Part shown: positions 1 through 64,000 of the stretch, piece after piece
How positions within the stretch are numbered: the stretch's first letter is position 1
Layout of the letters: the number at the start of each line of letters is the position of its first letter
DNA from: Halichondria panicea
Taxonomy: Eukaryota; Porifera; Demospongiae; Suberitida; Halichondriidae
Direction: 5' to 3'
NCBI RefSeq assembly: GCF_963675165.1
Contig: NC_087377.1
Span: forward strand, 4,650,042 to 4,714,041
DNA: 64,000 bases
Notes under the pieces: generated by a model
Told to the model about the DNA's origin: nothing
Database searches by the model: none
The model's input: the letters and a program-made list of their open reading frames with translations, nothing else
Translations under genes and position numbers: made by a program

Positions 1-2440
1 TCCCTATAATTGAAATCATGCAGCCCTGCCCATCTTTTCACACGTGGCTGCAAATCAATAATCAGAGCAGCACCGTGAAGCGTTTCACTTTGGCTTTGTC
101 TCAGCTAGTTAGTCTCAGCTAGCTAGCTACCTCAAACAAAGAAGACCAAGACTTAAGTTCTAGATCTAGTATCAATCCTGAATGCTCCAGTATTCTCAGA
201 CTCAGCTCTAAGCACAACTTTATTCAGGAAGTGTACAAGTTTAGAACAATCTCAGCCACATGAAACCTCTCAGGTAAATGACATTTAATTGTTGCTCAGC
301 TAGACTAGCAATACACAATTGGCACCTGCATGCCTAGTATGTTACGTCTATAGCTAGCTAGCTTCTCACAAACATGTAAAAAAAGTCATGAACAATAGTC
401 AATAACAGTAGGTGTGCCCCAATCAAGAGGGTGTGGCACCGGAAGTGGGCGTGACAAAAAATTTCGCGGCGCTATCGCGCCGCTGATTTTTCTGCAGAAA
501 CCCCTGTCTCAAAAGTCTGGCTACGCCCCTGATAATTATAGTGACATTGTGTTATTACAAAATTGCTGTGTACCACGGTAGACTGGGTAGTGCCTCCTAA
601 TGAACTCAAACGATGAGCCCAAAGCATGGAGGCCACCTCACCTCTTAGTGCGGTTAACCCATCGGTTACGCCTATGCCGATGCAAAGTCCCCTTTGATGG
701 GAGGCACCCAACGACGAGCCTCCTAGTGCGGTTAACCAATCTTTAATAGTGCCTTTGCTCACCTCCTAGTGCGGCCGGTTAATCATCATCCTTAATAGAT
801 TAGGAAATATCTTTCATTCATTCAAGGTTGCCCGTAATCACGTGATCGGGAGCTGCTACGAGTTCAACAGCATTGGACTCCGGTTCCCATGAACTTAATC
901 TTTAATGGTATAGTTATTATTTAGTTTATTCTGTGGTGGAGGGGAGAAATTTAACGGCCTTGCCGTTACGAGTTCATTTGTTTTGTCTCAAGCTGCTTGC
1001 ATGTAGCATGCATGGCAAACAACATTTATTTTATGAGTTACATGGCCAAAATTTTGTCAACTACTTTTCAAAAAAAGTTTAGACTCTGGTTTAAACTTTG
1101 TGTGGATAACACCTCTTCGTTCATTCAATGTATTAACTGCTGCTTCCAATAATTATGCCGGTTGTAACCAGGACTGGGGCGTCGCATTTCACTTTCATTT
1201 TTAGAACGAGTTTATGCTTACAGCAAAGGTAAAAACAGAAAATAGCCAGAATAAAAGCTAATACAACAGAACAAGTCACTTTGTTTGTTATCTCCTCTGT
1301 ATGATACTCATGCCCACCCACCAGTAGCAGTTCCGAGTCATGGATGACAAGGGTATATAGTAAGAGGTGGGTGTGTTAAACGTAAATCCTCCTATGACAA
1401 CAGTTTTATAATTCGTCGCTCAGCTAGAGTTTTCATGTCGCACAGGGTTTTATAGTTCTCATCCCATTTCTTATAATTACAGTGCCCATGCACTGCAATG
1501 GCATCATAGCTACTAATGCTAGTTCTGAATTCAATTTTAGTTTCTTCGTGTATAGTTAATTGACCCCTTCTTTCTTCCTGACACCTGACGTCTTCTGGAG
1601 GCCCCAACAACTAGTTACTCGTAGCTACGTACCCTGTGAGCTCCTGCTGTTTTGATATTATAGGGTATTGTAGAACGTCCGTATGAATATTCTTCCAGTG
1701 TTTTAAATAGCCGCTTCCATGCAGTTGTGCACCCAGTCCAGTTTACTTCACATTTCTGAAATTAAATTCCAATTCAATGAATGTACACACCCAACTTGCT
1801 CACACTCACAGGGCAACTTAAGTGAATATCTTGTTGCCTAATTCTCGTGTGGAGAGAGATGTCAGGTCTGTAATGTTGTAGACATGTAGATTACAAACTA
1901 ACACCTTGGAATATAATTATAATAATTATACCTTTTCCTTAGTGACACCTGACCCCTATAGTAACTCCTGAATAGAATGAAGGCATCCCTATTTATGCAT
2001 TTATTTCTTTAGCATGCAAGTATTAAATAACTTACTAACATTATGATTGGCATAAAATTAAGCATAAAATGAATGGTTAACATAGCAAAAAAGGTGGGTT
2101 TCTATATACAATACGTACCATGCACCCTTAATAGGTTGCCTAGCTAGCTCGCTCTATAATATAGAATTGTTCGTAAACAATAGTTACAATTAACACATAG
2201 AAAATCATATACATTTGGCAGTACCTGTAGTTTGTATACAGGGCATCATCATTGACACTGCAGGCAACCTTCATCAAGCCTGCATGCCCTTTCACTGAAT
2301 GGGACCATGTTGCAGTCTAACTCTTGACAGTAGAGGTTTAGTAGTACGAGGGGAAGTCCCTGGGAAAAGCCCTTGAATACAGAAAGAGGATGTTGCAGTT
2401 TGCTGTGGTTTACCACAATAATCTATAGTTGTAAGGGGCG
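1..2440. other. Intergenic DNA upstream of gene A
   Basis: I find no convincing gene here. The open frames are short and lack recognisable domains or coding-like composition. Between about 636 and 780 a motif containing TAGTGCGGTTAACC recurs three times on the + strand, a small degenerate tandem repeat. AT-rich stretches with many CTAGCTAG-type words fill the rest, as in the introns of this window. A promoter for the gene starting at 2496 presumably lies in the right-hand part, but I cannot point to a TATA box or initiator. Confidence 0.5.
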
Positions 2441-2472
2441 ACAAGACAAGACAAGACAAGACAAGACAAGAG
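2441..2472. repeat. (ACAAG)n microsatellite
   Basis: Six consecutive ACAAG pentamers followed by a partial unit, ending about 25 bases before the start codon of gene A. It would lie in the 5' untranslated leader. The leader of the paralogous gene B has no such tract, so it arose or was lost after the duplication. Confidence 0.9.
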
Positions 2473-2495
2473 TTGTGCGTTTGAACAAAGCTTCA

Positions 2496-2694
2496 ATGGC
2501 TGAACCAGACCCAGAGTGAGTGAACATGTAGACTATAATCAACTGACTCTATAGTGCTACCTTTCATTGCATAGACCACTGCCTGAAGGTTGGGAGGAGG
2601 CACAGGATGATAATGGACGTACCTACTATCTAGACCACACTTCCAGACGTTCACAATGGGATCGACCAATCAGTGAACAGGACACACGGCAAAG
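2496..2694 (+). CDS. Gene A exons 1-2: start codon and WW domain
   Basis: Exon 1 (2496-2515) encodes MAEPDP and ends at a GTGAGT donor in phase 2. Exon 2 (2575-2694) encodes the WW domain: [20 protein letters not shown] then [10 protein letters not shown], with the two signature tryptophans, the central YY and the closing proline. WW domains bind proline-rich or phospho-Ser/Pro ligands. The exon is phase-symmetric (enters and leaves in phase 2), so it can be gained or lost cassette-style, and the paralogue at 52242 lacks it. Confidence 0.85.
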
Positions 2695-2926
2695 GTGTGT
2701 ATACCTGATGATTCTTAGGAGGTATACTTGCCAACTACTTAATTTTGCATTTCTTAACGTCATTATGATGTACAGTTTAGCAGAAAAATGTTGTGGTTAC
2801 TTTTCAAAAGCGCGCCTTATTTCCCCCTCTATATTAAATCCTTAATGACACCACCTGATTGTTATAGTGTGGAGCTTATAAATGCTCACACGAGCTTATT
2901 AAAGTACATTGTATACACCCACACAC

Positions 2927-2965
<39 letters not shown>

Positions 2966-5900
2966 TATGCACACACACCATACACACACCCACACACACA
3001 CACACCTACACACATCACACAGGAGACTGGAAAAAGCAATTTGTTGAATTGCATGTCACACACGCACACCTACCTACAAAATGTACCTATACCCACACAC
3101 ACATGCACACACTATGCAGTGTTCAGGAGCAGCTGGCCAGGGATCTGTGGGAGGCTGTAGACAATAAGGATGTCAGCAAAGTGAGGTCCGTTTTGGGACA
3201 GGGGGCCAACCCCAATCACCAGCTCTACTGGAGTAAGGAGTGGAGTGCCAAGTATGGACGCCCTCCAGTACACCAAGCATGCGTGAGGGGCTACCTGGAG
3301 ATCACTAGAGCACTCGTTAGTGGTGGAGCTGATATTGAGAAATTGAGTGGTGGAGTATTATTGACTGCATTTTACTATGCGTGTTGGAGAGGACATATGG
3401 AGATTATGGTGTACCTGTCGCAAGAGGTGAAGTGTCGTATTGGTAAGTGTGTGTCAGTCGCGTAGTGTTCATAGCGAGCCCAACAAGAATGTTTTTATAG
3501 ATTGTTTAATTTCCTAGATTACAAAACATGCATGTGTTGATGTAATGTTGATTGTAATAATAATTGTTTTTTCAAGTAATTTCTCATTTCCCACAATCCT
3601 TGATACTGTGTACACGCACATAATTATCTCACCGAGCTGGGATAATTACTGACCAGCACGGAGAAGCTTAATACTGCATGGTGTATTTATTATCATAATT
3701 AACTTCATTTTGAATACTATACAAACCTTTTAGTTGAGTCGTCATTGTGTGCATGTCATCACTTCTCTGAGGTTATATTATCACCACATACAGATGTGAG
3801 GGACAAGAGCAACCGAACACCACTGCATAATGCTTGTGTGGGAGGACGTATACAAGTTGTAAAATACCTTGTGGAGGTACTCAAGGTTGATGTTGGTGAG
3901 TCATTTTTGTAGTGGGTACCATTTCATTAGATCCTCTGATTGGAAATGAATTAATCAGTGTACCTGTATGTATCATCATGTAGTCATAATTATAATTATG
4001 GTAACTGTAATACAATACATACACGATACTAATATAATAATAATAGGCATCCTGTACTCAATAAGTATCTGATTGTGCTGATTGTGCATGCACGGTAATG
4101 GTCAATGCTGTTAGTACTACTACAAGATCTCTGTCCCTCACCTGTCCAGATGTGACTGATGATGCTGGCAGGACTCCTCTTGACTGGGCAGTACTGTATA
4201 GTCGCACTGAAGTTGTTGAATATCTCCAGTCTCTGCAGCCCTCCACTCCTGAACCAGGTATGTGTCACTAGAAATCCCATACCTAATTTCCACACACATA
4301 GATGTATGAAGTTCAAACTTGGCACACGAATAGAGCAAGCCATGCCGGTTCCATTGATACCTTCATTGTTTTTGTAGGACAAAATTAATGGTTGTGGTAC
4401 AAGTACGTGTTTTGTAGACCCCCAATAATACCGGCGTGGAATGTGGTATATACCAGGGCACACGGTACATGGGGAGGAAAGTGGATCAATTTACCCCCCC
4501 CACATAATTTTAGGGATATCCCCCTCGCTAACTTTCCCCCACCCCCTAATATTTGCATTAGATACTACGTTCCTAGGGATTAATTATAGCAGTAAACTGT
4601 AAACCCAAGCCCGATTGTTTGAAGTTCTGGTACCGGTAGCCACAAAAAACGACATAGAATAGATAACAATAGATGCATGTACTTAAAGTTTGGTAACATT
4701 ATAGATACTTGTACACAAGTCTGCTTGTTTAGACTTACTCTGTGCCTTTGACAAAGGTTTGCTCCCATACACTGTTTGGCTATGGCCATTTAAATAACAT
4801 GCAGTTGCTTCAGTATCGTTGAAGATTATTCATCAAGCCATCAGATAGGCTTCTGTTTATATTCAGCTCCTCTCCTATAATGACTGTGTGGAATTCAATC
4901 AACAATAATACTCAGGTATATTAAGGACTGGGACCTTCAATTATTGCTGAATTAGCTAAAACGCAGCCACGCCCACGATTTTTAATATGTTTTGTGTGTA
5001 AAAATTTTGTGCAGCTACTGATCTTTTTTAGTTCTAAAAACGGTGTTCTAAACCTTCCTTTTAGCTCTTAATTCTTAGTGTAGTAGGTAGTTCAAAGGCT
5101 TAAGCAAACATATCCGCTGGGAGAGAGCATCATGTTCTATTTAGAGTAAGTTATTAGCCTATAAAAATAAAAATGTCACTTATTGTCAGCTGTAAGACTA
5201 AGTTTTGTGCAAAATCTCACCTTTGGCCAAAGAAGTGGCTCTCTCCCAGCAGATATGTCTGCTTAAGCCTTTGAACTACCTACTACACTAAGAATTAAGA
5301 GCTAAAAGGAAGGTTTAGAACACCGTTTTTAGAACTAAAAAAGATCAGTAGCTGCACAAAATTTTTACACACAAAACATATTAAAAATCGTGGGCGTGGC
5401 TGCGTTTTAGCTGATTCAGCAATAATTGAAGGTCCCAGTCCTTAATATACCTGAGTAACTTAGTTATACCTCTTCACCTCTTCACCTCTTCATGCACGTC
5501 TGAGCGAAAGCAACAACAACGGCGAGAGGCATTAGCACAGCGCAGCTTGCTTGTAGTAGTATCTCTAGTCTCAGTTTAGACTCTTGCGTATATATAGCAA
5601 AATCTGTTGCTATTCCACTCAGTATAATAAAAGCACAGGTGCCGGTGCCTCAGTGGAGATGCCGGTTACTAGTGTAGGGAAGCTATTTTTAGGTGCCAGA
5701 GTTTCACTGCCAACAGCCATGTGTTATTATTTTTAACTTTAGAATCCTTTTTAATGGTCGATCATTATTTTTTTTCATGCAACTTCCATCGAGGCCATAG
5801 CAATTTTATTTGATACTGCATGCTTCTCGTTTAAATGTTGCCCATGCAGCACATAATTGTATTAGCCCTCTTCTCTTTGTACGCTATAATTATAGCTACT

Positions 5901-8900
5901 CAGGTGCATTAAGGACTGGGACCAACATAAAAAAGACATTTATAAGAGGCACTTCAACCTGCTGCTGTTTACTGTGTATATTAATCTGTGTAAAACTTTT
6001 ATGATGAAATGAAACACTGGCTTCCATTCTCTAGGAAAATATTAAAATGAAGCCCCGCCCACTAATTGATCAGTGGGGGTGGTCCGTTTTGTCAAAGCAC
6101 TATTTCACTTTTCTATTGAAAAATCGGCGTTTAAACACTAAGTCTACTAGCTATTGCTGCTGCTCATTATACTTAGTTCTATCTAAGCTAACAACTCACT
6201 CTAGCGCTTAGCCCTCCTGGTCTTTGCAAGGGAGAAATAACAGAAAGTTGTTTGATGTAGCAGTCTCATCTTGGATAGTAGGCTTCCCAGGGACACAGTC
6301 AACAATTTTTTGACAAAGTACAAGGATAAATCAGCTAAGGAAGGCTTATGAAGTCATCTATTGCCTCGCAAGCTTTACTAGAGGGTGTTTTAAACGCCGA
6401 CTAAGTCACTTCTCTAAACTAGCTGAATTACTGCAAAATGAAAAGGGAGTGGTACGTTGAAGTAATGAACGCGTGGGCGGAACCATGGCGACCGAGTGGG
6501 CGGGGCTTATAATTTGCAAATTCAGCAATAATTGAAGGTCCCAGTCCTTAATGCACCTGAGTATAGCTAGCTTTAGACAGAAGTTAGGTTAGCCTCGATT
6601 CCAGGCCGATTAATCTAGAATTTTGGGAATCCCCTTTTTTCTTTCTCTCATCTATTTTCTATCTTTGTACATCAACTTAGCTCTCTATTGCATTGTTCCA
6701 GAAGGCTTTCACACTAGAGTGAAGCCAGAAGAGGCTTTCATCTACCTCTATGACGGTTGTATGGTCACCTTGGATCAGTACAGGCTATATGGGAGCCTCA
6801 AACTGCTACTTGCGAAGACAACCCGGCCTATATATATAGGACCATTCTAGACGTAGATGAGAGCCTCTTCTGTTTTAAAACTAGTGTTCAAGCCTTCTAG
6901 ACCAACGCAATAAACGACATAAGCCACAGCTTCACAGAACTCAGTCATAGAGATAAATTATTACGAAACATATTCTTAGTAAACGGACTAATTTCCTGTG
7001 TAATTTACTAAGGTTTTACGTTCGTAGTAAGATTACCCATAATTTATTCTGGGTAATTTGAAGCGCATGCGCACTATCACCCCTGCAATAGGTACCAGGC
7101 CGTATTTTAATCGGCCTTGAATCGAGGCTAAGGTTATAGGTTTGTTACAGCTGCTCTTCACAGCTGCCTACATGTAGACTGTCACTAAGGTTATTGTTAG
7201 ATGGGCGTGGTCAGTCCATTATACTGATATCAGACCCTTTTCCTTGGAGGTGAAGTGGACGTGGGGACGAGGATAGCTAAAGCACCACCCACCTCCGTAG
7301 TGATTGCATTGCATGAACTCACTTTTACCTGTTTTGTGAGTTAGTGCTGCCTCCGTTGTGAATAGCAGTGCTGTCGGGTAGTAAGTAGTGGTATTTTGAC
7401 GTACCGTATATCTTCTAATTTATCGGACACTTCTAATTACCCCGGACACTCTTTTGGGCAATTTTCGCTGTTCTAATACAATGGACACTCCAGTGCTTTA
7501 ATATTACATTCGTTCTAAATAATCCGGACAATACCTTGAAAACAATTCATAGACGGCAAGTAAGACTTAGGGTGGCAGTTAGATAGCTTTGAGTACAGTG
7601 CAACAACCAAAGAGAGTAGATTTTTTTTTATATTATTATTTTTCACATTTTGTGACATATCTTCTGAAGTATAGGTGATATGATCTATTTGAGTGCAGGT
7701 ACTGAAAGTTCAACTATTGGCGCTTCCATTGGACCACCACTTGTTACATCATATGACATCATCACTATGAAATGGCTGTCTAAAGATGTGTACCTCCGAA
7801 AATATGTTAGGAATAGAAGTAGCTTATTTGTTTGAGTTAAGATCTGAAATTTGTTGTGTATGTACCTGAGTATATAGCTCATCTTTTGAGCTTCAACAGA
7901 AGTCTGGGCTACTAGTAAGTTCTGAGAAATACTGCATTTTGTTGTTTTTTGGTGGCAAATATGTTAGGAATACAACTTTCGATTTTATGCTAGTTAAGGT
8001 CTGATTTTTGAGAAGGATGTACTACAATAGTGTAAAATTCATTTGCACTAACTTACAGGAGCTAGACAAGTCTCTTCTTTGCTAGAGCGGCCCTTCTTGT
8101 CAAAAATGGTGATTTTGCTCCGTTTTGCTACTTTTGCTGACGTATGCAATGATATTCATTGATTTGTGACATCACAAATCATATTGTTGTTATTTGCTAC
8201 ATCCAAAGGTCATGTGATGTCTACCTGCAAATGGTATTGGTCATTCTGTGTCACAGGGGCGTGGCAATTGAGCCTTATACGTAGGCAAATCACCCCAAAA
8301 GTCATAAAAAGCACTGTTTTTGACAAGATGGGCCGCTCTAGCAAAGAAGAGGCTAGCCTAACTCCTGTAAGTTAGTACAGATGAAAAGTACACTATTGTA
8401 GTACATGCTGCTCAAAAATCAGACCTTAACTAATATAAAATCGAAAGTTGTATTCCTAACATATTTGCCACCAAAAAACAACAAAATGCAGTATTTCTCA
8501 GAACTTACTAGTAGCCCAGACTTCTGTTGAAGCTCAAAAGATGAGCAATATACTCAGGTACATGCACAACAAATTTCAGATCTTAACTCAACAAAATAAG
8601 CTACTTCTATTCCTAACATATTTTCGGAAGTACACATCTTCAGACAGCCATTTTATACTGATGATGTCATGTGATGTAACAGGTGGTGGTCCAATGGAAG
8701 CGCCAATAGTTGAACTTTAAGTACCTGCACTCAAATAGATCATATCACTTTTACTTTAAAAGATATGCCACAAAATGTAAAAAATGTGTACCAAAAAAAA
8801 AATCTACTCTCTTTGGTTGTTGCACTGTAGCTAGTTTTAGATAGCTAGTGCAACTATTCAGTTGCACACTGTTCTATTAAACTTAGCTAGCTCGCATGCA

Positions 8901-11900
8901 GTTACTTGCTTGTTCTAATTATTCCGGACACTTTGCATGCTCTATAAAAATCTGTTCCAATTATACCCGGACAATTTCCAAAATAATTATTTTTTACTGT
9001 CCGATAAATTAGAAGATATACGGTAACCTTAAAGCACCACCCATGCACCTCCCTATTGATGGCATTGCTCTCACTTTTGACTTATTTGTGGTATTTTGTG
9101 GTATGAATTCTAGAGGGTTAGTGCTGCATCCGTTGTGAATTTGTTGCTTCGTGGCAACATGTTATGCTATGTTATGCTCAAATGTCATTGGTTGCTACTA
9201 GGAACCCAGTATATGACGCATGCAAGACTATTGCGCAATCAGCATTAAGTTGATTATAATATTACACACTATAATTATCAGCATTAAGTTGATTATAACG
9301 TGATGCCCTTGTGATGTACTGCTTAATACCGTACTCTACCAAGATTACGCCCACGTCCGAAATTACGCCCACCCCCACTTTTGAGTGAAAGTTCCTGCAT
9401 AGGCTAATTTGCCTCGAGAATTAATACGCTCATCAGGAAGTGATGCATTTGTCAGTGAGCAAGTTGTCAAAAAAGGTTTATTATTGGTTAGCTCTGAATA
9501 ATTATAGCTAGATATAATTATAGCTAGATATAGTTAGATCCTATTTGCAAGTGTAAGAGACAAGGACAATCTTCTCTGAATCTCTGTTGAAGACTCTGAC
9601 AGTGACAAGGAACAACCTTCTGATGCAGAATCTTGACTCTTTATACCTAGCTACTTTACCCATGCATTTACCGTTGTTGTATGTTGATGTATTCATTGTA
9701 TTTCAAGAGCTGGCAGGCCTCAGACACAGACAGAGAAGAATAGTTTCTCAATGATTGGGCTTAATTTTGAGGCAAACACCTAGGTGGGCTTAATTTCGAG
9801 ACAAAACTACTGTTTTCGAAATTAAGCCCATGCCACCTGTAGCTGCTGTGTAGCATGCAATTAGGGTGGGCGTAATCTCAGTAGAGTACGGTACAACTCT
9901 TGCTCTCGTGCTCTAGTTGTATTAGCGTACATCCCTTGTGCATGAGTAATAACATATACAGCAGCCGTCAGAATAAAGTTCCTGTACCGTTTGCATGGCA
10001 CGTCACGTTGTCGTTTTTACGCAAACAGAAAATGTCTTGTCAACTGGAATTGTAGGCCTGATGTTTGTATGTAAACTATGCAAATGTTACATGTGTGTGT
10101 CTGCGTGATTTCAGATGGTGGAGGAGCAGAACATCCTGACGAGTTTTCTCTTGAACCTGGACAGGTAATTAAGACCTGAATGTTCTGTGCAGGGCTGTGG
10201 ATGTTTGTTAACTGTGTAAACCAGTCTATTGTCATGCAGATTATTGTCTTATACACTAGAGTCATGTACTTTCCTTTGTTATGTGCACTGTACCATCATA
10301 AAGCGAGTAACTGCTCATCTTGTTAGGAAGTCCAAGGTTTTACATTTATTATTGAATTGTACATTCGATGATGATAAATGGGTATTCTGCTTTGTTGTGT
10401 AGATTATGGAGGTGATAGCAGAAGAGGAGGAGGGATGGAGGCTCAACAATAAGGAGGGGGTCTTCCCAAGTACCCTTATAGAATCCACTCCGGTACCAGC
10501 CGAGCCTCCACCAGAACCAGGTCAGAACTTGACATTGCACGCACACACACACACACACTGTACTATGCATGGGTGGTTTTCTGTATCATTTGTAGTGCCT
10601 AAGTCAATATTCTCCTGATATATATGTCATTCACCTTCTTATATAATAGTGCGCACAGAGGAGCCCCCAAATTAACAGCCTCCAATGGGTCATAAGCTCT
10701 TCCCCTCAATAAATATTATTGCATAGCTGGTTGAGTATACAAAGGGCTCAGCTGAGAACACCAGAACTTTTCCGAGGGCACATATGCCAGTATGTATTTA
10801 TTTTATGTTTCTTAATTATTGTCAGCTGTGTCAACATCTGGTTGTGTTTGTAGGCACTCCATTGACTGAGGAAGACTCTGATGCTCTAGAAAAGCTGCTC
10901 CTAGACAACAAAATCTCTTTGACTGGTGAAAGGACATATGAGGCAGTTGAACGCCACCTTCGTGAGCTCGGACACGAAGAACTAGCTGCCAACCTGAGGG
11001 CAAACCTCGACAAAGGTGGGTAGTAGTTAGTAAGAGCTGTGGGTAGTAGTAGGTGGGTTGCTGTATTGAAGTTATACTCACCTGTGTTGAATATTGCATT
11101 GCATGAAGCCTCTCAAGATGAAAGGGACAACAGCGATAACTTTCGTGTTGATCAAATTAATAATGTACTATTATTAGAGTTGAATAGCACAAGGGCATAC
11201 CGGCCGTGGTAGTCATTCTTTTGTATTCCTTAGAAAACCACATGTAATGACATAACTAATTTGATACTATAAATAACCACAACAATAAAAATTATGTTGC
11301 AAGTGCAGTATCTGGATGCAGTAGTTAATAGGTTGCATGGTGGTGCGTTAGGTAAACACTGCCGACCATGTGTGTGCATGTACAGTATCAGAGGAGGTGG
11401 ATGGGTGCCTCGATTTAGCTCTGCATTAGCGTTGAGCATTATCCGTCCTCGCTCAATGTTACAGCAGAGGTTAATTGCTATTTCGAGTGCTCTGCATGGT
11501 ACCATATATGCTTGATCGGAGTCCACTCTTGTATCCACTCTCAAATACTAGCCTCCCTTGCTAGCAAAATGACATATTTAGTAGCCATTCTCAAATAGTA
11601 GCCTCAGTGAACTTTGCCTCTATTTCTGCATGCACGTGGCAGCCATTAGTATTAATACTAGCAGCTAGCTATACATGTATCTAGGTACAGCTTGTCACAA
11701 ACTTTCTCATGGCAGCAGCAGGGTTCGAGTTTATGCAGGTGAAAATAACTTTTGATGACATAATAAACGCCTGTCTCGAATTCTATAGCCTCCTCTGCTA
11801 GTAAAATAAACATTTAGTAGCCGCGGCCTCTGATCAAACATAATAATTATGTGATAATAATTATGTGATACTATAATTAATTATGATATCATTTTATAGG

Positions 11901-14900
11901 TATCACACGTTATGTGGAAATATCGTGTCTGCCAGAAGGCGTAGCGCGAAATTTTCGAGGCTTTCGTGGATTGGCCTCTAAAAGTATTTTGTTGTACAAT
12001 ATTCGTGGAATGACTGCTTACCGAAAGCCACGTCTTTAAAATAATATTTACACGTTATAATAGATACAGTAGACACTCGTGACCTTGCAGCTTGGGGAAA
12101 TAGCCGCTGCTTAAAAATGACCTTACCTCGAATCTAATGACTAATTTTGCGGTTCTTGTCTCGAGGATAATGAAGGATAACGATGTTCTCTATTTAAGTG
12201 TAATTTATTTTAAACCACACCCAAAACGTCATATCCGGCCGTAATACACATACAAAATTACATTGAAAACCTAGTTTGGGACAGCCAGCACTGGCCGGTA
12301 AATGGAATAGCGAGTGGCTGTACTTTAGGGTGAGTTTTGTGCAGAAAACATATAGCTAGCATTCCGTGCCAAGCCAAATGGCCGGTATATCGAGGTGGCC
12401 GTACTTCAGAGGGTCGGAATAGCGAGAGTCTACTGTAATTATAATTAAAGAACAATTTTCGTGGACTTAATTTTCGTGTAGGATTGCTAATTAACCCACG
12501 AAATCCGCGAAAATTAAGCCCCTCGAAAATTTTGCGCTATACGGTAATACACAATTATCATATACTGTACTTGTATTGAGATATTGCACGTTGGGATAGA
12601 ATTACTACAATAATATAATGATGCTTTTTATCGTTTTTAAATGAGCTGCCATGCATTGCTGTTCCATTTTTACGCCAGTGGTTCAACGACTGTTTTGAAA
12701 CGCAACAGATAAATCATTCTGACGGCTATTATGTAGTTTAGTATAGAACCAAGAACCCAAATTACACTGTTCGGTTTGTCTCTAAGGTGGCGCCTTTATT
12801 ATTATTTTACAGTATGTTAATTTTCTGTTTGAATTGTGTCACCTAGTAAATGCTGTTTCCCTGCAGTTATCAAATCGCAGCGACGATACCTCAATAGACT
12901 CATGACTCTAATGGTCGATAAAGAAACAATCGATATATGCACTCTGAAACTGTGTCTCGTTGGTCCGCCTCACGTTGGGAAAACAACCACACTCAATCGT
13001 CTACTGCAAGTGTACGAAAACATTCAATCAGCTGGAGACAAGGCGAAACATGCAAGCACTCTACTAGCTACACTACAAAAAAAATTAATCAATTTAACAA
13101 TTTTTTTAATGGTCAAAACAATTGAAACTGAGGTGACATTTATTAATGTAGCTTTAACGAAGTACAAAAAGCGTCAATTCAACTTTTATGTAATAATTAT
13201 AACAACTATTTAAAAATACTTATAAGTATTAATGTATAAATGTAGTTTTAACATTATTATTGCTAGGTTAAAACTATTGTGTTTTATTGTCAAATCTACT
13301 TAAGCCATACATTAAAACAACCATTAAGAAAATACTTATTATAATAAATAAGACTCATTATAGCTAAATAAATTCCTAAAACAACGATTTACAAATGAAT
13401 CGGTATAACAATTATTATTCAATTCAATAAATAACATGTTAATACAAAAATAGTGATAGGAAACGTTCGTGACAACTGAGTGAGACAATGGTATACAATG
13501 TTAAATTAGAAGGACAGTTTTAAATTAATTAGCCCAAGGAATAGTTCTTCTTGGTGTTACATACTGGACTCACAAGTATAGCAGACCGATCACTCTTGAC
13601 CACGCAGAGTCCACCTATAATAGTAAATACATCATTGTTATTGATATTAATTATTACCGTGTATTATCAATCACCGAGAGGATAATTATCCAACAATGAC
13701 GCCACTTCTATCCATTCGTCTGTTTGTTTCGTTTGTTCTCGCATGTCAAGCTTGCCAGTTTAAGGAATTTCTGTAGGAAAAAGTATATGCTTAGAGGTAT
13801 ATTGACAGTGACAGTGTTCACCAGAAAACTAGACACTTTATGTTTGTCCCTCACCTCTCACAGAAGTATCATCATCCACTTGGTGTAGTTACAGTCATAC
13901 CTATTAAAGCCTTATAATTATACTGTTGAGAACATTTCATGTCTGTCCCTCACCTCTCACAGAACTAAAAGTATCATCATCCACTTGGTGTAGTCACAGT
14001 CATACCTATTAAAGTCTTATAATTATACTGTTGAGAACACTTCATGTCTGTCCCTCACCTCTCACAGAAGTATCATCACAGTCAGATTTATAGCAGCAAA
14101 TGTCCAGCATATAGAAAGGGTAATCGTCTTCTCTTTTCTTGGAGCACATGGTTTCACAGCTCTAGATCTACTGAGCATGCGCAATCTTAGACTTAGCATA
14201 GCCACGCCCACAATTTCATTTTAGTTTCTAGGTCCTCTAATATCTATGGTTCTATGCAAACTTGTACATTTCCTTACAATGTTCATGACTGTATATAATT
14301 TCACATCACTCATGCTATTATAAATGGATTGTTAAAAATATTGATTGTATATAATTATATGTGTGCCTGTGTTAGAACAAATTAATATTATTATTGTTAA
14401 ATCTAAATTTATATACTGTATTCTAACATGCTGCATGATAGAGTTTCAAATATAATTTAATCAAAATGAGTTTGTTAGTTTGATTTAAGATATGAATAAT
14501 AGATTCCATGTAAATTATTGTAGAAATAAAAGACATTGTGTGATTCTACAATATTTTAAGTTAAAACCACATATACTGATTATTTTAACGTTGTCTTTTT
14601 ATTTTACTAAATATTAAGTTGATTCAACTGTTTAAGAATAGTGTTAAAACGACTATGCAATGTAGTTTCAAACAAAATTTTTTGCAGTGTAACTGCATCC
14701 AGGTTATGGCGTTGATTAATGAAGATGAGTGGATATCTTCCAAGAATGTTGATGAAGAAGCCAAGATGATATTTGGTTATCTATGTGGCAATTTAACTCT
14801 CGATGAAATAGATATACCCAAGGAGGAAACGACAAAGGCAGAAAGTGGTCAAAGATTGGTAGCACATTCTAGTGATGAACACACCGCCCCCATCATCAGC

Positions 14901-17900
14901 CGGAGTGAAGAAACAGAAGTCAACACACAAACCGTACAAGATGCCACACCTACTGACTCTGAGGATAAAGCCGCTGTAGCCCACCAAAACAAACTAGCAC
15001 AAGTAATTCTTCGACTACAAAAACTGATAAAGAGCGGAAACTACTCCAAAATGGCCAAATGTCTTGGGAACACCTTGCTAAACATCAACGATGTCGGAGG
15101 CCAACCAGAATTCCTAGAAATGCTACCAGCCCTAAGCAATGGTCCTGCCATGTATCTAGTGTTCTTGGATCTGAGCAAGGAACTTGACAAGCCCTACAAT
15201 ATTCCCTTCAGTCGAGACGGCAAAGTCATTACTCCTTATAAATCAATGCACACAGTGAAAACCGCAGTCTCTCAAATCCTCTCATCCATTGCTAGCGTGC
15301 GTCACATGTCGGAAATTTCAAAGCCTCTCTTAAAAACTCCTCAGTTGAAAGACAAATTTGAAGCTTTTCTCACTGTCCCTCCAGTGGCAGCCCTAATAGG
15401 CACCCACAAAGATAAGCTTGGTGGAGACTCAACAGATGGTCCAGAAAAAGAACGATTGACCAGAGACAAAATGGTGGAGATAAACGCAGCATTGAAGCCC
15501 ATCACCAAAACTTTCGAGAACATTTTAGTTTTTCCTAAGTGTGGTGAACTAGAACATTCTGTGACTGGTTTAATTAAGAACTAGAACATTCCGTGGTAAA
15601 GGACCAGAACTTTATGTGTTAAGAACCTTCCAGAGGTTCAGTATTCTAGAACTTTGTGGGTGTTGTAGAACAATCTAGATCTTTGGTGCATGTGTCTGTA
15701 TAAAATAGCTAGAGAAGGAGTTATGTTGAGTTCTGTTCTCATGTTAAAGTTATAGAAGACTCTTATTTACTTGGATCGTGTTCTGTTTAAGTCAACTGCG
15801 AGCCTTGGCGCAGCCGGGGGCGCATGACAATTGGTGGCAGCGGTGGGATAGTCGAAGACAGTGGTTTTTCGAGACCCACAAATTTGAGAAGCGAATGGTA
15901 GATCTGTATGTCGGTGACAAGGACTGGCAGAATCTACAACCTAGGAGAATCGGTGAACGAAACAGAACAAGACGTGGAGAGTGACCAAGCTGTAATAACG
16001 ATGGCAGAGACAGGAACTGGAGTGACTGAACTTCTACAGATGCTGCTGGAAGATCGCCGGAGCCGTGACGAGGCAGAAACGGAAAGGGCCAGAGCAAGAG
16101 AAGAAGAGAACAGACAACGAGAGCGAGAACGAGCAGAAGAACAGGAACGTAGAGAGAGAGAAAGTGAACAAAGAATGCAAATGATGCAAAGTCAGGTGGA
16201 GATGATGAGAAACTGGATGGACCTAAATCAGAGTCGAGAGGAGATCAAGGCGAAACGAGCGGAAGATCTACGACATTTGAACCTAGCCAAACTCACGGAA
16301 AACGAAGACATTGAGGCATACTTGACTACGTTTGAGCGACTGATGACAGCCTTTGAAGTGAAAGAAGAGCACTGGGCCCATAAGTTAGCGCCACAACTTA
16401 TGGGGAGAGCCCAGCAGGCCTTTGCTGCAATGGATGTAGAGAAAGCTAAGAACTATGAGGACGTGAAAAGAGCTATACTGCAACGCTATGATATTAGCGA
16501 AGAAACGTACCGCAAACGCTTCCGAACTACGAAGAAGGCCGAAGGGGAGGCGTACCTGGAGCTCGCAACAAAACTGAGAGACCTCCTGGAGAAATGGACA
16601 GCAGGCTGCACCACGATGGAAGCACTCAAGGAGAAAATTGTAGTGGAGCAACTGATGGAGGGGATGCCTAGAGACCTGAGAATTTGGTTGGGCGACCGAA
16701 AGCCCACTACCGGAGAAGAAGCGGGAAGACTGGCCGACAGCTATGTTCATTCCCGTCAACTCGATCCTAAGGAGTTACCGCCACGAGAGACTCGTCGGCC
16801 CAGCAGTGAGAGCGGAGCAACCAAAACGTGCCACTACTGCAAGATAAAGGGCCATATTGCCAAAGACTGTAGGAAGGCTATGGCTGATCGAATGACAGAG
16901 AAAGGACGGAGGGAGGCCAACAAAACAAAGATGGAATGGAACAAAATCAAATGCTACAACTGCCAAGAGACCGGACATATTGCCGCAAATTGCCCTAGCA
17001 AGTCAAATCTATTCACAGAAGAAACTGAATTGGTGTACATGAATGAGGACAAGTTGGAGAAGAAAATCAACCCCCAGATTACACGATCCGGCACAGTGGA
17101 GGGAAAAGCAGTAGACGAGATTGTCCTTGACACCGGTTGTGCCCGTTCGATGGTGAGAAGTGATCTGCTACCACAGAAGAAGCAACTAGGACGAGTTCGC
17201 ATCCGATGTGCTCACGGAGACGTTCGAGAATATCCACTCGTAAGTGTCGAAATTGGCCTCGGAGAAGGAAGACACCAAATCGAAGCAGCAATTTCAAAGA
17301 CCCTCCCAGTACCAGTGCTACTCGGACGAGATGTGGCAGGCCTACTCGAAATGTTACAGAATAAGGAAGGGACAGTTCGGACTGAAGAAGCCCTTGCCGT
17401 AATGACCAGAGCCCAGGCCAAGAAAAACGAAGAAGAAAGAGTGGAACTGGAGAAGATACAACAACAGGAGGGAATCAAACAGCCTACTACCACGTCCGAC
17501 ACATCCACTGATGAGATGCCTGATGACCAAGTGGCCAAGATGGTTCCAAACACTCCCAACACTCCTGATGACCAACAAGCCGAGATGCTAACGGACTTGG
17601 ACGTAACCGATGACCAAATTGCTGAGATGCCAATTGGCGCAGAGATGGACCCAGATCTTTTTCTCGAAGTAAAGAAACACCAGCAACTAACTAGGAGAGA
17701 GAAGAGGCAGCAGAGGCGTGAAGTGGCTCAAAACAAGCAGACACACCCCTTGGACCTGTCCCCCATTGAGTTGCGACGAATGCAGCAAGAAGATGTCACG
17801 CTTAAAGGTATTCGAGAAGCAATGAACGGTGCTACTGGAGCCAGCAAGATGGTCTTTCACGAAGAAAATGGACTGATTTATCGTCAATGGATCTCACCCC

Positions 17901-20900
17901 ATGGCGAAGACAGCAGCCCGATACAGCAGTTGGTGCTACCAGAGTCGTGCCGTAGCCTAGTGATGTCCCTTGCTCACCATATTCCAATGGCTGGCCACAT
18001 GGGGCAGCGAAAGACCGTAGAACGGATTCTCCAGCGGTTCTATTGGCCGACAGTATTCGAAGATGTGAAGAAGCTATGCCAATCGTGCGAAGAGTGTCAG
18101 AGGACATCAAAGGGGAAAAAGCAGCGTGTACCAATGATTCCCCTACCCATCATTCGAGAGCCGTTTGAACGTATTGCTATGGATATCGTGGGTCCTCTTC
18201 CTCGTAGCCGCACGGGAAACCGATACATCCTGGTGATTTGCGACTATAGTACAAGGTACCCAGAAACTGTCCCCCTACGAACCATAGATGCTGAGCACGT
18301 AGCCAAGGAGCTGATAATGTTTTTCTCAAGAGTAGGCATACCCCGAGAGATCCTGACTGATCAAGGAGCTAATTTCACATCTGGATTGCTAGCAGAGCTC
18401 TACCGCTTGTTGAAGATACAGCCGATCCAGACCAGCCCTTACCACCCTCAAACGGACGGATTAGTAGAACGCTTCAATCAAACCTTGAAGTCCATGCTTC
18501 GCAAAACCGCCAATGAAGAAGGAAAAGACTGGGACCAACTAATTCCGTATTTGCTGTTTGCCTACCGTGAAGTACCCCAGTCATCAACCGGATTTTCTCC
18601 CTTCGAACTAATGTATGGAAGGCAGGTGCGAGGACCTCTTGATGTGCTCAAAGAATCGTGGGAATCTAGCAAGAAGTCTACAGAGAGTGTCGTTTCTTAT
18701 GTCCTGACGATTCAAGAAAAACTCGCCAAGATGTCGGAGCTAGCTTGTGAGAATCTGAAGAAGGCCCAAACAACCCAAAAGAAGTGGTATGATCGAAATG
18801 CACGAGAGAGGCAGCTGCAGGTAGAGGACAACGTACTAGTCCTTCTACCTTCCTCGACCAACAAACTCCTAGCGAAGTGGCAAGGTCCCTACCCCGTGAA
18901 GAAAGTGATTTCACCGGTGACATATGAAGTGGACATGTTCGATCACAAGAAGCGGAGAAGAGTCTTCCACATCAACATGTTGCGAAAGTGGAATACCCCC
19001 ACGATCCCAAACCTCTTGGCGGAGGAAGAGAGAGGAGAATTAACGGATGAACTCCCGTTGTGGAAAGAAAGTGACGGTATCACCAAGAAGATTGTCATGG
19101 ACAAGCGACTGGAAAAGACCCAACAGTATGACCTCCGTCAGCTAACCAACGAATTCGTAGAAGCTATGCGAGACACCCCAGGACGGACAGCAATCATTGA
19201 GCACGACATTGAAACCGGAACGGCACGCCCAATCAGGTTGCCTCCTTACCGCTTACCTCATGCCTATCGAGAGACAGTGAAGAAAGAAATTGCGGAAATG
19301 CTAGAACATGGAGTGATCGAGCCTTCGACAAGTGAATGGTCAGCCCCTATTGTATTGGTGAAGAAGAAAGATGGTACTATGCGATTCTGCGTTGACTATC
19401 GACGTCTAAATGGAGTTTCTGAGGCAGATGCATACCCAATGCCCCGCATTGACGAGATGATCGACAGACTAGGCCAAGCTAAGTACATCACCACTTTGGA
19501 TCTGACAAAAGGATACTGGCAGGTACCCCTCACCAAGAAAGCCCAGACGAAGACGGCATTTGTAACCCCTTTTGGTCTTTATCACTTCAATGTTATACCA
19601 TTTGGCTTGCAAGGCGCACCGGCAACTTTCCAGAGGCTAATGGACCGGGTACTGCAAGGACTGGAAGAATATGCTGCAGCATACCTAGATGATGTTGTAA
19701 TCTACAGCTCCAATTGGAAGGACCACCTCTACCATTTACGTCAGGTGCTGGAGCGGATCCAAGATGCCGGCCTAACCATGAAGCTCAGCAAATGTCAGTT
19801 TGGGATGGCCCACTGTATATACCTAGGCCATGTCGTTGGGAGTGGAGTGGTGAAACCAGAGGAAACAAAACTAGAGGCAATGATGGAATTTCCAAGACCA
19901 AAAACGAAAAAAGAAGTGCGTTGTTTCCTTGGATTAACTGGATATTACAGGAGGTTTATCCCGGATTTCGCCTCCATTGCCGCCCCCCTGTCCGACCTCA
20001 CCCGAAAGAATTTACCCTCAACAGTAATATGGACACCAGCTTGTGAGACAGCATTCCAGACCCTGAAGAAGCAGATGTTGTCACAGCCGATATTGCACAA
20101 TCCAGACTTTTCGAGAGCCTTTGTCCTCCAAACCGATGCATCCCAGCGAGGTGTAGGGGCAGTCCTCAGCCAAACTGATGGGGATGGCGCTGAACACCCA
20201 GTAGGATATTTTAGCCGAAAACTCCTTAACCGAGAAGAACACTACTCGACCGTGGAGAAGGAGTGCCTGGCAATTAAACTCGCTGTTGAAGCTTTCCGAG
20301 TCTACCTCCTAGGACGACCCTTTGTAATCCAGACGGACCATCACTCCCTGGAATGGATGGAGCGAATGAAAGAGAACAACAATCGTCTCATCCGATGGAG
20401 CCTGGCCTTGCAACCATTCAACTTTTCTGTCCGCTATCGGAAGGGCAAAGACAACCAAAACGCAGACGCCCTCTCCCGATTGCCTATTTCTCACCCCGAC
20501 ATGAATGTCGCAGGAGAAGGGGAGAGGAATGTGGTGAACTAGAACATTCTGTGACTGGTTTAATTAAGAACTAGAACATTCCGTGGTAAAGGACCAGAAC
20601 TTTATGTGTTAAGAACCTTCCAGAGGTTCAGTATTCTAGAACTTTGTGGGTGTTGTAGAACAATCTAGATCTTTGGTGCATGTGTCTGTATAAAATAGCT
20701 AGAGAAGGAGTTATGTTGAGTTCTGTTCTCATGTTAAAGTTATAGAAGACTCTTATTTACTTGGATCGTGTTCTGTTTAAGTCAACTGCGAGCCTTGGCG
20801 CAGCCGGGGGCGCATGACACTAAGCAAGAAAATGAGGCTTCTGATGACACATCTGATAAAGATGCAAATTGCTCTTCGGGCAGGATGTCCTTTTTTGCCC

Positions 20901-22073
20901 TCGATAACGATAAAGGCACAGAGAATGCTGAAATTTCTCCATTACGTGGCTTAATGAATAAACTATTTTACTCTCGCTTCGGCAAAACCTCTCTTCCAAT
21001 ACCCAAAAATTGGCTTGTACTAGGAATTATTCTCCGAAAGGAATATCAAATTGCCACAGTAGCAGATTGCATTGAAATAGGCAAAAGGTTAGAGATGGAT
21101 GAAGAAGAAACCACAATCTGCCTCCTCTACCTTCATAGTATAGGATCGATCCTGTACTATACAGATGTTCCCGATGATGATGATCCACGCTGGCTCCTCA
21201 AAGGTCACGTCATCTGCTTACCTCAAGTGATCTTCGATAGCATAAGCCAACTGATAATCGTTTCAATGCAGGTTGTTCATGATGGAGGCCTCGACACTGA
21301 GTTTGTGAGAGCAGAATTGATCAGGAAAGGTCAGTTCTCACTAGAGGCCGTCAAGAGACATTGCAAATTAGATGTTGAAGTTTCCAAAAAACTGAAAAAC
21401 AATTTACTGATACCGTCTGGACCGCTTATGAAACTTCTCAAGTACCTCAACCTTCTCTCTGAGATCACACACAAAGATGGTGGTGAACGAATCACGTACC
21501 TCATGCCGGCTATCTTGAAGTGTGCTTCACAAGAGGAGCTGACCAACCCACCTCAGCCAGACACCAACAACCCAGAACCACTCCACATCACATTCAGCTT
21601 TGGTTACGTACCAACAGGAGTCTTCTGTGGGCTCATCACTCGACTAGTTTCCCAAGGCCCTCATGGAATTCTCGGATTGACGTGGGAATTGGTGGAAGAT
21701 GGCGTCAAACGAAATTGTGTATCGTTTTCTGTCGATGATGTTCATACGGTTACACTACTCTCCCACGAAAAGAGCTACGAAATTCGAATCTCTCGAGACG
21801 ACCCTGACACCTCTCTTCATGACCTCTGTGGATATGTGCTGTCAGCAATCCTCTACACTCTCAAGTGCCTGTTCCAGCATCTGGTGATGCATATTGCATT
21901 CCAATGTCCCTGTTCCAAGGATTGTACTGAGCGCAGCGTCAACCATCTGTGTGCTCTCTCTAGCAAATCACGAATCAGGTTTATCTGTGAGGCTTCCAAG
22001 AAAGCAGTTGGTCTCAAATCAGAACAGCAAGTCTGGCTTGGAAAGGTGTGTGTGTGTGTGTGTGCGTGTGTGT

Positions 22074-22156
<83 letters not shown>

Positions 22157-23581
22157 CGTGCGTGCGTACGTTAGGTACTGTATGTAATCTGCTCTGTTAA
22201 TACATGATACAACAAGCCTTCGTTGTTTATTGGCTTAGTTCTACTGTTTACTTTTCACTTGTTTGTCTCGTCCATGCATACATACATGTACAGCACGTGT
22301 GTCTAGGAAGCAGGACGGAACTAGAGGTGCTAAAGTTTGCTGAGGATGGTTTCTCCTTCCACTGGAGCAAAGAGGGCTCCAGACGTCAGATCAAGACAAC
22401 TGATGATCAGCCCAACACTGTGAGCTTCCGGAGTGTGAGAGAGGAGGACTTTGGTCACTACCAGTGTGAGGTGAAGGATGCAGCTGCTGGGAAAGTGCTC
22501 CTCACTCTCTACACAGCTCTCTACAAACACCAGTCAAGTCAGTTATCTAACCTCAAGTATCCCCGTTGTCCTTGATCCCATTTATCACATACTAAGTTCT
22601 GTGATTTCTACTTATTACATAACCAGTGTACACACAGTGTTTACTTCCTCTGCCCCACAATCACAACAGAACTCTTACAACTGCCCAATTCACATTAATT
22701 TAGTGTGTAGCTTTTCATTAGCTAGGGGGCCACTTGTGTCAGTGTGTGCATTACATTAACTATCGTATAGCGGGTAATTTTCGAGGGGTAAAATATTCGT
22801 TATTTCCGTGGGCACTGACTTCCTCCCTATAAAAAAAGTTTACTGGAACGCATGCCGGGCAGTACAGGCAATAAAGTCAGCGACATTTTTACAGACAAAA
22901 ATCACTGTTTTCGATTTGTCAATGAATGCCATGGATTTTTACCCCACGAATATTACCCACTATCTATCTTACTTCCAATAAACAAAGTTCTATCAGATCA
23001 TAATTCCATGTATCATAATCGGAAACCTTCAGTCTGGAAAATACATGATCTTGATTCCTACAGGCCTGGCATTTCCCATTAATATACACATTGCTATAAT
23101 TATCGTAATTATTGTGCATTTTCAGATGCTTACTGTATTATGCAGTTCGTCATAAAACTGGTAATTTTCAATGCAATATGTACTTGTGTGTGTGTGTGTA
23201 GGATCGTCACAAGAGGAGCATCCTAGCAGAAACCAAACAGTAGAAATTGCACAACAACGGTCGTCGGTTCTGACTGGAGATGATATTCTAACAATTTGTG
23301 AGAATCTGAGAAGTGCCAGCAAAGATTGGTTCAACTTGGGACTGGCTCTCGGGGTGAAGTTTTACGAGTTGGAAAATATTCGAGATCGAAGCACAGATAA
23401 TGTGTGCCGCCTAACGATGATAGTAGCCAAGCGTCTTGAAGTAACTCATCCACCGATGACATGGCCTTACATATGTGAATGTCTAAGGAAGCCTACTGTT
23501 GCACGTAACGATGTAGCCGAGGAAATTGAAGACAAGTATGTGAGGACAGCAATTGCAGTTGCTCATAGTGCCACCAATTGA
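2496..23581 (+). CDS. Gene A: WW-ankyrin-SH3-ROC-COR-Ig-Death protein, interrupted by two mobile elements
   Basis: Exons by splice sites and phase: 2496-2515, 2575-2694, 3120-3442, 3794-3895, 4150-4257, 10115-10164, 10403-10520, 10854-11015, 12867-13070 continuing at 14692-15539 and again at 20825-22045 (one exon split by insertions), 22294-22537, 23202-23581. Every junction is GT-AG and keeps frame. Domains in order: WW, five ankyrin repeats, SH3, a helical module, Roco-type GTPase (ROC), COR, Ig-like, Death. ROC-COR is a GTPase plus dimerisation unit in Roco proteins; ankyrin, WW, SH3 and Death modules bind partners, so a cytoplasmic signalling scaffold is inferred. The start is the first ATG, in a context shared with gene B at 52242. 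As sequenced, the protein would be cut after the P-loop, yet the remaining frames are free of stops, which suggests recent disruption or an insertion allele. Confidence 0.8.
2917..3020. repeat. CA-rich microsatellite in gene A intron
   Basis: Interrupted (CA)n tract in the intron between the WW exon and the first ankyrin exon. It happens to be open in two frames, giving spurious His-Thr peptides that should not be annotated as protein. Confidence 0.85.
3120..4257 (+). CDS. Gene A exons 3-5: five ankyrin repeats
   Basis: Exon 3 (3120-3442) carries three repeats: [20 protein letters not shown], then [20 protein letters not shown], then a degenerate one with [15 protein letters not shown]. Exon 4 (3794-3895) is a canonical repeat ([20 protein letters not shown]), exon 5 (4150-4257) another ([20 protein letters not shown]) followed by a proline-rich end. 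Exons 3 to 5 all end in phase 1. Exons 3 and 4 have close counterparts at 52502-52812 and 53134-53235; exon 5 has none. Ankyrin repeats form protein-binding solenoids. Confidence 0.85.
4911..5455. mobile_element. 545-bp foldback MITE, TA duplication
   Basis: A near-perfect palindrome: the left arm (about 4911-5128) is repeated inverted in the right arm (about 5232-5455), leaving a ~100-base loop. Ends read CTCAGGTATATTAAGG inward and TA flanks both sides, the signature of Tc1/mariner-type insertion. No transposase gene is present. It lies in the long intron of gene A and is related to the next element by its terminal sequence. Confidence 0.85.
5899..6561. mobile_element. 663-bp MITE related to the 4911 element
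   Basis: Ends read CTCAGGTGCATTAAGGACTG inward on both sides, matching the termini of the element at 4911 apart from two bases, and TA flanks each end. The inverted similarity is confined to short subterminal stretches (the right arm includes AATTCAGCAATAATTGAAGG, as in the relative). The interior differs and contains no convincing coding sequence. It sits in the same gene A intron. Confidence 0.8.
6591..7130. mobile_element. ~540-bp inverted-repeat element with AGCCTCGATTCCAGGCCG ends
   Basis: The left end AGCCTCGATTCCAGGCCGAT is repeated inverted at 7110-7130 with minor differences. Internally there is a second inverted pair around GAAGCCAGAAGAGGCT and AGCCTCTTCTG. Similar CCTCGATCCCAGGCC ends occur near 25210, 57212 and 63684, so this is a dispersed family. 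No transposase frame is visible. Confidence 0.65.
7404..9023. mobile_element. 1.62-kb foldback element with CCGTATATCTTC ends
   Basis: The ends read CCGTATATCTTCTAATTTAT inward on both sides and are flanked by TA. Inside is a much longer inverted repeat: about 7680-8075 is repeated inverted at about 8335-8760 with scattered differences, around a ~260-base loop. No transposase frame is present. The open frames at 7685-7882 and 8166-8375 lie inside the arms or loop and resemble no protein I know. Confidence 0.8.
9329..9891. mobile_element. 563-bp MITE with CCGTACTCTAC ends
   Basis: The left end CCGTACTCTACCAAGATTAC pairs with an inverted right end ending GTAGAGTACGG; TA flanks both. Subterminal GGGCGTAATC/GATTACGCCC words recur. 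It is non-coding and located in the long intron before the SH3 exons of gene A. Confidence 0.75.
10115..10520 (+). CDS. Gene A exons 6-7: SH3 domain
   Basis: Exon 6 (10115-10164) and exon 7 (10403-10520) join in phase 0 to give [20 protein letters not shown] followed by [20 protein letters not shown]. This has the SH3 landmarks: PDE-x-S/F-x-x-G, a V-x-x-E-x-x-GW turn and G-V/L-FP-S-x-x-x-E. The first beta strand (ALYDY motif) is not visible, so the domain is short or its start is divergent. A proline-rich tail ([10 protein letters not shown]) follows. The paralogue gene B has no equivalent exons. Confidence 0.75.
10854..11015 (+). CDS. Gene A exon 8: conserved helical module of unknown family
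   Basis: Encodes [20 protein letters not shown], then [20 protein letters not shown] and [13 protein letters not shown]. The pattern suggests two or three amphipathic helices. I do not recognise the family; a Death-fold-like or helical linker role before the GTPase is possible. The exon is about 94% identical at nucleotide level to 54222-54392 in gene B, which has a three-codon insertion, and the identity continues into the following intron. It starts in phase 1 from exon 7 and ends in phase 1. Confidence 0.75.
11510..11935. repeat. Dispersed repeat (TTTAGTAGCC family), copy 1
   Basis: Sequence with words TTTAGTAGCCATTCTC, GCACGTGGCAGCCAT and AACTTTCTCATGGCA recurs in the same order near 58420-58720 and 62885-63250, with CGCGGCCTCTGATCAAACAT following in copies 1 and 3. 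It is non-coding and lies in an intron of gene A; the other copies lie in or just after gene B. It may be a mobile element relic or duplicated intron sequence. Confidence 0.6.
11938..12544. mobile_element. MITE of the GCGCGAAATTTTCGAGG family carrying a nested element
   Basis: Both ends contain GCGCGAAATTTTCGAGG (right end inverted), and the right end terminates CGCTATACGG followed by TA. Read on the other strand, the MITE at 51700-51936 is colinear with this copy over nearly its whole length, except that this copy holds an extra 369-bp insertion. The left end is slightly degenerate. Confidence 0.75.
12067..12435. mobile_element. 369-bp nested MITE, CAGTAGAC ends
   Basis: Inverted ends CAGTAGACACTCG and CGAGAGTCTACTG with TA on each side, inserted in the older MITE at 11938. 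The CAGTAGACTCTCG-type terminus resembles pogo/Tc1-like non-autonomous elements of animals (family knowledge). No coding capacity. Confidence 0.75.
12867..15539 (+). CDS. Gene A exon 9, 5' part: ROC-like GTPase domain, split by an insertion
   Basis: The host sequence is 12867-13070 plus 14692-15539. The P-loop (G1) is [17 protein letters not shown]. The G3 motif is [18 protein letters not shown], the DxGGQ variant seen in Roco proteins. The G4-type motif is [10 protein letters not shown]. Between G1 and G3 is a long acidic, Ser/Thr-rich insert. The two pieces meet at a TA that is duplicated around the element at 13071-14689; taking one TA, the frame reads on as [11 protein letters not shown]. 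No GT donor exists at the left boundary, which argues against an intron. The piece is cut again at 15539 by the LTR element. Confidence 0.85.
13071..14689. mobile_element. 1619-bp non-autonomous DNA element inside the GTPase exon
   Basis: Ends read CACTACAAAAAAAA and, inverted, CACTGCAAAAAATT; TA is duplicated at 13069-13070 and 14690-14691. The interior is very AT-rich, with no frame resembling a transposase. A ~100-base unit (CCCTCACCTCTCACAGAA...) is tandemly repeated from 13843 to about 14075, with units beginning near 13843, 13941 and 14045. The CACT(A/G)CAAAAAA ends recall EnSpm/CACTA elements, but a 2-bp rather than 3-bp duplication does not fit, so the superfamily is left open. Confidence 0.75.
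13843..14075. repeat. ~100-bp tandem repeat inside the 1.6-kb element
   Basis: About two and a third copies of a unit starting GTCCCTCACCTCTCACAGAA and containing GTATCATCATCCACTTGGTG. The copies differ by a small indel and a few substitutions. Internal tandem repeats are common in non-autonomous DNA elements. Confidence 0.8.
15540..15829 (+). repeat. 5' LTR, 290 bp
   Basis: Starts TGTGGTGAAC and ends GCATGACA. A TATAAAA box lies near 15699-15705, probably the element promoter. The host reading frame runs into the LTR and meets a stop at 15582-15584, 15 codons in. The copy at 20530-20819 matches base for base by eye. Confidence 0.95.
15832..15849 (+). other. Primer-binding site
   Basis: TGGTGGCAGCGGTGGGAT begins two bases after the 5' LTR, the expected place for the tRNA primer site, and begins with TGG, the complement of a tRNA 3' CCA. 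I cannot name the tRNA without a search. Confidence 0.7.
15908..20542 (+). CDS. Gag-pol polyprotein, Gmr1-like order (gag-PR-INT-RT-RH)
   Basis: 1544 codons, uninterrupted; translation may instead start at the ATG at 16001 (residue 32). Order: a charged coiled-coil region (~50-125), a SCAN-like capsid region (~131-285), two CCHC knuckles (308-321, 349-362), protease with DTGC at 408, integrase with an HHCC finger (~689-727) and D759, D818, E854 (35-residue spacing), a GPY/F-like C-terminus (WQGPYPV), then RT with YLDD at 1259-1262, then RNase H with TDAS (D1410). The protease has Cys after DTG where Ala is usual. The polyprotein makes and integrates the cDNA copy of the element. All motifs are intact, so it is potentially active. 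The stop codon lies inside the 3' LTR. Confidence 0.95.
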   Translation: MSVTRTGRIYNLGESVNETEQDVESDQAVITMAETGTGVTELLQMLLEDRRSRDEAETERARAREEENRQRERERAEEQERRERESEQRMQMMQSQVEMMRNWMDLNQSREEIKAKRAEDLRHLNLAKLTENEDIEAYLTTFERLMTAFEVKEEHWAHKLAPQLMGRAQQAFAAMDVEKAKNYEDVKRAILQRYDISEETYRKRFRTTKKAEGEAYLELATKLRDLLEKWTAGCTTMEALKEKIVVEQLMEGMPRDLRIWLGDRKPTTGEEAGRLADSYVHSRQLDPKELPPRETRRPSSESGATKTCHYCKIKGHIAKDCRKAMADRMTEKGRREANKTKMEWNKIKCYNCQETGHIAANCPSKSNLFTEETELVYMNEDKLEKKINPQITRSGTVEGKAVDEIVLDTGCARSMVRSDLLPQKKQLGRVRIRCAHGDVREYPLVSVEIGLGEGRHQIEAAISKTLPVPVLLGRDVAGLLEMLQNKEGTVRTEEALAVMTRAQAKKNEEERVELEKIQQQEGIKQPTTTSDTSTDEMPDDQVAKMVPNTPNTPDDQQAEMLTDLDVTDDQIAEMPIGAEMDPDLFLEVKKHQQLTRREKRQQRREVAQNKQTHPLDLSPIELRRMQQEDVTLKGIREAMNGATGASKMVFHEENGLIYRQWISPHGEDSSPIQQLVLPESCRSLVMSLAHHIPMAGHMGQRKTVERILQRFYWPTVFEDVKKLCQSCEECQRTSKGKKQRVPMIPLPIIREPFERIAMDIVGPLPRSRTGNRYILVICDYSTRYPETVPLRTIDAEHVAKELIMFFSRVGIPREILTDQGANFTSGLLAELYRLLKIQPIQTSPYHPQTDGLVERFNQTLKSMLRKTANEEGKDWDQLIPYLLFAYREVPQSSTGFSPFELMYGRQVRGPLDVLKESWESSKKSTESVVSYVLTIQEKLAKMSELACENLKKAQTTQKKWYDRNARERQLQVEDNVLVLLPSSTNKLLAKWQGPYPVKKVISPVTYEVDMFDHKKRRRVFHINMLRKWNTPTIPNLLAEEERGELTDELPLWKESDGITKKIVMDKRLEKTQQYDLRQLTNEFVEAMRDTPGRTAIIEHDIETGTARPIRLPPYRLPHAYRETVKKEIAEMLEHGVIEPSTSEWSAPIVLVKKKDGTMRFCVDYRRLNGVSEADAYPMPRIDEMIDRLGQAKYITTLDLTKGYWQVPLTKKAQTKTAFVTPFGLYHFNVIPFGLQGAPATFQRLMDRVLQGLEEYAAAYLDDVVIYSSNWKDHLYHLRQVLERIQDAGLTMKLSKCQFGMAHCIYLGHVVGSGVVKPEETKLEAMMEFPRPKTKKEVRCFLGLTGYYRRFIPDFASIAAPLSDLTRKNLPSTVIWTPACETAFQTLKKQMLSQPILHNPDFSRAFVLQTDASQRGVGAVLSQTDGDGAEHPVGYFSRKLLNREEHYSTVEKECLAIKLAVEAFRVYLLGRPFVIQTDHHSLEWMERMKENNNRLIRWSLALQPFNFSVRYRKGKDNQNADALSRLPISHPDMNVAGEGERNVVN
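20512..20529 (+). other. Polypurine tract
   Basis: AGGAGAAGGGGAGAGGAA, all purines, immediately before the 3' LTR. This is the plus-strand priming site for reverse transcription. It overlaps the last codons of the gag-pol frame. Confidence 0.9.
20530..20819 (+). repeat. 3' LTR, 290 bp
   Basis: Identical by eye to the 5' LTR at 15540-15829. It is followed by CTAAG, the second copy of the host target sequence, after which the host frame resumes. Confidence 0.95.
20825..22045 (+). CDS. Gene A exon 9, 3' part: COR domain
   Basis: Host coding sequence resumes directly after the CTAAG duplication, in the frame left at 15539. It encodes a linker, then [18 protein letters not shown] and [20 protein letters not shown]. 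The hydrophobic stretch [16 protein letters not shown] corresponds to the COR signature (F/L-H-x-x-G-x-x-x-Y-F), followed by a [16 protein letters not shown] segment. COR domains dimerise Roco GTPases. The COR-like part of gene B (about 60960-61400) has the equivalent [14 protein letters not shown]. The exon ends GGAAAG before a GT donor in phase 0. Confidence 0.85.
22046..22172. repeat. (GT)n microsatellite starting at the splice donor
   Basis: A long GT/TG tract with a few GC interruptions begins directly at the 5' splice site of the intron after the COR exon. Every second base is a potential GT donor, so splice-site slippage is possible, though only positions in frame with the next exon would be useful. 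Confidence 0.9.
22294..22537 (+). CDS. Gene A exon 10: Ig-like domain
   Basis: Encodes [20 protein letters not shown] and later [20 protein letters not shown]. It has the Ig hallmarks: a core W in strand C and the D-x-G-x-Y-x-C motif of strand F. The strand B cysteine is not obvious, as in some intracellular I-set or MALT1-like Ig domains. I chose the donor at 22538 (GTCAGT) because it alone gives the phase needed for the Death exon. Ig next to Death is a MALT1-like neighbourhood, but the rest of the protein differs. Confidence 0.75.
22764..22965. mobile_element. ~200-bp MITE, CGTATAGCGGGTAATTTTCG end
   Basis: The left end CGTATAGCGGGTAATTTTCG and the inverted right end (AATATTACCCACTATC) form an imperfect terminal inverted repeat in the last intron of gene A. 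The end resembles the elements at 51700 and 62676, and the phrase ACTATCGTATAGCGGGT also occurs at 42302. Confidence 0.6.
23202..23581 (+). CDS. Gene A last exon: Death domain and stop
   Basis: Encodes [20 protein letters not shown], then [20 protein letters not shown], a classic Death-domain helix 2-3 pattern (W-x-x-LG-x-x-LG), then [20 protein letters not shown] corresponding to helices 5-6. The stop is TGA at 23579-23581. Death domains assemble oligomeric signalling platforms in apoptosis and innate immunity. The exon begins in phase 1 and fits the chosen Ig exon donor. Confidence 0.85.
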
Positions 23582-23715
23582 TCATGAGAACCTGACAAGG
23601 TACGTGTGTTTGTAATCTGATTGTAGTCTAATCTGATGTTTTGTTCTCTATAGCTTTGGTTGATTGTGCTGTGCTCATGCTTTCATACAGATACTGGAGT
23701 TGCTTAAAAGGGACA

Positions 23716-23721
23716 AATAAA
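23716..23721 (+). terminator. Polyadenylation signal of gene A
   Basis: AATAAA 135 bases after the stop codon, the nearest canonical hexamer. Cleavage would be expected 10-30 bases later; no downstream GU-rich element was checked. Confidence 0.55.
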
Positions 23722-24312
23722 GATGTCAAGTAAAGAATCATGCAAGAATGTCAAGTAAAAAACTAACTCTGTGTTGACTATAAGTACTGACTATTATAAT
23801 GCTCTGTGCTCTGTGTTTGATTATACCACCTTCAAGTTTATAATCATTTCCAGCTTTCTAGTTTAGTGACCCTTTACCATTCTTGTTGGGTACGGATCAC
23901 TTCAGTTGCAGCTTCTTGTTAACCACATGGAGAGAGCTAGAGCTAGAGTGAGTGTCTGCAGGCATGAGCTGGAGGAGCACGCAGTCCAGTATTAGTGGAT
24001 ATGGTGGCTAGTCTGCAGAGGGAGCTGGACAATGCTAGGGTGAGTAGGTTTGCTTAGGAATATTAAGAAATACACATTGTTGACATGTTTCAATCAGCTT
24101 AGTAGTGATCCCACTCCCAAGTGTTGACATTCATGATCTAGTAGCATAATAATACATTAATCTTGATTTAATTAACAGCAGTGAATAATGATGTGGCTGA
24201 TCTTATCAGTACAATACAGAGTGTCCTTCAGTTATGTGTGTTTTAGTTAGTAGGCATTGCTTAGGAATAATAACAGTGTTATGTTGTTGTCATGATTGTG
24301 TGTTCCTTCCAG

Positions 24313-24979
24313 AGGGACTGAGTGTGGATCATCATTTGAGGGTAGTGAGGACAGCTGCCTGGGAGGTGAGGGGGACATGGCGTCCTGTGGGAGAGCAGTT
24401 GGGTGTCAATGAGGGGACACTAGATGTGAGTGCTCTGCTGTGTGTGTACTGAACACTGTATAGCAGTAGATGACTGTGTACTAATAGCCCTGTGCTCATA
24501 CAGTCAGGCATCATCAGTTAAGGAATGTGCCAGCAAGCAGTACTGCACTGATTGTCATAATTAGCCTGCATGTGCAAACCCATTATTAGCCTATAGCAGT
24601 AATTATCCTCATTCCTATAATCCTCTGTGTGCCTGTGGTGTCAGTGACTGTATAGCTGTAGTAGTGAAATTAGTAGTTCGCATGTACACCCACACACACC
24701 CACACACCCACACACACCCACCCACATACACACACACCCACACACCCACACACACACACACACACCCCACCCACACACACACACACACAGGCCATCAAGA
24801 GGGACTATCAGAATGAGTCTGGTGTGTGTTTCACTAAACTACTGGAGCAATGGTTGACAGGATCCACCCCCACCCCCACACTAGGAGCACTCATCCATGC
24901 ACTCAAGTCTCCTGTCATTAGTCGTGGAGACATTGCCCAACAGATGGAGTCTAAACTAACCAAGCTAGCTTCACAGTAA
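24313..24979 (+). CDS. Second Death-domain gene, 3' exons
   Basis: Exon 24313-24425 encodes HHLRVVRTAAWEVRGTWRPV then GEQLGVNEGTLD; exon 24791-24979 encodes AIKRDYQNESGVCFTKLLEQ then WLTGSTPTPTLGALIHALKS and ends at TAA 24977-24979. Together they make a Death domain (W-x-x-VGEQLGV ... LLEQWL ... LxxLIxAL). The 5' end is not certain: an upstream stretch at about 24001-24039 (MVASLQRELDNAR) could be a coiled-coil exon, but I cannot link it by phase. It follows gene A by about 700 bases and may be a separate gene or a relic of a duplicated 3' end. Confidence 0.65.
24686..24790. repeat. CA-rich microsatellite
   Basis: An ACAC/CCAC tract running into the 3' splice acceptor of the last Death exon (CACACAG before 24791). 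It supplies the pyrimidine-poor but AG-terminated acceptor context; the same arrangement appears at 49791 in the kinase gene. Confidence 0.8.
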
Positions 24980-24999
24980 CAGCTCCACTGACTCCATAT

Positions 25000-26530
25000 C
25001 ATGATAGTGACTCGTACATCTTTTATTGATCAGAAACAGCTAATTAATTTTTATGCTTTGTTTTGCTGGTTCCCACTCCTGCTAAGATTTTTGCATAAAA
25101 ATAATAATGCAGTCCATCAGCGTTATAATTATATAAAAGCGTATACAATTGCCATGGCAGTTTTATTCAGGTTGATTTTGTACATTAATGGCAGCATGCA
25201 TGATAGCTAGCCTCCATCCCAGGCCGAGATTTTGCTTTTATAACGGTTAGTTGTTTGCCTAACTGTTATAAAGCGAAAACTCGGCCTGGGATCGAGTGCA
25301 TGATAGCTAGCTGAAAAGGTCGTCAAGCTTCTGCATGATAATGGATAAAAGGGGAGGGGCTGGTCTATCTGTGTTGCAGAAACAGCGCGAGCATTATCCA
25401 GCCATGGAAAGATAGAGCTGGAGTCATTTGTAAGTTGAAACCGTACATCCGCATGTTCATCTTGTGTGTATCTTGTTCCAGCTATTGATTGGATTGTTCA
25501 CTCTCTGGCCTTTGAGTGTATTGGTGTTGCTTTGTTTGTTGAGAGTGGAAGGTTTCTGTTCTGGTATTCCTTGTGTCTCAGAAGTGTGGTGGCCCCTTAG
25601 GTGTGTAGGTCATGCAGCTTAATATTATACTTGCCAGCAAAGCGCACGTTAAATGCATGTATGCATGACTAAACTCTTGTCGACAATGCTTTTTATGTAC
25701 TGTTTTAAATACGCATGGCTAAGAGTATATTACCTGCAATGCATGGCCTTGAACCCTTTGGTGGTGGGGGGGAGGAGGGATGGTGTCCATAGCACTGAAG
25801 TAATCAATTAGAATGTGTGTGGAAGGTTCTTCTACAGTCGGGTCACAGGACAGCATCTTCTTGTTCTTGAAACAGTTGCCAAACCAGCCTTTGTGTGCAA
25901 TGATGGATTACTTATGGCATCCCAGTCTTTTGAGGGAGCACTCTGCTGTTAGTACCTGCCTAAAAGGAAAGCAGCACAGGATCCTGCCATAATTGGGAGT
26001 GCTCGTTATCATGCAGTTCCAATAGTTAGTTAGCTATAGGATCATTAGAATAGCTAGCTATAATAATTATAGTTAGACAACTGCTGCTTCTTGGCTTATA
26101 TACTAATCTGTTATGACGGCTTTTTTAGGATCTTAACTCGGTGCTACTGCACATGGAATTGGTAAGTTCAGGCTTTAACTAAACCCTATATATAGGTGTG
26201 CCAAGGGAACTGTAGCCTTTGACTGGATTAGGGAAGAGTAGTCTTGAGCACTTGTGCAAGCCTTGCATGCCAGGCTTGTTGCAACTGGAGTCGAAAAGGG
26301 CTTCAAGAGCAAGGAGGTGTTGTCTCTGTGAGCCTATACTGTTGTTGAACCATGCATCCCATGCACACATTCTGGTTGATTACTTCTCTGCTCAGTTAAT
26401 TGTACTCACAGTCACAGGGTCCCTTTAGTTTATTATGCCCTTATTGTATTAGTCCCTTGGGAAAGGAAACTACTGGAGACTACTGGTGGTGGTCCTTCTG
26501 TGGTTGATTTGATTGGTTGTTGTGGGGTTG
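25000..26530. other. Intergenic stretch with a hairpin
   Basis: No gene is recognised. At 25207-25302 a ~95-base hairpin has arms reading ATCCCAGGCCGAG and CTCGGCCTGGGAT around a loop containing TATAACGGTTAG and its inverse. This is a short member of the CCAGGCC-ended family also seen at 6591 and 57212. The rest is AT-rich and has no supported coding sequence. Confidence 0.55.
25207..25302. mobile_element. ~95-bp hairpin MITE (CCCAGGCCGAG ends)
   Basis: Almost fully palindromic: CATCCCAGGCCGAGATTTTG on the left pairs with CGAAAACTCGGCCTGGGATC on the right. It may be a minimal derivative of the element type at 6591-7130. Confidence 0.6.
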
Positions 26531-26532
26531 GG

Positions 26533-26593
26533 AAATTTGGTTGGTACTTGATAAAGACTCACGAATATAGCTGAGTCAGCAATAACTACAATA
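26533..26593 (+). repeat. Left terminal inverted repeat of the 14-kb element
   Basis: Contains AAATTTGGTTGGTACTTGAT and ACGAATATAGCTGAGTCAGC. It is matched on the opposite strand at 40474-40538. Outside AAATTT the two flanks stop matching in inverted orientation. Confidence 0.75.
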
Positions 26594-26607
26594 ATAATTA
26601 TCTTTAC

Positions 26608-28645
26608 TGTAATACATGGTTCCATGGTTCCTACTGTTCCAAGGTTCCATGGTTCCTACTGTTCCATGGTTCCAAGGTTCCACTGTCCCTACTGTTCCAT
26701 GGTTCCATGGTTCCTACTGTTCCATGGTTCCTACTGTTCCAAGGTTCCATGGTTCCTACTGTTCCATGGTTCCAAGGTTCCACTGTCCCTACTGTTCCAT
26801 GGTTCCATGGTTCCTACTGTTCCATGGTTCCTACTGTTCCAAGGTTCCATGGTTCCTACTGTTCCATGGTTCCAAGGTTCCACTGTCCCTACTGTTCCAT
26901 GGTTCCATGGTTCCTACTGTTCCATGGTTCCTACTGTTCCAAGGTTCCATGGTTCCTACTGTTCCATGGTTCCAAGGTTCCACTGTCCCTACTGTTCCAT
27001 GGTTCCATGGTTCCTACTGTTCCATGGTTCCTACTGTTCCATGGTTCCAAGGTTCCATGGTTATACTGTTCCATGGTTCCAAGGTTCCACTGTTCCTACT
27101 GTTCCATGGTTCCATGGTTCCACTGTTCCACTGTTCCATGGTTCCTACTGTTCCATGGTTCCATGGTTCCACTGTTCCACTGTTCCATGGTTCCTACTGT
27201 TCCATGGTTCCAAGGTTCCACTGTTCCTACTGTTCCATGGTTCCTACTGTTCCATGGTTCCAAGGTTCCATGGTTATACTGTTCCACGGTTCCAAGGTTC
27301 CACTGTTGCTACTGTTCCATGGTTCCTACTGTTCCATGGTTCCGTGGTTCCACTGTTCCTACTGTTCCATGGTTCCATGGTTCCAAGGTTCCAGTATTCC
27401 TACTGTTCCATGGTTCCAAGGTTCCACTGTTCCTACTATTCCATGGTTCCATAGTTCCACTGTTCCTACTGTTCCATGGTTCCTACTGTTCCATGGTTCC
27501 ATGGTTCCAAGGTTCCTACTGTTCCATGGTTCCTACTGTTCCATGGTTCCCACTGTTCCATGGTTCCCACTGTTCCATGGTTCCTACTGTTCCATGGTTC
27601 CCACTGTTCCATGGTTCCCACTGTTCCATGGTTCCTACTGTTCCATGGTTCCAAGGTTCCACTGTTCCTACTGTTCCATGGTTCCTACTGTTCCATGGTT
27701 CCAAGGTTCCATGGTTATACTGTTCCACGGTTCCAAGGTTCCACTGTTCCTACTGTTCCATGGTTCCATGGTTCCACTGTTCCTACTGTTCCATGGTTCC
27801 ATGGTTCCAAGGTTCCACTGTTCCTACTATTCCATGGTTCCATGGTTCCACTGTTCCTACTGTTCCATGGTTCCAAGGTTCCATGGTTTACTGTTCCATG
27901 GTTCCATGGTTCCACTGTTCCTACTGTTCCATGGTTCCAAGGTTCCACTGTCCTACTGTTCCATGGTTCCAAGGTTTCACTGTTCCTACTTTTCCATGGT
28001 TCCCAGGTTCCATGGTTCCTACTGTTCCATGGTTCCATGGTTCCAAGGTTCCACTGTTCCTACTGTTCCATGGTTCCAAGGTTCCATGGTTCCTACTGTT
28101 CCATGGTTCCAAGGTTCCATGGTTATACTGTTCCATGGTCCAAGGTTCCACTGTTCCTACTGTTCCATGGTTCCCACTGTTCCATGGTTCCTACTGTTCC
28201 ATGGTTCCCACTGTTCCATGGTTCCCACTGTTCCATGGTTCCCACTGTTTCATGGTTCCTACTGTTCCATATGGTTCCTTCCGTTCCATGGTTCCCACTG
28301 TTTCATGGTTCCTACTGTTCCATGGTTCCCTCCGTTCCACTGTTCCATCGTTCCTACTGTTCCATGGTTCCATGGTTCCAATTATGGTTCCCACTGTTCC
28401 ATGGTTCCCTCTCCGTTCCATGGTTCCGTCCGTTCCATGTTCCTACTGTTCTATGGCTCCTATACTGTTCCATGGTTCCTACTGTTCCATGGTTCCTACT
28501 GTTCCATAAATCCCACTGGTCCACTGTTCCATGCATGGTTCCTACTGTTCTGTGTTCCGTGCTGTTCCATTGTTCCATGGTTGTTCCAAGATTCCTACTG
28601 TTCCATGATTCCCACTGTTCCATGGCTCCTACTGTTAATGTTCCA
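26608..28645. repeat. Left octamer array (GTTCCNNN), with 100-bp higher-order repeats
   Basis: About 2 kb built from 8-9-bp units GTTCCATG, GTTCCAAG, GTTCCACT and GTTCCTACT. At the left edge the units form an exact 100-bp higher-order repeat: the marker CACTGTCCCT occurs at 26681, 26781, 26881 and 26981. The array becomes more degenerate toward 28640. It is free of stops in several frames on both strands, giving long false open frames of MVP/FHGS repeats; nothing supports translation. Confidence 0.95.
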
Positions 28646-29185
28646 TGCCACGTTCCATGGGTCCATCGGACCCTATACTGTCATGGTTCACTGTCCTGTG
28701 TCACACGGCATCATGTGGCATGGTTTCCACGCCATGCATGCACTTGGTTATTGTTGTGGATACATATTAACCACCATACATTACTGTGAGGGTTTAAATC
28801 CCTCCTTTTGGTGACCACAAACCACATGTTTGCACATGCTGGTTCATCTCCACATGTTTGCATGCTGGTTCTTGTAAGTATCTACATGATCTAGAATCCA
28901 GAGCTGTAAGTGTTGATCAATCAAGTTGTTGGAGGTGAGTTATTGATAGTTTTCAGTACATGTGCTATACTATTATTATAGGCTAGATTTAATAGAATCA
29001 TTGAGCCTCAGTCAAGTTTCCAGATTTCGTTGCCAGTGTCATCTATATGATATATATTATAGATATTCTAGAGACCCAGCAAGTTAATCAGAACTCAACA
29101 GAACTGGTGAGAGATTGCAATTATTATACAGCATGCTTGCATCCATTATGTAATAGATCAAGCTATATAAAAGGCCGGCCTGCAG
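28646..29185. other. Region between left array and ATPase gene
   Basis: No supported coding sequence. A TATATAAAAG box at 29164-29173 lies just before the first likely ATG of the ATPase gene; a short stretch near 29070-29107 ending at a GTGAGA donor could be an upstream non-coding exon. Confidence 0.4.
29164..29173 (+). promoter_or_regulatory. Possible TATA box of the ATPase gene
   Basis: TATATAAAAG is a strong TATA match 13 bases before the ATG at 29186. That spacing is short for a transcription start 25-30 bases downstream, so either the true start codon is later or the box is fortuitous. Confidence 0.3.
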
Positions 29186-32100
29186 ATGGACGACAATGAC
29201 ATAATTATTAGCCCCAGTCAGCAGAGCACTTCAAGTAGATCCAGTACCGCGACAGTAAGTGGTGTGTGTATGTATACAGACGTATCTGCATTTATGCTGC
29301 ACTGAGCTTTCATATTAATTAATACATGCTGCATGCAGACGTCGACATCAAGTCAGCCAAGTCAGCGAAGTGAATTCTTTGTGAACTGGGAGGATGCCAG
29401 TGTCCATGTCGTGTTTGAAGAGTGGTGAGCACTCCAACATCAAAGCAGATTTCGCGATCAAGTTGACTGGCATGATCGAAGCCGGGTGTAACACTGCATG
29501 GGTACATGGCACTCATGAAGAGAAGGATTAACATGCAAACAAAGTACGTTTTGCAGTCTAATTACATGCATGTAATGTACACGAGGTAGTACAAACAATA
29601 CAAACCAGATATCCAAATGGTGCAGGTAGTTGTACTCTGAACACCTATTGATTAGCTATAGAAGTTGTTATCCAACCATTTACAACTGAGTAGTAGAGTT
29701 AACCAGTAGTAGAGTAGTCAACAACACCCCTTGATCTGTGCACTGTGTATGTTTTGTGCATGTGCCCACTAGCCTTGATGCCCAATTATGCTCAAAATTT
29801 TGCCTATTAGTCTAGTCTCTAAGTCATGCAATTGTAGTCTTTAATTCTTACCAATTAGTCTTTAATTATTACCCAAAGTCTTTAATTATTACTCAAAATC
29901 ATCAACGAGAATTATACTGCAACATCACTGACGCTTCTATATAATCTTTTAAAGAACTATTATTGGTGAAAGAAATCTTAGAAAAGAGTCAACACTACGG
30001 TACTACTAGCACCTTCCATACGTATATACTCAGTAAGCCACTGCTATACTAGCCAGTCTAGCCACCATGTGGACCATGTGGCGTAAAGGTAAACTATTAG
30101 CATTTTCATGCTTAGTGCTTCTATAAATACTTCCTACCTAAATTTGATAAAAATTGCTAATATTTTTTGCCCTTATTAGGCTGGCATAATGCTCAATGCT
30201 CCACTGCACCTATTCCACTTGATAAACCACATTTACATCTTCAACACCCACACATTTTGTGCTTTCACAATTTTTGTCACATGGAGGGAGGTCTTCAGGC
30301 TGACCATGCAGTATACCCCTGGAAGGATACTGACATGTGATTTGAACCCTAGAGTATCCTCAGAGTTTCAATGTTTCACTGACCTAAAGAAATCGATAAC
30401 ATACCTAGATAACCCAATATTGTGTTAATACAGTAAAGTTCCCACCATATTAAATAATTGTATTTATTTATTTGCATACAGGGAATGTTTCTTTACCCTG
30501 GATTCCGCTCAGTTTCGAAGCAAGTTCATGAATCAAATCAATAGCTCTTTTGGCAGTGGGGGAATGTCAATAGCACTCAATGAGCAACAGTTTTCTTCCT
30601 TCATACAACACCTTAAAAATGAAAGTGGCGCTGGGTTGCCAATCAAAAAAGCCGCTTGTGTGATTGGCCGGCAACCTTGTAACGAAGTGTGGGTGCTGGG
30701 AAAGGACTTGCAGGTATATAATAATTTCAGTGTATCTAAGTCTATAAATATGCTGGACTATAAGAAAACGGTTTCAAAGAAAATGGGTCCAAAGTTTAAG
30801 CTTGTTCTATTTGGAAAAACTAAACTGGTCATTTTATTTCAATCACTTAATTAACCATTGTTCCTCTCTCGGGAGATTTAATATTCTATGAATGGACCCG
30901 GCACACTGTATATTGCACAACCAAAAAATTGCACCTACACGACATTGTCAAGCATAAATGTATGCATTGACAGTATACTATTTTTTTGCTTTCTAAATAG
31001 ATTGATTCTGAAGGCAGACAAGTCCAGGTATCGGAGAGCAAGTACATGTGGTTAGATCACAGTGTTGTCGGAGAAGTCACCAACATTCCATCACGAGACC
31101 TGCTTCCAGTGATCAAACTTCCCCTGACCAACACAGGGCTAGCAATAAAACGCTTGGTTTCTGCTCTGAAGCTCACCATCAGACACAATTACTTCAGTTC
31201 ACTGCTGACAGTTGTTGGAGGGGTCATGGCCATGCATTACACCTATCTGGTCAAGGTGTATAAAGGATGCCCCATAGTGTATGCCGTTGGTCCTTCTGAG
31301 ACCGGAAAGTCTACATCAATTAGGGCTGCTCTTGCAATCTCTGGTTAGTATATCATGCATGCAATTTGTGATACTATTTCATCCCTACACTTGCAGGATG
31401 TTCTCAGGCGATGTATGTCAAGGGTTCCAATGCATTCTTTCTCGAAAGATCGGCGGTATCTTCCTTGCCGTATGCCATTGATGACCCCCCCAAGGCTAGG
31501 TCCAAGAACAACTCTGTGGATGTGAATGACCTCATTGTGGACTTGCACGATGGCTGCAAAACAGCAAACCTCAGGAGTGGGCCCCTGAAACCTATCTCGA
31601 TTCCATTGGTGGCATCCAACTTCAGCCAGAAGCAGGAAGATAGGTATACTATGTATATATATATAATTCAGGGTGTCATACAGGGGAAGGGGAAAGGGGG
31701 ATATCCCCCCTCTAGCTCCAACCCCCCCCCCCCCTAAAATTTGCATTCAGGTACTAGTTGGGGTCCATAGCTGGCAATTTTACATACTAACAGGGTAACA
31801 ATAACAGTTTACCTTTTTTTAGCAAGTTACTTATTTCCCCCTCTACTCAAAATCCTGTATGACACCTTATAATTATGTGTGATTTTCTACAATAGAGTAA
31901 CTACACGTACGTGCACCGTGTCCTTTGTCCTGCCCACCGTTGGGCCCACAACAATGGAGGAAGAGGAAAATTGGGCAGAATTGGATGACATCATTAGTGG
32001 AGGGGAGCTGTCATCATGTATCGGTTGGGCTATTTCTATCGGAGAATGCCCAACCCTGCAGGAAGAAGTAATGGCCATCAAAGACAAGCTTAGGCACTCG

Positions 32101-33761
32101 GTTGAGGGGAGAAAGTTAAAGAATTGGGCCATTCTTCTCTACTTTGTGAAGAAGGTGAAATAAATTATATATATCTCGTAAATGTTTAATTGTCGTTGCA
32201 CATTTATTAGCTTCTTTGTGTTGGCAATGAACATGAGGACGAGGAACCCCAAGAATTCCTAAACATTTTGGATTATGTCCGAGAAGGTGTGCGCTCCACA
32301 CAGTCACCGACCACTCTGCCGACTATTCTGGACCCAGACAGTGTGTTAAGCACAACATTAACCAACATTCTCAACTTCTGTCGCACCAAAAGTCTGAAAG
32401 ATGTAAGGACCTATGTTTTTTCCCTGTTTGGTTGGTATATTACTGTATGTGATGTGATGGGCCATACGCCACTACAGACTTATAATTGAAACTTTTGTGT
32501 ATACGTAATAGGTGAACGTGTTCGCTCGCTGTGGGTGCTATGTCCGGAAGCAAAATAATCAACGAAAGGAAGTTTTTGCTGTCGTACTTGAAGATGTAGG
32601 ATCTGCTCTTACGTATTCTCGAGCCGAAGTTAAACATATTGTGGAAACCTCGAATTATGGGACGTCGAGTTCCCACCGCTTCCTGCAGGGCACTCATGAT
32701 TCAAAGAAGAGAAGATGTCTAGCGTTTTATGTCGACAACATTCCTGAAAAGCTAAGAAGCAAACTGTTGGACGGTAACTGCCAGCTAGTTTTTTGCATGC
32801 ATGACAATTATATTGGGTTAACCCCTTTCAGTCACAACAAAGGAGTCGTACAACATTCATTGGAGCCTCGATGACGATGATGGTGTAGGTGAGTGCACTT
32901 ATAGCTAGGAGTTATTGCAATAACTGTTGCATTGTGACGTCCCCATAGTATTACTAGTTTGACTAACCTTTATTAGGCTGGTGGAAAGTATCTCGACCCT
33001 GTTGACATTATAATATCTCAAACTCTCACTACCGTGCAAGGTTCAGGGGTTGTAGCTAGGTGGTATATGTGTGCGAAGTGCCTGTCAAAATTGTTTGGAC
33101 TACGCCTGCAGCTTGTTTTTAACTATTTTCATCATAAAACACATAATTGAAGTGTATTATATGTATGTCATTATAATTATGACTGCATGCAGAGGATGGC
33201 AAGGATGATGATCCCCTCCCCCCCAGCCACAAGGAGGACGACGACCCCCTCACCCCCAGCGACAAGGAGGACGACGACCCCCTCCCCACCGATAGTGAGA
33301 AGAAAGACAATGATCCTCCCCCCAGTGACAAGGAGGACGACGACCCCATCCCCAGCTTAGGTGACAAGAAAGATGACGATCTTCCCCCCAGTGACAAGGA
33401 CGACGACGACCCCCTCTCCAGCGTGGGTGACACTAAAGATGACGATCTTCCCCCCAGTGACAAGGAGGACGACGACCCCCTCCCCAGCGTGGGTGACACT
33501 AAAGATGACGATCTTCCCCCCAGTGACAAGGAGGACGACGACCCCGTAGGTGACACTAAAGATGACGATCCCTCCCCCAACGACAACAATCCCCCCCCTA
33601 GCGAGAAGGCCAAACGTAAGAGAATCACTTCAGAATTCGAACCTGCTGCTGCTGCAAAGAAAAAACGTTTGGGGGAAGCAAGTCTCTTACGTGATGGCCT
33701 CGGGAAGTCGTACACACCCAAAAATCTGAAGAGGCGTACCCGCAACTCTAAAAAGAACTAA
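29186..33761 (+). CDS. Element-borne P-loop ATPase
   Basis: Exons fitted by splice site and phase: 29186-29254, 29339-29424, 30482-30713, 31001-31343, 31397-31643, 31896-32154, 32211-32402, 32512-32773, 32832-32888, 33193-33761. The 5' two exons are least certain. Walker A is VGPSETGKSTSIRAALAI; the next exon has PYAIDDPP, a plausible Walker B, and SIPLVASNF. This resembles viral/plasmid-type helicase ATPases of the DUF927 kind (impression only). The C-terminus is a low-complexity acidic/proline tract of repeated KEDDDPLPS units, then basic nuclear-localisation-like KAKRKR and KKKR. It converges on the transposase gene with a ~300-base gap, so an accessory role in transposition (target choice or strand unwinding) is inferred. 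Confidence 0.65.
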
Positions 33762-33835
33762 CTGCCTTTGCATTGTCTGATTTCTAGTATTACGTGCAAC
33801 GTACCCCTTACTTTTGTTTGCTACAATGACATTCT

Positions 33836-33932
33836 TTATTGCTGGCTGATTCAGCGATAGTTTATCTATATGCAAAATATTATACGTACAACCCCTTTAT
33901 TATTATTATTGCTGGCTGATTCAGCGATAGTC
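33836..33932. repeat. Direct repeat between the two convergent genes
   Basis: TTGCTGGCTGATTCAGCGAT occurs twice, about 70 bases apart, in the ~300-base spacer between the convergent ATPase and transposase genes. Both genes would end transcripts here, so the repeats may affect 3' processing, or be binding sites. The GCTGATTCAGC core is itself palindromic. Confidence 0.7.
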
Positions 33933-34068
33933 CAGTATTATTCTTTACGTTAGGCTGTGTAATGTTCAAAAAATTTATGATCATAACAAAATGATTTTTC
34001 TCCTTACAATGTCTAGTAACTTTCAATATAGAGTCTATCAACACATTTTAAAACAAGCAATGTCCGGT

Positions 34069-36943
34069 TTACAATTGACCCTTCTTTAAATCATCATACT
34101 TAAGCTTACTTGCCACTTGAGATTCAGTTTTCGTAGGCAGTTTATGTTCGCAATAGGGAGCTATAGAGTAGTCCACCACATCATTGTATACTTTCTTTAT
34201 TTCTCCAACGTTTTTTTCTGTTGAAACAATTTCATACAATGTGATTGTCTCGAATTCAGACCACTGCCCTTTAGCCACGTCTTCGTTGCGATCCACAGCA
34301 AAACGTTTGCTGCTAGGTAAACTCATTTGTAAGTGATGTTTTCTACCCATCCTCTTAGCTGTTGTTGGTGATTCTGAAATAGGTTTCTTTCCATTTGGGT
34401 TGTGGCAATTTACACATTGACAATGTGAAGTACATTGCTGATTGTTTTTTAAACAGCAACACCTGGAAGCGTAAAATGGGCTGTTCTTGCAAGATGTGGA
34501 GCTAACTTTCTTGTTTGTCCCACATCTGCAGGAAATGTTAGTGCTGTTTTCTGTGTTTGCTGAAATTGGTGTATTTGCTGTGTTACTAACGAATGGTAGT
34601 GCAGCATCATAGTGTCCATTACCTAGAGAATTGTAGATCACGAATGCAGTAGCGCATGAATCTATGCTGCTTGTACATGTAGGCGTAACATAGGTAGTTG
34701 GAAGTCTGGTATCAGCCGAGAAAATCACAATAGAACACTGTAGACTATTAGCAATTGCAAGAGGCATTGCATTTCCCACGGGACTGATGTGAAAATTGGG
34801 CTGTAGAAATTTGTTGACCTCCGTCTCATAATCATCAACTAATGGGTCTATAAATGGTTCGTATTCAGCACGTCTACAACCAAGCATCTCAGTAACAAAC
34901 AATTGACGTAATTTCATAGCCAGGTTGCTGATATTTTCAGTTTCAATGCCATTGCTAATTCCCATGTTGCTGAGTATTAAATGCCACTCTTTCGATTGCG
35001 TTGCCACGTTTTTCGCAATGGCTGGGAAAAAACAGTTGCCGTCTCCTATTATAGGAGTGAAAATAAGCCCATTTGATTGCAATGTTTGACTTAGTTGTGA
35101 TTCTGAAGATACATCAGCAGAGCAGCCCTGTTCTAACCCACTGTTCGAAGCAAAAGGTTTAACAAGTTCTCCTAGCTTAACGAGACCCATGTACTTGAGT
35201 GACGTTAGGACGTGAAACTTTGTTAATGCATGTAGATAAATAACTTTTACCTCATCAAAATCAAACATGCAAGAGGATACATCAATCTCGCATTGGGTGT
35301 CAGTTTCTCGAGTTTCTCTGTCTTTGGGTAGTATTCCAATCGGTTGTAATGGCCCACAAGTAAGGTCATGTCTGAACCTACTGTTACAAATTGGTTCAGA
35401 CAAAGTCTTTGATTTCACTGTTTTGGCAGAGTTGTACGAATGAATTACAACTGTAAGTAGTGCATACGCTAAAAGAATACCAATTTTATTTCTATGTAAA
35501 ATTGAATTGATGTGATGGTGAAAGCGCTCATTACGATTTGTTCCTCCACCTATGGGAATATCACTTAAACAACCTTGAGATACATGCTTCTTTAGATTTG
35601 AAATAGCATGCATTGTCTCTTGCGTAAACACACCTAACCCCTTTTGATCCTTAACATTAATCCATTTGTTACTAAATGCCTCCATTTTGGACAGTATCAT
35701 AGCGGATCCAGGTGTTGAACATTTGCGTTTCACTTCGCTATCTCCATCAGTGCGGAATACCTGCGTTAGATCTTGTGTACATCTAAAATGAATATCACAC
35801 TTTCTGGATATTGTTCGTGTTATCCTCTGGACAGCATGGAATAGGTCCAACTTGACAGCAATGTCCATACCTAATACTGCCTGTATTTTTCTTCTTAGTT
35901 TACAACAGTCGTCAATGTATGCAGTTGTTAGGCCATGAGAGCGAGCTTTGAGGTTACGCAACAGTACCTCTATTGTATCAAAACTAGTCCCTCTAGTAAG
36001 TTGCCATGTTACAATTTGTCCACACTCATTCATTACTATAAAAAGGCTGTCATATTGATGTACCCATTTTCCATCATTTCGTACATATCCAATGTTTGCA
36101 GCAACCTTGAAAGTATGATCAAATGATATTGTACTTCCTAGTGGAATCTCACTTATTTCTCGTACATAAAGGTGCTCGTTCTGAAGAAACATAGCTAAAA
36201 AGCATTGTCTCAATATGTAGTCACTAGGGGTCTGTGAAAGGGGTATAGACCAAAAATCTGTTTCACTCACAGACTTTCCTAGTAGTAACTCGTGATTTCT
36301 GATCATGTCGCACACTTTTGCAAATGTAGTAAGTTTCTGCTCCATAATAACAGACTCAATGCTTTGAAATGTCATCCCTTTTATTACCAATGATGTGCAT
36401 GTGTCAATTAGAGAGGTAGTCATCCCAGTCCGTTTTAAAAGAATGAACGGCACAAGTGATGGTGATGGGAAGCGCCTAAGAATTAGCTCGTCATGAGCAA
36501 GCAGTCTGTGTTGGTTTGTGCACACATACACTGCACTTACCAAATACACAACATTATGCAAACCATGAATCACCCTTGGCTGAGCAGAAGAACTAGTACC
36601 ATCACACCAACGAGAATGCTGTGTTGGCAAATGACATTTTGGACAAAAAATTGAATGTGGAGGAAAAATCGAAGGGAAGGATACGTAAGGATTCCAAAAT
36701 ATTATCGATGGATTTTGAAGGAAGTGATCATTAGGAGATTCCGTATTACCAGGAAACGGGAACGGAACATTGATAACCACTCATGTAAACAGTCAGTTGC
36801 CTGACAGAATTATTATGATTAGAGATTAGTAGGTGACACTTATACATTTGTAAACACCAACCTTTAGAAATCTCCAACATCTCTTTGATTTGTTGTTGTA
36901 CATGCTCAGGTACAACTCCATTAACTTCTTGGACATGAGCCAT
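34069..36943 (-). CDS. DDE-like transposase fused to OTU, CXC and SANT-like domains
   Basis: Two exons on the minus strand: 36943-36862 (from MAHVQEVNGVV; an upstream in-frame ATG is at 36982) and 36779-34069, joined in phase 1. In the 903-residue second exon: a CPKC...WCDG zinc-like N-terminus (46-60); an RNase H-like core with FDHTFKV (D221), TAYIDDCCKLRRK (D290/291), DLFHAVQRI and GGTNRNERFHHHIN (E418); an OTU cysteine protease core with GDGNCFF (D580, C583) and GHYDAALP (H723); a Tesmin/TSO1-like CXC zinc domain (751-792); and a SANT/Myb-like tail (GQWSEFETITLYEIV). The core would cut and join DNA, CXC/SANT would bind it, and OTU may remove ubiquitin. No internal stops, so it looks intact. 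Confidence 0.7.
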
Positions 36944-37075
36944 GAGTACTAGATGTAGCAATATGAAACATATGGACAACATTGTTGACTATAGTTATCA
37001 AGCTTTTTTGTCTGTGGTTAGACAACTTAGAGGAGGGGCCAACACCATACATGGTTAGATCTACCCCCTAACCAC

Positions 37076-40000
37076 ATAACCATGGAACGTGGAACAGTGG
37101 GAACAGTAGGAACCATGGAACAGTAGGAACCATGGAACGATGGAACAGTGGGAAGCATACAACGGTAGCGGGAACCATGGAACAGTAGGAACCATGGAAC
37201 GATGGAAAGAAGGGAACCATGGAACAGGGGAACAGAGGGAACATGGAACAGAGGGCACCATGGAACAGTGGAACGGAGGGAACCATGGAACAGTGGGAAC
37301 CATGGAACAGTGGAACGGAGGGAACCATGGAACGGAGGGAACCATGGAACGGAGGGAACCATGGAAAGTAGGAATCATGGAACCATGGAACCATGGAACG
37401 AAGGGAACAATGGAACGGTGGAACGGAGGGAACCATGGAACGGAGGGATACATGGAACGGTGGGAACCATTGAACGAGGTAACCATGGAACAGTGGAACG
37501 AAGGGAACCATGGAACAGTGGGAACCATAGAGCGATAGAACGGAGGGAACCGTGGAACAGTGGAACGGAGGGAACCATGGAACAGTGGGAACCATGAAAC
37601 AGAAGAACGGTGGGAATCATGGAACCTTGGAGCAATAGGAACCCTGGAACGGTGGGAACAGTAGGAACCATGGAACAGTAAACCATGGAACAGTAGGAAC
37701 CTTGGAACCATGGAACAGAGGGATACATGGAAGGGTGGGAACCATGGAACAGAAGAAAGGTGGGAACAGTAGGAACATTGGAACAGTAGGAACCATGGAA
37801 CAGTATAGGAGCTATGGAACCTTGGAACCATGGAACCATGGAACAGTAGGAACCTTGGAACCATGGAACAGCAGGAACCATGGAACACTGGAACAGTAGG
37901 AACCATGGAACCTTGGAACAGTAGGAACCATGGAACAGTAGGAACCATGGAACCATGGAACTATGAAACTGTGGAACCATGGAACGCTTGGAACTATGGA
38001 ACCATGGAACGCTTGGAACCATGGAACCATGGAACGCTTGGAACCACAACTAAGGAACCATGGAACTATGGAACGCTTGGAACCGTGGAACTATGGAACG
38101 CTTAACCATGGAACTGTGGAACCACGGAACGCTTGGAACTGTGGAACCTTGGAACCATAGAACTATGGAACCATGGAACGCTTGGAACCATGGAACGCTT
38201 GGAACTATGGAACCATGGAACTGTGGAACCATGGAACTATGGAACACTTAGAACCATGGAATTGTCGAACCGTGGAACCATGGAACTATGGAACCATGGA
38301 ACTGTGGAACCATGGAACTATGGAACGCTTGGAACCATGGAACCATGGAACTGTGGAACCATGGAACTATGGAACGCTTGGAACCATGGAACGCTTGGAA
38401 CTATGGAACTGTGGAACCGTGGAACCATAGAACTGGAACCATGGAACGCTTGGAACTATGGAACCATGGAACTGTGGAACCATGGAACTATGGAACGCTT
38501 GGAACCATGGAACTGTGGAACCGTGGAACCATGGAACTATGGAACCATGGAACTGTGGAACCATGGAACTGTGGAACGATGGAACTATGGAACGCTTGGA
38601 ACCATGGAACGCTTGGAACCATGGAACCATGAAACTGTGGAACCGTGGAACCATGGAACTGTGGAACCATGGAACTATGGAACGCTTGGAACCATGGAAC
38701 CGTGGAACTGTGGAACCATGGAACCATGGAACTATGGAACCATGGAACCATGGAACCGTGGAACCGTGGAACTGTGGAACCATGGAACTATGGAACGCTT
38801 GGAACCATGGAACGCTTGGAACCATGGAACCGTGGAACCGTGGAACTATGGAACCATGGAACTGTGGAACCGTGGAACCGTGGGACCGTGGAACCATGGA
38901 ACTATGGAACCATGGAACCATGGAACTGTGGAACCGTGGAACCATGGAACTATGGAACCATGGAACTGTGGAACCATGGAACTATGGAACGCTTGGAACC
39001 ATGGAACGCTTGGAACCATGGAACCATGGAACTGTGGAACCGTGGAACCATGGACCATGGAACTGTGGAACTGTGGAACCATGGAACTGTGGAACCATGG
39101 AATTATGGAACGCTTGGAACCATGGAACTGTGAAACCGTGGAACCATGGAACTATGGAACCATGGAACGCTTGGAACTATGGAACCATGGAACTGTGGAA
39201 CCATGGAACTATGGAACGCTTGGAACCATGGAACGCTTGGAACTATGGAACGCTTGGAACCATGGAACTGTGGAACCGTGGAACCATGGAACCGTGGAAC
39301 TGTGGAACCATGGAACTATGGAACGCTTGGAACCGAACCATGGAACTGTGGAACTATGGAACTATGGAACGCTTGGAACCATGGAACCGTGGAACTGTGG
39401 AACCATGGAACCATGGAACTATGGAACCATGGAACCATGGAACCGTGGAACCATGGAACTGTGGAACCATGGAACTATGGAACGCTTGGAACCATGGAAC
39501 GCTTGGAACCGTGGAACCGTGGAACCGTGGAACTATGGAACCATGGAACTGTGGAACTGTGGAACCGTGGAACCATGGAACTGTGGAACCATGGAACTAT
39601 GGAACGCTTGGAACCATGGAATCGTGGAACTGTGGAACCGTGGAACCATGGAACCGTGGAACCGTGGAACCGTGGAACTGTGGAACTGTGGAACCATGGA
39701 ACTATGGAACGCTTGGAACCATGGAACGCTTGGAACCATGGAACCATGGAACTGTGGAACCATGGAACTATGGAACGCTTGGAACCATGGAACCGTGGAA
39801 CTGTGGAACCATGGAACCATGGAACTATGGAACCGTGGAACCGTGGAACTGTGGAACCATGGAACTATGGAATGCTTGGAACCATGGAACGCTTGGAACC
39901 ATGGAACCGTGGAACCGTGGAACCGTGGAACTATGGAACCATGGAACCATGGAACTGTGGAACTGTGGAACCGTGGAACCATGGAACTGTGGAACCATGG

Positions 40001-40457
40001 AACTATGGAACGCTTGGAACCATGGAATCATGGAACTTTGGAACCGTGGAACCATGGAACCGTGGAACCGTGGAACTGTGGAACCATGGAACTATGGAAC
40101 GCTTGGAACCATGGAACGCTTGGAACCATGGAACGCTTGGAACCATGGAACGCTTGGAACCATGGAACCATGGAACTGTGGAACATGGAACTATGGAACG
40201 CTTGGAACTATGGAACGCTTGGAACCATGGAACCATAGAACTGTGGAACCGTGGAACCATGGAACTATGGAACCATGGAACCGTAGAACTGTGGAACCGT
40301 GGAACTATGGAACGCTTGGAACCATGGAACCGTGGAACTATGGAACCATGGAACCATGGAACTGTAGAACTGTGGAACCATGGAACTATGGAACCATGGA
40401 ACTGTGGAACTATGGAATGCTTGGAACCATGGAACTATAGAACCATGGAACACTAAG
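37076..40457. repeat. Right octamer array (GGAACNNT)
   Basis: About 3.4 kb of 8-bp units, mainly GGAACCAT, GGAACTGT, GGAACCGT and GGAACTAT, with a recurring nonamer GGAACGCTT. It is the reverse complement type of the left array. The part nearest the transposase (37076-37960) carries GGAACAGTA/GGAACGGAGG variants closest to the left array; the outer part is dominated by the GCTT variant. Long stop-free frames on both strands (MELWNHGT, MVPSVPWF) are artefacts of the repeat. Confidence 0.95.
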
Positions 40458-40473
40458 AACTACTACATGCTAT

Positions 40474-40538
40474 ATTGTAGTTTATTGCTGACTCAGCTAT
40501 ATTCGTGAGTCTTATATCAAGTACCAACCGGAAATTTT
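40474..40538 (-). repeat. Right terminal inverted repeat of the 14-kb element
   Basis: Inverse of 26533-26593: contains TTATTGCTGACTCAGCTATA and ATATCAAGTACCAACCGG. It has a small insertion (ATAT against AT) and one extra A relative to the left copy. Confidence 0.75.
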
Positions 40539-40539
40539 G

Positions 40540-42235
40540 TCTCTGCACAGTCTGGTTTGGTGATGATGTGTAATTTATAATTATTTGTCTGGTCAGAAGT
40601 GCATTCACTCCTGGTCTGGTATTATGATGATAATAATGATCTGAATTAATTGGTGGTCTTCGCTGTTGAATTGATTTGTTGTTGTGGGAATTTCTCATCT
40701 CTTCTCTGCACAGCACAAACAGCTATGGGTGTAATTTTGTTGTCTGGTGTTATAATTATGTATTGTGTGTGTATTGATAATACTAGGCTGATGGTTGTCA
40801 GCTGTGGTGGTGATAGGTTGGTATTGTATTGTGTGGAGTGGATGGTTTTGTTTGAACTGCTGCTCTCAATGTAACCATGCATTTGCTTGTTCTCTTGCAG
40901 CCACAATGCACACACACACAGCTCCTCCTACTAGCTACTGTACTAGTGTTCCATTCCCTCACTGCTTTTGTCTCCTCTCTCCCTCAGGTACAGACAAGCC
41001 ATGCTGCTCTGGGACCCAGGGAAGATTACTAACCTCATCACAGTATAAGGCCACTCCAAGTGATACTCTGGTTTCTGGTCCACCGCCCGCATCAGATTTT
41101 ATTCTTGGATTTCTATCTCATTATTGGATTTCTATCCCATTATTTCTACTACGCATGCGCACAATGGTCCATACGGTACAAAATAGTGTGATAATGATAT
41201 TCATTTTCAAAATAATGAGTTCATAAGGTGAAAAATTGATAATGACATAATGAGAAAAGCCGCCCGCCCGCATGCAATTAGAAAAACTTCAGGACCAGAA
41301 ACCAGAGTGTCACTTGGAGTGGCCTAATGTATTGCAGGTACTGAAGGGGGCGGGGCTTGACTGAAGATGTGGGGGAGGGGCTCAGATCTCAACACCCACT
41401 ACTATCATTTATTTGTGTCTCTTGAGTGGTGTGTGTGTGTGTAGATTGTCTTGTGTGCAGCTATGGAGACAATAAAGATAAGTATGGCTGGCTTCTATGG
41501 TGTGTAGGTCGATGTCTCTTCACAGCAAAAGATAAGTAGCTCAATTATCTCTCATGCTCTTTGTGTAGGTTGATTGTGTGTGGAGGAGCCACTGTAACAG
41601 CATACACACAGATGAGTAGCTAGCTATGTTGTGTGGCAAGTCTCTCATGCTCTCTGTGTAGGTTGATGGTTGTGTATATATGGATGGACAAGGCGATGCT
41701 TTGATGGTCTGGCACCTAACACTGAATGGCTGCTGTACTTGTTCCTTGGTCTATAATTTATAATTAATATGAAACAACGTAACATTATAATTTAATGTTT
41801 TGTAAGAACAAGAACAATAGTATATAGTTATGTAATAATAACAATTCATTATGATGTTAGAGAATCAAAGTTGACAAAACATTTATTTATCACAGTACTA
41901 TAATTATTGACAAATCCATTTTCCTTGTTTCCTTCTATCGAGAGGTAGGTACATAACTTCAGTCAATTACCATCTCCATCTCCATGGCAACTATAAGCAC
42001 GTTTAGACACCAACAACCTGGAAGAAGGAAATAATTACAATATCTGGATCTAATTAAAGGAACTTGCCCTAACATCTCTGTACAGCGTCCCTCATGATAC
42101 ATGCCAGGGGCTGGTGTTCAGTCCTGCACAAACACACAGTATATATACATCATTTATTGCACACGTCAATGATCATAATGTCCCACAAATTATCACCCAA
42201 ATTAATGCATATGTAATTATAGAGAAGTGAACACT
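40540..42235. other. Region right of the 14-kb element
   Basis: No gene is recognised. It includes a ~278-bp MITE (41048-41325). At 40650-40690 is a ~40-base stretch similar, in direct orientation, to 26488-26530 just outside the left end of the large element. A few possible exons (for example 40795-41226) show no recognisable domain. Confidence 0.4.
41048..41325. mobile_element. ~278-bp MITE, AGGCCACTCCAAGTGA ends
   Basis: The left terminus AGGCCACTCCAAGTGATACT and the inverted right terminus share about 34 positions with two mismatches, including TCTGGTTTCTGGTCC. A CCGCCCGC word follows on the left and recurs near the right end. TA adjoins the left end; the right flank is less clear. Confidence 0.75.
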
Positions 42236-42239
42236 AACT

Positions 42240-42950
42240 AACTCAAAACACCGTCACACATGCAAGGGGGGAGTACAGCGCATAAAAAACACTAACTATT
42301 CCAACTATCGTATAGCGGGTCATTTTCATGTCGCATTCAGCCCTCTCGCGGGAGCCTAAGACGTTTGCTAGCGCATTCAGCCAACTCGCGAGAGAGAGCC
42401 TAAGACTTTCGCTGGCGCATTCAGCGCACTCGCATAAACACAAGGGGGGAGTACAGCACGTAAAAAACAATAACTATTCCACTAAAAACACTGTCACACA
42501 AGGGGGGAGTACAACGCATAAAAAACATCCAACTATCGTATACCATTTGAAAGGTGTTTCTAAGCATTTAAAAAACCATAAAAATTTTCGACTTTCGATC
42601 CACAGAATTTAAGTTATGGCAGCTGAAAGATTCACGAATTAAACGGAAGGTGTCTTTCAACAGCCATAACAGTTGATCCAATGTCAAAAATTTTATAATA
42701 TTCCGAAAGCTTAGAAAAATACCTTTCAAATGACGTGTTTCAATCCAATATTTCATCCAGGCCCTTAATTTGTTATTTTTAGACCTCGGACCATGGGGAC
42801 TAAATTGGCAAATAATGTTATCTTTCAAATAAGTATGAACTTTGATGGTACCATTTGAAAGGTCTGTTTCTAAGCATTCAGAAAACCTAAGCTTTCGCTG
42901 GTGCATTCAGCGCACTTGCATAAAAAACACAAAACAAGGAGGTACAATGC
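42240..42950. repeat. Degenerate precursor copies of the ~52-bp minisatellite and TACCATTTGAAAGG repeats
   Basis: Two or three scattered units containing GTCACACATGCAAGG or GGGGGGAGTACAGCG occur at 42250-42520, with GCATTCAGC(C/G)(C/A)ACTCGC repeats between them. TACCATTTGAAAGGTG at 42541 recurs as a direct copy at 42849. Nothing here looks coding. Confidence 0.65.
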
Positions 42951-42979
42951 AGCTGTTGTGAATGAACGTAAAACTATTG

Positions 42980-44255
42980 CTAGTGACAAAACACAGTCAC
43001 ACATGCAAGGGGGGAGTACAGCGCAAATAGCACAAACTACAAAACACAGTCACACATGCAAGGGGGGAGTACAGCGCAAAAAGCACAAACTACAAAACAC
43101 AGTCACACATGCAAGGGGGGAGTACAGCGCAAAAAAACACAAACTACAAAACACAGTCACACATGCAAGGGAGGAGTACAGCGCAAACTACAAAACACCG
43201 TCACACATGCAAGGGGGGAGTACAGCGCAAAAAGCACAAACTACAAAACACAGTCACACATGCAAAGGAGGAGTACAGCGTAAAAAGCACAAACTACAAA
43301 ACACCGTCACACATGCAAGGGGGGAGTACAGCGCAAAAACTACAAAACACAGTCACACATGCGAGGGGAGTACAGCGCAAAAAGCTCAAACTACAAAACA
43401 CAGTCACACATGCTAGGGGGGAGTACAGCGCAAAAAGCACAAATTATAAAACATAGTCACACATGCAAGGGGGGAGTACAGCGCAAAAAGGACAAACTAC
43501 AAAACACAGTCACACATGCAAAGGAGGAGTACAGCGCAAAAAGCACAAACTACAAAACACCGTCACACATGCAAGGGGGGAGTACAGCGCAAAAAATACA
43601 AACTACAAAACACAGTCACACATGCGAGGGGAGTACAGCGCAAAAAGCTCAAACTACAAAACACAGTCACACATGCAAGGGGGGAGTACAGCGCAAAAAG
43701 CACAAACTACAAAACACAGTCACACAAGCAAGGGGGAAGTACAGCGCAAAAAAACACAAACTACAAAACACAGTCACACATGCAAGGGAGGAGTAAAGCG
43801 CAAAAAGCATAAACTACAAAACACAGTCACACATGCAAGGGGGGATAGTACATCGCAAAAAGCACACAAACTACAAAACACAGTCACACATGCAAGAGAG
43901 GAGTACAGCGCAAAAAGCACAAACTACAAAACACCGTCACACATGCAAGGGGGGAGTACAGCGCAAAAAAACACAAACTACAAAACACAGTCACACATGC
44001 AAGAGGGGAGTACAGCGCAAAAAGCTCAAACTACAAAACACAGTCACACATGCATGCTAGGGGGGAGTACAGCGCAAAAAGCACAAACTACAAAACACAG
44101 TCACACATGCTAGGGGGGAGTACAGCGCAAAAAGCACAAACTACAAAACACAGTCACACATGCAAGGGGGAAGTACAGCGCAAAAAACACAAACTACAAA
44201 ACACAGTCACACATGCAAGGGGGAGTACAGCGCAAAAAGCACAAACTACAAAACG
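42980..44255. repeat. ~52-bp minisatellite, about 24 copies
   Basis: The unit is roughly AAACTACAAAACACAGTCAC, then ACATGCAAGGGGGGAGTACA, then GCGCAAAAAGCAC, with length and base variants. By counting GTCACACA words I find about 24 copies. It lacks stops in places and creates false frames reading QNTVTHARGEYSAK; these should not be annotated as genes. Confidence 0.95.
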
Positions 44256-44262
44256 TTTGGTT

Positions 44263-44840
44263 AGGGAAAGAGTCACACTCTGCACGTGGCAGTACTCACT
44301 GTTCCTTAGGTCGATTGTATTTTTATCTAACGCCCAATGGGTTGATCATCATCAGCATCCAACAGAGTGAACAACTGACCCTCACGAATCTAACAAGTGA
44401 GAGAACAATCAGACCACTCACTCACTAGTAGATAATTCCACAATAAAAATTATTATCTTAAACATAATTTTTCATTTCTTCAAATCAACTTGAGCTGCAA
44501 TAATTGATTGTGTATGTACAGTCTTGTAGCACTACTAAATACACACATTATCTTGGAAACTGTCACAAGTTATGGGGCTCTCAAACTTAGGCCTGATTTA
44601 ACACAACGCTTTCCCCATAAAATGTATAATTTAAGCAACTTTCCGGAGGTCATAACTTCACTAAAAAGCAATCAATATCAAAACTAAGAGAAGCATTCTG
44701 TAGCTCTAGACAAGGCCTATCACATGACATGCTCAGATCAAAGTTCTGGTGGGGGAAAGAGTCACACTCTGCACGCGGCAGTACTCACTATTTCTTAATT
44801 GTGTTCCTTTATCTGCAGTGCAAGACGTCCAATGGGTTGT
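44263..44840. repeat. Direct ~75-bp duplication, ~490 bp apart
   Basis: GGGAAAGAGTCACACTCTGC with the following GGCAGTACTCACT occurs at 44263-44300 and again at 44752-44789, each followed by a (C/T)CCAATGGGTTG word (44331 and 44827). The first copy adjoins the end of the minisatellite. The intervening DNA is AT-rich with no supported gene. Confidence 0.75.
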
Positions 44841-45097
44841 ACGCAAACTCCACAGTGTCACCTTGTAAGTCCTCCATCATATGTTGTCATAGCAACTGGT
44901 CACTGACTCCGCCCCTCTCGTGCTCTCCATCACTGTACGCAATGAAGTAACGGGTCAACAAATGTGCAGCAATGGATGCATTTGATACAGAAGCTGTATA
45001 GTTTGATCACTAGTAATGATATCTATTAGCAGATATTGAATGCCAGTCATCTAAAGCAGCCTATACACTATACTAGGTGGTCCACTTTTGATCATGA

Positions 45098-45247
45098 CTA
45101 GCCAATCACTTGTACTCGTTGCGATGCTCTTTGCCTTGTGATCCATTGCTGCTGGTCTTTTGGAGGAGTATCCACCCGATATCCAGCCTTGTAGAAGCTC
45201 ATAGAGGGAAGGACAAGTGAATGCTTTTCCTCACCAGCAGTCTCCAT
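45098..45247 (-). CDS. Possible 49-residue protein or terminal exon
   Basis: A minus-strand frame with ATG at 45247 and TAG at 45098 reads METAGEEKHSLVLPSMSFYK then AGYRVDTPPKDQQQWITRQR and ends RVQVIG. The composition looks protein-like rather than random, and the start is clean, but the length is marginal and I recognise no family. It could also be the last exon of a minus-strand gene. It lies upstream of and divergent from the kinase gene. Confidence 0.3.
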   Translation of the reverse strand: METAGEEKHSLVLPSMSFYKAGYRVDTPPKDQQQWITRQRASQRVQVIG

Positions 45248-46375
45248 CTTGTGTGTGTGTGTGAGCGTGTCTGGTAAAGGGTTATCAAATCTACAAAAGG
45301 AAACATATTTTGTCTAATGGTTTGACGATCCTTTACCCACTGGCCATGTGCTTCATTCATCAGTTCTAATACTCTGAGAGCACATCCATTGGAGTGGTCC
45401 TACTAGCTAGCACGGTGCACTGGACACAATGGACCAACACTCTGACTCAGGGGAAAGGTGAGCGCTACCTTTAATATTACTAATTGATGACTTATTAATT
45501 TTCAGTAGAACTTTTATGTATAGTTGAGATTGTCCATGCAATTCTTTAGTTATTTGACTATCATTAATTTGCACAGCTTACTGCATACTGCAACAAGCTG
45601 AAATGGCTACAAACTCTCCTGCAATTCTGTGCACTTTGACCTCTGTGTTTGGTATCCCCCAGGTACAGGACGGACAGGACACCTCAACGGATTGTGTGTC
45701 TCTGGTGTCACTCCAGTGTCAGCAAGTACCGTTTCAGCTCAGGTGACAACTACCTATACTGTATAATCATGATTAGGTGATAATGCCTCTCAATGTGTTG
45801 CCCCCCCCAATTTGACTCTAATTTGACTCTTGAAGTGTTGTCCTCATACTGACTGGGGAATTAGACCTGGCCTTGCATATAGGGTGCCTGGGTGAGACTT
45901 CTCATAACTTGTTTAGGATACAACCTCATTGCTGTAGTAAACACGCCTAAGATGCCAAATTAATAAACGCTCTTTTGCAAAATGTACTAGCCGTCCTATA
46001 TAAGTATTGTCAGCCATTTTCCTCACACACCATCCCCCACACACATAAATTAACGATAATCTTCATATTGTGAAATTCTGTTGCAAGCGCAATCCACTGT
46101 ACAGTACCTACACCCCCTCACACACACACCACACACACAACACACACTAGGTGGCTTTGCTACATGGCGTCTTTGTGGTCAGAGCCAGTAATGGACGCAA
46201 GCTAGCTCTGAAGAGAGTGGCAGTGAACAATGATGCTGACCTCTACCTCACCAAACAAGAGATTGCTGTCACCAAGGCTCTGTCTGATTGCTCGTATTCT
46301 GTGACATACATTTCATCCATTACTAAGCAGATATCCAGTGATGTACACGAGGTCCTCATAGTAATGGAGTTATAT

Positions 46376-46855
46376 ACAGGTACCCCCTGAGTTATGTAGT
46401 GGTACCCCCTGAGTTATAGTGGTACCCCCTGAGTTATGTAGTTGTATACCCCCTGAGTTATAGTGGTACCCCCTGAATTATAGTGGTACCCCCTGAGTTA
46501 TGTAGTGGTATACCCCCTGAGTTATATACAGGTACCCCCTGAGTTATAGTGGTACCCCCTGAGTTATGTAGTGGTATACCCCCTGAGTTATGTAGTGGTA
46601 TACCCCCTGAGTTATATACAGGTACCCCCTGAGTTATGTAGTGGTACCCCCTGAGTTATAGTGGTACCCCCTGAATTATAGTGGTACCCCCTGAGTTATG
46701 TAGTGGTATACCCCCTGAGTTATATACAGGTACCCCCTGAATTATGTAGTGGTACCCCCTGAGTTATAGTGGTACCCCCTGAGTTATGTAGTGGTATACC
46801 CCCTGAGTTATGTAGTGGTATACCCCCTGAGTTATGTACAGGTACCCCCTGAGCC
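46376..46855. repeat. Intronic minisatellite, TACCCCCTGAGTTAT units
   Basis: About 24 copies of an 18-24-bp unit: TACCCCCTGAGTTAT followed by AGTGG, GTAGTGG or ATACAGG. The last exon bases TATATACAG plus the GTACCCC donor appear to be the founding unit, because the array repeats TTATATACAGGTACCCC; the splice donor is therefore copied several times downstream. Confidence 0.9.
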
Positions 46856-47555
46856 AGGGATGTGTCGGTGCTGGTGGTTGGTACAAACCACATCTAGACA
46901 ACCACCTAGTTTACCACATGTTAGGCTTTAATTGGCTGCAATGAAAAAACCCGCAACTTCGAAAATGATTGGGGAAGAGCAGTACTAGGTATTATTGTTC
47001 AGTATCCTTTTAGAAAGTACACGTTGTTGACATGTTGCAATCAGCTTAGTAGTGATTCCCACTCCCTCTAATCAAGTGTTGACATTCTGTTATCTAGTAG
47101 TGAGAATCACTAACACTTATTGTAGCTAATTAGTGATAAATGGAAGTAATCTTGATATTATTATTATTATTTGTTCCTGTATAAATAGGTACTTCGGTGA
47201 TAGATTTGCTGAATCAGCGATTATCAGCGGGCACTCGACTGAGACAACGTGAAGTGTTGCATATCTTCTCTGATGTTGCCAAGGCCGTTGCTAGGCTACA
47301 CCATCGGGCAAAACCCATCATACATGTACATCGTGACCTCAAGGTCATTACAATTGAACCTCTTTGTAACGGACACGTTTGGGGAAAAAAATTTTGTCTG
47401 TGATATGATATCATAGTTGGCCTTTCTTGAGATGTGGCTCATAAGATGAGCTCCACTGTACATGTGTGTAGCATTCAATATAGCTCTATCCCATAGTGTA
47501 TATAGCTGTGATGTCACGGACAAATAAATATGTGATCTTATACTACTGCTATTAA

Positions 47556-49031
47556 CCCTTTAACCGTCAAGGGCCACGATCGTGGCCCGCAATAGTGACT
47601 TTTTTTGCGAAATTCTAATTCTGCGATACTTAGGAAGTAGCTCGAACTACGCACATCCCTGTATAGAGGAAGAGCTGTAGAATCACGTGCAATTTAGTCT
47701 AGAATTTTCCAAGCCACGTTGCTATGTTAAAATTTCATTAGCATCTTACCGCACGAAGTTTATAGCTATGGCTAGATTGTTTACTTGTGCCGATGTGCTT
47801 GAACAGCTTGAGGACAGCAATGGCGATGTCTCCTCTGGTGATGACAGTGCCTATGAAGGAGAGGGGATAGTAGGATACCTCCCAAAGGCTACCAGCTTTA
47901 TGCCAGACGCTGATGAACTGTCTGGGACTGAGGACATGCATGACATGGACCTAGACGCTAGACCAGGACGGTGAAAGACCAGGAGAGGGCTCACTGTGTG
48001 ACTCTGGCAAGTAGTATAGATCTAGTATAGCTAGAATATCAGTAGTGTAAGTATAGTATAGCTAAAATAGAACTAGTGTTCAAGCTGGCGCTGTGCTAAT
48101 GCCTCTCGCCATGATTTGCTTTCGCTCAAAAGTATAGAAGAGGAAAAAGTGTATAAAATAATCTGTCTAAAACTGAATTGCAATTGTATAATTATGGTAT
48201 CATTGTTGTGTTTTGTGGCTGCTTATACCAGGACCTCAAGGATCTAGGAAGCAACAAAGAAGAAGATTTTATTTTCAATTAATTATAAGCGGAAGTGCAT
48301 AATTATTTCATAAAGTTAGCTTATCTATATAAAGTCACTGAGAAGAAAAGACTTATTACATGCATCTATTGTTGTATTATGTGGCTTTAATACCAGGACC
48401 TCAAGAAAGAAGAAAATTGGATCTGTAGTTCATGCAGTGTATAATTATAATATTTAAGAAGAAAAGACTTGTGTACATGCATATTGTTATCTATAATAGT
48501 GTTTTGTGGCTTACCAGGCCCTCAAGAAAAATATGATTCTGCCAGGAGGATCTGGATCTGGGGAATGAGTGCGCATGCGCATTACATCCATAGGAATAAT
48601 TAAAGGGTGTGTCCAAAGAGATCAATTTCACAAAACAATGAACAGTCTTTATGTGAGCTTGTAAATTTCATAGATCGTTCACGGATAATTATAGTACATA
48701 TTGTACTTCAAATTGATATATCTTAGCACTGTTACATTCATATGATGTGAAAATCAAGATTAGTCAAGCCTCTATACCATATGATAGGCTGATCCATAAA
48801 AAAAAAAAATTTGGATTTTATCTCACCGCTGGCCGAGCATTTAAAATGATAAAAACGGGTGAGCGTAATAACCGTGGTTGTTATGGCAACACATGTTGCA
48901 CCATTTTATTCCTTGTTGTATGGGCATTCTATTGGTATATGGTTGTTAGGCATTTTATTGCTCTGGAAACCCGATAGAGAATTTACAGACATTTCACTTC
49001 ACTGTTAATTAAGAATCCGACGGTTAAAGGG
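47556..49031. mobile_element. 1.48-kb piggyBac-like non-autonomous element
   Basis: Both ends read CCCTTTAACCGTC inward and are flanked by TTAA (47552-47555 and 49032-49035), the piggyBac target duplication and terminal CCC-type motif. Inside is an acidic N-terminal-like fragment (47768-47974) but no catalytic domain, so it is an internally deleted copy. It lies in the kinase intron between the HRDLK exon and the ENIL exon. Confidence 0.85.
47768..47974 (+). pseudogene. Remnant N-terminus of a piggyBac-like transposase
   Basis: A 68-codon frame with DVLEQLEDSNGDVSSGDDSA and later FMPDADELSGTED. piggyBac transposases typically begin with an acidic region of this sort (D/E-rich with LE...SG..SD), followed by the DDD catalytic domain, which is absent. 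The frame lies inside the TTAA-flanked element, supporting its origin. Confidence 0.5.
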
Positions 49032-49946
49032 TTAATATGCGAGCGGCTATCATAATAATTACATACTTTTGCATAGCACAGTAATATTGATTTGCGGCCT
49101 GTACAAATCCTATTGAAATTGCGGTGTTTATAATTATAATTATCGCATAATTATAAGACACATTATATACATGTGTTTATAGGACTACAGTGTATGCCAA
49201 CGTCCTCACCATTCATCTCCCCAATGTGTTGATTTGTGTGTGTACAGATTGAGAACATACTCCATGACTCTGTGCACGACACATACATACTCTGTGACTA
49301 TGGAAGCTGTTTACTCAAGAGCATGCACCCCGAGGTATGGTGTGTGGGTGGTGTGTGGGTGGGTGTGTGTGTGTGTGTGAGGAGTGGATGGTGTGGTGTG
49401 GTGTGGGAGGGTATGGTGTGTGGGTGTGTGAGGAGTGGATGGTAAATTGCAAAAAAATAAACAATTTGTTATATGCACTGTACTGTTAGCTGCTACATAT
49501 GTCTGTACCTACAGGAGATGGGGGCCACGGAATGTTCTGATGAGATCTCACGCTTCACCACAATACCTTATCGATCTCCAGAGATGGTCTCCGTATATCC
49601 TGGCAAAACCATCACCACCAAATCTGACATCTGAGTACGTACATTGTACAAATTTATTTACACACAACGTAATTATCGTAGGCTAACAATAATTAGTTAT
49701 ATGATACTCATTTGAAAGCTCTCAATGAGACAAATCTAATGGTACGCATATCATCACACCCTCACACAACACGCACCCGCCCACACACAGGCACTGAGCG
49801 TACTACTGTTTAAGCTGTGCTTCATGGATACTCCATTTGGTGACAACCCTCTAGCCATAGTCAGTGCTCAGTACAGAAGACTCTCCCTACACACAAGACC
49901 TGCACAACTTGACAGGTACATGTACACACACCCACACCCCACCCCC

Positions 49947-49981
<35 letters not shown>

Positions 49982-50189
49982 AGCCTTAAGTCCTAAGTGA
50001 CTGTATGTTGCTCTAATGGTACGTGTATTCTCCCCCTCTTTGTAGCGTATCTGTTGACCTCTGATCTTGAGCTGCGTCCCAGTATCTGGCAAGTGTCTGA
50101 GGTGGTGTCCAGGATCACAGGAACCACCAACCATGTCACTAATGTCTTTGTGAGTACCTTAGTGTTGGGTAGACCAACAATGGCTGTAT

Positions 50190-50575
50190 TATAGAGGGTG
50201 GCCTGCTAACACAGGTCCAAACACATGCTATGGAGACTTTGAGACCCATTAACCTGGCTGTGTTATAGAGGGTGGCCTGCTAACACAGGTCCAAACACAT
50301 GCTATGGAGACTTTGAGGCCCATTAACCTGGCTGTATTATAGAGAGTGGTCTGCTAACACAGGTCCAAACACATGCTATGGAGACTTTGGGACCCATTAA
50401 CCTGGCTGTATTATAGAGGGTGGCCTGCTAACACAGGTCCAAACACATGCTATGGAGACTTTGGGGCCCATTAACCTGGCTGTATTATAGAGGGTGGCCA
50501 GCTAACACAGGTCCAAACACATGCTATGGACACTTTGGGGCCCATTAACCTGGCTGTATTATAGAGGGTGCTTAT
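50190..50575. repeat. ~75-bp tandem repeat, about five copies
   Basis: The unit contains GGCTGTATTATAGAGGGTGG, then CTGCTAACACAGGTCCAAAC and ATGCTATGGAGACTTTG. The copies are nearly identical. A fragment, CCTGGCTGTATTATAGAGGG, reappears at 51281. It lies in an intron of the kinase gene after the exon ending at 50149. Confidence 0.9.
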
Positions 50576-51699
50576 TGATTATACATTGGTGACCTTGAGT
50601 GTTTAAATTTTATTTCACCATTATATAATTATACATGTCCACACAGCGTTCCCCTGGTCCACCCAATCCCCTCCCTTCTTCGAAAAAGACTCGTCCTGTT
50701 GCTAAGAAACCAACAAACCAATCAAAACCCTCCGTGACTATCACCCCCATCAACGCTACGAGGGCTATTGACACAGGGGTTACCACGACAACCATTTCAT
50801 CTCGAGATCGACCTCGCGGAATAGGTAACTGGTCTAGTCGCCAGGGCAACAACGAGTAACGAACCTGAAGCCATCCAATCAGAATGCAGGATTCCATAAA
50901 AGCGTAGACAGTGCTTTTGGTCATGACCCATTCACTCCACAAAGAATAGGATCAGACGACCACAGTGGTGAGTGGGTAGGTGGTGTGTGTGTGTGGGTGT
51001 GTGTGTATGTGTGTGTGTGTAGTGTTTTCCGTAATAGACTTTCTACTAGCTACCTAGAATGTTTTGTGATGGTTGATCAATTTGCTACAATAAAATTACT
51101 AGTAAATACACACAATCCTTGCCAGAACGGAATAGTTAGACTGCAAAAGGTCAAATTTTCGGCTCCTTCGTAGGTTTTTCACCAGCAAAATACTAGTAAG
51201 ACGGTACTTGCCTTATGTACAGAATGTTTATTGTGGTGACCCCTAGGCTGGGCAGAGGCTGACTCTGGGTCCCTTATTAAACCTGGCTGTATTATAGAGG
51301 GACTGTATATACTGCTTATTGAACCTCCCACCCTCTCACTCACCCACCCACACACACACACACACCTGCCCCCCCCCACACACCCACACACACACCTCAC
51401 AGACTGGCAGTCCATTTCCTACGGATGACTTTGGTACCACTTCATTTGACGGACGTTCCTCTACCCCACCCACTCATAATACTGCATGCTGACATTGCAA
51501 GACGAGATTTATTTGGAGCACCCCCCTTTAGAGAGGGTTCAAAGGTTACGCCGACAATGACAACTGTAGATCAATTTGGAGCAGTTCCTTTTAGCTGAAT
51601 TTTTATATTAATTTTAGTGTTTAGTATTATTATAAGTGTTGTTTTGTGTGTAGTAGGATCATAATTATGACTCCGACTATTGACTGTGTGCATAATATA

Positions 51700-51936
51700 C
51701 CTTATAGCGCGAAATTTTCGAGGGGCTTAATTTTCGCGGATTTCGTGGGTTAGAATTCTACAAAAAAATTAAGTCCACAAAAAGTGTTCTTTAATTAGAA
51801 TTACCTGCTATCATCAAAGATTTAAAGGCGTGGCTTCCGGTAAGCAGTCATTCCGCGAACATTGTGCAACGAAATGGTTTTTAGAGGCCAATCCACACTA
51901 GAAATATAAGTGCCTCAAAAATTTCGCGCTATACGG
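51700..51936. mobile_element. 237-bp MITE, GCGCGAAATTTTCGAGG family
   Basis: Ends CC(T/G)TATAGCGCGAAATTT in both orientations, flanked by TA (51698-51699 and 51937-51938). It is colinear with the element at 11938-12544 read on the opposite strand, but lacks the nested insertion, so it serves as the empty-site reference. It lies between the kinase gene and gene B. Confidence 0.85.
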
Positions 51937-52241
51937 TAATATGTAATGCTTAACTTTACCGTATTGAAATACAGAAAGAGGGTGTGGCACTTTGCTTGTA
52001 CTAAGAATGGGGTAAGTGGCCGGAATGTAACACCTCTGAAAAAGGGGAGGATCTGAGCAATGATTATGTTTACTGAGAAACAAGGAAAGGGGCGAAATTG
52101 ACAGAGCAATGTTTGTGTGTTTGAACAAAGCTTCGATTGAAGTCACGTTTTTGTGGCCGGAAGGGCCCTTGATACGAGGTGGCACTTTGCTTTGTACTGA
52201 GAAACAAGGGGTGAATTTGACAGAGTTTGAACAAAGCTTCA

Positions 52242-55200
52242 ATGGCTACTGAACAAGACTCAGAGTGAGTGAACATGTAGACTATGATTACTACTCATGG
52301 TAGCACCTTGTGATTGCATGGAGGGAGGCTCATTCCATTAGTAGAGTCAGAGCAGGCTAGCTATGATCAGAGGTGGAACACTGTACAGCAAAGTGACAGC
52401 TGGATATGTGCATGGTGTCACTTGCATAAACTATATACTGACACATAATTTATCAAGTAATTCTCTGTATGACTGACCCCCCAACCATCTATTTTGTACA
52501 GTGCTCTAGCCGAGGACTTACACGAGGCTGTATGCAATAATGACGTCACCCAAGTTAGGTCCCTGTTGGGACAGGGGGCAGACCCCAACCACCAGCTCTA
52601 CTGGAGTGATGACGAGTGGGCGTTTAAGTTGCCTCCATTACACTATGCTTGCTATGAGGGCTACCTTGAGATTGTGAAGACACTTGTTACTCATGGAGCT
52701 CGTACTGATAAAGGTGATGGGAGTGACAACAGTACTCCACTTCACTGGGCATGCCGGGAAGGTCATAAAGAGATAGTGCAGTACTTGATCCAGGAGGTTA
52801 GATGCAGCACTGGTAAGTAGTCATTATAATTATTTGTAATTGTTTCTTATGGTATCTGAATTATATACATGTACTGTGTAGCAGTATCAATTTTATCAGT
52901 AATTTAATAATTATTTGCGATGTAGTAGTCGTAGTACTGGTAAGTAGTCGTTGTGTATGTGAAGTTTTCATACCATGCATACAGCGGAAAGTATAGTGTT
53001 ACATTTCAATTTCGAATAATTATTTGCAATGTACGTACACTTGTTTGAAATACATAAACATTTTGCTGTACGGTTGCCATAGTAATATCTGTTAAAAATA
53101 TATGTGTGGTAGTTGAACTGTGTTCCACAACAGATGTGAGGAATAATGATAACGAGACTTCTCTTCACTCTGCTTGTGCGGGAGGAAGTAAAGACCTGGT
53201 ACAGTATCTGGTGGAGGAAGTGAAGATGGATGTTGGTAAGATTTAGTGTGCTCTTCGGATATCTGTGTATTTCGTTCCCATGCTTCTCTAAGACAAAGAG
53301 TCTACTAACATAATTATTGGTACACCAATAGAGCAAGCCATGCCGGTTCCATTGATACCTTTTTTGTTTTCGTAGGACAAATGGTTGTGGTACAATCACG
53401 TGTTTTGTAGACCCCAATAATACCTGGAATGTTAGACAAAAAATGAGTATTCTACTTCTTAGCGTATAAATACTTGTAGTTGTGTAAACTGTTAGTAGAG
53501 GGTATGAATGTTCGCGGATGGACCTCTACAAAGGATTTTGCGGATTTTATTTTCGTGGTCTGAGTTCCAGCCTTCTGGCGCATGCTCACATCAACATGCA
53601 GCTGTACCTCCACACCGTTAGCAGGCCTAGAATGTGTGAATGTCCTCCACCTCTAGCAGAACGTTTGCTGTGCAGGCCATGGTCAAGTAGACGTAGCAAG
53701 CTAGCTGGCTCTACCGGCGTCCATGTCTCTCTATTCCTTTTTTATTATCGATAGGTGTGGTAATAATATTGAATACGCCTATACTATTCAATAAGATATA
53801 ACATTTCGTGGGTATAAATTTTCGCGATACAGGCTCAATCTGCAAAAACTGCAAACATTTATACCCTCGAAATATACGGTACATTACATGTGAGGAAAGT
53901 GGATCACTCCCATAATGTTAGGGATATTCCCCTGGCCCCACCCACTAACTTCTATATAATGTGCAGTCAATACTACAGTCATAGTTGTGTGACTGAGTAT
54001 GCAAAGACAACGTATATAAAGCCACCCAGAATTCACGGGGGCACATGTCCTATTTCCCCGTATAGTGTTCATTATAATATTTCTATTAAATCAGTAATTC
54101 TGATTGTCCTGGAGTGTTATAGCTGAAGTCACGTATCACTAGCCAATAATGCACAAATGTGACAGTATGTATTCATTTGGTGTTTCTTAAGCTATGTCAA
54201 CATTGCTGGTTGTGTTTGCAGGCACTCCATTGACTGAGGAAAACTCCGATGCTCTAGAAAAGATGCTCCTAGACAATAAAATCAAAGGATTTGCTTTGAC
54301 TGGTGAAAGGACATACAAGGCAGTTGAACGCCACCTTCAGGAGCTCGGACACAGAGAACTAGCAGCCAACCTGAGGGCAAACCTCGACAAAGGTGGGTAG
54401 TAGTTAGTAAGAGCTGTGGGTAGTAGTACAGTAGCCCTCATATAAAAGTTCTCGTTGTGTTTCAGTTGCACGTAACGTTCCGTTTTTACGGAGTCAGAAA
54501 ACGCTAACTAAACGATTGCGTATTATTCATAAACGCACCGTAATTACGTACACCGGTCTAGGAGAAAAAACGGGTGGAATTTGATGAGTTAGCAATAATA
54601 ATTTTTATTTATTCTGTACGTACTAAGCAAGCTACAAATGTACTAACTTCTCTAGTGTAATCCAGGGGCATACAAATAGCACTGGGAATACTGCAGAACT
54701 TACATGCAAGGCTGGAAGAAGTAGTAGCAAGTCAACCGGATCTCTCAGTCTGGAATCTTAGATACAGCTACATTATATTATGATCTGATTGTACTATTAC
54801 TTTTGTTGAACACTTCATTATAAATTATACACTATCGTATATACAATGTCCTGTATCATTAAAACATCATGTCAAATGAAGAATAACAAATTCATGTACA
54901 GTGCTATAAATATAAATATAAATGTTCAAACTGAATGTCAGTAATTATTCTAACTAGATCTAGCTCTCGCCTTGACCTTGCTTCTTAGGGATTCTGTACT
55001 TGCTCCGTAGCTGTTTGTGAAGGATGAGGATTCTTTGTTTAGTAGAACAGTTCACCAGCTTGATTTCTTGGAACACTATAGCCAGCTAGCTACGGAGCGA
55101 ATCATGCAGCTACACATGCGAACGTTATTTCAGAATTAAAACGGGTATTTCCATACCGTATTAAATTTTAATGAGCTGGCTTCCGTTTTCATTCCGTTTC

Positions 55201-58200
55201 TACGCGAACCGTTGTACGCAAATTGAACGGTACGGAACGGGAACTTTTATATGAGGGCTACTGTAGGTGGGTTGCTGTATTGAAGTTATACTTGCCTGTG
55301 TTGAATATTGCATTGCATGAAGCCCCTCAAGATAAAAGGAGGGACATAATATTTTAACACCATAACTTTCGTACTGTTGATCTAATCTGAAAAAGACTTT
55401 CAAATTAATGATGTGCTTATACTTATTTATAGATAAATAGCACGAGGGCATAACGTAATAACGAGACTTATATATTAGCCGTGGTTATATTGAGTTCATT
55501 CTTTTTGCATTCCCTAGGCCACATTTAATGATTTCATACCTAAATTGATACCACAATAAAAATTATGTTGTGAATGCAGTATCTTATAAAGGGTAATAGG
55601 TTGGTGGTGCATTAGGTAAACACTGCCGACCATGCGTGTGCATGTACAGTATCAGAGGAGGTGCTAGCCTCGATCCCAATTCTGCGCATGTGTCACATTT
55701 TTATTGTATTTGTGGTCGGCAAAAATATTCAATAATCGAAATTTGTACACAGAAAATGCACAGAGTGAGTACACAACAGAGCACATAGAGAGCTGCTTCA
55801 CAAGGGCCTAGGGAGTTGTCAGTTGTGCTGCAGCACGATTACAGTGACCCAGGGCAACTTCAGGATGATTGAATGCCTTCAAATTACGTTTCAAAAAGAT
55901 TTAGCAAGCTGCTGGACTTCTCTGATTCTAGGCCCCAACTCGTAACTCAGTTAAATTTTGCTTTAGAAAACGTAGATTCTCTTGATGCCTCTCAGCTACC
56001 CAACAACGCTCGAACGAGCAGGTCATACTCCAGTCCTGTGAGTATAGGACAGATAGCAGTGACGATAGTTTCACAGACCTGCATGAGGAAAAAGGAGTAT
56101 TACCAACCAAGCAGACCACCTCTAGAATCAATGGTTCTTACACACAGTAGAACAGAACCTCCTCAGAGACAAACACCAGCCAACAAGCCAGCCATAAAGA
56201 GATTGAATTTTAAATGTACCTTTGTTTGGGGTGGTGCCTACAAAAGATCAAAAGATTATCATGCAATCAATACACACACTAAATTGCCACATAATTATAA
56301 TTGAATTGCTATTAATAGGACCAAAAATTAGGAATGTACATGTAACACAGCACTAACTCACAAGCCAACAAACCGTATATTGAGAATGGCCATACACAAA
56401 GTACAGTACAAGGGTGCCAAATAATTATTAGAATCATAGACATAATTATGTATAGGCTCCCACAAGCAAACTTATACATGCAATGGCACTCATAGGCACA
56501 TATAAAGTAATTGTGATCCTACAACAAACTGGGAGTTCATAAAAAGATTTAACTTTGGGCACAGAATTACAATGCATATCACAGGCAAACACACAAGCCA
56601 AATAATAACAAATTGTGACCTAATCCTAGCTGGGGAGCATAACACAACCAACAAGCCTATTATGTTGGGAAGAAAATGTCCTTACACAAGTAGACAGTAC
56701 ACTCATAAACAGTACACTCATAAGCCACAAGCCTTTGCTTTCCCCTGAAAAGGTCAGAACATTATTATGCAATCAACCTCTGTACATGTACACAGTGAGC
56801 CTAATTGAGTAGTGAGCCTAATTGACCTTGGAAGCAGGCAGGAACTTCACACAAGCCTAGGCATAACTTTTGGCAGAGCACTGATATATTTAGCATGGTA
56901 TAAAGTACCTGCTTCTTGCAATTTACAGAGTACCTCTGACAATCTCCCTTCCTGTGTCGGGCCACAGGCACACACAGATACACGCAAGCGCGCGCGTGTG
57001 CACAGATACACATACACACACATACACCCGCGCGGGCACACATAACAGACACATACAGACACAGACACAGATACACACACACATACACCCGCGCGGGCAC
57101 ACATACAGACACACACACACGCACGCACGCACATAAAGATACACACACAAGTGCGCGCACGCACACACACACACACGCACACCACTTACTGTAAGCAGTT
57201 CCACTCCTGGCCTAGCCTCGATCCCAGGCCGCACTTCCCACTTCACTTAGGGAAGTGGGCCTGGTATCGACTGCTTGCACATGCGCTAATATCCCCCCGG
57301 TATCTGGGGGCTTGGAAACATCGTATATGCTCAGTAAAACTATAACATCACAACGAAAGGAAGTGGATTGAAGGAAGTAGATAGAAAGTTCGATTGAAGG
57401 TTTCTAGCCCATCGGATAGCATTCTCTGATAGCTACCCTTAGCCTGCTATGTTAACAAAAGACTCACAGCCTGCAACAATGTGGATGACGATCGTCTGAA
57501 AGGAGTGAAAGCTGATAGTCTACCTTGATCTTGCCAAACATGAACAAGACTTGATAGCATAGGGCCCACATAGGGCCCACACAAAAATATCTGACCTTAA
57601 CAAGCTTGACAAAGCTTTATACCTCTTCCCTTGTTGTTCAGTCTTCAGAATAATGTTTTCTAAGCTTCAGAGAAGAGAGAACCTTCAGCTAAGAGCCATT
57701 CCAATAATGATAAAACGGGAACTGACTTCTAGTACACGATAGTATACATATATAAATGTCACGAAAGTGAACGAGAATATCCATTCATCAGAATCTGATG
57801 AACGACTGATGCATGCTGCACAGACAACTAGTGCTGGTGTCATAGGCGCGAGTGACTCCCCCAAATAATGACTCCCGGTCACTCCTACCTAGTCACCAGT
57901 GACCCCCGGTCACTCATGCATGCCTAGGAATGAATGACTCCCCCCCGGTCACTAACTCCTCCTGGAAAAAAAATGACTCCCCCACAAATTGAGATTTCAG
58001 CGGATCGAGGGCTGCTAAGTAATCCTCAAAAGACTGTTGCCCATGCATGCATGCAGTGACTATACTAGTCTAGTATATACAATCAAGTTCATCACTGTTA
58101 TCTATGAGAGGCCTGTTACAAGTGTTTGTCTATAGCTAGCTGTTCCTTCACTTAGTCAGCAATATAATTTTGAAACAACAACATCCATCACAATAATTAT

Positions 58201-61200
58201 TACAGTGAAAATAACGAAAGCCTAAAAATTCTACAACTAGCTATATATATTCTCCAACTGAGTGGAGATACTATAATGATACCACGAGTTGAATATCATT
58301 TCATCGTAGGAGTCAGGGTGGAGACAAGGGCAGTATAATTAACAATGCTGGGAAATCTCAGGTCTCTTGCGACTATTCAGAGGTTAATTAAGAGGCATGC
58401 ATGTGGTACCTCCTCCCTATATGCTTGATTAGAGGCCGCTCTTGTATAAATGCCGCTCTCAAAAACCTTTGCTAGCATTTAGTAGCCGGTCTCAAATAGT
58501 AGCCTCAGTCTCTACAGTATTTCTGCACGTGGCAGCCATATTAATTCTAGCAGCTAGCTACATATAGCTAGGTATAGCAGCTTGTTAGTGCTTCCCAAAG
58601 GCTTTCTCATGGCATATTATTAGGCTTCATGGCACTGCATCAACAGCATGGATAGCCTTCACACAGCAAGTTATTAGTTATTTAATAGTGGAGTTAAAGC
58701 TTCGTTGTTGGATAAACGCAAGCAAAAACTGTGACATCTGTAGAAACTTCTCTGGGAGCTAGGTCGTATCGGCAGACGCCCTTTTCCCGGGAAATATTTT
58801 CTTCACCTACACACAGATTTATAAGTTCAATGGTGGCTCATGATGTCCGTTGCTGTACTAACTAGCCTAAATAAAGATATACTGAGGCTATCAAGACTAC
58901 AGATGCTACTCTAGACTTACCAGATCCAGGAACTTAGTCCATCTCATGCTCAAGAGCTTCTTCCTCAGATACTTCAGGCTATTTGTAGCTTTTTAGCTAG
59001 CTATTATCTCAGTTACTGTCCTTTCACTCAACAAGGCCATAAGCATCGATATTCTCACTGTCTAGCAGCTCTATAGAACCTCACTGAGTTGTACTACGAA
59101 AATCTTGAAGTACTTATCAAACGTCACTTTTCTTTCGATATTTCTGTACAAAGCCTACCTCAATGCAGCATATTAAAGATACTATGTGAAAGAGCAGCTC
59201 AATGTGCATGTGCTGGTACCTACAGTGTGGGCATACCTTCAACACAGCAGGCACAATAAATTTTTGAAAATTACCACTAGCGTGGCCATTATATGACGGC
59301 TTCAACGGGGAAAGGGTTAATAAGCATGTTCTCCACTCCACTACTAAACTCAAAAGTGTCAGCATGCCTCTAGCTTGAGTTGTATTAGCCTCTTACATGA
59401 GTAATAACATGATACAGTGGCCGTCAGAATAAAGTTTCCCGTACCATTGCATTCATGTATATAGCGTTGCTATTTTTGCGCAACAGAAAAACTCTAATTT
59501 TGATTGCACCTGTTGTATTCATAAATTTGTTGTACAATCATAAAAACTTGTGAAACTGTTACTGAATCAGCAATATCAGGACACAAAGAATCTGAGAACA
59601 ATGAAAGTAACTTCGTAGCTAGCCTATAATTACAGCCATGCATTGTAAAGCAAGTGTACATTATTATTAAATTTGAAGTGAAATGAACAAATATCCATGC
59701 GCTCCTGCTATGTATATAATACAGATGACTTGTTTTTTTATATGAACTGTGAGAAAGTTACTGTTACTGTACATACATAATTGTAGTTGGTACTTTTTCT
59801 AGGGAAGTACGCGAATCACACAAGGGTCGAGTATAATACCGTGTTTCAGTCTAGTATTATTCCTATTATTTCAGCCCTCAATGAATTCAAGTCTGAGCAA
59901 GCTCTTAATGAAGCCATGAAGGCTGGATTTGTCCGTGTGAACACTACCAATATCTTATTCTTTGGAATGGCAGGCACTGGTAAAACTTCCACTAAGCATC
60001 TCCTTCTGGGACTGCCTCCTCCTGTAGATAGAAATAGCACTCCATTAGCTAGCACAGCAGAGAGGATATGTATTAGACAAATTCGTGACACTACAAAGAT
60101 ACGAATGGAAACTCAAGAAGATTCCTCTAGAACATGGAAACCAGTATCTAGTGATGACCTACAACGCATTGTTGCTGATGCTATTAAATCTCATGTAACC
60201 AGCTCAGATTCTGAAGAATACGCTAACCCACAAGAACTCAGTATTGCTCTGAAGCAACTTGAACCTAGCAATGAATCCAGTACGCCAGTTGATGCAACTC
60301 CTTCGACTTCAAGAGCAACTAAACCATCAGTAGCTGGAGCAAAAATAACTCGTAGTAAACAAGAAAGAAAAAAGATTAAATTTCTTAGCACTGTTTCAAA
60401 TGTAATGGCGAATATTCAGCGATTTTCTGATGCTGATCGTACTGCCGTTCAAGAAAAGTTTGGATTTCATTGGATCTACATAATCGATAGCGGTGGGCAA
60501 CCACACTTTCATAATCTACTGCCTCTCTTCATGCCCAAGATTTCTGTAGCTTTGTACACTCTTCGTCTGTCTGATTGCCTAGATGATCATCCGCTAGTTG
60601 AATACTACAAGGACAATAAGCCAGTTGGTGAATGTTTCAAGTCACATCTCTCAGTTTTGGATAACTTTAAGTATCTCGTGCAGTCAATTCAATCTCACAG
60701 TGAAAACTGCAAGCTGGTATGCATTGGTACTCACAAAGACCATCAATCTGAATGCAAGGAAACATTATCCGACAAGAATAAAACGTTATTGAATTTTGCG
60801 GAGAAAGACTGCATTAAGAAGTTGACTATGTTTTTCAATTTGGGTATAACGAAAGAGATATTATTTCCTGTGGATTGCAAACACTGCGATTCTGACAGTC
60901 AGGAAGTGGCAAAGACAATTCGTGAATATGTTCACAAACTATCTCAAGAGCTGAATAATATTGAAATCAAGGTTCCTTTTTGGTGGTTTCTTTTGCAAAT
61001 TATTGTCGAGAAGGTTTCAAACGATGAAAACAGAAAAGTTTTAAGCAAGGATGAATGCGTAGAAATTGCAAAAGCATTACATAATTTTCACGAAGATGCA
61101 CTTTGTGAAGCTTTAAAATTCTTCCATGAGCATAACATATTTCACTACTATCCTGCCATTCTACCAAATGTTGTATTTTGTGATACTCAAGTGCTTCTCG

Positions 61201-62004
61201 ATAAAGTAACAGAGCTTGTCGAGTATGCTGCATACGTGCGAGCAAGTAATGGGTTTGGAACGTGGTTAGATTTTACCGATAAAGGAATTATTACAATTCA
61301 ACTTTTATCTGACAAAAATTTTGAAAAGCACTACGTCGATGAAATCTTTGCACCCACTCATCTCATTGAAATATTCAAGCACTTGTTGATAGCCACCCCA
61401 TTTCATTTATTCTCACAAGAAGTCGGGAAAGATAAGCGTTTCTATATGCCATCACTTCTATCCTTGCTCCCACCAACTCAAGTCAATGACAAACGAGCTG
61501 ATTTGCTTAAGACCGGTTTAATCCCACTTGTTTTGCACTTTAAAAGCAACTGGCAGTGCTGTGGAGTGTTTTGCTGTCTCCAAGTGTACCTGATTAAAGA
61601 ATGTGAATGGGAAATTGAAATGGAAGATCACCAGCCGAGTAGAAACTTTGTACAATTTGTTCATCGAGAGGAAGATTGTTTTATCACGCTAATTGACGGA
61701 TTTTCATTCCTCGAAATTCATTCCAGCAATAATCAAAAAGAAATGCTGTCGTTAATAAGCGAAAATATTTACTCTGGTCTTCGATCTGCTTACAAAGCCC
61801 TGAAATACACGTATGAGGATCCTGAAGTCACATTTCTGTGTCCTTTCATTTCGCAATCCATCTCTAGTCCAAGTCCCCAAGTGCCCCACCACCCAGCTCA
61901 TGTTCTGGTTGAGGATGATGTTATGAGGTGTACTCTATGCAAGACGACGTATGAGCTAAAAGACGGTCACAAAGATTGGCTCTCTCCTTGTTGTAAACTG
62001 GAAG
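52242..62004 (+). CDS. Gene B: ankyrin-ROC-COR paralogue of gene A (3' end beyond the recognised exons)
   Basis: Exons: 52242-52264, 52502-52812, 53134-53235, 54222-54392, 59803-62004, all joining in phase by GT-AG. Domains: four ankyrin repeats, the helical module, a ROC-like GTPase and COR. The last exon ends GAAG before GTGAGG in phase 1, so coding continues; no further exon is recognised before 64000. Compared with gene A it lacks the WW exon, the SH3 exons and the fifth ankyrin exon. The start ATG has the same leader as gene A (TTTGAACAAAGCTTCAATGG), and several introns align between the two genes. Role inferred: GTPase-regulated scaffold, as for gene A. No lesions seen. Confidence 0.8.
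52502..53235 (+). CDS. Gene B ankyrin exons
   Basis: Exon 52502-52812 encodes [40 protein letters not shown] and [20 protein letters not shown], three good repeats; exon 53134-53235 adds [20 protein letters not shown]. The third repeat is more canonical than its gene A equivalent. Exon 1 (52242-52264) splices straight to this exon, skipping where gene A has WW. Confidence 0.85.
53487..53879. mobile_element. ~390-bp MITE in a gene B intron
   Basis: The right end, inverted, reads CCGTATATTTCGAGGGTATA and the left end has AGAGGGTATGAATG, giving an imperfect inverted repeat; TA follows the right end. Internal TTTCGTGGGTATAAATTTTC pairs with related sequence on the left. It belongs to the wider CCGTA-ended, TTTCG-rich group. 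The left end is degraded. Confidence 0.55.
54222..54392 (+). CDS. Gene B helical-module exon
   Basis: Encodes [20 protein letters not shown], then [20 protein letters not shown] and [11 protein letters not shown]. It is nearly the same as the gene A exon at 10854-11015, with an extra KGFA-type insertion of three residues. The family is unrecognised. Confidence 0.75.
54429..55263. mobile_element. 835-bp MITE, CAGTAGCCCTCATAT ends
   Basis: Ends read CAGTAGCCCTCATATAAAAG inward on both sides, flanked by TA (54427-54428 and 55264-55265). The equivalent intron of gene A (around 11050) has the uninterrupted sequence GTAGTAGGTGGG, an empty site with a single TA. The insertion therefore post-dates the duplication, or was excised from A. 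No coding capacity. Confidence 0.9.
57212..57271. mobile_element. ~60-bp hairpin, CCTCGATCCCAGGCC ends
   Basis: CCTCGATCCCAGGCC and ACTTCCC pair with GGGAAGT and GGCCTGGTATCGA around a short loop. It is another short member of the dispersed family at 6591 and 25207. Non-coding. Confidence 0.55.
58420..58720. repeat. Dispersed repeat (TTTAGTAGCC family), copy 2
   Basis: Shares with 11510-11800 the ordered words TATATGCTTGAT, TTTAGTAGCC, TCTCAAATAGTAGCCTCAG, GCACGTGGCAGCCAT and CTTTCTCATGGCA. It lies in the long gene B intron before the ROC exon, roughly the position corresponding to copy 1 in gene A, so it could be inherited through the duplication. Confidence 0.6.
59803..62004 (+). CDS. Gene B ROC-COR exon, intact
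   Basis: One 2.2-kb exon. The P-loop is [20 protein letters not shown]; a ~130-residue Ser/Thr-rich insert follows; G3 is [20 protein letters not shown]4-type is [10 protein letters not shown]. The COR-like part begins near [16 protein letters not shown] and includes [16 protein letters not shown]. Near the end, [13 protein letters not shown] and LSPCC form a possible zinc knuckle. The overall plan matches the gene A exon broken at 13070 and 15539 but the sequence is quite diverged, in contrast to the nearly identical helical-module exon. Confidence 0.85.
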
Positions 62005-62150
62005 GTGAGGTCATAATAATAATATTGCATAATACTAATAACCACAATAAGTTGCAAATACAGTATCTTATAAAGGATGCAGTTATAAAGGTTGGTGGTG
62101 CATGGTGCATTAGGTGAAACAATAATATAGCGTCCCCTGACCATGGACTA

Positions 62151-62665
62151 CCGTAGAAACTGGATTTATTAGCGCTTATTCGACTATAAGCGTATCTTTA
62201 TTTTAAGCTCATGGTCAACTGCAGGCTTTTTATACTCGAATTGAAGCGCTTTTCCAATTATGCGACGGTTATTAGTGAAATTTTAGAATTGATTCATCTA
62301 ATTTCGTTTATCTATGAGCTAGTTAGCTTGTACAGTGCAGGATAGCTATGGTGATATCCATCTGGAAGGACTCTCACATGCTGAGAGAATGTGAGACATG
62401 GATGAGGTCCTTTTATTCCAAGCTCCTGGTCAATATAAATGTTATTATAATAATATGAATTTCAATGATAATAGTGTGACATGATATAGATCCAGTTAGG
62501 GTTGCCTGCTTTCCTTGCTTGCTCACTTTCTAGCCAGCTTGCGAGTCAGCACTCATCACAGACACATCCGGTTGCTGGGTGGGGCTCGAAATGACTGCGC
62601 ATTCTCGAATATAAGCGTATAGAGCTCTGCTATTGACCCCAAAAGCGCATGCACAGTTTCTACGG
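62151..62665. mobile_element. 515-bp MITE, CCGTAGAAACTG ends
   Basis: The left terminus CCGTAGAAACTG is mirrored by CAGTTTCTACGG at the right; TA flanks both. Subterminal ATAAGCGTAT words occur in both arms. No coding sequence. It lies in the gene B intron or 3' flank. Confidence 0.8.
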
Positions 62666-62675
62666 TATGCATGTA

Positions 62676-62880
62676 CCGTATAGGGGGTAATTTTCGGGTG
62701 GGCAATGTGGCTGAGCAATATTAATTTTAGTCACTTCGTCGATAATATTTTCGTGGTTGCTGCTTGCACTGCCGGTAAAGGTAGGCAAGGTCGCTTCGTT
62801 CGTGGGTAAGTGGTCAGAGCTCCAACCACGAAAACCACCAATATTATTTTTTTCCCCCGGAAATTACCAGCTATATACGG
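62676..62880. mobile_element. ~205-bp MITE, CCGTATAGGGGGTAATTTTC end
   Basis: It starts CCGTATAGGGGGTAATTTTC after a TA and ends GGAAATTACCAGCTATATAC then GG. The arms are imperfectly inverted. It begins only 10 bases after the previous element. Inner arms GGTTGCTGCTTG and CCAACCACGAAAACC pair partly. Confidence 0.65.
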
Positions 62881-62884
62881 GTAT

Positions 62885-63250
62885 AATTATGTGCATGTTT
62901 ATCTAGCAAAATGAAACATTTAGTAGCCATTCCCTCAGTGAACTTTGACTATAGCATATCTGGCAGCCATATAATTCTTAATACTAGCAGCTAGCTATTA
63001 GTGCTTCAAAAAGACTTTCTCATGGCAGAGTTAGTTTAGGTTACAACAAAATAATGTTGTTGGGGCTGATAAACGCCGCTCTTCAACAATGGCCTCTCTC
63101 GAATTGTGTATATATAGCCTCCTCTGCCTGCAAAATTAAACATTTAGTAGCCGCGGCCTCTGATCAAACATATAATTATACGGTATAATTATTATATTAT
63201 AGGAGTCACACGTTACAATTGTACTGAAAATAATTATCATGTCTGCCAGA
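62885..63250. repeat. Dispersed repeat (TTTAGTAGCC family), copy 3
   Basis: It contains CATTTAGTAGCCATT, AACTTTGACTATAGC, GACTTTCTCATGGCA and TAGCCGCGGCCTCTGATCAA, then TGTCTGCCAGAAGGC. Copy 1 ends with the same GTGTCTGCCAGAAGGC at 11926-11940. The shared segment thus spans about 350 bases. Confidence 0.6.
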
Positions 63251-64000
63251 AGGCATAATACACGATCATACATGTATAGTATGTGTTGATGAATATATAT
63301 ACCGTATAGGAATATATATATTCATGATCGATTGATTGGTTTACACTTATAAGATGTGCATGCATGCATGCAGTCATGCATATAATAATTATGATGTACT
63401 TAATAGGGGCGTTAAGCTTCGTCAAGCAATAACAGAACTTCTACCATTGGCTGCATGCATGGCTAGCTATAGCTGCACCCGGCTTTTATTCGAATTACGT
63501 GCTTACTGTAACAGCTGAAGTGATCCCGTACCAGGAACAATGGAAAAAGGTCACAAAAGTAGAAAGCTAGAGTGCATGGTTGTTACTTCTTTGCTTATCC
63601 TAATCCTATAGCCCCAGAACATTAGCAAGAGCCATGATTATATCTAAGACTCCTCTAAAATTCCATTCTCAAAAGTTTCTAGTATAGCCTCGTTCCCAGG
63701 CCTTACTTTTTCTTGCTGTTGTCATTTACGTCATGATTGCATGTGGGCTACATATCGCCCATGTTCATAAAAATCCTTGTGGATCACGCGATTTCCCGAA
63801 CCAGACCTTATACTTTTTCTTCCATTTCTTTCTTTGCTGCCTCATTTCGTCTATTCTTTTTTGCCTACCTTCTCTATTTATGCATAAACAAGTATTCTCC
63901 CACGCATTCAGAGTTAATACATTGTATAAGACTGTACTGTACTGAGGACTGTGCCGAGACACTGCCAAGGTGTAGCTTGGCCACCTCTGGTGGCAGTAGC
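63251..64000. other. Right edge of the window
   Basis: No gene or exon is recognised. A TAGCCTCGTTCCCAGGCC word at 63686 resembles the left end of the CCTCGATCCCAGGCC element family, whose other end would lie beyond the window. The remaining exons of gene B, if present, are expected further right. Confidence 0.4.

Follow-up and report, generated by a model that had tools for sequence, protein, structure and literature searches.

The locus raises the question of what kind of transposon carries kilobases of a short repeated word inside both of its inverted ends, and whether these arrays take part in transposition. It lies in a window of 64,000 nucleotides (C1:4650042-4714041) of the Halichondria panicea genome, which was searched as 131.5 Mb in 39 contigs. 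C1, C8, C15, C17 and similar labels denote contigs, and L009-L080 denote loci extracted from the genome. The favoured reading, given a probability of about 0.6, is that of a Foldback-type, structurally complete cut-and-paste transposon with an IS256/Mutator-like core, in which the arrays serve as platforms recognised by the transposase. Comparison of the sequences establishes past mobility, together with the ends, the target duplications, the inverted arrays, the spliced genes, the gene-less copies and a second family.

The element and its two genes

The DNA transposon occupies window positions 26539-40529 (13,991 bp) and has inverted ends. The features are as follows.

26531..26538, no strand: left target-site duplication GGAAATTT, identical to 40530-40537
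26539..26597, plus strand: left terminal inverted repeat, about 55-60 bp long, with GGTTGGTACTTGAT as its first bases; identity to the right end, inverted, is 94%
26615..28660, plus strand: left array of GTTCCANN units, spacing mostly 8 or 9 bp (TRF and motif counts)
29186..33761, plus strand: P-loop ATPase gene, 9 exons, 752 aa, splice sites predicted from the sequence
33836-33861 and 33906-33931, no strand: 26-bp exact direct repeat between the two genes (computed exact pair)
34070..36943, minus strand: transposase gene, 2 exons, 930 aa, splice sites likewise predicted
37078..40452, minus strand: right array of the GTTCCANN motif, opposite in orientation to the left array (TRF and motif counts)
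40471..40529, minus strand: right terminal inverted repeat, from alignment to the left end
40530..40537, no strand: right target-site duplication GGAAATTT, identical to the left 8-mer

The two identical 8-mers directly abut the outer bases 26539 and 40529, and the best of 1599 shifted control comparisons reached only 6/8. The inverted ends, the inverted arrays, the two open convergent genes and this exact 8-bp duplication, for which a check had been proposed, confirm that the transposon-like unit of the preliminary description is real. Its inverted repeats of about 60 bp are borne out, while its limits, 26533 and 40538, were slightly off and fall inside or beside the duplication. By eye, the 26-bp direct repeat looks like the terminal repeat's inner half, and the GCTGATTCAGC word likewise occurs twice in a relative on C17 (L051).

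Both genes are intact-looking, as had been proposed; they are open, spliced at GT-AG borders and separated by about 310 bp. The transposase gene consists of an exon at 36943-36862 and one running from 36780 to the stop near 34070, with no internal stop. The protein has a DUF6729-like N-terminus, an IS256/Mutator-like DDE core, an OTU domain and an MSL2-like CXC domain. The closest solved fold to its catalytic half is that of ISCth4 of the IS256 family (PDB 6xg8, 6xgx), a bacterial insertion sequence (10-13% identity), and integrase structures rank far below it (E about 0.01-0.06). The core is thus an RNase-H-like DDE domain of IS256 type. The main exon of the window gene alone gave sub-threshold C65/OTU matches, and among 49 family members OTU was matched in 29 and MSL2-CXC in 27 (E<=0.1). 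The DDE-OTU-CXC composition first suggested is upheld in this way, except that the SANT region named with it found no match among the domain matches of the 49 members. Transposase_mut was matched in two of the 49 (best E 0.0036), and NCBIfam IS256 reached E 0.01, far under its cut-off. The 25 Pfam families matched by the 49 members at E<=0.1 included no KDZ model, and no MULE, FLYWCH (the mark of Phantom) or integrase model was found among the members' Pfam matches. Pattern-matching stretches were found in viral contigs (40) and prokaryote genomes (33), none of them confirmed as relatives, and a phage search gave no match.

The ATPase exons, all on the plus strand, are 29186-29254, 29339-29424, 30482-30713, 31001-31343, 31397-31643, 31896-32154, 32211-32402, 32512-32773 and 33193-33761. 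The protein has the P-loop GPSETGKST, then an acidic repeat tail and a basic C-terminus. The name P-loop ATPase agrees with this motif, although Pfam offers only AAA_22 at E 0.077. The best of the weak family matches is a DNA primase/helicase profile (E 0.0019), and no PDB sequence matched at E<=10; an analogy to TnsC/MuB, drawn earlier, finds no support in these matches. A 564-aa query found no relative in the protein collection at E<=0.001, a search that covered relatives of like length rather than intron-split ones of other length, and the P-loop exon as query found four proteins outside the genome with 55-86% identity.

The transposase search of the genome gave 28 matches, grouped into 15 places, and only that of the window is full-length in one frame. 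The transposase at C17:4.10M (71-94% identity) is broken, and that at C1:5.25M (about 38%) has two stop-free stretches. Arrays reported by TRF near the places L062, L070, L068/L075 and L076 were not counted as another array family; translated by eye, they read as in-frame repeats (...VTAQVIT...), built on 27 bp, of the C-terminus of the transposase. One transposase relative is interrupted at C23:20323-22617 (L076, L054) by an insertion whose two inverted arms, each about 750 bp long and with 84% identity to one another, carry short arrays of GAAATGAG-type units in opposite orientation; this is perhaps another small foldback element. A further 9-bp array, of CTAGTTGCT type, lies at L076:72-339 (C23), about 1 kb past the 3' end of a transposase.

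Arrays, gene-less copies and a second family

The left array was found by TRF at 26615-28496 with period 8 (score 1282), and also with period 17 reaching 28636 (score 1796); the right array was found at 37078-40451 with period 8 (score 3015). Counts of GTTCC/GGAAC are 216/0 in the left region, 0/370 in the right and 5/3 in the intervening 8.3 kb, and those of the six-base core GTTCCA and its complement are 152/0 and 0/334. Counts and TRF together bear out the claim that the same 8-bp motif stands in opposite orientation inside each end. Spacings of 8 bp outnumber those of 9 bp both in the left array (129 against 53) and in the right (265 against 68). A 30-base pattern of four units matched 1459 times in the whole genome (726 + 733) and not at all when read backwards. 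The window and 11 end-bearing loci hold 1404 of these matches (692 + 712), leaving 55 others, so the octamer array is nearly confined to this element. Nine elements contain 2940 core units, 143-637 per element, none of them misoriented. In 14 arrays with about 3360 units, positions 1-6 (GTTCCA) have the consensus base in 95-98% of the units, and positions 7 and 8 in about 57%.

The genome contains 19 matches to the end sequence; two are those of the window and the other 17 are covered by 11 loci (L009-L019). Both ends are present in seven of these (L009-L013, L016 and L017) and arrays in nine (L009-L017), on one side only in L014 and nearly so in L013 (6 against 204 units). At L018 and L019 an end stands practically without array; the array is therefore possibly not needed, or these two copies have decayed. 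None of the 11 loci matched the ATPase or the transposase gene at E<=0.001. The preliminary description had held that ends or arrays found independently of the genes would speak against the unit. To the letter they are so found, yet the nine array-bearing loci retain ends together with arrays and have the appearance of non-autonomous derivatives, and the reading as a mobile element, whose ends and arrays travel together, is supported. In L009, L011, L012, L016 and L017 only 8-93 bp, with no gene match, separate the core units of the two arms. Tandem repeats of varying length inside inverted ends, with copies that are almost only arms, place the element with the Foldback type.

Six of the eight two-ended elements, the window copy included, are flanked by an 8-bp duplication, which is exact in the window, L009 and L017 and agrees at 7/8 bases in L011, L012 and L013; shifted controls reached at least 7/8 in 4, 3 and 7 of 1599 comparisons each for L009, L012 and L013. 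No duplication was found at L016, nor at L010, where an N gap lies between the arms. L010 and L011 have flanks in common and are not independent. An inverted duplication in L010 (99.95% over 1971 bp) was dropped from consideration on account of the N gap. Five gene-less copies (L009, L012, L015, L016 and L017) have one central spacer word in common and so form one non-autonomous subfamily. The window ends differ from those of the gene-less copies at one central base (GAGTC against GAATC), and the window copy therefore need not be the one that drives them. No second complete copy with both genes, ends and arrays was found.

A second family, with a transposase about 38% identical to that of the window, carries another word: RTTACCNNN every 9 bp, as against GTTCCANN every 8 bp in the window family. 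The 9-bp array, with constant TTACC, adjoins transposase sequence at C1:5.25M, C15:3.49M and C8:3.59M. Its core positions are conserved in 95-99.5% and the other positions in 56-69% of about 413 units (five stretches, four arrays). Four-unit matches of the 9-bp word number 515 + 1296 genome-wide, and those of the reversed control 22 + 0. The array is not coding, since in L059 stops lie between transposase and array, the stretch itself being stop-free and regular, and since L063 and L073 have stops and odd units of 7, 8, 10, 11 or 14 bp.

In the C15 copy, the only one with both sides seen, the transposase fragment is flanked by a GGTAA array and, on the opposite side, by a TTACC array, and inverted ends enclose the whole, of which 622 bases between the pieces are unread; the arrays are thus inverted here too. 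At C8 and C1, where a single side was seen, the array adjoins an end. Between the two families the outermost 18 bp of the ends are identical at 14/18 positions at offset 0, and the next best offset gives 8 (shuffle p 1.5e-5). A short-word array stands beside a related end in three of the 14 other transposase places, most of the others being seen with about 1.5 kb of flank only. Further copies of the second family lie on C3 and, as a second one, on C15. No target duplication was seen at the C15 copy, whose flank (L063:2620-2680) is part of a short element of high copy number that forms many inverted pairs genome-wide. L079 (C8) and L080 (C1) have an identical outer flank, AGATGATGTAATCTAGGATTGGT, which places the C8 and C1 copies either within the same repeat or within duplicated DNA.

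Alternative readings of the arrays and genes

The arrays may be passive minisatellites, expanded by slippage or unequal exchange and inverted merely because they follow inverted ends, with no role in transposition. Minisatellites with units of 53, 22, 74 and 105 bp are common in the window and are also uneven by position (down to 0.5-0.75 in three of them), array length varies as widely as the counts of core units per element given above, and CpG decay could account for part of the variation at positions 7 and 8. Because other minisatellites are uneven and the units of an array are copies of one another, conservation of the GTTCCA core need not mean selection and is suggestive only as a sign of function. 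Against a passive origin, bases that CpG decay cannot make from CG amount to 10.4% at position 7 (A or G) and 15.4% at position 8 (C or T), compared with transversions of 0.8-1.9% per position in the core. The near confinement of the octamer to this element, and the two families with related ends that have different words arrayed in the same place, argue in the same direction, and a passive origin appears somewhat unlikely. It is very improbable that an element with arrayed ends, moved by another transposase, acquired the two genes by capture or insertion and carries this transposase as a passenger. The absence of gene matches from all 11 other end-bearing loci, the single base by which the window terminal repeat differs from theirs and the finding of one copy only with genes, ends and arrays together would fit such a history. 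It is opposed by the second family, which also joins transposase sequence, array and related end (C15, C1 and C8), by the broken C17 relative, which retains both genes in the same convergent order, and by the 8-bp duplication, a length in keeping with IS256/Mutator-like transposases, for which 8-11 bp is expected (Tm1 has 8-10 bp in the available text of PMC3169594).

The ATPase could also be a host gene picked up once and unrelated to transposition. Co-occurrence with the transposase was judged from the flanks of the transposase places, and an ATPase match lies beside three of the other 14: on C17 with 94% identity and in the convergent order of the window, on C10 with 42%, with stops and on the same strand as the transposase fragment, and at C8:3.567M with 24% (E 1e-8), in a degraded region and partly overlapping the transposase match. 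The pairing is thus not unique to the window copy, and the proposal that the two genes belong together gains from this recurrence. No ATPase match was found in the 11 loci that have ends but no transposase. A host gene would agree with the lack of a match at the remaining 11 of 14 places, most of them fragments with about 1.5 kb of flank seen, with the varying gene order and with the lack of the second P-loop glycine in two of the four outside relatives; given the three adjoining matches, it is held to be rather unlikely.

Proposed function and known Foldback elements

As recognition platforms, the arrays are most likely multiplied binding sites of the transposase, and the gene-less copies would have been moved in trans. 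Recognition of the array core (GTTCCA in the window family, TTACC in the other) is predicted to reside in the CXC domain or in the zinc-binding, DUF6729-like N-terminal domain. With hundreds of sites in one orientation, many transposase molecules could be loaded near each end, which would raise the local transposase concentration and the specificity for the ends and may help gene-less copies to compete for transposase produced elsewhere. Unequal exchange or slippage would alter array length, with the core conserved and the 2-4 bases of spacer drifting. The element-encoded ATPase probably serves as an accessory factor, with assembly, unwinding or target choice as candidate roles, and the OTU domain may have ubiquitin at the site as its target, as proposed for Ginger1 (PMC2836005, as far as its text was available).

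The arrangement had been thought to be without a described eukaryotic counterpart. This does not hold, since Foldback-type elements (Tm1, Galileo and Tetris, in the available portions of their descriptions) have tandem motifs inside inverted ends; the layout has precedent and is not of a new kind. Nearest in transposase type and layout, going by the accessible text of PMC3169594, is Tm1, a Mutator/Foldback element of Phantom type from root-knot nematodes, whose inverted ends contain tandem motifs of 13-15 bp in varying number and which has duplications of 8-10 bp, gene-less copies and an IS256/MULE-type transposase. Unlike the window element it has most commonly a 9-bp duplication, a FLYWCH zinc finger and shorter motif arrays, and that text makes no mention of OTU, CXC or an ATPase. 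The nearest tested case for array binding is Galileo, a P-superfamily Foldback-like element of Drosophila, which in the sections available of PMC3688188 also has long, internally repetitive inverted ends, conserved between species over no more than about 40 bp at their outer edge. Its transposase is of P type, with a THAP domain for which three binding sites inside the repeats have been mapped, one of them about 70 bp from the end, compared with hundreds of units here; the ends are 0.5-1.2 kb long.

Going by partial texts of the sources, Tetris of Drosophila virilis is a Foldback element whose tandem repeats in the inverted ends expand to satellite-like arrays, but with units of about 220 bp and apparently non-autonomous (PMC4079207). 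Rehavkus is MULE-related with a minisatellite near an end, described there only before the 3' end, and has a PHD finger and a 9-bp duplication (PMC6446971). Ginger1 resembles the window element in an OTU protease domain C-terminal to the DDE transposase but has an integrase-type, Gypsy-like core, and arrays are not mentioned in the portion available (PMC2836005). The open-access literature yielded no DNA transposon that joins transposase, OTU and CXC domains (names in Repbase lie outside this scope, and the family may have one there), no joint account of DUF6729 and a transposase, and no transposon superfamily described with transposase, helicase and OTU domain. As far as seen, what is new is the transposase architecture together with this layout, the kilobase arrays of 8- or 9-bp words that differ between families and the recurring ATPase. 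Tentatively, these features may mark a previously undescribed two-gene system, a branch of IS256/Mutator-like eukaryotic transposons with family-specific words multiplied to hundreds of oriented sites inside both ends, a coevolving CXC domain for DNA binding and a primase/helicase-like ATPase as partner of the transposase.

The role of the repetitive ends of Foldback elements is an old question, and in the literature found, going by the available sections of PMC3688188, binding inside the repeats has been mapped only for the three sites of Galileo. Related ends and transposases with different words in one genome amount to a swap experiment made by nature, in which binding of each transposase to its own word would identify the arrays as recognition platforms. 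Should the recurrence of the neighbouring ATPase be confirmed, a eukaryotic cut-and-paste system would gain a second enzyme encoded by the element itself.

Outside the element, minisatellites of 53-, 22- and 74-bp units lie at window 42986-44254, 46367-46853 and 50181-50570. An open frame of 1546 aa at 15902-20542 (plus strand) encodes SCAN, CCHC and integrase, followed by reverse transcriptase and RNase H. The integrase precedes the reverse transcriptase, which is the order of Gmr1-like Gypsy elements.
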